64,000 nt of DNA from Cristatella mucedo (Eukaryota; Bryozoa; Phylactolaemata; Cristatellidae), in assembly GCA_009760855.2 (NCBI GenBank), contig WPIO01000068.1, positions 246,001 to 310,000 of the forward strand, read 5' to 3'. The position numbers were made by a program, and so were the translations under genes. Shown in pieces: positions 1-64,000 of this stretch; the stretch's first letter is position 1, and every line of letters begins with the position of its first letter. The notes below the pieces were generated by a model that had not been told where the DNA came from, searched no databases, and saw only the letters and a list, made by a program, of their open reading frames with translations.

Positions 1-1450
1 GTCGGGGCGGCGTGAGGGAGGCGAAGGCGACGGGCGACGGGCAGATCGGCGGCTCCGGCAGCGGCGGGCGACCGGGCGTCCACTGGAGTTCGAAGCGGCG
101 CTAGAAGCAGGCGAGCTACCCGACGCTCGCAGCTCGCGAAGATGCTTCGCTCGCAGCCTGCGAGCGAAGCTGCTCCCAGACAGCCGCCGCCGAATGGCGC
201 CCCTCGCGCCCATCTTACCGCTACGCCTCTCCCGGCTTGCGCCCTCATGTCGCCGGCTTCGCTAGCGCTCGGCGCCGGGGCGCCACCGCCATGGCGGCTG
301 GCGCGTGAGCCCTGGGGAGTACGCTCAGCCGTCGACCGATGGAACGGGCGGCTGCAGTGGGCTGCTCGGGCTCGCCGCCTCTCAACCGACGGCGGAGCGT
401 GCGAGACGCAGCGCCAGTCGGCTCGGAAAGCAAAGCCGGGCGTAAAGCGATCTGTCGTCGAGGCAACGGCCGCCGGACGCCATAGCCTAACCTCTATTGA
501 CCTGCAGCGGCTGCGGCGGCGCTTTCGCGGCGCCGGAGCTGCCGCGGCGGCCGCCCAGACCTGCCGTACCTCCTCGGCGGCCGGCCAGCCCGGACGCGCC
601 GGAAGCCACGGCCGCGGCTCGTCGACTCGAGAGTGACAGCTCGAGCTTTAGGCTGGCGCTTGCCACTGGAGGTCGTCGCCGGCCGCGAAATTTTGGTCTC
701 GCAGGCGGCGTCGAGCCCAGCGCGCCGGAGCTGCGTCGGTCTTCGCTGCTCGAGCGACTGCTGCTTCGCGCCGAGCGGTCGGCGCTGGCTGCGGTAGAAC
801 GCCGACGGCGGCGTCAGCTTGCGGACGACAGCTGCCGGGGGGGGGGGGCAGAACGTACGTCTTAGCAACGGTGCACCGATTGTTGTCCTGGCATTGTTAA
901 GCCCGGAATTGCTAGTGCGGCTGAGCTGAATAACATAAGAACTCGTCGCTTGCGCACTGACGGCCGGGGAAACCGTTCCAGTGTAATTAATGTATGCGAA
1001 CGCGATCTGTGCGGGCTGGCGGGCGAGCTACCCGCTGGCCACGCCCAAGTCCTCGACCTCGGCGTAGGCGCGTTCTCGTGGGTCGCTAATGTTTGCACGC
1101 ACTGGCCGCACGACGCGTCGGAGGCCGGCGGCGGCGGTGCGAAGCATCGGGAGAGCCCGGCTCGCTCTGCTGGCGCGAAGCCAGCGGTCGGAGACAATAT
1201 TCCCCACGGCTCCACGTAAGCGCCTGTTGGCGGTCGTTCGTCGGTGCGGCGCCCCGCACGCCTGGCTCGGGGCATCCCCTTCGATTGCCGTTTCGTGGTC
1301 ATTCTGGTTGGACACATTCACTCAAGCAAGTCGCCTCGGTCACCATGAGAACACCCGGTGCAAGTGCATCCGGCGGGCGTGTCCGCGACGGCCTGCGGCT
1401 AAAGGTATGGGCGTCGAACCCATCGAACCGCTAGCGCCTCACACTTTGCC
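1..1450. other. CpG-rich block, possible promoter or first-exon region of an unseen gene
   Basis: This block is very GC- and CpG-rich compared with the AT-rich DNA that follows, and it includes a 12-G run near 837-848. Several overlapping open frames exist on both strands, but their translations are low-complexity Arg/Ala/Pro/Gly text, as expected by chance in CpG-rich DNA. I recognise no protein domain. CpG-rich DNA of this kind often marks an animal promoter and 5'UTR, so a gene reading off the left edge or starting here is possible. I see no exon that can be supported. Confidence 0.4.
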
Positions 1451-1628
1451 GCCCCGAAAAGGATGTTGCCGCAGCGTTGCCTTGCGACATGCAAACCTCG
1501 ATCACTCGTGGCCAGCTACGATCGAGTTTTGGTGCTCTGAGAAAATAAGGTCAAACCCTCAGCCGGCTTCTTCAAACTCGAGAGAATACGATTCGACTGA
1601 GGTAGAAATTGTGTTTGAGAGAGATGGA

Positions 1629-1632
<4 letters not shown>

Positions 1633-1678
<46 letters not shown>
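1633..1678. repeat. (GA)n microsatellite
   Basis: A near-perfect run of GA dinucleotides of about 46 bp, flanked by degenerate GGAGA units. It marks the right edge of the CpG-rich block. Confidence 0.95.
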
Positions 1679-1681
<3 letters not shown>

Positions 1682-1778
1682 GGAGAGAAATCTTATGAGC
1701 AACTCCTCCTGTGCGGTGATTAAAAGCGTAGTATGCCATTAAAACTGGCTTTGATCTTGTTAGGACGGCGAAATCGCT

Positions 1779-1927
1779 AAATAAATAAATATAACTCATT
1801 TTTATAGCACCCTAAGAGAACTTAATCACTATTCAGGCGCCTCACATATCAGCTTTCACGACCCCACGACCTCAGCCAGACCTCGGTCGGGGCGGGCACC
1901 TTAACCGCTGGACCAAACCAGCTCGGC
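1779..1927 (-). mobile_element. SINE1 copy (tRNA-derived), minus strand
   Basis: Read on the minus strand this gives a tRNA-like head with an A-box region (AGCGGTTAAGGTGC-like), a CCGACC/GAGGTCGTGGG body, then a hairpin-type tail (AGGCGCCTGAATAG, AAGTTCTCTTAGGGTGCT) and an ATAAATAAAT end. It aligns by eye with the better copies at 26856 and 55967. The B-box part is degraded. Confidence 0.75.
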
Positions 1928-2109
1928 TAATGAGATAAGTTGCAGGCCACAGAGCCTCGTTTGTATGGACCGGTCGGGCGTTTGACAGTGGATTAAACCG
2001 CCAGTGCTCACCGCTAAGAGCGAGCGTTGGGTGGGGTGAGGCAGGTGGAGTGGGGCTAACGTCTTTACAGGTGTGACTGGCGTACCAGGGTAGGGCTGCA
2101 TCCATTATT

Positions 2110-4340
2110 TTTTTAATTGCCGTTCAAGCTCCATTTATCGAGAATAGCCGCTCGGTGGTCTCTAATGCTACAAACTGGGTGTAGCAGATTACGAGTCCCG
2201 ACAGATCGCGGTCGCAAGCCCAGCACTCGTGATGGCTCAACTGCCCGCAGCCGCGCGATAATTCCCGCGTCATCCTGAACTTTGTAATCGCGCTAAAGAC
2301 TTGTAGTTGGCTAGCAAGCTCGCGCCACGGGCATGCCGACGTATGGCGTAGCGCGGCAGCAAAGAAGGGTGCCCGCACTGTAAGCTAAAAAAGGCCCATA
2401 CCTATAGCGTATAGAAGTATATTAAAAAATTGGTTGGTTACAGAGGCTTTCAGGGCCACCCATGGTGTTTAAGAAGCTACGGTACGGCGCCCGGAACGTG
2501 TCTCAACTGGTTGACCTGAGATTTAGAGGAAAGCTGCTGCCTCGGTGCCTAGATCGTCAGTGCGGGAACTCACTCAATCGTCTATTACAAGGCGCTGGGT
2601 TTTGTGCTGACTTATAATGGCTTTATCACGTAGCCAGCTCGAAGCCTTTGCAATTTAGGAACTTCAAACAAGAAATATCTCCACAGTCCGGATACAGTTG
2701 GTCTAGCACCTTGCCATTTCACTAGCGAACAGTCATTGGACGTGTGCACTATCTCGACTATCGCGTCGCCCCACTTTAGGTTCAGCAACATTTCCCAAAT
2801 CAAGATCTCATTAAATAAATTGAATAAGTAGGCGGCAGTTCGACTTTGTCAATTAGTGTTTTGATTACTGCTATTTACTTGGAAGAACGACTAATATTTT
2901 CGCCACATCCGCTACAGGGCTGAGGTACGTGACACCTGAAGGTTACTACCAGTCAGTTTCGCACTCTCGTGAAGGCCAAATAAAATAATCTTTTCGAAAC
3001 GCATATCAGGTATCTTGCTTTGACGTCAGATATATTAAACTTTTGCCTGCATCAATTCTAAAAAATTTCGCGTTATCCTAAAGGTTTTCGAGATTACCCA
3101 GAGTAGTTTCACTCCTTCTGCCTTCATCAGGCCAGTAAAGTTCCAACTTTATGTAGCTCAGCTTAACCTTCAGCAGAGTGCTGTTAAAGCTTCGCTCTTA
3201 ATCTAGATATTAAAACATTTGCCTTCAATGTTGTCTGCCACACTTTCACTAATATGTAGAATAAATACAAAATAAACTTGCGTTATAAATGCTATTGGAC
3301 AGAGTATAAGTAAACGTTAGCGGCTAAAGAGCCTTAAAAGCTATCACATCACTTGTAGCAGGCAAAAAATAATTGTCACTTACAGGGTTCAAACTCATGA
3401 TCTATGAGAGGAAGACAGAAAGCACCTCACATTTTGATCAAGAGCTAGATGTTTCTGTGCTCTAAGTAAGACTTTTTGAACTATTTTAAATGAGGGCTGC
3501 TACTGAATTCACAAATGGAAACCTGAGTACGGAAGGGGATAGGAGCTTGCTTGGCTTTGGGCCAAGCGGTACAGCCAACACTAGAATGAAGTTTCGCTGC
3601 ACTAAGCACAAAATTGGTTTATAGCTTCGCCTGGATCAGTGCGGGCACCATTCTATCAAACGTTGCCATAGTAATGGTGGCTTAGCTGATTTGTGTGCAG
3701 GAAAAAGTGAATAAGCGTGAAGAGAGAGATTTCGAAAAATCTGTAATAGGAGACTGATATTGTTGAGGGGCTTCTAGTTTGGTCTTATCTATAGGTAGAC
3801 CCAGAAAACGCTTGTCACAACGAATACTATGAACTAGACTTATTTATAGAATACTAGTATGGGCATACACCACCAAGGAAATTGATATCTATTTTAAATG
3901 CTGGGCACGACCTGCATGTATTGAGCTGGTGACCGGCATACTTCAGTTGCCCGTCGCAGTCCTCCACAGTCCACTCTAATTAAGCAAAACTTGACGGGAA
4001 TTGATTGGCTAAGCTGAAATATTGACTCATTATTGTGGTACATTGTTAGTAGTATGTAACTCTCATTATTCAAAGAATTGCCACCAGACGTTCTTACATC
4101 AGCGAGCTGCAAACATGAAGAACCATTGCCGAAGTCCACCGAAATCCAGCGTCCACAATTGACTTCTTAGCCACTTCCATGTCAGTATACAGCCCAACGA
4201 ACGATTGCGAAAGGAACTAAACGTCTAAATTAATTCATTTTCTCTAGCAAAAAAATGTACCAGTTTGGATCTCGAGCTAACCATTTCACTTAAGGAATCT
4301 GCTTCGATATAGCGTGACCTTAATAATACTTATCATGCTA
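2110..4340. other. Interval with no recognised feature
   Basis: About 2.2 kb of AT-rich DNA with only short random open frames. There may be a worn tRNA-like SINE fragment near 3350-3420 (GGGTTCAAACTCATGATC), but it is too degraded to call. Confidence 0.4.
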
Positions 4341-4344
4341 AGAC

Positions 4345-4792
4345 TTCTCTGCTATTAGTCCTTGATTTATCAGCAGTATCTGACATTATGGACCACTGAA
4401 ATGTTACGAATTGTCAGTCCGCACGACTTGTTATCTCCGTAATCACACTAAATTGGGTTACGTCTAACGTCTGTGAGAGATTTCAAGATGAAGATGCGAA
4501 CGGCTGTAGGTATTAGGGTAGCCTCAAACGTTTGAGGTAAATATGGGCGCTCCGTCATAGGCCTGTTATCTTCACTAGCTGCTGCCTTATAACGAATTGC
4601 CAGACATAGTTAAAGCCTAAATTATTATTTAGATGCCGATGAAACCCAGCTCCGCCTATCCTTCGCCTTTTTTAAGCCTTGATTCTTATACGAGTCAGCC
4701 CAGTTCTCTTGCTACCTGCACCCGACGGCATTTGAATTTGGATGGCTTTTTAACTTCCTGCTTAACCAAATGATTAAAAATGCAGTTCATTT
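4345..4792 (+). pseudogene. Ancient LINE family A reverse-transcriptase fragment
   Basis: Translation in broken frames gives SLLLVLDLSAVSDIMDH, matching RT motif A (SLLVLLDLSAAFDTIDH) of the younger copies. Further on, DADETQLRLSF matches the [11 protein letters not shown] catalytic block, and a worn [16 protein letters not shown]-like segment follows near 4710-4750. Stop codons and indels break it throughout. A minus-strand SINE1 interrupts the 3' side. It is clearly a dead, old copy: homology is visible only at protein level. Confidence 0.7.
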
Positions 4793-4915
4793 CTATGCAG
4801 CCTTAAGAGAACCTGATCTCTATTCAGACCCTTCCCTTATTCCAGGGGGCTTAGCACGGCCTCGGTCAGACCTTGGCCGGGGTGAGCACCTTAACCACGG
4901 GGCCAAAGCAGCGCC
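4793..4915 (-). mobile_element. SINE1 copy, minus strand
   Basis: The minus-strand reading contains the tRNA-like head (GGTTAAGGTGCTCACCCCGG, then CAAGGTCTGACCGAGG) and the tail (GAATAGAGATCAGGTTCTCTTAAGG). The middle is altered relative to the consensus, with GGGGCTTAGCACGG replacing part of the B-box zone. It lies directly against the old RT fragment on its left, so it probably inserted into it. Confidence 0.75.
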
Positions 4916-7440
4916 ATGATAAGACTGGTGCAGATAACATCACAGCCATGACATACACCAAGGAGAAAAATTCCATTATTCTACTGTGCTCTTGCAGCAC
5001 CCGATCTTAAACATCGCTTCAAGCCCTTGCACTCATTTTCTTTATCGTAATCGAGCATTAAACTTGCAATCACCGTTAGTCTGGATCTCATTTCTGGCTA
5101 AAGTTAGCAGCTGCAGTGACATTTCATCTTGCATCTCTTGGCTAAAGTGTATCGATAGCTGATCAGGCTCTGAGTTCCCTAAGAAAAGACTCTTGTGCGC
5201 AACACTTACTCAGTCTTTGTGGAGTTAGAGACTACTAGTTACTGAGATTCGTGCAAAAAGCACATATGCTCTGATGAGCTCTTCCTTGACTACAATGAAG
5301 TTGTCTAGTTTGCTCCAGTGTGCTGGGCTACTAAGTGTTAACAATTCACTGCAGGCTACTAGCCAGGTTGTACCAGCCGGTGGCTAGTAGTCTCTTAATA
5401 ATTGCTTTAGCATTCAGTCAGCACCATAATGCCTGCTTTTGCATATTTGATTCCGAGCATAATGCTTGTCCTTTATCATTAATTTTCTTACAGCAAGTTA
5501 AAAAGCACCTAATGCAAAGTTGACTTCCTTGACTGCCAAGCATGGCTTTAAATAATCAAATCAGCAGCATTATTATGATGTAAAATATGCATAGAACCTG
5601 AGAAGAACAAAGCAAGACCTCCACTAGGGTAAAGGAAAGTAGGCCGGAATGGATCGATGTTTAGCTGAGATTCAAATGATAAAACTTACTTATTGTAGAC
5701 TATTTAGTCACTGGAAAATAATATGTGGTGAAGGTTTTAATGTGAATATCATAAAGAGATGAGCAGACTTTGAGTAGTTTTATGCATAGATGTCGCATTT
5801 AATGTAACAGATTCCGTAATAGCCTTCCCCACTAATCAACCCTTTCAATTAGCTCTGCACTGCTAAGTCTACCTGGTTACTTAATAAAGTTAAAAGACTT
5901 ATCGTTGGTCTAACTTTAACGTGATTTCTTTTCACTACAATATTGGTACTATTGCTGCAAGGATTACCCTCGCAAGCCGATTATTTCATCGGTCATTTTC
6001 TGGATTAACTGACGAGTACAGAAACAAAGCTCATTTCATTGAATTAAAAGCTTCAGTAGCAAGCTAAACGTCAACCTAAAGGATCGATGGTTCAAAATAG
6101 CACTTTAAGCTTGGAGTTGTATACGGTGAATACTGACCTTGCGAATTGTTCAGTGTCAATCGATGAGTACTGACAATGAACGGTAGCGGATTGATTGGTC
6201 TTATGAGGATTCAATCCAAAATTATGCAAGTATTTACCTTGCCAACTTATACATCTTTTGGGCAACTTGAATCAAGGCTTGTATAGATCATTCAAACAAG
6301 GAAACTCGCTGTCTTGCTAGGATTAGCATTGAAAAGGAAAGAAGCATGAATCTGAGCCTAGAATAGATCAACTTAGTTTGAATTCACGTATAGCTATCAT
6401 CATCTAGTTGATAGAAATAGAGCTCAATTATACAATTGAATTCATAATATCTTAAATAACATAGTAAGTTACCATTTAACAATATATTGTGGCATTAATG
6501 AGCCTTAAAGTATCAAAATCAATGGTCCTGTGCTTAAAGGCTATCTGGGCCAGGAACGCTATTATATGAAAATTCATATACATGAAACTAGAGATCCACG
6601 ATTGTAATTTTACGACAAAAAGTAAGTCAGTAGCAAATGGTAACAAATTGCTTACATTTTATAAAATTTAAACAGCTTGAAGCGCCGGGTCAATCTAGAA
6701 GATTTGTGCTCATTTAGTTTTTAATGAATCACCGAAAATACCTTACGCATGGTTTCAAAGATTAGAGCAAAGATTCATGCTGACCCGTTTGCGTTGTCGG
6801 TATGAATGATATCACCAAAGCAGCTTCAGAATTGTCAGACGAAGGTCAATTGGCTGTTATTCGAGTCTGAATTCGAGACCTTCGGCTTAATCCCTCCTGG
6901 TAGTCAACATAGACAGTAGCGTTGGCGAGTTCTTATAAACACCGCCATTAAAGTTTGTCACGAATTGAAACCGCAGGGTGAATCCTGATAAATAAGTCAA
7001 TTTTTGAGTCTCGCCTAATTCTGTAGTCTGACAGCCTGCAGTTGGTGTCAAGTAGCTGCCCACTGAAAATTAGACTCTGGAGGCCCGTAGTAATGCCTAT
7101 TATTAAAAGAAAGCAGCATGTCACGATTCCACGTGTCACGTAACGTAACACGCTGCTCAGCACAGCCACAGAACGCAGCAAAATTGGGAATAATTATGAT
7201 TAAATTAAATCAGCCGACTGCAAGAAATACACAGCAACGTATCTCGATCATGACTAGTACGAAGAGCCGTAGTCAATAAAGGAACTATTTGCCAAGAGCA
7301 CTACAGAGGCTCACATGGCAAGGCCACTGCAAATTAGCACGTCTTCAAGCGAGAAAGTAACAATAAAGAAAGAAATATTAGCTGATTTAACAGCCTCACA
7401 TGCATAGCGGCAGGAGAGCCTTACACCAACGGCTAACACC
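4916..7440. other. Interval with no recognised feature
   Basis: About 2.5 kb of AT-rich DNA. Open frames are short and have no recognisable protein similarity. I see no tandem repeat, tRNA or LINE tail. Confidence 0.4.
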
Positions 7441-7540
7441 GCCGCGTGCAGTTGGCAATAAAGGATCGCCCACTGCAGGATTTGAATCCACGATCTCTGT
7501 TGCAAAGAGCGAGTACCTTACCTCATGGGTTACCACCGTA
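7440..7540 (-). mobile_element. SINE2 copy (second tRNA-like SINE), minus strand
   Basis: The minus strand reads GAGGTAAGGTACTCGCTC (A-box-like), then GAGATCGTGGATTCAAATCC (B-box, compare GGTTCGAATCC), then GCAGTGGGCGATCCTTTATT and GCCAACTGCA. The same order recurs at 14215, 14400, 38790, 46086, 62256 and 62940. Unlike SINE1 it has no AGCGCC...GGCGCT hairpin tail. Confidence 0.7.
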
Positions 7541-7962
7541 CCTCGTGGGCTATCTTAATGAGCGTAATAGCCACTTAAAACGGAAGCGCCGAGTTTTCAC
7601 ATGGGATTGTGCTCGCGCAGTTTTCTCAGCCGTTAAAACACTGATGATGAGCGGTAACCAGCAAGAGGCTTGCGACCAGTCACGAGTCTCAACGGAGCGC
7701 TACACACGGCACACGCAGCGAGTACAGGAGCACATATTCAAAGGCCGGGCAGGTCAACCTTGATAAATTCAACAAAAGCAGCAACTTACCCACTTCGGCG
7801 TAAATTGCGTCCTTGCAATGCGAAATACTGCTCGACGGCTTCACGTAAACCCGTATGGTTTTTCCAGACAACATTCTAATAAATATCCGCATCAGTGTAA
7901 CCTCTAAGTGAACAATTAAAAGAGCTTCAAATATGCACAAAGCGCTAGGCAAGCGGTGGCAT

Positions 7963-8046
7963 ATGTGTGATATGAGTGATATATGAGTAATATGAGTGAT
8001 ATGAGTGATATGAGTGATGATATATATGAGTGACATATGAGTGATG
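7963..8046. repeat. ATGAGTGAT-type minisatellite
   Basis: About 84 bp of tandem ATGAGTGAT/ATATGAGTGAT units of roughly 8 to 11 bp with small length variations. Confidence 0.9.
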
Positions 8047-8870
8047 CTTACGCTTCAGCGAAAATACGGGAGGGGGCGAGGAGGGAAGATAACTCAATAA
8101 CAGCGGTCCGATATAAACGACTCCAAATGGCAAACCACTTTCAGCGACAGTTTTACTCCTCGTAAAAACCGCATCCTTCAATAAGTAACCAACGTAAATG
8201 AACGGCACAGACCCGAGTTCGCAATGAAGTCCATTCTTGGTAGAGCTCCCGGTGCTTGCGGCATTCCTACCCTTGCTCAACTGCTCAGTGGACAGCCTGT
8301 GTGACAACGAGCTGTGTGCGGCCTACGGAAGTAATAGGGTAAGTACTAGAACTTTTTGAAATGCCTCGTCCTTCCCTCGAACGTTCTAGATTATGCCCAG
8401 GCAATTCCGGCATCAGTATTTCGCTGCAGTTTTTTTTTATCGTTTTCGCCAGTCCTGGGCAAGGCCCAATTATTTGCGCAACTCACACTATTTTATATTA
8501 AATTTTGTGGTTCTACATTTATTTTCAAGCTATCAGACTTTCGCCGTAATGCGGTCTTCTAACTTTCTCAGACGCAACAGTGCAGACTGCTCGGCAGGAA
8601 GCGGACAAATATATTACTGTGTATTTCGCGGACTGCAGCCGCTGAAGGCTTGTTACTTTTAACGGCCTACACACTGAACGAGCTTTATCGACAATATATT
8701 TGGAAACTGTAAATTGTTGTGTTTCTCACTGAGCTATAGAAAATATTTATAGCTAGGTTAAAAAGTATTACTGGAGAGCTATTACTCTGATATTTTTTTA
8801 ATGCATCGTTGCTTTAGAGCATGAGGTACACAACTCATAATACAGTAAATCATGAACTACCGGCCAGCTG

Positions 8871-8897
8871 CTCTCTCTCTTTCTCTCTCTCTCTCTT
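8871..8897. repeat. (CT)n microsatellite
   Basis: A CT run with one TTT interruption, lying at the 5' edge of a degraded SINE1. Confidence 0.9.
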
Positions 8898-8992
8898 GGT
8901 GATCGAAGTCGTAGGTTCGAGCTCTATAGCGAGTGTGAAACACTTGGATATATGCTAAGTTCTCTTAGGGCACCGTATAAATAAATCACCGT
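8898..8992 (+). mobile_element. Truncated SINE1 copy
   Basis: It keeps the second half of SINE1: a B-box (GTCGTAGGTTCGAGCTC), then CACTTGGATA, AAGTTCTCTTAGGGCACCGT and an ATAAATAAAT end. The A-box half is missing, replaced by the CT run. Confidence 0.7.
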
Positions 8993-9003
8993 GTATTCAA
9001 GGT

Positions 9004-9240
9004 TCCGTCACTCGCTTTTGCGTCACGTTATTCTGCGGCTACAGCCAACCTATCAGAACTAGTTTCCCACTAGGCCGGGCATTATATCACCAACTCTTCT
9101 GGCTCGAGTCATTAGTTATGCCTTAATCAGCCTCTTATCCATTGGAGACCGCATCTTTTAGTAAGCTTCCAAAGCCTGGAACTCAATCCCGATTGAAAGC
9201 TCAACCTCGTCTGATTTAATGGCAATTAAAAAGAAGCTAA
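9004..9240 (+). mobile_element. Diverged LINE family A 3' fragment (first of two)
   Basis: The sequence follows the C-terminal coding part of family A: CGTCACTCGCTTTTG, CAGCCAACCTATCAG, then CCATTGGAGACCGCATC and AAGCCTGGAACTC. These correspond to the segments for [20 protein letters not shown] and AWNSLP. It is frame-broken and old, and the next fragment returns to an earlier point of the same element. Confidence 0.75.
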
Positions 9241-9244
9241 TGAG

Positions 9245-9720
9245 TCAAACTTCGGCGGCGGCTAGGCTTGTCAGTCGTGATCGTTACAGTTGCCACATTA
9301 CACCACTTCTCGCCGACTTGCACTGGCTTCCGATCAAGAAGCATATTGACTTTTAAAGAAATTCTGTCACTCACTTTGAGGTACGTTCATTCTCTGGCTT
9401 AAGACCAATTACCAGAACTACTTCCCCCGAGGCCAGGCATCGTACCATCCTTTTTTATAAATCATTTCGTTAGCTATATATATATACCTCGAACGAACCT
9501 TAAATCCCTTGGAGACCGTGCCATTAGTTTATATACTCATTAATCGTAAAATTTACTCCTGACTATCGCCACAAAATCCCCTGACTTGACGACAATTAAA
9601 ATGAATTTAACTATGCACCTGTTTATCACAGCATTTATTGGGTCCTTGTGGTTTCGCTCTTTGTGCGTGCTTATGCGTTCTGACATTGCAACGTGACACT
9701 AGCGATGTTTACAGGCTGAC
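9245..9720 (+). mobile_element. Diverged LINE family A 3' fragment (second, tandem)
   Basis: It restarts at AGGCTTGTCAGTCGTGATCG (the SAARLVSRERRSCHITPLLADLHWLP region) and runs through the C-terminus into the 3'UTR (ATTTATTGGGTCC, GTGCGTGCTTATGCG). Together with the preceding fragment this is two partial head-to-tail copies, either independent insertions or one duplicated copy. Stops and indels rule out function. Confidence 0.75.
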
Positions 9721-10839
9721 ACTGAGTATCTCATCTCCATCCTAGTTATGCTTTTTGACGTTGTTTACGTTACCACGAACGATATCCGATAATGGTCCAT
9801 AAACGTTTTTTGGAAATTTGCATATTATAAGACAAATAATTTTTACCTGCAATCCCGTCTTGGTGATGGACATATGATGACCGGAATGTAGCAAACGAAT
9901 TTGTTTTGTAAGACCTAATAGTACCGAAAGTGGTACGTCGAGCTCAAAAACCACTTTCTCTGATATTTACTACACCCGAGTGACTTTTTTCGGCAAACTT
10001 TGTAAATGTAAGCTACTCAACCTTAAAAGGACGCACAGAATATTACTTGAAACTATGAAAAAGCTTTAAATTACAAAAACAAATATTAACATGTGTCCTC
10101 GAGGTAAACCGCCCGATTGGTAGTTATAACATTTACAAAGCGTAAACCCGATCGCATCAAGTGTTGCCACGCCCCTGTAAGTATTAGCTCACCTTCGCCG
10201 AACAACTATCCGAGGACGTAACGTATTCTTTTCATTGCATAAATATGTTGATTTTGCTACGTATACATTGTCTCACTAACCGGACGTGATTATGGTTCGG
10301 CGACTGGACTATCGTTAAGGATAATATATTGATAATTTACTGCCGCCTAGGCTGCGGTAACTATGGAGTCAATTATCAACGCACGCACTGAATCCTGGGA
10401 CTGCTGATCCGATTCGTGTAGCAGCCATTGAATGAGCCGGACGTCGATGGCTCAAGAACCGAGCGGCTGGCACCTATACTGATAGAACTAGCACTTCAGT
10501 CACGGGGAATCGGTCTGCAAATTTCGATTCAACTCTATTCAAGAGAAATTAATGTGATTTCAAGTTCCAAGTTATGTCGTTTATAGCTTGAAATTTTTTT
10601 GACGAACGCGGGTCGGCCGGACGTGTCTCGTAGCCAATCCCGGGTCTGACTGCCGCAGCATGCGAGCTATCGTCGATATGCTCTATCTATGCTATATAAG
10701 GGTCTTACATGAGATTCTTATAAAGTTAACATATTCCTAAAGATACGTATTCATCTAGTGCTATCGTTTTTTATAGCTTGCCGTTCTCAGTTTCTCTTCC
10801 ACATGACCGAGTCACATCCCATTCCTCATTTTCTTGCTT
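9721..10839. other. Interval with no recognised feature
   Basis: About 1.1 kb with no supportable coding region or repeat. Confidence 0.4.
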
Positions 10840-10948
10840 ATCTACCACTTGTCATTCAATCGTGCTTCCTTTGCAGCGAATGTAAAGCGCTTAGACAGAG
10901 ATTGAGTTCTCTGATGGCGCTTAATCAAATGTATTATTATAATTATTT
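10840..10948 (+). mobile_element. LINE family A 3'-tail fragment
   Basis: CCTTTGCAGCGAATGTAAAG, CGCTTAGACAGAGATTGAG and TTCTCTGATGGCGCTTAATC reproduce the family A tail and its hairpin arms, followed by ATTATTATAATT. A short piece of 3'UTR (CATTCAATCGTGCTTCC) precedes it. Confidence 0.8.
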
Positions 10949-11465
10949 TGCCATATCTCCAATAATAGTTATCAGAGCAACTTTAAATTTGGAATTTATG
11001 GTTGTTTCTATTTACTCATTATTCCAGCTGTCTCGCGTGCATGCTTGACGTAAGTAGATGGATTTATTTTAATGGTATGGTGACCTGGCTTTTTTCGTCC
11101 AACGCGTTATGGCATAATGCGCTGTGGTATTGCATGCTAATACTGATCTAATCAACATGAAACTTGGCGTATACTCTCCTTGATATGTGCTTCAAAGTTA
11201 TCTAACAGTAAACTGATTGAACCGGACCCTTTTGTGAGTAGCTGCAGGGTTTACATTATCACTTGTCTTCAACATAATTTTCCCATATGCTGTCTTTGAT
11301 AATTTGAAAAGTCTGCAGTTTCTTTCTAATTCCGATCATATCGACGTGAAATTTAGAATGTGTGCTCTGGTGCATTTGAATGTCATATAATTCCATTTTT
11401 GCTGAAAGTTAATGTTTGAACGTTATAATTTCTTTCAGATTTTTTAGATTTCTAAGATAGCCATA
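10949..11465. other. Interval with no recognised feature
   Basis: About 500 bp of AT-rich DNA just outside the left end of the TIR element. I see nothing recognisable in it. Confidence 0.4.
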
Positions 11466-11488
11466 TGAGCCCGATGGCGATAACCTGG

Positions 11489-11502
11489 GTTACCATGGTA
11501 AC
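11489..11502. promoter_or_regulatory. Perfect RFX X-box motif 1
   Basis: GTTACC-AT-GGTAAC fits the RFX X-box consensus GTNRCC-N(0-3)-RGYAAC in both halves. It lies at the centre of a 38-bp palindrome (11477-11514, one mismatch per arm). Sequence match only: binding is not shown, and the symmetry may serve the transposon end instead. Confidence 0.5.
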
Positions 11503-11520
11503 CCGGGTTATCGCACCCGG

Positions 11521-11534
11521 GTTACCATGGTAAC
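11521..11534. promoter_or_regulatory. Perfect RFX X-box motif 2
   Basis: A second GTTACC-AT-GGTAAC, centred in a perfect 42-bp palindrome (11507-11548; 21-nt arms with no loop). It overlaps the first palindrome by 8 bp. The same caution applies as for motif 1. Confidence 0.5.
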
Positions 11535-11613
11535 CCGGGTGCGATAACTTCCCGAATATTGGTACAAATTATACGCAAATAGGCTAAAAAATGTTAGATC
11601 GTCGAGTTCTATT

Positions 11614-12135
11614 TCAGAGATTTCGAAAACGATGATTTTTACTGCGAAAGTGCCAGAGGCTGACCAGATACAGGGCTCGATGACGAAAATTGAGCCATTT
11701 TCTTTTGAGAAATATATCAAGATTGATAGCTGATTTGGAATAGCCGCTGGCGCCTTCTTCGGGCGCCACACAGAGCATATCTGCACGCCTAGAGCAGCAT
11801 TCTTCGCCGATGCCCTTTTTTCTGCCACGAGTCTGCGCCATATTGGATGCCGCCGCCAATGGCGCTCCAATATTGTCAGGATTTGTATCCTCACTATCAG
11901 TGATACTACCCAGGCGAGCGCGGGCGCCGCTATTCCGGACCTCCTGCATAATCTTTTCAGACCAGCGGATGGCAATGAAGTTCCCGGGAAATGTTTCCAA
12001 GAACTTGCACACCAATTCCATTGTGTTGCTAAGAACATCCCTGCTAACATCTTTTATATCGTGATTAAACCCAACCATAGCGTGCATCCTTTCATTGAGC
12101 TCTTTTGCACATAGTTCTTCAGATTGCTTTGACAT
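11614..12135 (-). CDS. Unrecognised 173-residue reading frame inside the TIR element
   Basis: This is the only sizeable frame reading in from the right TIR; its ATG lies about 150 bp from the element end. The N-terminal half looks protein-like: an acidic/helical start (MSKQSEELCAKELNERMHAM), then a DVSRDVLSNTMELVCKFLET stretch, a FPGNFIAIRW segment, and near residue 105 a basic GRKKG patch that might be a nuclear localisation signal. The C-terminal third (from about residue 135) is less convincing and may be read-through. I see no DDE/D transposase motif, zinc finger or signal peptide. No function is proposed. A spurious frame cannot be excluded. Confidence 0.4.
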   Translation of the reverse strand: MSKQSEELCAKELNERMHAMVGFNHDIKDVSRDVLSNTMELVCKFLETFPGNFIAIRWSEKIMQEVRNSGARARLGSITDSEDTNPDNIGAPLAAASNMAQTRGRKKGIGEECCSRRADMLCVAPEEGASGYSKSAINLDIFLKRKWLNFRHRALYLVSLWHFRSKNHRFRNL

Positions 12136-12504
12136 GATTCTGACGATGCTGCTCCTGAATTAGGTCAGCTGCGTATTTTACTTCGAAACACTATATTTTT
12201 TAGAGCAGCAACCCAAAAAATTAATAATTAATTGCGATTCTGCTTACGTAAATTTGGTAACTCAGGTTACCACTCACGGGCTCATATGTGGCTGATTTCA
12301 GCGGGAAATTATGACCTTGACCTTTACTGGTCATCAGAAGGTCAAAACGACAGCTATGGATATATCAAAAGATAGCTTATGTTGCCCTTGTTTGTGCCAA
12401 TTTGCATGCTGATCGTTTGATTGGTATTTCAGAAGCATCCATGAATGTGCTGTCAATTAAGCTAAATCATATAGGGGTGGGTCATAACTCGCAACCCCTC
12501 GGAC

Positions 12505-12597
12505 ATTTGCTCTTACAGCAAATGTTAAGTGCCTAAAAAGAGATTAAGCTCTCTTATGGCGCTATATAAGAAACTTTGTCTTATTATTATTAAGCTA
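12505..12597 (+). mobile_element. LINE family A 3'-tail fragment
   Basis: CAGCAAATGTTAAGTGCCTA, AAAAGAGATTAAG, CTCTCTTATGGCGCTATATA and a TTATTATTATT end match the family A tail with small changes. Confidence 0.8.
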
Positions 12598-12599
12598 AA

Positions 12600-12835
12600 A
12601 CTTCATATGTTTCTCAAAGCACTTACTGGATCCTTATGATTTATCCTTTGAATGCTAATGTGTGCTACTAATGCATCTTACCATTAACCATGTATACATG
12701 TTGACGATGTGTATGCTACCTAATATACTTGTTGACAGTGCGTACATTAAACTAACTTCTCATCATGCTTTTTATAGCATACGTAAAGTGCATATAACGA
12801 GGTCGAGTTCTCTGAGGGTGCTACCCAAATTTATT
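12600..12835 (+). mobile_element. Diverged LINE family A 3'UTR and tail
   Basis: The order ACTGGATCCTTATGATT, ACCATTAACCATGT, ACATGTTGACGATGTG, TTTTTATAGCATACG, then GAGTTCTCTGAGGGTGCTAC follows the family A 3'UTR (GGGTCCTTGTGATTCG, ACTAACCACATT, GTGCATG and so on). It sits directly after another tail, giving two tails in tandem. Confidence 0.65.
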
Positions 12836-13900
12836 GTTTTTGTTTTTACAGACATCTATTGGAAAATTAGTAATTATAAAATTTACTCAGACCTTCGTTA
12901 AATTTAACCTAAGATAGAAACTGACAGTTAAAAGGATTTTTCATTTGAATATTTTTACCCACATCCTGAAGCATTTACCGCACTGTAATCCTTAGGTAAA
13001 ACGATGCAGCACAAGTAATGGTTCCAGACCTTGCCATGCTTAAAAAAACGGAAGAAGCTGTCGAAACTAAGCAATAATATCAGTTCTAAAAGCTACCTCA
13101 ATAGGCGTAAATATTTAGATGGCAGCAGCCCAATATATAACTCCTTTAAATAGTCCGTGATGTTAGCTTAGAGCAGTCTATTAGAACGTGACTGATAGCT
13201 GGAAACAAATGAGAGTCGCGCTTTGGGAACTCGACTTAAAAACGAACTGAAACTTTCAGCTTCCCGACTCTAATTAATATATTTCTCTATGTTTCTAGGA
13301 TCTACCAGAGGTTTGCAATGCTTAGATTGAACTACCATTAGTAAAAACTGAATCTATCTCCTCTCTTGTTGACAGGAAACCTGTCGTAGATGCACCGTCA
13401 TAGTATACCGTAATCATCACAAAGAGTGTAATGCAAGAACGACATCATGGGGAATATTAAGTGATTGAAAATTAAGAAGCCCACTCTTCCATAAACCTAA
13501 AATGTTATCTTACTGTAGACTTTTAAATCATTCATATATAAGGAAGTAATTGAACCACTGCTATATAAATTGGCACAATCTAAAAAGGCAAAATTTGCAA
13601 TACTTCAGTTAAGAAATGGCTAAATGTTGAACCTTGACAATATTAATAAAGCTGGTATTCTTCTGCTATTTGGAGAATATCTTAGAGTTGAAAACGCTAG
13701 AAGTCGATTTGGTGGCAGATGCTGAGGTAAATAAAGAAATTAAGAGTACGGAGTGCGGATTCTACCTCTAGTGAGACTCTCTGATTATTATTATCTAGCT
13801 GGAAAAGAAGGTAGAAAAGAATGATCTACTCGATCGTATAGCGACTTTTCGGCACAACAAGCAAGTCACAGCCATCTTCAAGAAGATTGTCATGTTATTT
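12836..13900. other. Interval with no recognised feature
   Basis: About 1 kb of AT-rich DNA with no supportable gene or repeat. Confidence 0.4.
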
Positions 13901-13904
13901 TACA

Positions 13905-14003
13905 GGCGTGTTCTCTTGCAGCGATAGTGAAGCACACTTGGATAGAGATTAAATTCATTCTAGGTGGTATAAAAAATACTCACCTCTACTATTATTATAA
14001 CAG
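13905..14003 (+). mobile_element. Degraded LINE family A 3'-tail fragment
   Basis: TTGCAGCGATAGTGAAGCAC, TTGGATAGAGATTAAATTC and a CTATTATTATAAC end correspond to the tail hairpin region. The closing GGCGCT arm is lost. Confidence 0.55.
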
Positions 14004-14214
14004 CCTACAGCTAAAGCTGATATTTAGTGCCGAGCTTCAACGATTCTCGCTACAGCATTAGTGATTACAGTTGGCGCTCAGAGATTTTGTGCTGAATCTT
14101 TCATCAGACGAGTTCTTGAAGGTCAAAATTTTGGAATCCTGTGAAAGTAGTATAAAGTTCGGCCGATTTAACATCCTCATATAGATGCAGAAAAGCTTCA
14201 GAGGCCGTCACCCA

Positions 14215-14310
14215 GCTCCCAGTTGGTCATAAAGTCTTGCCTATTGCAGGACTTTACCCCACGTTCTTTGTCGTCAAGCGTGAGCACCTTACCCCTAGGC
14301 ACCCTACTTC
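14215..14310 (-). mobile_element. Degraded SINE2 copy, minus strand
   Basis: The minus strand gives GGTAAGGTGCTCACGC, AAAGAACGTGGGGTAAAGTC and CTGCAATAGGCAAGACTTTA, matching the SINE2 order. It faces another SINE2 about 90 bp downstream in the opposite orientation. Confidence 0.6.
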
Positions 14311-14399
14311 TTACCCGGTAGAGCAAGACCCAGCTTCGTAGAGGTTTCACTTGCTCTATTACACCGAAAGCACACCCTCAATCTGGTTGATTATGTCGG

Positions 14400-14505
14400 T
14401 CGTGATTGCCCAGCAGATAAGGTGTTCGCTCTTTGCAACCGAGATCGTGTGTTCTAATCACGAAGTGAGCAATCCTTTATTGCCAACTACACGTGGTAGT
14501 GATAT
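14400..14505 (+). mobile_element. SINE2 copy, plus strand
   Basis: GATAAGGTGTTCGCTCTTTG, GAGATCGTGTGTTCTAATCA, then AGCAATCCTTTATTGCCAAC follow the SINE2 consensus. With the minus-strand copy at 14215 it forms a loose inverted pair. Confidence 0.7.
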
Positions 14506-16020
14506 CCGTTCTGTTGCTAAACAAATGAGACTGTTTTGAATCAGCTGATATTTTTTGAATGTAAGTCACTCATGAGAGCCAGTGTATAATTCATGTTAAA
14601 CCAATGAAGGGTCTTTGTCCCTTGGTAGTCGTAATATGAAACTGATCTTCGTCCTTTGCTTTCTAGAATCGCTAGTCAATGCCAATGTACGCACCGGGAA
14701 CCGCATTAGATTATAATATGTTGGATCTGTTCCTTAAATTGACGTGGAAATGCATCTAATGCACAGCTATGTTTTGCTGTTTTGCTACATGCAACTGCAA
14801 AGTCTTTCTAGTACTGGTGCGCTCTCATCTGGCTCATCTCATGCTGAGGTTTTCTGTCGTTAGTTGCCAATGCGACGGCCAACGGTATTTAAAGCTGTGT
14901 CTAGCCATAGTGTGCGTATTCTATCGATTGGAAAAAGTGAAAATATGTAATCTGCGGCACGACAAAAGGCCGCCAATTGGTCCATTTATTGCCACGTGCT
15001 CTCTTTCTCTGGCGCTCCTTACATCATAACCTCGATTCGCAATCTTAGCCTCTTAGCCGGTGCCAAGCAGCAGCGCCCAAGGGGGGGGCTCCTCATCTCT
15101 GAGGCAGCACGTAGAGATCGAGACAGAGCGAATCGGGTCATAGAATCTGAACCGCCCTTTGCTCTCGCTCTTCATCCTCTGTACCAAGAGAAACATGAAG
15201 AAACTTTCCTCCGATTTCGAAGGTCAGTGGAACTGCTGCACAAGGCCAAGCGCTATGTGCCCGAGCAGTTTGTAGCAAGCAGGGGCAGCCTCCACCCGCT
15301 TTGAAAGTAAGGTCACTCGACGGCTGGCGCCCAGTGGCACACAAATGGACAATCCGTAATTGTCTATGGATTCGTTTGACTGTATTTTTAACCTGGAAGC
15401 GTCAGCTCTCATTGCGCATAATGCAACGTCTTATCGTGCGATTCTCGTACGGTATATCGATTTCCGTTGGCACAATTTTGCTTTCCTGGCTAGAACATGG
15501 CAACACTACGGCAAACAGACCCGTTTATGTGAAGCTTTGTCGGTCCAGTAGTCCAATAACAACGTGTGCTTAATTATTTCACGCCAACTTCTTTTAGCTT
15601 TATGATAGAATCCCAGGCTTCATCATCGAATTTGGAAGGTTTCTTATTTAGCTTGACTCATTGCTAGTATGGAGCGTCTCTTTTGGCGACAGTTACAAAC
15701 ACTGGCAGCAGTTAGCGCATGAGCGTTATGCAGCCGAAGCAATTAAGCTTCAGCTACTTGTTTCAGTAAGAGACTTGTATACTTATTGACGCAAAAAGTC
15801 TCTCGACATCAGTATAATGATATCCAGCGCTAGTACTTTAGAAGTGATTTGTATCGAAATATCTGCATTCGCGAAAGGAAGATAACAGCTGAGATGAATG
15901 CGGAAACTGCAGCCAGGTGAACTATCCAGATTATTGCTGATATCTATTTTTTGCGATTATTCGATAATCTATGGCCGAGGCCGCATGAAAGCTGGAGCTA
16001 TATATAATTATAATTATCGT
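14506..16020. other. Interval with no recognised feature
   Basis: About 1.5 kb with several short open frames (for example around 15000-15340, moderately GC-rich). None has recognisable domains or convincing splice context. Confidence 0.4.
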
Positions 16021-16024
16021 TAAT

Positions 16025-17470
16025 ATGTCATTGGCCTCAGGTCAGGTCCCAGCAACTTTCAAAAAAGCTGTAGTCAGACCTCTCCTCAAGAAAGCAACAC
16101 TAGACCAAGAGAACTTGAGCAACTACCGCCCAGTCTCCCTTCTACCATCTCTATCAAAGACACTGGAACGGGTTGTGGCAGACCAGCTAAACTCATATAT
16201 CGAAACCTCACACCTTGCTAGTAAGTTCCAGTCCGGCTTTAGAGCGAATCACTCCACAGAGTCAGCATTGCTTCGGGTATACCACGACCTACTTAGGAAT
16301 GCAGACATGGGTAGAGTGTCTCTGCTTGTTTTGCTTGATGTTTCGGCAGGTTTTGGCACCATCGATCACAACGTTCTTTTAGAGCGCCTCTCATCTCGCC
16401 TGGGCATCACTGGCACTGCTCTGCAGTGTTTCAGGTCCTATTTCAGTGGGAGACTCCAGAGTATTGACGCGAATGGACAAAGATCATCTGAAGTACCTCT
16501 GAAATATGGAGTACCTCAGGGCTCCGTGCTAGGTCCGGTTCTTTTCACGGTTTATACTCTCCTTCTCGCTGATGTGATTGCCAAGCACAATCTAGGCTTT
16601 CACTTCTATGCGGATGACACTCAGTTGTACCTTTGCTTTGATCCCTCCCAGCCTTCGAGCACCTCAAATTCTCTAAACTCACTGGCTGCATGCATTGATG
16701 ACATCCGCACATGGATGGCAGCAAATTTTCTTAAACTAAACGATGACAAAACTAACTTACTAGTTATGGGCAAACCCAGTGTGATTCAGAAATTGAAAAG
16801 GCTGACGCTCAAAATTGGCTCTGCCAGCATATCTCCTGTCGAATCAGCTCGAAATCTAGGTGTCATATTCCAAAGCGACCTCTCATTAGACGACCATGTC
16901 AGCTCCACGGTCAAATCTGCCTATTTTCAGCTTCATAATATTGCTAAAATTCGGGCTTGTTTAGATAAGGATACCACGTTTAAGTTGGTCCATGTATTCG
17001 TGACATCTCGTCTCGACTTCTGCAACTCACTGCTTACTGGCCTACCAGCATGTGCGATCAGTCGATTGCAGCTGGTGCAAAACTCGGCAGCTAGGCTTGT
17101 CTGTCGTGAGCGTTGCAGTTGCCACATTACTCTACTTCTCGCCGACCTGAACTGGCTACCAATCAAGCAACGGATTGACTTCAAGGTTTTGTCGCTCACT
17201 TTTAGGTCCCTTCATTCTATGGCTCCAGCCTATCTCTCCGACATACTCCCCCATCAGGCCAAGCATCGTACCACCCGCTTTTCGGAATCCAACAGTCTAG
17301 AAATACCTCGTACAAACCTCAAATCCTTTGGAGACCATGCATTTAGTTCGTAGGCTCCCGAAGCGTGGAACTCCCTCCCGACCTTCGTCAGAACATCCCC
17401 TGACCTGACCACATTTAAAAGGAACCTAAAAGCACACCTATTTAGGACAGCATTTATTGGGTCCCCGTGA
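16025..17470 (+). pseudogene. Family A reverse transcriptase, interrupted by one nonsense codon
   Basis: The frame is 482 codons to the family's normal stop, with a single internal TAG at 17351-17353 where other copies have a Tyr codon (SSYAPTAWN). Before that it is open for 442 codons. It encodes the palm-like [19 protein letters not shown], a motif A of [13 protein letters not shown] (the first Asp is kept; the family's AFD is changed to GFG), [20 protein letters not shown], the catalytic [21 protein letters not shown], and the CR1/L2-type C-terminal region ending in a TTFKRNLK block. Endonuclease and ORF1 are absent. It is non-functional because of truncation and the stop. Confidence 0.9.
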
Positions 17471-17708
17471 TTCGTCCTTGATGTGCTTATGCGTGCTGAC
17501 ACTGTGCATGCTGCCACTAACCACATTTGCATGCTGACCCTGTGCATGTCACCCTTAACCATGTTATCCATGTTGTTTGTTTTTCAAGCATGATTTTACT
17601 TACCATTTTTTAATTGCATTTCCCTTTGCAGCAAAGGTAAAGCGCCTAGAAAGAGATTTATTCTCTGAGGGCGCTTTATCAAGTACATTATCATTATTAT
17701 TATCATTT
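16025..17708 (+). mobile_element. LINE family A copy (CR1/L2-like), 5'-truncated
   Basis: The copy starts inside the ORF just upstream of the RT domain and runs through the 3'UTR to the hairpin tail (AAGCGCCTAGAAAGAG, TTATTCTCTGAGGGCGCTTT) and a short ATTATTATTATC end. It is the longest family A coding segment in the window, reaching about 60 residues further 5' than the 19321 copy and further still than the 56978 copy. Confidence 0.9.
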
Positions 17709-19320
17709 ATACATAATCCATTTGCCATGAGATAGGCAGTCAGTTGTGATTCCGGACTCAGCATTGGCATTAGAGCTGATTTGAGCTCAATGCCGGAGAG
17801 CCGTTGGTGTACATCATGGCCGCTGGTAAACGCCTGCAGCCATCCACTGCTGTCAAGTTGACATGTCTACGCTATGGATCCGGACTTGTTTTATTAAGGT
17901 ATGAGCGCTCTTCACGCTGCCGGGTATCTGATACTGCCGACAGGCCTGCATAAGTTTTAATAGCAGCACCTACAAGTTGCTCGCCCCGTTCTACAAGGTT
18001 CAGGCATCACCAGTATTTGTGGTGCGTCGGCTTGCAGAATTGAGACTTGCACAATTACGAGCTCTGTGTTTCCGGCCAAGTTATTTCCGGACGTTGCACC
18101 CGCACGCCACTTTTGTAAGTACGCTAGGTGAGGAGTTAAGAGACGAAACTTGTCGCTAGACTTAGAGATGTCATTCTCTTCATGCAGATTTATATACTTA
18201 TCTTTAAAAAAACGCACAGCATGACTGTCTACTTAATGCTCAAGCAGTAAAGAATTAGTCTCCCGACACAGCAGAGGTCGAATGAATAGAATTGTATGCC
18301 GACTGGTGCCTCTGTACCTGAACGAACGCAAATCGTGAGGAGCGGTAAGGTCGCCAACCTAACGAGCGCAGCAGTTGCAGCAAGGCATCTAGTTTGTAGT
18401 TGTACACTCAGTCAGTCATTACACGGGGATTCAGCAAGAGAGCGTAATTAGAGATTTACAGCTGCCTTGAAAGCGCTTATCTGAGCGCTGAATGGAGACC
18501 AGTCTCCTTAGCTCACTTCTAAGCAGATAGCTTCTCACGTAGTCGACAACGTGCGCGCAGGGCTATTCATAAGAGAAATCCTTTATTTCAGCACCAAGTC
18601 CGTAGGTGAACGGCCTCTGCTGGTCGCACCGTATTTTTAAATAGAGAAAGTACAAGGCGGCTTACTGGCAGTGGTTAAGAAGCTCCAATGATATTTCAAA
18701 CACGTCCGACCGGCAGGGGTGTTGGATATTTCAAACAAAGCAACTAAATCTGGACCGGACGATTTGGCAGCTTAAATGGCTCATGTATGGCCACTATCTA
18801 AAATAAAGAAATCTATTTGGGCATGTCATGGGAATTAAATCTGGATGCGCTTGACCGATGAACTATTTCACTAAAAACGGCAAACTTTTAAGAGGCACTG
18901 CATAGCCTGCCGCCTATGCATCTCACGCAATGAAGAGACACCTAGCAGATTTAAAAGAGCAGCAGGGAAAATGTGAAACAAAAATGGCAGGCGGATCATG
19001 CTGCAAAGAAAGCAATCAAATTAGCAGTAAGGATGTTGATTGGACATTTGATCAAAATATAATCACGAGGAAGCATATTTTGGCACCAAACCCTTACCAC
19101 TGACCGTTAGTCAAAACTGTGTAATAAGCATTTGCATAATCAATGTTTCGCGCCAAACTATAAAGAACGGTTACTCTGGTACAATTAGAAGTTTACTTTA
19201 AATCGCATGCCTCACTCAAAACTTCAGTCAAGATATGCCACCTGCCTTTAGCAAAAACATTCACCATACTGTAAACAGATACGGTCACTTGGCAGGGGCG
19301 TAGCCTAGATAACCAAAAGA
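17709..19320. other. Interval with no recognised feature
   Basis: About 1.6 kb between two family A copies. I see no supportable gene, tandem repeat or mobile element. Confidence 0.4.
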
Positions 19321-20892
19321 GTCCCTTCTACCATTCCTATCAAAGACACTGAAACGGGTCGTGGCAGACCAGCTGAACTCATATATCGAAACTTCAAACC
19401 TTGCTAGTAAGTTCCAGTCTGGCTTTAGAGCTAATCACACCACAGAGTCAGTATTGCTTAAGGTATACAATGACCTACTTAGGAATGCAGACATGGGTGG
19501 AGTGTCTCTGCTTGTTTTGCTTGATCTTTCGGCAGCTTTTGATACCATCGATCACAGATATCATATAGAGCACTTCTCATCTCGCGTGGACATCACTGGC
19601 ACTGCTCTGCAATGGTTCAGGTCCTATCTCAGTGGGAGAATCCAGAGTATTGACGTGAATGGACAAAGATCATCCGAGGTACCTCTGAAATATGGGGTAC
19701 CTCAGGGCTCCGTGCTTGGTCCGGTTCTTTTCACGGTTTATACTCTCCCTCTTGATGACATGATTGTCAAGAACAATCTAGGCTTTCACTTCTATGCGGG
19801 TGACACTCAGTTGTACCTTTGCTTTGATCCCTCCCAGCCTTCGAGCACCTCAAATTCTCTCAACTCACTTGCTGCATGTATTGAGGACATCAGCACATGG
19901 ATGGCAGTAAATTTTCTAAAACTTAACGATGATCAACTAACTTACTAGTTATGGGCAAACCCAGTGTGATTCACAAATTGGAAAGGCTGACGCTCAAAAT
20001 TGGCTCTTCCAGCATATCTCCTGCTGAATCAGCTCGAAAACTAGGCGTCATGTTCCAAAGTGACCTCTTGTTAGACGACCACATCAGCACCACAGCCAAA
20101 TCTGCCTACTTTCAGCTACATAACATTGCTAAAATTCGGGCTTGTTTAGATAAAGATACCACGTCTAAGTTGGTCCATGCATTTGTGACATCCCTACTTG
20201 ATTTCTGCAACTCGCTGCTTACTGGCCTACCGGCATGTGCGATCAGGCGATTGCAGCTGGTGCAAAGCTCTGCAGCTAGGCTTGTCAGTCGTGAGCGTCG
20301 CAGTTGCCACATTACTCCACTTCTCGCCGACCTGCACTGGCTACCAATCAAGCAACGGATTGACTTCAAGGTCTTGTCGCTCACTTTTAGGTCCCTTCAT
20401 TCTATTGCTCCAGCCTATCTATCAGATATACTACCCTATCAGGCCAAGCATCGTACCACCCGCTTTTCGGAATCCAACAGTCTAGAAATACCTCATACAA
20501 ACCTTAAATCCTTTGGAGACCGTGCATTTAGTTCATATGCTCCCAAAGCCTGGAACTGCCTCCCGACCTGCGTCAGAACATCCCCTGACCTGACCACATT
20601 TAAAAGGAACCTAAAAACACACATATTTAGGACAGCATTTAGTGGGTCCCTGTGATTCGTCCTTCATTTGCTTGTGCGTGCTGACACTGTGCATGCTGCC
20701 ACTAACCACATTTGCATGCTGACCCTGTGCATGTCACCCCTAACCATGTTATTCATGTTGTTTGTTTATCAAGCATGATATTACTCACGATTCAATTGCA
20801 TTTCCCTTTTCAGTAAATGTAAAGAGCCTAGAAAGAGATTAAGTTCTTTGAGAGTGCTTTATCAAGTGCATTATTATTATTATTATTATTAA
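19321..20892 (+). mobile_element. LINE family A copy, 5'-truncated
   Basis: It begins abruptly at the codons for SLLPFLSKTLKR and continues to the tail and a perfect (ATT)n end at about 20873-20892. It is closely similar to the 16025 and 56978 copies. Confidence 0.9.
19361..20655 (+). pseudogene. Family A reverse transcriptase with frameshift and mutated catalytic box
   Basis: It reads [31 protein letters not shown] and [20 protein letters not shown], but the catalytic YADD is YAGD at about 19796-19804, a loss of an active-site Asp. A one-base deletion near 19930-19936 (NDDQLT where others have NDDKTN) shifts the frame. The rest continues from 19951 as [20 protein letters not shown] to the normal C-terminus FRTAFSGSL at 20655. 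The copy is dead on three counts: truncation, active site and frame. Confidence 0.9.
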
Positions 20893-21239
20893 TCGACCAT
20901 AAGACCGAACCAGGATGCACTCCATACTTTAAGGACTCCCTGGATCACAAGCAGCCATTTATATATGCACTTCGACATCGCTCAGCAAAGTAGAACCTAA
21001 AACAGGTTATAAATAATATTTAAACGTGCAATTGAAGCTTTTCTAATCTTGTCTTGTGGTGGAGAGCTTCACATCATGATGACAGATCTAGGAGAACTTA
21101 CAGAGAGACCGTGATTTGGCCATCCCTAAGGTCATTTTAAACTGAGCAGTTTTTGAACAATGATCTCAGTTTTCTTGCAGACTTTTCTAGAAAGATCTCA
21201 CAAGCTCGTGAAATGGTTTTGGGCATCCAATAAACCGAG
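20893..21239. other. Interval with no recognised feature
   Basis: About 350 bp between a + strand family A end and a - strand family B end. I see nothing further in it. Confidence 0.4.
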
Positions 21240-21353
21240 TAATGTAATGTGCCCCTATCTGTAACTCTAAAAACCATCAAAGACTAAGTAGATGGTGCTA
21301 TGCAGGAGAGTTTTCTTTAAAAATATAATATATAATATAATATTATATATTAC

Positions 21354-21410
<57 letters not shown>

Positions 21411-21990
21411 TATTCTATTAAAAAGCTTACTTAGAGCTTAAGTCACTTTCACTGTACATGTTGTAGCAAACAGGCTTCATATCACGCAAAAAAGAGAAAC
21501 TGGGAAGCATAGCTGAGTCGGGAGAGCAGCTTAGGTAGTGAGTAACATGGAAGTAGCAGCTCAGGACGGCCGGAAAAGATGTGCCATAATTGGCAGCAGG
21601 AAAGTAGCAGCCGTTGAGTATGAATTGTGAAAGTGAGCTCCAAAGTCTAGGACCTGCAGAGCAAAATCTTCTGTCACCAAGGATCTTTAAGCGGAAGAAT
21701 GGAAGAGCCAATGTATTGTCCATTCAGAACCTGAGGCCATGAGCAGGCTGAAACTGGTGCATCAGTTCAGCTAGGTACGAAGGAGCCAAGCCGTGGCGGG
21801 CCTCGTGGGTCAGCGTAAGAACTTTTTTGTGTATCCGTTGATCAACCGGCCGCCATCCAAGCTCATTCAGCAATGAAATATGGTCAAACCTCTGGGATTT
21901 GTGAACTAGCCTTGCAGATAAATTCATCGCCAGCTGCAGTGGCCTAGTGGCTTTTTTAATAATCCGACCAAAAGGGAACAATAATCTGCC
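21240..21990 (-). mobile_element. Diverged LINE family B 3' fragment, minus strand, interrupted by AT repeat
   Basis: On the minus strand two open frames (21724-22026 and 21427-21723) give the family B C-terminus: RPLQLAMNLSARLVHKSQRF, ELGWRPVDQRIHKKVLTLTH, RHGLAPSYLAELMHQFQPAH, then DRRFCSAGPRLWSSLSQF and the HVTHYLSCSPDSAMLPSFSF block. The 3'UTR (AGAGTTACAG-like) and ATTACATTAC-type end at 21240-21280 are separated from the coding part by an AT-rich expansion. This is an old copy. Confidence 0.85.
21320..21406. repeat. AT-rich and (AT)n microsatellite inside a LINE fragment
   Basis: ATAATATATAATATAATATT followed by about 50 bp of pure AT. It lies between the 3'UTR and the coding end of the family B fragment, so it probably expanded after insertion. 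Confidence 0.9.
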
Positions 21991-23437
21991 CTTTATTTTG
22001 CTTCTGCCCTTTATTTTGCTTCGCATGCGTTGGGTCTAAGGTGTGGGATAGTGGAGAGCACCCTAAAGAGACGGGGAACAGGTTTTTAGGGCTCACGTTA
22101 CTTAGCCCGGTGGTATGATGCGTACTATTCACGACCCTCATTGCGGGTTCCATTCTTACAGCAGGCAATATTTTTTGCCCAATGCAGGTAGGCGATAGCC
22201 GCCAAGGATTTTGTAGCACTATATAAGTGAGGTTGTTTGATTGGCTGACCTTTAATCTCCTTTAATACATAGTCAGGAGATCGGTGGAGGAAATTGCTGC
22301 GGTTTGATAAAGGGAGAGAAAAAGAGTTTTTTGGGATGATTTAAAATTCATTTAACATGTGTGAACTTCTAGAAATTGAGATCAATATGATTCCGCGAGT
22401 GCCCTTTGATGTCTAGCCTTTACTCGTTATTAAATATATAAGGAGCATTTTAGTTTGTCGATTAGAACCTCATCTGTCAACCTTAGCCTCCCACAATTGT
22501 GTCAAAGTACAGAGGGACCGGATGTGGTCTGGCGTGAAACTGGTGATTTAAGGTTTAGCCACCAGGGGGAAATGACGAACACTCATTACATGTCCTGTGC
22601 TCCTACCAATTGGGCTGGAGACACTGCTTGTTCTTCTTAAGCACTCAAACTGCGTTGTATAGCCTTAGCTTCAAATTTACACCGTGATACATGTGGTGTA
22701 CATTAATGGTGCATGTGATGTACCAAAAAAGCGAAATGTCCGAGCTCAAAAGTTCATCGAGGTTTAATATTTCAATAACTAAAGCAAAGTTATCCCTCTA
22801 GTCTTATTTTATTAAAAAATCTGGGCATGCTTATAGTGGTCACCAGGCTCGTAAAGCTTTGCAGGGCTACAGGTAAGGTATTGCAGCTTGGACGTCAGTG
22901 CAAAATGAATTGACTAAAGCTGCCGCTGTCGCTCTGACTGCTAAACCCGGAGGAGTTTTCTGCCGTAGGTATGAACAATATTTGTGATTTTTTGAGATAC
23001 GTATGCTGATGCGAAATAAAATACCCGTAAATGGATGTGAGCGAGCTGTTTCGGCCCAAGAACACTAATCAAAATGGAATAGCTTGTTGGCAGCTGCTGC
23101 ATCTGTTGATAACATGCCACCAGGTGGCAAGTAACTATAGTGTGAAGTAAAAAAATATGAGCCCCTATTACATTAAATGGTAATTTTGTATTTAAGTTCT
23201 TAGGTCAGCAATTCCTATGTCTCCCACAGTGACGGACGTCACATTGATTCACTTGCGATTAACAGTACTACTGATACGATACTGCAAAGATGTGTGTTCA
23301 AAAAGTTTGGGATAATTTGATTTTTTGGATATGCAGCGGCAGCTTGCACTCTCATAGTTGAAATTGAACATGATTATCTGCGCCTTCTTTAAGTAAACAA
23401 AGGACATGCCTACATGCAATCTGCTTGAGATTATTTA
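21991..23437. other. Interval with a short tandem duplication, otherwise unrecognised
   Basis: At 21987-22022 an 18-bp unit (CTGCCCTTTATTTTGCTT) is repeated twice, right at the 5' edge of the family B fragment. Otherwise I see nothing recognisable to 23437. Confidence 0.45.
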
Positions 23438-23571
23438 CCGGGGTAAGGTGCTCGCCCTAAAGTACCGTGGTCGTGAGCTTGCACCCTGCAGCAGATTAAA
23501 CATTTTTTTGGATAGAGTTTTAAGTGCTCTTATTGCATTAAAAATAAATTACATTATTACTATTGTAATTT
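23438..23571 (+). mobile_element. Degraded SINE1-like copy
   Basis: GGGGTAAGGTGCTCGCCC (A-box region), GTGGTCGTGAGCTTGCACCC (B-box region), then GATAGAGTTTTAAGTGCTCT and an ATTACATTATTACT end keep the SINE1 order with many changes. Confidence 0.6.
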
Positions 23572-24711
23572 GATGTCTGTGAAAAGAGATCCAATGTGTT
23601 CTCATGACAGACTTGGGCTGGTGAAATTTTATCTTCTAAAAGATAGCTGTTAGGCACAGCCCAGCCCTCGAGAACAAAATTTGATTCATCGGCCTATAAA
23701 CCCACCGGTCCCGAGGGGATGAAGTCTTTCTGCCAATCGCGTTTACTCACGAGTTGAGTACCATCGTATCAGAATCAAAGGATCAGCAGCGCATTCACTC
23801 TCGAGAAGCTGCCTTTTTTTGGTTCCGTATGCTTTGGGTGCTAACCTGTGCATAAGTCCGTGCATGTCAGACAACAGAGGTCATAGCAACCGATGGCCCT
23901 GACTAGGGTGCTTAAGCACACCCCGACTAGAGTGTTCTAGGGTGCTTAAACACAGTGCCTAAGAGCGATACTTGCATGCTTTTTTTGAATGCTTGTCTAA
24001 GCACGATACATTACATTTCTTACTATCTTTGCTTATTGATTTTATTAGTGATTTAACCGACCTACTAGCGAAATTATGCTTATTTGCGTCTCTTAATGCG
24101 ACACTTACACTTGTAGAGCAACCAGACCACGTGATCACATGGCCTGAAGCGACAGGTCTTTCGTTATCTCTAGGCTCACGCCTCGAAGCATTTTTAATGA
24201 CTTACATAGCTTAAATGTCTATGAGTCCTCTGTTAATACCTATCTGTCACTCTACGTCGGACTTGCTTCAGCTCCTGGACAAAGCCGTACGTGTACAGGT
24301 GTACGGACTTGCCCTCGTTTCGCTAAGCTGACGTGGTCGCTGGAGTATCGAGCCGGTCACCAGTCACTCCGCCTGATTACCCGTCGCCACAGCACTTCTG
24401 TTTACTCGCTTAATGCGTTTCAGGATCATCAAATCGTAGAGTGCATTATTCATCGCACTCTTATGCATACAAGGAAAACGCAATTAGCACGTCAAAGCTC
24501 AAAACTCGACAGCTATAATTCCAGTCACGTCTTGGTGGTTTAACTATATTTTCCACTATAGCTCGTTTAGAGGAGTCTATTCTGTTCAATTTCTGCTTTT
24601 GATCATTCAAACTTACGAGTGGCGTAAAAGTGACTACTCCTTTTTCCTTTTCCCCTTCTTAGTTCGTCTTCCTATGAGCTTCATGAGCAAAGGATTCACC
24701 ATTCATTTGAA
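23572..24711. other. Interval with no recognised feature
   Basis: About 1.1 kb. Around 23910-23960 a short imperfect repeat of GACTAG...GTGCTTAA(G/A)CACA occurs. No gene can be supported. Confidence 0.4.
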
Positions 24712-24870
24712 TTAGTAACTAGCTGTACTCCTTAATAAAAATCAGCTGCTTTTTCATAAATGACATTCATACGTATCTGATTACTTCTATCATTTATTGC
24801 AAGATTAAAGAGATGGGAATATAAAACAATTTGCTTGTAAAATTCTGAAACATAGCACCGAGAGCAGCAA
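24712..24870. repeat. Direct repeat, copy 1 (159 bp)
   Basis: It aligns almost without gaps to 25787-25944, for example TCATAAATGACATTCATA and GAGATGGGAATATAAAACAA in both; I estimate roughly nine bases in ten identical by eye. On the minus strand the copies share a coding-like frame (RCYVxxFYKxIVLYSHL). In this copy an extra A in a run at about 24736-24741 shifts that frame. Confidence 0.9.
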
Positions 24871-25240
24871 CCCCAATGTAATTGCTAATAGGTTCAGCAC
24901 ATAAACTGCACTAAACCCACAAGTTAAAAATTCAAACGAATTCCTCGGAATCACAACTAACACAATCATTTCACTTAGTGTTATAAAAGAATTAATTTTT
25001 TTTGGCACATTAAGATGTTTGGAAAATAAGCCTGGTAAGTGATAGAGAGCCATTAATAGTAAAACTAGTATTAATAACAACGATTGCTTCTATTATAAGT
25101 ATACTAGGTCGTTTTGCTTGCCGGTTAGGAGAATTAAATCTCAATCTTGGTCGCACACACGGAATAAAAAAGATGCCAAACCATACGGGATGAATCTTAA
25201 ACCAGCAAGGTGAAGCAAATATAAAGTCACTCAGAGCCAT
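24805..25240 (-). CDS. Two overlapping hydrophobic open frames, unrecognised
   Basis: The minus strand holds a 76-codon frame (25010-25240, MALSDFIFASPCWFKIHPVW at its start) overlapping a 91-codon frame (24805-25080). The second is strongly hydrophobic, with possible membrane segments MLLILVLLLMALYHL, VLNLLAITLGLLLSVLCF and one around IVLVV. It lies between the two direct repeats, and its last codons run into copy 1 in a different frame from the one conserved there. I cannot name a family. It may be chance AT-rich hydrophobic translation or remnants of a membrane-protein gene. Confidence 0.2.
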
Positions 25241-25622
25241 TTAGTCGAGCCGTTGGCTAGTAACTTTGGCTGTTCACTTAATTGTGCTCAAGTAAGCATG
25301 AAAAACCAAAAAGACTAGCTCATTAGGGTGAAGGGGAAGCTGATCGTAACAGAACGGTCTTAGCAGGGATGTACAAGCAGGCAAAAGGCTAACCAAATTG
25401 CCTGCAGATGTTGAATTATAGAATACAAGATTGAGGTGCACACAGGCATAAGCATTTTTTTGCTGTACTATCCTTATTAAAGAGATCCCTCATTTTTGCA
25501 ATATTACTAAGCAGCAGAACTGGCAGGCTTGATAACGGAGCTGATGTAATCATTTGGTGACAGGTCATTCTGGGATAAGGTATTAAAGCCAACAAATAAA
25601 AACGAGATTTGCCTCATATACG

Positions 25623-26024
25623 TCACGACCTAACTTGGACACGAACACGGAACTTGTAAGTGGTGCTAATTTCAGCTGACAACAATGAATACTGCCGACT
25701 CATCGACCTTGTATCACAGATAGTGACTTTTAGATCCGGCATCAATGCAGGCAGAAGTTGCGGAACTGACGAAGAAAGTCCCTGCGTTAGTAAATAGCTG
25801 TACTCCTTAATAAAATCAGCTGTTTTTTCATAAATGACATTCATAAGTATCTGATTACCTCTACCATTCATTGCAAGATAAAGGAGATGGGAATATAAAA
25901 CAATTTTCTTGTAGAATTTTGGAACATAGCACCGAGAGAAGCAATTTAACGTAGCAATACCACGTCCATAAAAAGACGACTTTTTAAGATCAAGTGAGGG
26001 TAACACAAGTTTAAAGACAGTCAT
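25623..26024 (-). CDS. Unrecognised 133-codon frame covering direct repeat copy 2
   Basis: The frame stays open through the whole 158-bp repeat, giving YVPKFYKKIVLYSHLLYLAM then an NVIYEKTADFIKEYSYLL stretch. The homologous frame in copy 1 keeps similar residues (SEFYKQIVLYSHLFNLAIND), which suggests the repeat derives from coding sequence. I see no known domain. It may be an exon or exon fragment of a duplicated gene, or part of an unrecognised mobile element. Confidence 0.3.
   Translation of the reverse strand: MTVFKLVLPSLDLKKSSFYGRGIATLNCFSRCYVPKFYKKIVLYSHLLYLAMNGRGNQILMNVIYEKTADFIKEYSYLLTQGLSSSVPQLLPALMPDLKVTICDTRSMSRQYSLLSAEISTTYKFRVRVQVRS
25787..25944. repeat. Direct repeat, copy 2 (158 bp)
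   Basis: Partner of 24712-24870, in the same orientation and about 1075 bp away. Its coding-like frame on the minus strand is uninterrupted. Confidence 0.9.
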
Positions 26025-26855
26025 TACTTACACCAACGGCTCCGTGGTGTAGTGCTCAAATCTCCCAATCTCTGGTAACAGCCTCAAGAAATATGCAGAC
26101 CATCGCAATTTCAAGGACTTCGCGCCAACATATTTCTGAGTAAACCTACATTTTACTATGTCAATTTATTTGGTTCAATCTGCATTTATTTTGAGAACCT
26201 TTGTTGCCATCAAGGTGTGAATGCCATCGGAACTAGCTGCTAAGGAGTGATGAGATTGATATACTGAGAGACAATAACAGCCAAATTGCAACCGCTTGTG
26301 ATTTTCATGAATTAATTCCTTAGTTTTTTGTTCCAAAATACATCGGCAAAACCGAGAGAATACATTTTTCAAAAGCAGTTCGCCGAGAACGGATCGTAGG
26401 GGCACCTGCTTCTATACACAAGTATTGTTTGACCTTTGGCTCTGATGACTCTGCCTCGAAATCGCTTATCTAGTTAGGATGTAAAGAAATGCAGGGAAGT
26501 GATAGTGCTACTCTTGAAGATGTCAGGCTCTCGGCCAGCACTTGCTGACAAATTCTACATAAACTGCCAAGAAATCACTAGCCAATACATCGCAGAGCCG
26601 CGGTTAATCACCAGACCTCAATGCTCTATGAAATGGCGATCGAAGAAAAGCAGCAAGTCATAAGCATGCACGATACCAAGCCAGCCAGATACGGCGTCAG
26701 CAGTGATCTCACTACAGCGAATCTTGAAGATGTCAAGTGCTACAAGGTAAAAATGTGGCACAGATGAAGGCCATGGACGATTCTCGTGAGATCAAATCGG
26801 GAAATCCATTATAAGACAAGAGATGCCGGACTTTGTAACTACGATATATTTTAAG
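25945..26855. other. Interval with no recognised feature
   Basis: About 900 bp. A tRNA-like GGCTCCGTGGTGTAGTGCTC occurs near 26038, but no B-box follows. No gene can be supported. Confidence 0.4.
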
Positions 26856-27008
26856 CTGAGCTGGTTTTGTCTAGCGGTCAAGGTGCTCGCCCCGACCAAG
26901 GTCTGACTGAGGTAGTGGGCTCGAGCCCCGAGGCATATGTGAAGCGCCTGAATAGTGATTAAGTTCTCTTGGGGCGCTACATAAATGAATTATATTTATA
27001 TATATTTT
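26856..27008 (+). mobile_element. SINE1 copy, near complete
   Basis: The tRNA-like head GAGCTGGTTTTGTCTAGCGG then TCAAGGTGCTCGCCCCGACC (A-box), a B-box GTGGGCTCGAGCCCC, then the tail GAAGCGCCTGAATAGTG, ATTAAGTTCTCTTGGGGCGC and an AAATGAATTATATTTATA end. This copy and the one at 55967 are the best SINE1 references in the window. Confidence 0.9.
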
Positions 27009-27461
27009 TTAGCTGGTTGCTTACAGGTTTCAGGTATTTTAGCCTTGACTGAAGATGTGATAATCAAAGTGCTCCTCCATCTTGTGACGACCATCGGTAC
27101 TGTAAAGCCATTTGCTGTTGTAGTTTTCTTTAAAACCGCTTCAGTACGAACTATGGATGTCGTGAACCACTTCTCTAGTGCTGATCAAGCTGTATCGCAT
27201 ATATATTAAATCTTGCTGCTAATAGCATCTGTATTTGACTGTCACAATCTTTCCCGTGACTCGCCTGATAGGCATCTATTCCACATTTACATAAAATGCA
27301 ATTATGTGGCTTTGTATCGTACGCCGATGACAGAATTGGGTAATGATGGAGGGAACAACTGATCTGCCTCACGAGTTTCACATTTATACTAGTACTGTTC
27401 ACGTTTCATTGAACTGATGTAAATCTTGATGTCGATTATTGTAATAATTATTAGGATAGTA

Positions 27462-27525
27462 ATAAATGTTATGCCACCCTTCTAGAACTTAATCTCTTTC
27501 TAGATTCTTTATTTATCTTGTATGG
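27462..27525 (-). mobile_element. LINE/SINE1 tail remnant, minus strand
   Basis: The minus strand contains TCTAGAAAGAGATTAAGTTC then TAGAAGGGTGGCAT, matching the hairpin tail of family A with a weakened outer stem. Confidence 0.6.
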
Positions 27526-27751
27526 GAAGAATGATCATACTGTGATATTTACCTATCTATATCTGTTGTTTTTTCAAAAGAGATTGCAACTGGTGTATGC
27601 AATGCGGTGATCTTCGCGTCCCCTGTTTGTCAAAGACGTCGCACGGTCACAATCATTCGATTGTTTTTAAATTGATGTCTTGTAACACAAATGAATCGGA
27701 CTTCATGCCACTATTCATAGTACCATAATTATTGTTATTAACTGCATTAAC

Positions 27752-27812
27752 GAGTCATTTGTATAGCGCTATCTGAGAACTCAATCTCCATTTGGGCGCT
27801 TCACAACTCGCT
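27752..27812 (-). mobile_element. LINE/SINE1 tail remnant, minus strand
   Basis: The minus strand reads GAAGCGCCCAAATGGAG, ATTGAGTTCTCAGATAGCGC, TATACAAATGACTC. Both hairpin arms are still visible. Confidence 0.7.
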
Positions 27813-27985
27813 GAACTAGAAGCATTAAAAAAATTAGTAACTAACAAGATATCCTGCAGGGGCAAGCCTGTGAAAGGACCAAATTATCCTGCTCAGACAA
27901 GCATGCAAGACCACACAAGAGGGCCTCCGTAGTTGCTGGTTAGTAAGAGCCCCATGTGAGTAGCTTGCACCTAGTCACGCCTAGG

Positions 27986-28915
27986 TTAGCAAAGGACACA
28001 AGAAGAAAATGATGCAAAATACGGTGTGTACAAAAACCTATCGTTTAAACCCTTAGTTGCAACTGACACAATATAACAACCCAAAATCGTAAAAAAGGAC
28101 AATTTACCCTGATGCAGAACTAGTGTGTGTAAAAGGTAGGTGTCTAGCTTCGTTCTGAATGTCCTTAAATCAGAAGATTTTGCAATGCCAGTCGGTAGTG
28201 AATTCTGTGCCAATGGAGTATATTACCGGAAGACGTGGTCTCCAAAGGATTTGATGCTAACTAGGGTCACAAATAATCGACCGACGTCAGAATAGCCGGT
28301 GGCGTAATTGAAGGCCTGCTATGAAAACTTCATATTTAGTAGGCCTGAGCAAGAGAACTGGGAACTTAATGGCAAGTGAAAGAATTTTCAAGTTGAACCT
28401 CTTCAAGGTAGGCAGCTACTGCATGTGGATGATTATTCCAGAGATGCAACAGCTGAGACGTTGGCGAAAGATAAGCCAATCAGCCGAGTTTTTGATCAAG
28501 TGCAAGCTTCTTATTCACTGGAATGTAGAGCTACCAGCAGTGAGTGAAATACGTTTAGTCTGAATGTCAAGAATGCATGAACCTGATGAGCCATCGCACT
28601 TATCTAAGCAAGCTGGAATTGTGCGACGTCAGGTATGTGACAGAAGCCATACTTAACTGTAAAATCAATTTTCTCACTCATCTACATTTCATTATGGAAG
28701 CGGACCACCAAAGATTCTGTGTAAAGGCTACAGGAACCGATTTGAAGAGTTGTTTCCAGTTTGCAATTGATAATTATGTTTTTGCGTGTATTTCGTCTCA
28801 AAAGTCTGCTGTTGGTTGAATGCTCGGAAAAGAGATATGTTGGCTGTTGCCCAGAAATATCTAGCACATGATCTAAGTTAACGTAAAGCCGGACTGGATG
28901 GTGCCATGGCGCCAT
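27986..28915 (-). pseudogene. Diverged LINE (CR1/L2-type) C-terminal fragment, third lineage
   Basis: On the minus strand, around 28120-28260, the translation in broken frames resembles the family A C-terminus: a WRPRLP/GDHVF-like start, then AQNSLPTGIAKSSDLRTFRT and KLDTYLL, matching AWNSLPTCIRTSPDLTTFKR and NLKTYLF. Overall similarity is much lower than among family A copies, and the 3' end lacks the hairpin tail. The part upstream to about 28915 contains weak coding-like frames that may belong to the same element. This extension is an inference. Confidence 0.5.
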
Positions 28916-31717
28916 GAATGATCATGAAAGTTCGAAGTCGCAACTGCTTTTGCAGCAGGTTTGCTCCTTTTAGGGTTTTTGTGTTCTAGTTATGAGAAGC
29001 TGACCCAGACGAGTATTGACACTGATCACAGTTAGTTGTGTTGAGTTAATTGGACTATCAAACCCGAGGAGGACCTTAATTTGAGCAGAATGTCATCAAA
29101 TGTTAGGGAAATATATCAACCGGACTATGAAGCTCTCGAGATTACTAGTGGTTCCTGAATTACAACCTATTAGAACTGCACGAGTCCTGCCTAAAAATTA
29201 GTCAGTTATGGTTCGGGGTTCAAGCAAGTTTTTGATTCGATTCAATGAATTCAATCCGTTCGTTGGTGTTTCATTCATGTAACCTCCATGACTATCCGAT
29301 TCAAAAACTCAACTCAAGAAAGCGGATTCGTTCTTTTAAGGTACGGGCACTCTTGATTTCTGCCACGAGCTCTGCTGCAGTCTAAATACCTGCCTGTATG
29401 AAGGCAGCCTCAACGACTGGCCTTCGATGACTCGAGACACCAGGTTTTCCTGCTTATTTTTCACTCGCCGCAAAGATTTGCATCATTGCAAGCACAGCGT
29501 TCGCCACCTAAGGACTTAGATGCAGGAGCCTTCCCAGCGCGTTTGTAACACCATTATGCATACGGCCTTAACAACCTCACATTCTACCCGAAATAAGTTC
29601 GTACGGCAAGTTTACCCGGCTCTGGTTAGCCTAGACTGTGACTTGACCTTCGAAGAGGTGAAAAAGGCATCTCCTTAGAAAACTCTGTTATCTCAATTAC
29701 CAGACCTATAAATAACCGACCAAATCGCCGCTGTAGAAATTGGCTCAAGCATAAATGGCAACATTTACTATCTTTCGGTTTAGCAACGGCTGAGACGGCA
29801 ACCTTCGAACGCCCAGGAGATGGCAAAGGTTAACGTCTGTGGTTCAATGATACAAACTAGTGAATCTTGGACAATCAATATAAACAAACGAAAGATGTGC
29901 AGATGCGGACCGACTCCACGGCCATTTACACAGCCACACTATGTAATCAACATCTAATATGTAGTAATACTATGTAATAACACTATGTAATCAGGTAGCA
30001 GCTGGAATGCAGACGACTCTGCAGTCGGATTTCCGAGTGCTCGAACGTCGCTAGGAAGTGCCACCCAGTGCTCCCGTTGGGCTGTTTGGGTCGAAGCTAC
30101 ATTTCATCTGAGATTCGATACATCAGACTACGGCACACTAGCCCTGAGAGTTGAGGTCCTCTGCTCGGAGCGCACTTCAATAGCCGGCTTGTGTAGTTCA
30201 GCATCACTGAAGTCCGACAAAAGGGTATGGCTCGTCGAGCGGACGGATGTTCGTCCGCACACTAAAGTTTGCACCGATCTCCTAGCTCCAGCGGTCCGGC
30301 TCCAGCTTCAGTGGCGACAGTATCGACCTAGCCCAGCGAGGGCCTCTTCTGCTCGGTGCAGCCTATGCACGCATCGTCGCTCCCGAATAACTGCTTGTCT
30401 GAGCACCCAACCAGGCCGAGCTCAGCACCTGCTGCTCAGTATCATCTAGCAAGCCACTCACTGCCACTTGAAAGCAACTGGGAGGAGGCATGTGCTTGCA
30501 TGCTGCTGCCCCCCTGCTGTTTGAGCGCCGGCGGCGATGAAGGCAGATGAGAATCCGATAAGCTGACCGATATCCTAACAGGCATGGCTATCGATGCAGC
30601 CCGTCCAATGAAGGTTGCCCCAGAGGGCGAGACTGAGATGGCGTGGCTGTTCGCTAGTGCATTAATTTAAATGAATCGAGCCCATTTAAAATGCAACGAG
30701 CGCATTTCACTCTGACCAGCAGCCCTCGAGCGATGAGCTTGCTGCATAGCAGTGCCAGCCCGCGACACGGCCACTGGTCGAGCTGGGCAAGCTGAAGTGG
30801 CATCCAGGCTCGTACAGTGTCTCTGACTTCGCGCTCAGGTCCTTCAGCATCTTTGGCACTGCCCTGTCTCGCTTGTGTCCGTACAGACCACTGGCTCGAT
30901 CGACGCGTTCGCTACGCAACTCTGACGTCGCTTAATCGGTCGTAATAGAAACGTTGCTGTGTATCTACGGCACCGTCATTGAGACGCCCCGCCCAGCTAA
31001 AACTGCTTGGTGTGATGCAAAGTAGACAACCTGACCAAAAATAGAGTTGAGTATGTGAGTTCATTTAAGCGTACTTTGGCATAATCGGGCTGCTTGTGAG
31101 AACCGTTTGATTATGTACCTTTAAAGTATCCACAGGTCGCTAATTTACACCTAGAAGAAGCAATTAGAGTTAAACGAAAAGTCAAGCACGCTTCTACGTG
31201 CTTCGACCATGTGGACATCTAGAGTTAAGATCTTCTGGGGGTAATTATGACAAACTTACATAATAAATTGATTTTTAATGCAGCTTTTTTAAGTTGCAGT
31301 ATCTGAAAAAGAAAGTGACTAGCGATCGCTGCTTTACTCAAGTTCGGTACCAGCTCCAGAACTAATGTTCTATGTCTCAAACCTGGCATTTATAGCGGTG
31401 CAAGTCCTGGCCAACCCGTGAAGGTTATGGGGAAACTAGCGCATTGAAGCACAGCTAGTGAATCAAATATGGTACATTGATACCCGTAGCTATGTCGATT
31501 GTAAAATAACACCGAAGCATTAAAGAGGGCCCATACCATAACACCAAAGTACATGACCACTGCGTAAAACAGTCCATTCAAAAGCTTCAGAGGGTCAAAT
31601 GAATGCAGAATCAGCCGTATCATATGCGCAGTCTGGTTCGAAGCCTAGGGTACAACTTATCACGCATTACACGTGAATTATCCGGTTCGTATAGGTTGTG
31701 ATTCCCTAGTTGAAATT
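28916..31717. other. Long interval without recognised genes
   Basis: About 2.8 kb. A small tandem of ACTATGTAATNA-type units occurs at 29936-29993. A moderately GC-rich stretch at 30000-30900 has short frames on both strands, with no domain that I recognise. Confidence 0.4.
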
Positions 31718-31880
31718 TAATGTAATGTATCGCCGTCTGTAACTCTACACAGTAAGATACCAAGCGGGTCTTAGGTAGAAGGGTTTTCCATAGCTAACTC
31801 AGAAGCCTAAGCGGATTTCGATACGCATTCAGGAGCCCGCAGACTCCAGTTCATGGAGCGAAGAGAAGGTGAAAAGCGTA
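31718..31880 (-). mobile_element. LINE family B 3'-end fragment, minus strand
   Basis: It opens with TAATGTAATG (reverse of the ATTAC end), then GTCTGTAACTC, AGAAGCCTAAGCGGATTTCG and ATACGCATTCAGGAGCC, matching the end of the family B ORF (MRTESRLGCECA) and 3'UTR. Only about 160 bp remain. Confidence 0.8.
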
Positions 31881-33079
31881 GCCAAGTAAATAGGGCAGCT
31901 GAGGTCGGTGAGCTAATGAGTAGCATCGAAGTACCTACTAAAACCCCTTTGCGCCAGTCATTATCTGGCTAGTGTAGCTCGGAAACGGTTTACTGCCCCT
32001 CCTTAAAATTTAGCCATTATCCTCCAGGATCATTAAATACGCCCAACACGCCTAAAGCGACCGGCTATGTGCATTTTTCAAGGTTCAGAGTCACCACCTC
32101 CATCAATCTCGAGTAAAAAAAAAAGCGGAAAATTTTCAGAGGCCTTCTTCTCAGTTGACGTTATAATAATCTTTTCTTCATTCGAATCATTGAGAGTCCT
32201 CATAGATATTCAGTATATCTTTTTCGAATCCTCGTCTTTAAGAAAGTCAGGTCATCAATCCACTTGGCTGTGGGGACACACTAATTAAAATCCGACTTTG
32301 TCACAAAACTAGAAAGTGGTTCTTAGTCACCACATAAGTATGAGCGAACACTCAGTCACAATGTTGCGCAAACAGTAAGTTTCCATTTTACTATTTTTCT
32401 ACTTTTTATTTTCTTCGTTGGCATTCTCTTTTCCAATCCAGTCACATTTGCTGACAATCATTAAGACGTTCTGCGAGCAAAACTGAGCACATATTTTGAC
32501 TGAACATGCAACCTTTGCCTGACTCTCTAAATGATGTGGACAATTAAATTATTGTGAATCTCAGACTACAGGACTAATTGATTCAACTACCAGGGCCTGG
32601 TTGTAGCTTAAAGAAGTTGTAGACATGCAACTGCTTGAACATTGCCCATATCCATAAACAGGCTAAAATATCAATAGAGTCGTTGCAGGACAGCTCGCAT
32701 AAACGTTATAAAACAAAAAAGCCACTCTCTGCAAGTCAATAAAAACGCGAAGACGAGTCATCGAAAGTCAGCTAGTATGAAGTCAACAAGAAGTCTCTTC
32801 GGCCATCGTAAAGCAAAAGCATGTGACTTACAGCATTGACACCGTTGTTATGGCACTGAAAACTGCCAAAATACGGTTCCTCGATAGGAGCATAGCTACC
32901 GCTGTCAAGTTTCACATGGCTTCCAGTGCATACACCATCCAAAGCACAATCAAATAGGCGCAGAGTAGTTTGACTAGCCGCAGAGCTGCAGTCCATCACA
33001 TCAGTAGTGAGTAACTTAGCCGACTCAAATGCAAGTTACAAGTGTCAGGCTCTGCAGTGACAATAACGTCTCATTCTGA
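31881..33079. other. Interval with no recognised feature
   Basis: About 1.2 kb of AT-rich DNA with short frames only. Confidence 0.4.
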
Positions 33080-33485
33080 ATGATACCCCGTACAAACCTT
33101 AAATCCCTTGGAGACCGTGCATTTAGCTCGTATGCTCCCACAGCCTGGAACTCCCTCCCGACCTGCATCAGAACATCCCCTGACCTGACCACATTTAAAA
33201 GAAACTTAAAAACATACTATTTAGGACAGCATTTAGTGGGTCTTTGTGATTCGTCCTCGATGTGCTTATGCGTGCTGACACTGTTCATGCTGCCACTAAT
33301 CACATTTGCATGCTGACCCAGTGCATGTAACCCCTAACCATGTTATTCATTTTGTTTGTTTTTCAAGCATGATTTTACTTACTATTCTATTGCGTATCAC
33401 TTTGCAGCAAATGTAAAGCGCCTAGAAAGAGATTTATTCTCTGAGGGCGCTTTATCAAGTGCAATATTATTATTATTATTATCAT
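33080..33485 (+). mobile_element. LINE family A 3' fragment
   Basis: It covers the last 50 or so codons (PRTNLKSLGDRAFSSYAPTA onward) plus the 3'UTR, hairpin tail and (ATT)n end. A one-base deletion in the final codons (AAACATACTATTTAG where others have TACCTATTTAG) shifts the last residues. It is close in sequence to the 56978 copy. Confidence 0.9.
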
Positions 33486-33589
33486 TTAGTTCATCAGTTT
33501 TAGGGGAGCTGCGCCAGATGCTAACTCACTTGCTACGATCTCAGATGTGTTGTACTTGAAATTTGCCAGAGAAGATCCAAGCTGTTTCG

Positions 33590-34340
33590 ATGTCTACAGC
33601 TAGCCATCACGTCCGATCCCTATCCAAGGTCAAGGGCTGTCTCCCACAGTTGCTTGTAAAACATTTAACTATGTCCTTAGTTCTGTCTCGGCTTGGTTAT
33701 TGTAATTCCCTTTAGGCTGGGCTGCCAAAGAAAGCTATTATGCCACTGCAGCTGACTATGAATATGGCTGCAAAGCTGGTCTTCAAGTCCCAGAGGTTTG
33801 AGCACGTGTCTCCATTGCTAGAAGAGCTAGGATGGATGCCGGTTGAGCAATGGATACAGAGCAAATTTCTTAGGCTGACCCACAAGGCCCGCCACGGCTT
33901 GGTTCCTTCGTACCTAGCTGAACTGCTGCATCAGTTTCAGCCTGTTCGCGCCCTCAGGTCCTATGTGGACAATAAATTAGCTGTTACATTCATCCGCTTA
34001 AAGACCGTTGGCGACAGAAGCTTTAGCTCTGCAGGTCCTAGGCTGTGGAACTCGCTTCCACAATTCTTACGAAAGGACAATTACTCTCCTGCTGCCGACT
34101 ATGGCACATCTTTTTCAGCGGTCCTGAACTGCTACTTTCATGCTAGGCACTACCTCAACTGCTCTCCTGACTCTGCTATGCTTCCCACTTTCTCTTTGTC
34201 GAGTGAGACGAAATCTGTTCGCTACCGAATGCGTACCGCAAGCCACTTAGGCTGTGAGTGCGCTATACAAAACCCTCCTGTGTAACACCCACATGGTCTT
34301 TATGACTTTGTGGAGTTACAGACGGAGATACATTACATTC
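33590..34340 (+). pseudogene. LINE family B 3' fragment with nonsense codon
   Basis: Coding similarity starts at STASHHVRSLSKVKGCLPQ and runs through RPLQLTMNMAAKLVFKSQRF, LEELGWMPVEQW, RHGLVPSYLAELLHQFQPVR and FSSAGPRLWNSLPQFL to CECAIQNPPV. A TAG at about 33712 interrupts the LAGLPKKAI segment. The family B 3'UTR (ACACCCACATGGTCTTTATG) and the end GAGATACATTACATT follow. The RT catalytic core is absent through 5' truncation. Confidence 0.9.
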
Positions 34341-35428
34341 ATGTCTTAAGAGGGGCAGACTGGCAAAGACTAATGCTGGCCACGTCAATAGCAACCTAAT
34401 AGCTTTAGTATCATTTAGTTATCTATTAGGATGGCTAGCGTTACATGAAAAAGTGAACAAGATATCCAGAACCATTTTTACAGATGAAGCTGAGGTTTAA
34501 AGTTACACTTTTCCAATCGCAGAAACCTTAATGATCTGATCAGACACTTTGATCTTACGAAGTCCAAATGCAGAGCCTTTGATGTTAGTGCTCACTGAAT
34601 AGAAATTTTTAAGTGAAAGTGTAAAATTGTTAGAAAAGACGGATGCTTCACGAACTTAGTTTTTTTTTTAAGCTGGTATGATCGGCAGTGTTTCTGTATG
34701 AATGAGGTTAGTTTATTCGGAGCTGTAAGAATCACCTGCAACTCGACTGAATGGTGTCTATTCCCTGACAGTTCACCAAGAATATCATTGCCATGTTGCT
34801 TCATAGCAGCGACCTCAAAGTGAGCCACAGCACTGTCAAGATGTTGCTGAGTGCCTTGAATCAAGGTGACTGTGGCTGTGGTGTCATTGGAAACTTTCAA
34901 ATGTTGCCATTCCTGATGGGCCGCCAAGGCGATTTATACGAGTTTTCCCATTTTTGTGGCCTATAAGACGGCCGAGACACTAAAGTACATTATCCCAAAC
35001 GTTAATGGCCACTGAAGACGGTGTAGCTGCCGTTAGACCCTCGGAAGATGTTGAAACCACCACTGAAAATTATGTTAGACCTCACCAAGCAAATTGTGTC
35101 AACTCTGGACAATGGGACGGCAGCTCTCTAGTATCCAGATTTATTCTCATTGCGATTTGAGGCGAAAGTTAAAGCTTTGTGTCGTCGTTAGATCTTAGAT
35201 ACAGAAAATCCTAGAGTGTAAAAAATTTGTGAATAATTTGGAGAGCACGGAGTAAGCGGCTAGAAAGAGCTTAGTCGCAGTGGTTTACGGTTTCTGGGTA
35301 ATCAAAAGGATGAAAACCACGAGCTGCTGGTTCAGGCTCTCCTGCAGAACTATGCGATGGAATTCACACTAATCGTCTTTGGAAGGGTATGTTTGAGGGC
35401 TTCTTAGAGAAAGTTAGTTGCAATTAGT
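34341..35428. other. Interval with no recognised feature
   Basis: About 1.1 kb. A minus-strand frame at 34592-34927 (111 codons) shows no recognisable motif. Confidence 0.4.
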
Positions 35429-35585
35429 TTGACACATGGGGGGTAACCTGCTCGCCTTTGATGACCTAGGTCAAAGTGAATGCACTTGAAAACCGAGGTT
35501 GCAGGCTCGAGCCCTGTGGCACGTGCTTAGTGCCTGCGTTGACATTAAGCTCTCTTAGGGGGCTTTAAAAATGAAATATATGTAT
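35429..35585 (+). mobile_element. SINE1-like copy, diverged
   Basis: GGTAACCTGCTCGCCTTTGA (A-box region), GAGGTTGCAGGCTCGAGCCC (B-box), then TTAGTGCCTGCGTTGACATT, AAGCTCTCTTAGGGGGCTTT and AAAAATGAAATATATG. The segment between the boxes is longer than in other copies because of an internal insertion. Confidence 0.75.
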
Positions 35586-35844
35586 ACATTAATTATATAA
35601 ATGTGAGTAAATTGAATAATTTTTCTCATCAGAAGTAGAATAATTTCAGGTTATCATTTTTGTGGTCACACAAGCAAAGTTTTATAGAATAATGACCATT
35701 TTCTACAGCTCTGTTGCAGAAGAAATTAGACAACGAGACTTCCTAAAAAGGGAAAGTTTAGAAGTCCCATTGTTATTAATCTCTCTGCAACTTCTCAGCC
35801 TTATTTGCCATAGATAGACCAAGATGAATCATCTGTATAGCTTT

Positions 35845-35922
35845 GATCTGGAATTGTGGACATAGCCTGTTACCACTTACAGGGGATCTGGAATTTTGCC
35901 CATAGCCTGTTATCACCTACAG
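35845..35922. repeat. Tandem duplication of a 39-bp unit
   Basis: GATCTGGAATT..., CATAGCCTGTTA and CACTTACAGG recur immediately downstream with four or so changes. No larger array is present. Confidence 0.85.
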
Positions 35923-37855
35923 GATTATTTCAGACTTTGACAGATCGTTTGAAAACTCATATATCAGTTTCACTTGTAGGCTTACTAGACGGCCTTTAAT
36001 AGCAGCGATCGTGAAACTTGGCCTATTAATGACACGTCTATTGAAATGAGAAAAGGAAATAAAGCAACGCAATCTAAAACCTTAATAAAATATGCTTAGC
36101 TTGCAGTAACCAACACAGAAGGACCGCGCCAATACTTTTTATAATTTTAACTTGTATCGCAATCACAATCTGCAGTTTTACTGTTATTTATTTCCGTCTT
36201 TCACACCAAACGTACTCAGTGATTGTTAGGCAAAAATGTTTCCTGTTGCGTATTCAAAGCCTGAGCGCCTGTTGGCAAGCTTAAGGTGACGATCGCCACG
36301 GCCGTCTTTGACCAGACTTAATTTCATGCCACAAAGAGAAGTTAGACGCAAAGCTGAATGTTGAGCTCCAATGGGTTACTCGGATCAGTGGCCGACTCAT
36401 TGATCACTCTACCATTGCTGAGTGCATACATATTCTACAGAGGGCGCCCGAAAGCTGCTAAGGTCGCGACTGCTCTATTGAGGAGCTTCCACTGTAGCAC
36501 TGACAGATTGTTATTGGTTTTGGCGAGTTGCAGAGGGAGAAACGCGCAGAAATACGTATATGTACATTTTTAAATGCCGCTTATGCGAGCAGAATGCTTG
36601 GCTTCCGTATTTTCTCTTTACTGGCATCAATGTCAGGAGTTACGACAGAAAGCGGTATAAATTTCATTAACGTACTCATTGATTTCACGCAGCGTAGGGG
36701 GATTTGGCTGGTGCACGGAAGTAGGAAATTAACTGCCGAGACTTTCAAGCCATGTATTTAAAGTCTGTTTGAAATTAGCATCAACAACTATATCAGTAGT
36801 GCACTAGGCCGTTAACCCAGATTTTTCGGGATCATTCCCGGTTGAAGTGAACCTCTTTTGCCTTCAATCCCAGAAGCTACCTTTCGCGTGCACGTCCTTT
36901 TGTTTACACTGCGAGATTGTTAATTCCTACCAAGCCTTGTTACCGTTACGGTCTGTAGAAGCCAATGCTTACAAGCGTTTACCGTTCTGCAGCCATTCAC
37001 GTTGATCGTCCTGTTTCTATCACCAAGATTATCAATTTCAACTGTTTTTGTTATCAAAATCAATCACCAAGGTGAGGGGAGAAAGCGATAAGCTGCGCTA
37101 ACAGGCCTGTCAGAGCCTGTTGAGTTTTAATTTAGATCTCTACTCTATTTGAGCGCCTGCAGCTAGATCCCATGACGAGGAAATAGTTTTTTATCGTGAA
37201 AACTATTGGGTTAAGCCGAAGAATAAATAATATTTTGATGATCCTCTGCTTGAATATATCCAGTTAAGATATCTGATAGCATTTTCTAAAAAAAAAAAGT
37301 ATAATTGACTCAACAGCCTCATTAAACACGGCATGAGAGTCTTAACGGTGGTTTCCACTGTCTGCAGTGGGAAATATAAGAATTTCTCTCAGCGGAACTC
37401 GAACCCACACTCGAACTCGAAACGTAATCTCTTTAGGCAGTGCACTAATGACACCTACACTTTTAGCATGCCCACAATTGACTTTTAACCCAAAGGTAGA
37501 AAATAATTAAAGCTTAGGAGCTAATTGTAGCTTAGCTGGTTACCTCTCACCGAGTCACTGGTCTGTGGGTCTCCTTGGAAAAAGCTATTACACAAGCAAC
37601 CACAAAGCACCTAGCTATCTGTTAGCAATGTTAATATGTCGTTTTCATTTTTTCTACGAGCACGAAGTAGAGCACGAAGCATGTTCGATGCTCGCTTGCT
37701 TACGCGGGTGTGTAACCCAGACCTGCAGACACAGTGGGCGCTTCGAGCCTAAAGCGTCGGAGCTAATGAAAGGCCAAGGTCGTCACTAGCACGAATAGGC
37801 AATGCTAGCTCCAAGTTAATTCTTATTGTTTCTGGAAAATTCGCTGTATTGCAGC
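35923..37855. other. Interval with no recognised feature
   Basis: About 1.9 kb. A possible degraded SINE2 lies near 37330-37450 (CGGAACTCGAACCCACACTC), too worn to call. Confidence 0.4.
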
Positions 37856-37905
37856 AATAAATAGCCCCCCTAAGAGAAGACATCTCTTTCTTAGGCACGT
37901 TATGC
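37856..37905 (-). mobile_element. Degraded LINE/SINE1 tail, minus strand
   Basis: ATAGCCCCCCTAAGAGAAGA then CATCTCTTTCTTAGGCACG is the reverse complement of the hairpin tail with several changes. Confidence 0.5.
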
Positions 37906-38258
37906 TTGGTGAAAAGTATGCACGCTAAGTGGTTTTACGAGTTGTAAGAGTGCGCCAGATCGTTCAGCTACACGGGCATTATTCACTGTCACCTGAAAAG
38001 CTTGAGAATATCCTGGCGCGCTCTTTTTTTCCAAGACTGTCGGCACTCAACGAGGAGAATAGATTTACTGGGCGAGAGAGTTACTGGGAAGTGATCGCTA
38101 CGAGCAGCCCGTGGAGTAAAAGACTTTGGGTCCCTCGACACATCTAAGCATTGGCTTCTTCTTGCGGATTTTCTGGCGAAGAGCAGCGGGCCGGTCTGTA
38201 TACTTTCTTCTATAAAAAAAAAATGAAGCGAGTAGTGTACTGTTTACGTCGGCAAAAG

Positions 38259-38345
38259 AGACTGAAAGAGATGGAGAATCAGAAAGAGAAAGAAAGGGAG
38301 AGAGGGAAACAGTCAGAGAGAGAGAGAGAGAGCGAGAAGGAGAGA
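38259..38345. repeat. GA-rich purine tract
   Basis: Degenerate GA/GAAA repeats over about 90 bp. Confidence 0.85.
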
Positions 38346-38377
38346 GCAAGCTTTACCACTCGCACGATCCCGCCTTT

Positions 38378-38673
38378 GATAATAATATAATAATAATAAT
38401 GCACTTGATAAAGCGCCCTCAGAGAACTCAATCTCTTTCTAGGAGCTTTACATTTGCTGCAAATGGAAATGCAATTGAATGGTGAGTAATATCATGCTTG
38501 ATAAATAAGCAACATGAAAAACATGGTTAGGGGTGACATGCACAGGGTCAGCATGCAAATGCGGTTAGTGGCAGCATGCCACAGTTTCAGCACGCATAAG
38601 CACATCAAGGACGAATCACAGGGACCCACTAAATGCTTTTCTAAATAGGTGTGTTTTTAAGTTCTTTTGGCTT
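38378..38673 (-). mobile_element. LINE family A 3'UTR and tail, minus strand
   Basis: It opens with ATAATAATATAATAATAATA, then GCACTTGATAAAGCGCCCTC (the tail in reverse), TTTACATTTGCTGCAAATGG and the 3'UTR CATGGTTAGGGGTGACATGC. It ends at about the stop codon and the last coding codons. The rest of the ORF is missing. Confidence 0.9.
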
Positions 38674-38789
38674 CCTTCGACGTGCGATAAACAGTCCTGT
38701 TGCCCTTGAAGTCTAATTGCGTTTGCGAGTAAAAGAAGGTAAGATGATTTAGCGGTCTCATTTATAGGGCGGCAGAAGAGTCTTCTAGA

Positions 38790-38905
38790 AGGCTATTGCC
38801 AATGCTTGCAGCGGAACCAAGGACCACCCACTGGAGGAGTCGAACCCACGATCCGGGCTGTGATGAGCGAGCTGTGAAGAGCGAGCACCTTACCTCCACA
38901 ACTCA
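38790..38905 (-). mobile_element. SINE2 copy, minus strand
   Basis: The minus strand reads GGAGGTAAGGTGCTCGCTCT, GGATCGTGGGTTCGACTCC (good B-box) and CAGTGGGTGGTCCTTGGTTC. An extra GAGCGAGCTGT repeat lengthens the middle. Confidence 0.75.
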
Positions 38906-39289
38906 CTTATCATGATGTCAAAAGACTAAGGCAAAGCTCGTGTAACACTATAGTGCACTCGACCTTCTGAACGATGCTACTTTCAAGCGCAAGACCGCTT
39001 CTGGACATTATCTGCTACATTCTTCGTAAGAACGTCTCGCTAAAATTGCCACACATTCACTAAATGAGGATGGCAACTGGATGAATTTTTTTAGTCGATG
39101 CTTTACGGACAACTTTCTTGCCGTTGTTAGTAGTAACTTAAAGCTCATGCATGAAGCATATGGCTTCGAGATTTTCATAAGCAACTACTGGCTGAAATGT
39201 GCACATCTCAAGACCATCAGCCATCACGAAATGCGCGAACCACTGCACTCTGCTGCGTCGCTGCAGGTCTTCCGCTGGTGAAGATATTG

Positions 39290-41460
39290 TTAGTCCCAAC
39301 GCCGTGCGAACGCTACGTCATATGCTGCGGGTTTGAAGAACGAGACGAGCTTTCTCAAGCCCAGGTGCGCATGCCGCGTGGTTAAAGACTTCGCTTTAAC
39401 TGCACAGAACCCCGAAGCGTATCCAGTCGCCCTCGAGGACAACGCCGTGCGAACGCGAAGCCCCCTCCTCCCCCCCCTGCTCGGAACGTCCGAATGCAGG
39501 CCTTCTGTCCCCCCCCCACCCTCCGGCCAAGATCAATGAGCCGCGGGAAACGATGACAGCCGCTTTGCTCCGCAAGTCTCGAAGCGCTCTCGCCGGAGAC
39601 CTTGCGGCGTGCAGACGACGCTACTGTCATTGTCATTCTCGACGAGTTAATGCAGACGAAAGCACGCCGGCAGTGTGTGTCTGGGCTACTGCGAAGGCAG
39701 CGAGGCAGCAAACTTGGTTGGGAGCGGCCGCGTAAAGAAAGAAAACTGTTGCCGATACCCTAGTTTGATCGGCTTCGCGCTCTAACGCGAGCAGCACTAA
39801 TCCCCGCTAACCACTCCACTCGGCGGCGATAAGAGAATCCTGAACGACGTTAAGTTGCTCTTTTGCTTTGGTTTACCGACACTTCTCGCGGAGATCTTAG
39901 GTTAATCGGGCTTCGCAGGCACGCTGTCTACGTTTGGCGACCCTCGCGTGCCACGCGGCGCCATCGATTTTTGCCGGCGTCAACTGTGCACACACACGAC
40001 GTAATTAAGAGCAAGGTCATATTTGCAGAGTCTATTAATCAGACGCCATAATTGAGTCGTCACAACAGGGCTTAATGCATAATTCATCATCGCAGGTGAC
40101 TCAATTCATATTCTCGCAGCGCTCCATTGTGCGGCGGCGCCAAGCACAGGCCGCCGCCTCGGAGATGACGAACGTCAGCCCGGCGCCAGCAAACCGCCGA
40201 GGCAGCGGTGGCTTTTTCTGGAAGAGAAGTCTTCTTCCGGAACCCAATCGCGACCTCCGAGTGGCGCAGCCGTGAGCGCTACCTGACGCGACGAGGCGCG
40301 TGAAAGCGGTGCAGTGGAGCACGCTGGCGTCGCTAGCCGATATTTAGACTCTGTAGGCTGAGGCTAGCGCCGTAGTCGTGCGCTACTGGCGGCACTTTCG
40401 AGTTTCAAGCTGAGCCTCTCTCGTAGACTAGCTTCAGCGGCAGCACCGATCCGTCCTCGAAGCTGAGCTGCGCCGCGCCGCGAAGCTAGCTATCGCGAGC
40501 GATTTCCGACAGAGAAGCTTCGATCACCGCTGGTAGCGTGTCCCAGCTGCCGGAGCTCCTCACCCAATCCGATTTCGCTAGCGGAGTACTTTAAAAAAGA
40601 AGCTCTCGCCGATGCTGCGCAAGCTCTTGCTGCCCTTTTGCTAGAGCGAACTCCGCTAAGCGCGGCACCCATATGCGGAGGAAGGCCGATACAATCGCAG
40701 ACCGCGAGCTGGCGGTCTTTCCAGGTCTGCACGATCGAGCTACGACAGCCGCGTGAGCTCGCGCGCGCCGGCTGCAGTTGGCAAGCCGCCCCCGAGAGCG
40801 CGAGAGTCTCGCGTTCGCGCCGGCGCTTGCACAGCAACTGGTCTGGGACGACTCGACGCGGCGCGCACTGGCGGCGTGCACTAGCGGTAATGCACGATAA
40901 TACGCGATAATGCGCACTAGCGATAGCATTAACGCGCGCCATTAGCGTCTAGGCTGGAGCCTACGAGACCATTATATAATTACCGCCCGATTGTTCGATC
41001 GCGCGTCGGCGCCAGGAGGAGATTAAAGGACGAGCGGCGCGCCCTGCGGCTAAATGAGGCAAATCCTCGAGCCTCGCGTCAGGAATACTTTGCCAGCCCG
41101 TTATCGCACGCCTAACGCGGCTGCCGAGCGCGCCGCCGCCTCGCCGCCGCCGCCGGCGGCGGCGGCGCGGCGGAGAGGCGGCGAGCTCAGCGGCTAGCAA
41201 CTCTTTAGTTTCCTGCTCAATGCAGGCTGGAAGCATCTCGAACGTCCGCACGCTCTAGCGACGGTAATGAGCGGAACCGTCGCTTTCAGCGCCCAGCAGC
41301 GAGCCACGCCGCTTTAGTGGTGTACAAACTGCAGCTCGCGGCTCAACTTCCCTGCCTCCGCCCGTATATCCGCGACTCGACCTGTGTAACCATGCCCAGA
41401 AACTTGTGCGTGCGCGAGTAGAATCTGACGCCGCGCCTGCGACCTCGTAACCATAATACA
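39290..41460. other. CpG-rich block, possible promoter, no supportable gene
   Basis: GC- and CpG-rich over about 2.1 kb, with C-rich tracts near 39463-39526 and many overlapping open frames on both strands. The translations are Arg/Ala-rich with no recognisable domain. It could be an active promoter region for a gene transcribed leftward, or first exons with too little coding sequence to identify. Confidence 0.4.
41142..41167. repeat. Perfect 26-bp GCC/GGC palindrome
   Basis: CGCCGCCGCCGCC followed directly by its reverse complement. Such a sequence can fold into a very stable hairpin. It lies within the CpG-rich block. Confidence 0.9.
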
Positions 41461-41520
41461 TTTGTTGAGCGCCCTCGGAGAAATTCCCATCTTTCTAGGC
41501 ACTTTGCATATGCTGCAAGG
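41461..41520 (-). mobile_element. LINE family A tail, minus strand, left part (host of a nested insertion)
   Basis: GAGCGCCCTCGGAGAAATTC, CCATCTTTCTAGGCACTTTG and CATATGCTGCAAGG match the reversed family A tail. The element resumes at 42779 on the far side of a family B insertion. Confidence 0.8.
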
Positions 41521-42778
41521 GAGGTAGCGACGACGGGAATGTCACTGCCCTAGCTATGCTAGATCTGTCTGCTGCCTTCGACACTATTGATCACGCGGTT
41601 CTGCTTGAACGATTGAGAACAAGGATCGGTCTGGCAGACAAAGCACTGGCGTGGTTTAAATCATACTTGTCTGATCGTGTTCAATCCGTGTCGTGTGGGG
41701 CTCAGGTCTCACACACGAGAAGGGTCACCTGTGGAGTCCCTCAAGGGTCTGTACTTGATCCCTTGCTGTTCTCCATTTATATGCAACCTCTGGGAAAAGT
41801 GATTAAGGCACATGAAATAGGATATCACTTCTATGCTGATGATACTCAGTCGTATTTGTCATTAAATGATGATAAAACCGAACTGCTGCTCATAGGACAC
41901 CCTAAGCGTGTGGCTGGATTAAAAGGCTTTGCTCTTCTAATAGGTGATGCTATTGTGCGACCATCACCACGTGCTCGAAATTTCGGTGTCGTTTTCGACA
42001 GCTGCCTCAATTTTAAAAGCTTCATTCAGAAGTCTGCTTCTACAGCTAGCCATCACATCCGATCCCTATCCAAGACTAGAAGCTGTCTCCCACAGTGGCT
42101 TGTAGAGAATTTAACTAGCTCTCTAGTTCTGTCTCGGCTTGATTATTGTAATTTCCTATTGGCTGGGCTACCAAAGAAAGCTATTAGGCCACTGCAGCTG
42201 ACTTTGAATATGGCTGCAGGGCTAGTCTTCAAGTCCCAGAGGTTTGAGCACGTGTCTCCTTTGCTAAAAGAGCTAGGGTGGATGCCGGTTGAGCAAAGGA
42301 TACAGAGCAAAGTTCTGAAGCTGACCCACAAGGCCCGTCACGGCTTGGCTCCGTCGTACCTAGCTGAATTTTTGCATCCGTTTCAGCCTGTTCACGCCCT
42401 GAGGTCCTGTGTGGACAATAAATTAGGTGTAGCATTCCTCCGCTTAAAGACAGTTGGCGACAGAAGCTTTAGCTCTGCAGGTCCTAGACTGTGGAACTCG
42501 CTTCCACAATTCTTTTGCAACGACAACTACTCTCCTACTGCCGACTATGGCTCATCCTTTTCAGCGGTCCTGAGCTGCTACTTCTATGCTACTCACTACC
42601 TCAACTGCTCTCCTGACTCTGCTATGATTCCCTCTTTCTCTTTGTTGCGTGAGACGAAGTCTGTTGGCGACCGAATGCGTACCGAAAGCCGCTTAGGGTG
42701 TGAGTGCGCTATACCAAACTCTCCTGTGTAACACCCACATGGTCTTTATGATTTTGTGGAGTTACAGACGGAGATACA
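41521..42778 (+). mobile_element. LINE family B copy, 5'-truncated, inserted into a family A tail
   Basis: The copy runs from the codons for GDDGNVTALAMLDLSAAFDT to the family B 3'UTR (ACACCCACATGGTCTTTATG) and GTTACAGACGGAGATACA. Both flanks are family A tail in minus orientation, so family B landed in family A. About 40 bp of the host tail appears to be missing at the junction. Confidence 0.85.
41556..42731 (+). pseudogene. Family B reverse transcriptase, open frame with 30-codon internal deletion
   Basis: The 391-codon frame is open to its natural stop. It holds motif [40 protein letters not shown], the catalytic [33 protein letters not shown], then the C-terminal ELGWMPVEQRIQSKVLKLTH and GPRLWNSLPQFF blocks. 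Compared with the 53831 copy, 30 codons between YLS and LNDDKTE are missing in frame (the segment ending DIRSWMSDNFLK), with a short ATTAAA-like microhomology at the join. The frame is intact but the protein is incomplete, lacking the endonuclease and part of the RT. Confidence 0.9.
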
Positions 42779-42822
42779 CAGCTTGATAAACAACAATAAC
42801 ATGGTTAGGGATTACATTGGAA
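42779..42822 (-). mobile_element. LINE family A 3'UTR, minus strand, right part of the interrupted tail
   Basis: GCTTGATAAACAACAATAAC then ATGGTTAGGGATTACATTGG matches the reversed family A 3'UTR (GCTTGATAAATAAGCAACATG, CATGGTTAGGGGTGACATG) that should follow the part at 41461-41520. Confidence 0.75.
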
Positions 42823-42968
42823 GGATGGTCAGTCGGAGCCTTAACGCGATTGCAGCCATGCCTTGGTCGTGGCCTCGCAGAGGTGATCGGTGTCGCGCGA
42901 ACTCACATAACGGACCAAGAGCCGACGGCTGCGAAAATCTTCGCCATTCCAGCAGCGAATCAGTCGTC

Positions 42969-43110
42969 GAGAGCGAGAGCGAGAGAGGGAGAAAGAGAGA
43001 GAGAGGGGAGGGAGAGAAAGAGAGAGAGGGAGAAAGAGAGAGCTGAGAGAGAGAGAGAGAGAGAGAGGGAGGGGGAGAGAGAGAGTGAGAGAGAGAGGGA
43101 GAGAAAGACA
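42969..43110. repeat. Long GA-rich purine tract
   Basis: About 140 bp of almost pure purines on the + strand made of GAGA, GGGAGA and AAAGAGA units. Confidence 0.9.
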
Positions 43111-43305
43111 GCACGGGTTTCATTGCATCGGAGTCTCGTCAAGGAGAGAGAAGCGTATAGAAATTGCTTAGCGCCCATCTTAGATACAGGCCTCCTTCCC
43201 GGTCGCATTGCAATGAGGAAATGCTTCACGGTATCGGCGACGCGTGGCAGTTGTGAGTCGGGGTATGGGGCGGTTTATGCTGGTTTGTAGCTAGCTGCAG
43301 CCAGT

Positions 43306-43341
43306 TGCTGCTGCTGCTGCTGCTGCTGCTGCTTCTGCTGC
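43306..43341. repeat. (CTG)n trinucleotide repeat
   Basis: About 11 CTG units with one TTC interruption. No coding frame using it as poly-Leu or poly-Gln can be supported. Confidence 0.95.
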
Positions 43342-44406
43342 GTTGAGGTTTGCCAGCTAAGATTACTAGACGTCCTCTTTTGATTGCATTCGCGCGCGCG
43401 GATTCAACGGTAACTCCGCCTTGGTATCTGCTTCTTTGGCTACCAGCTGTCTGCTACTCGGTAGGGCATCCCATCTTGATGTGCTGGTGAACGCACTGCG
43501 GTGGCGGTGCGGCAACTTACCGACTACAGCCACAGTTCCTCCAATAGCTCACTATTCCTACTCCACGCCGGATGATACCACGGAGTCAACTCAAATTTTA
43601 TCACACTACTTTGAAATTGGTTTTCCGCTATTGCTAATGTAATCATTACATTCGCAGACTTGTTGCCTCTTTTAAGATGTTTATTTAAAACACGCCGCGA
43701 CGTCTCAATCGCGGACTGGTGCATATAGAGCTTTCAGATGCTTCCTTAATTCCTCCCGAATTTTTCTTCCAGCAATGAGAGCTTCTACGAGAGACTTGGC
43801 TACCTTTTAACAATCTTTATTGTTAATGTTCTATTTTTTGTTGTTGCTGTCTTTTCTCTCTCACTTGGCATTGCTCCCCGGGCGATTAATTTATTGCCTA
43901 GGTTGTGACATCAGTCTGACATGCTTGTTTGCTCAAAAAAGTAAGCGTTTACATTTACTGTGTCATTAAAGTCATTCAGACTAAACATGTGCTGCGTTGG
44001 AGAGTATTCTACAACCCACTCAAACCGGAGTCGCGTTAAAAGCGAGTACGCATTGGCGTTCTGAATACATATTGGGCATCGCAGCATCTCCACCTTTGGC
44101 ACGCCAATATTCCCTAAGTCTTTTGAAGCTCATTCTACCACAATTTATCTTAGGATTAAATAAAAAATAAAGTTTGACAAACTCAGAGTAACTGGAGTCT
44201 GTTTTTTGTGCAACTGAGTGCTGAAGAGAATTTTGCCTACGGCACATAACGAACCGTCAACCCAGTGGCCAGCAGTAATAGTCCTCTGCCGATATAAGCT
44301 ACCTAGAGTAACTTTCATAAGTAGGTGCTCAACGAAATGTTTCAATGCCTCGGCTCCCGACTGCTTCTATTTACCATCCGAATCGCAACGTAGGTAGCGT
44401 TAATTA
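43342..44406. other. Interval with no recognised feature
   Basis: About 1.1 kb with short frames on both strands and nothing recognisable. Confidence 0.4.
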
Positions 44407-44596
44407 AAACTTAAAAGCACACCTATTTAGGACAGCATCTAGTGGGTCCCTGTGATTCGTCTTTGATGTGCTTATGCGTGCTGACACTTGTGCATGCTGC
44501 CACTAACTAGATTTGCATGCTGACCCCGTGCATTTCACCCCCGACCATGTTATTCATGTTGCTCTTCAAGAATGATACTACTTACTGTTATTTAAT
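44407..44596 (+). mobile_element. LINE family A 3'UTR, left part (interrupted)
   Basis: AAACTTAAAAGCACACCTAT, TTAGGACAGCATCTAGTGGG and the 3'UTR GTGCTTATGCGTGCTGACAC up to GATACTACTTACTGTTATTT. The tail resumes at 44878. Confidence 0.85.
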
Positions 44597-44877
44597 CCGT
44601 GAAGCGGAGAGCCAGCCGACGCCCAACACCGAGAGTTTATTACCACGCACGGAGCCCAAGGGCGCACGGCTCCTTTCCGCCCCTTCTCCCACTCGACTCC
44701 CCGCCAGAACTCATTCTATGCGTCGGCGGGAGGACAAATCCGGCCTGTGGATAAACCACAGCCGTCAGACCACAGCCGTGCACTGGCCTGTCCCTAGACC
44801 ACTACCGGTCTGCCTGCACTTGCTGTGTGCCGGCGAGCCCAGCGGTCTGAGCCATGCACAGAGAACCACAAACCACA
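44597..44877. mobile_element. Unidentified 281-bp insertion within a family A tail
   Basis: This GC-richer segment separates two halves of one family A 3' region. The flanks CTTACTGTTATTTAAT and CTCACCATTCAAT look like an imperfect duplication of the same family A site, as a target-site duplication would. The insert holds no RT or tRNA-like box that I recognise. Confidence 0.5.
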
Positions 44878-44986
44878 CTCACCATTCAATCGTGTTTCCC
44901 TTTGCAGCAAATGTAAAGCGCCTAGAATGAGATTGAGTTCTCTGAGAGCGCTTTATGAAATGCATTATTGTTATTATTATTCTGAC
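44878..44986 (+). mobile_element. LINE family A tail, right part
   Basis: ACCATTCAATCGTGTTTCCC, TTTGCAGCAAATGTAAAGCG, CCTAGAATGAGATTGAGTTC then GAGAGCGCTTTATG and an ATTATTGTTATTATTATT end. Confidence 0.9.
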
Positions 44987-45825
44987 CCATTTGTTTTAAA
45001 TCAACCTATTCGTAGGCTTTTGGTGGATGCACGTTGTCTGAATTAAGTAGGCTCTTCAGAATTCCGGCGCACGTGGAAGTGAAGTAATCTGATCTGCTGC
45101 ATAGCAGGTCAGCGGCGATTGATGGCACGGCAGCTATGTGGCAATGCTCTCGCGACTGAGCTTTGCGCTTCGTCGAGGCGCTGCTTTCTCAGGAATCCAA
45201 GTCGACGTTTTTCAGTACTACTCAGTGGCGCTTCCCGGACGACGAGTTATTGCTGAAGTCGGTGTCAAGTTCGCACGCACCGCGGCACCGCTCGAAGCGT
45301 ACGAGACGGTGTTGAATGGCGTGTCTAAATGTCTGTCGTACGTAATACCTGGCGTAGGGCGTCGCGAAAGCCTACCATACCTGGATCTCGATTGATCAAG
45401 AAACAGCAGAAAAATCCAGACAGGTCCAGCAGCGTAAGCAGTGTGTGAGCTGCGAAACTTTAGCGGAAATGGAGTCAGCATCGAAAATGTATTGAATGAC
45501 ATACTTTTACGTTTGAATTCGACCAGCTTACCGAGTGCGTCCAGAGAACTGGAAGGCGATTCCTCACGAGAGGATTCGTGCTCTCGTGTGCTTTCCGAAT
45601 TACCGAGAATTCGCACTCGAGGCAGTGAAGCGCAACGGCAATACCGCCCAACCAAAAAAGACATTGGAAAATCCCCTCTGTGCATCCACTCTAGAATGAA
45701 GGCATCTGCCTTGCATTCTGGCTAGCGAGCGCAGCCGCTTAGCCCAATGGGCCTATCTAAAATGGCCACGCTGACAATTACTGCTCCGTGCGGCTCGGCC
45801 CCACCTCTAACAGCGGCCTCTCTCA

Positions 45826-45826
<1 letters not shown>
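44987..45826. other. Interval with no recognised feature
   Basis: About 840 bp of rising GC content leading toward the kinase promoter region. Overlapping frames on both strands at 45138-45725 lack recognisable domains. Confidence 0.4.

Positions 45827-45886
<60 letters not shown>
45827..45886. repeat. (CT)n microsatellite
   Basis: About 60 bp of nearly pure CT upstream of the kinase gene. Confidence 0.95.
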
Positions 45887-45892
<6 letters not shown>

Positions 45893-46085
45893 GCGCGCAC
45901 ACAGTGCTAGCGCATTGCAAGCATCTCTATCCCCAACCGGCAATTGTCAAGAGCCGACGGTGTCAACACGATCGCTTGAAAAGCAACTCATTTTCGGAAC
46001 CGAATACCATCGGCATACCATCGAATACCATCGGCCCGCGAGCTCGGCAGGCCTCTGCTTTTGTGCCGGCGCACACGCTCCTCCG

Positions 46086-46157
46086 CCGCTCGCTCTTCAC
46101 GATCCACGTCGTGGGTTTGAGCAGCGCAAGCAGTAATCCACTATTGCCCACTGCAAG
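46086..46157 (+). mobile_element. SINE2 copy, plus strand
   Basis: GCTCGCTCTTCACGATCC, ACGTCGTGGGTTTGAGC (B-box-like), then AGTAATCCACTATTGCCCAC and TGCAAGC follow the SINE2 order. The 5' part with the A-box is lost or mutated. Confidence 0.6.
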
Positions 46158-46899
46158 CTTCGGGGATGTCTCGGTAATCGGTCGCTCAGTAGACGCGGCG
46201 GTGCGATCGGCTCGGCAGTGCTTTGCGTTACGCTACGCTTCCGTCGGATTCGTTGCGCCGCCTGCCCTACTCCTACAAGCTCGGCGGTACCTCCCTGCGT
46301 GCGTTATTTCGGCAGAGCGGTAACTAACTCGATTAACCGCCAGCCGGTCAAAGTGGCCGCGGTTGCGAGAGCTGAGCCGACCCGAAGCAGTAACAGGCCC
46401 CCCTCCCCACAGCCGTCGGTCGCTCAGATTACTTCTTAGAGGCTCAGGATGACCTTCACGCCTTTCTGCTTCACGCCATGCTGCTAGCACTAGGCTTACG
46501 CAAGAAATTATAGTTTCTTGTGCATCGGGGGTGCTAAATGGCTCCATACAGACCGCTGAGAGTCTAGGGGTTCGGCGGGCCCAAAGGATACCAAAAGGGT
46601 TGAGGTCAGAGCACGTCGCCATAGTTACGACCTTAGTACTCGACAACAGCAGCCCGGCCGCCAGCCGACATGCGGGGTGGAGGATAAGAAATACGCCGTA
46701 GTTAGCTGGCATAGGTTACCTTCAAAGCAGCCATTGTAATTTCAGTTCTGTAAGTAAATCGGCTAGCCTGGCTTATCTGTGGGTTATGCAGGCTGCTATG
46801 CCGCGTTTCCGGAACTTGCACAAACAGCCCTCGCTCGGCGGCAGCCGAGAGGATGAGAGGACAGTCTAGCTGATCGATTACTCATTTAACGGGTCAATT

Positions 46900-63802
<16,903 letters not shown>

Positions 63803-64000
63803 AGGTGTTCCTTCCTCAAGACCCAAATCGTCGGTTCGAGTGTCTTTTAAGCACGGAAACAACTTTTGACAGATACCAGCTCAATCCTGTTTGAGATGTT
63901 TGGCAATTATTGTGCTGCTGATATCAGGGAGCAAGCCGAATTCGCTTGCAATTGAGTGCACGCTAGCCAACCTAAACTTTGGCTTCCCAGGTTGTTAGAT
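63803..64000. other. Right edge, intronic, nothing recognised
   Basis: A worn tRNA-like piece (AAATCGTCGGTTCGAGTGTC) may be a SINE2 remnant. I find no continuation of the kinase coding sequence here. Confidence 0.45.

Follow-up and report, generated by a model that had tools for sequence, protein, structure and literature searches.

The 64,000-nucleotide stretch of Cristatella mucedo contig WPIO01000068.1 analyzed here (hereafter the window) contains, at positions 11467-12283, what we consider with a probability of about 93% to be an old insertion of a non-autonomous DNA transposon that arose by a ~1.9-kb deletion from a ~2.7-kb element, spread in trans and still carries a remnant reading frame without selected function. 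The insertion is an ordinary deletion derivative and apparently a fossil. In this course of events, an element of ~2.7 kb lost ~1.9 kb internally, giving rise to a short family in which both ends were kept, and this deletion removed the core of a DUF7869 transposase, probably of the DDD type. The transposase of longer relatives would then have acted in trans on the common ~28-bp ends, and the short form could have spread to many ANNT targets, with a 4-bp duplication at each. The 173-codon frame of the short form is the leftover N-terminus together with part of the C-terminal tail, without selected function. An apparent orphan gene in a mobile element is in this way explained as a deletion scar in the transposase of the element itself. 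Genome annotation could otherwise fill up with many such “unknown genes”, and the defined repeat family, with its ends, target-site duplication (TSD) and longer parent, is usable for masking this genome.

Borders and target site of the element

The initial annotation had described a compact element with terminal inverted repeats (TIRs), and these proved real: inverted arms at 11462-11495 and 12255-12288 (34 nt, 82% complementary) enclose the element, and shuffling the whole window 60 times with its dinucleotides preserved gave no pair of comparable quality (TA-flanked, 8 exact end bases and ≥20/30 matches). The actual sequence held this pair and 32 more, all 32 among inverted LINE-related copies at 56.9-59.7 kb. 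Borders were screened in 113 loci, with both ends found in 73; an exact 4-bp TSD was present in 34 of these 73 and the inner two bases agreed in 48. The 34 exact duplications were ATAT (16), ATTT (9), AAAT (3), AATT (3) and AGTT, AACT and ATGT (1 each). The absence of other copies, or similarity running on past the borders, had been named as grounds for dropping the element; copies were found, and the similarity between them stops at the TIRs, with ANNT duplications beyond.

Since the TSDs elsewhere read ATTT, AAAT, AATT, AGTT or AACT, the TA noted on both sides of the window copy is the middle of an ATAT duplicated at 11463-11466 and 12284-12287. The borders accordingly shift to 11467-12283, an element proper of 817 bp (GAG...CTC) with its left TIR at 11467-11494 (plus strand, family consensus GAGCCCGATGGCGGTAACCCGGGTTACC) and its right TIR at 12256-12283 (minus strand). 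Because the target has the form A-NN-T, a 2-bp and a 4-bp duplication give identical letters; we take the duplication to be 4 bp, the alternative being a 2-bp TSD within an A-NN-T target.

The joined flanks of 40 copies were also compared with other sequence. Two loci, L052 and L032, gave clear results, a third (L028) was gapped at the junction and left out, and L004 gave a single match. Both L052 and L032 were inserted in LINE-related repeats, of which other copies lie in the window. Among repeats lacking the insertion, the tetramer was single in 8 of 11 for L052 and in 4 of 6 for L032, the remainder being one base different in each case. Since the joined flanks of both loci can be aligned with unfilled copies right through the junction, they represent transposition events with known empty sites, and the ends that they have in common with the window copy again place the element proper at 11467-12283. 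The dispersed copies, the TSDs and these two empty sites bear out the suggestion of the initial annotation that a non-autonomous DNA transposon is present.

The repeat family in the genome

The source genome comprises 572 Mb in 688 contigs. Among 456 first-look candidates, whose unscored members are to be regarded as unproven copies, 40 long matches were scored including the window copy, and the other 39 were 78-82% identical to it. The 19-base core of the ends occurred at 266 genomic sites with ≤1 mismatch, compared with 1 site for the reversed control. The first 30 copies had common ends TGAGCCCGATGGCGGTAACCCGGGTTACC, differed from their own consensus by 5.6-11.7%, the window copy being the most diverged, and showed a median pairwise identity of 86%. 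Dispersed copies bordered by TIRs and a TSD are thus present, as are longer relatives with the same ends and a transposase (six long elements; DUF7869). No relative of the element was found in viral contigs, and a literature text search for the end sequences gave no title on such an element among the matches listed. The window copy belongs to a dispersed family that derives from an ordinary cut-and-paste DNA transposon and whose many copies are old and shortened.

Long relatives and their transposase

Four long loci with the same ends (L053-L056) measured 2704-2826 bp. A fifth, L033, measured 3820 bp and includes parts matching LINE-related sequence of the window, and in a sixth long relative, L050, one end was not found; some other ends of long copies had diverged. 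All six contain sequence from both flanks of the deletion junction with an internal part between, as in L033, which aligns to window positions 11667-11905 and 11906-12284. The internal part, which relative to the window falls exactly on the junction 11905/11906, covers 1912 bp in the long consensus, so that long relatives of ~2.7 kb hold ~1.9 kb of extra sequence, namely the transposase core.

In the orientation of the window, the minus-strand frames of the long consensus encode pieces of a transposase. The first piece starts MSKQSEEL..., the same N-terminus as that of the window frame, later pieces hold EDFGGS, LDNCVGQNK and GHSHNQAD blocks, and the last ends in a DNIGAPLAAASDMAQTRGRKK... tail. 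They are distributed over three frames and separated by stops (introns or breaks). A core piece of the consensus exceeds the Pfam threshold for DUF7869 (47.1 bits against a cut-off of 26, E 2.7e-12), and comparison of a core piece with the PDB gave nothing reliable; L050 alone reached 17.2 bits, below the cut-off. Across the whole genome, 14 candidates yielded three DUF7869 matches, all above the cut-off (47.3, 34.4 and 33.6 bits), and each falls inside sequence akin to the interior of the long elements; open frames at these matches reached 151 codons at most. By eye, the candidates for a DDD catalytic triad would be one aspartate in each of the EDFGGS, LDNC and HNQAD blocks of the consensus for the long elements.

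None of the six long copies was open throughout (longest open stretch 242 codons), and no intact source copy was present among the copies examined. L053 alone of the six had one open stretch across two pieces, reaching from the first piece of the core into the block with LDNC. Selection ratios (defined below) for these copies were 0.93-1.19 in the N-terminal and core pieces and 0.89 in the short tail. An older relative of the long element was also observed at two loci, L057 (G000:C134:287600-291200) and L058 (G000:C198:127200-130800), which are 67-78% identical to the long consensus, depending on the piece. The two are 98% identical to each other over 3.5 kb, as would be expected of a recent duplication or of a single degenerate copy represented by two haplotypes. 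Two core pieces of the long consensus compared with L057 gave selection ratios of 0.89 and 0.96, with no clear signal, and the N-terminal part of the consensus had no alignment with L057.

Origin of the 173-codon frame

The frame of 173 codons reported in the initial annotation is present on the minus strand at 11614-12135. From its start it follows the transposase over residues 1-76, passes through a junction codon, continues with 30 residues of the C-terminal tail and closes with 66 out-of-frame residues. The run of A after ...RGRKK has 8 bases in the long consensus, compared with 7 for the short consensus and 6 for the window copy, and it is after this run, at residue 107, that the frame leaves the transposase reading. 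An overlapping frame of 180 codons (11508-12050, minus strand), absent from the initial annotation, takes up the reading of the transposase tail beyond the A-run. Profile searches of both frames against Pfam, PHROGs and NCBIfam gave nothing reliable, as did comparison of the 173-codon frame with PDB sequences, and an AlphaFold2 model of the single 173-codon frame was uninformative (mean pLDDT 36.6). The frame was rightly said to show no transposase motif, because the part bearing the motifs was deleted. It unites the two ends of a transposase gene that has lost its catalytic middle. It is thus not the captured or accessory gene offered in the initial annotation, and the unrecognized element type offered there is not needed.

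Selection on the remnant frame

Selection was expressed as the ratio of nonsynonymous to synonymous changes relative to neutral, CpG-aware expectations over 123 codons from the ATG in 90 short copies. These are a non-random sample that combines the copies most similar to that of the window with loci picked for intact ends; of 106 loci in the screen for short copies, 15 were insufficiently covered and L077, though aligned, was set aside as an outlier. The initial annotation had proposed looking for purifying selection between copies, and the ratio obtained was 0.95 in frame compared with 1.08 and 1.01 for the two alternative frames. When changes were divided by sharing, values were 0.83 for those in one copy, 0.96 for those in 2-4 copies and 0.98 for those in 5 or more. 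The start of the frame was recognizable in 81 of the 90 copies, and the fused frame was open into the tail in 15, the window copy included, 10 of them with an ATG.

The first 30 copies had given a hint of constraint, with a tail ratio of 0.69 (a value that low occurred in 0 of 2000 simulations) and, in the N-terminal part, 133 second-position changes compared with 196 expected. This hint weakened at 90 copies, where the ratio for the tail (28 codons) was 0.80 and second-position changes numbered 559 vs 578 expected, the simulations having covered the 30-copy set only. By sharing, the tail ratio was 0.54 for singletons, 1.00 for changes in 2-4 copies and 0.77 for those in 5 or more. We take the residual low tail ratios to be noise; the 173-codon frame evolves close to neutrally.

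Alternative explanations

A host or accessory gene captured by the short element would fit the length of the frame, which was equaled only 5 times when the element was shuffled 5000 times with its dinucleotides preserved, and a weak Pfam insulin-family match at residues 35-117 (E 0.025, 16 bits, below the cut-off of 23). However, the matching stretch crosses the deletion junction and extends beyond residue 107, where the frame has quit the transposase reading, and the match is most likely due to chance. Long relatives moreover have both coherent parts of the frame, in the same order, at either end of their transposase frames, which together with the near-neutral evolution in 90 copies makes a captured gene very improbable. 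A still smaller weight is given to a Tc1/mariner-type MITE with a TA duplication. The inner dinucleotide is indeed TA in the window copy and in others (the ATAT cases, 16 of 34 exact TSDs), but other copies duplicate ATTT, AAAT, AATT, AGTT, AACT or ATGT, and these varied ANNT duplications, not being a duplication of TA, rule such an element out for practical purposes; in addition, the core of the long relatives matches DUF7869, and no Tc1/mariner Pfam family appeared at E up to 1 in the pieces scanned.

A slim chance is left to the short elements having been selected to make a core-less transposase, consisting of the N-terminus and tail, that represses the full transposase in the manner of KP elements. 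The fusion of the two parts in one open frame, kept in 15 of 90 copies including that of the window, points in this direction, as do the lower tail ratios overall, in singletons and for changes in 5 or more copies. Yet an in-frame fusion is expected by chance in about one third of cases and the frame has been lost in most copies, while the ratio over 123 codons is close to 1, also for shared changes, and that of the tail is 1.00 for changes in 2-4 copies. It likewise seems unlikely that the fused core-less protein, made while the family was active, bound the common ends and damped transposition, so that the spreading of the short form would have been self-limited, KP-like. The deletion derivative with a remnant frame remains the preferred reading.

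Affiliation and comparison with known systems

The DNC.GQNK and GH....AD blocks of the long consensus presumably resemble those of Sola-type transposases, and DUF7869 is, as we assume, linked to Sola, for which Bao et al. 2009 is reportedly the original paper. A literature search did not return the term DUF7869 among the matches listed. Together with these blocks, the ANNT duplication suggests an element that may provisionally be called “Sola2-like”. PMC3627910 reports 4-bp AWWT TSDs (ATAT, AAAT, ATTT) for Sola2 elements of the social amoebae Dictyostelium fasciculatum and Polysphondylium pallidum; AT-rich 4-bp TSDs are thus common to both, with 31 of the 34 exact duplications here being ATAT, ATTT, AAAT or AATT, whereas the TIRs are 28 bp here compared with 12-13 and 21 bp in the amoebal elements of that text. 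The A|NN|T target also resembles the A|AT|T target in which ISL2EU elements (PHIS superfamily) show a 2-bp TSD (PMC4482050). Unlike in ISL2EU, the inner dinucleotide varies here and the core matches DUF7869. No Pfam match to a PHIS-type DDE family or YqaJ was obtained in the pieces scanned, and ISL2EU/PHIS, which would call for an AT dinucleotide TSD, a PHIS DDE transposase and a YqaJ partner, was rejected.

KP elements, which repress P elements, are internally deleted P elements that have kept both ends and an N-terminal fragment of the transposase. The present element is similar to these in its internal deletion and in retaining both ends and an N-terminal transposase fragment, and differs from KP in that there is no clear sign of selection keeping the remnant protein. 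MITEs are short, TIR-bounded elements present in many copies and without a working transposase. All of this also applies to the present family, whose ~820 bp are on the long side for a MITE and whose descent from a longer relative can be seen directly.

Palindromes and LINE fragments

The palindrome GTTACCATGGTAAC, which we take to fit the RFX X-box consensus, lies at 11489-11502 and 11521-11534, adjoining the left end of the window copy, and also occurs in left ends of the family. It was found at 94 genomic sites vs 2 for the reversed control, and in 21 of the 90 short-copy loci; two sites were present in the window copy and in only one other of the 90 loci, L109. The second site in the window is held in a perfect 42-bp palindrome (11507-11548) that is extra relative to the family consensus, and around which the DNA fold of 11462-11560 has a z of -7.06.

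Elsewhere in the window, many related fragments of LINE reverse transcriptase were observed at 16025-17353, 19361-20655, 41556-42731 and 56857-59615, with an RVT_1 match in three of the four frames scanned. The stretch at 57168-59550 forms an inverted pair that is ~93% identical.
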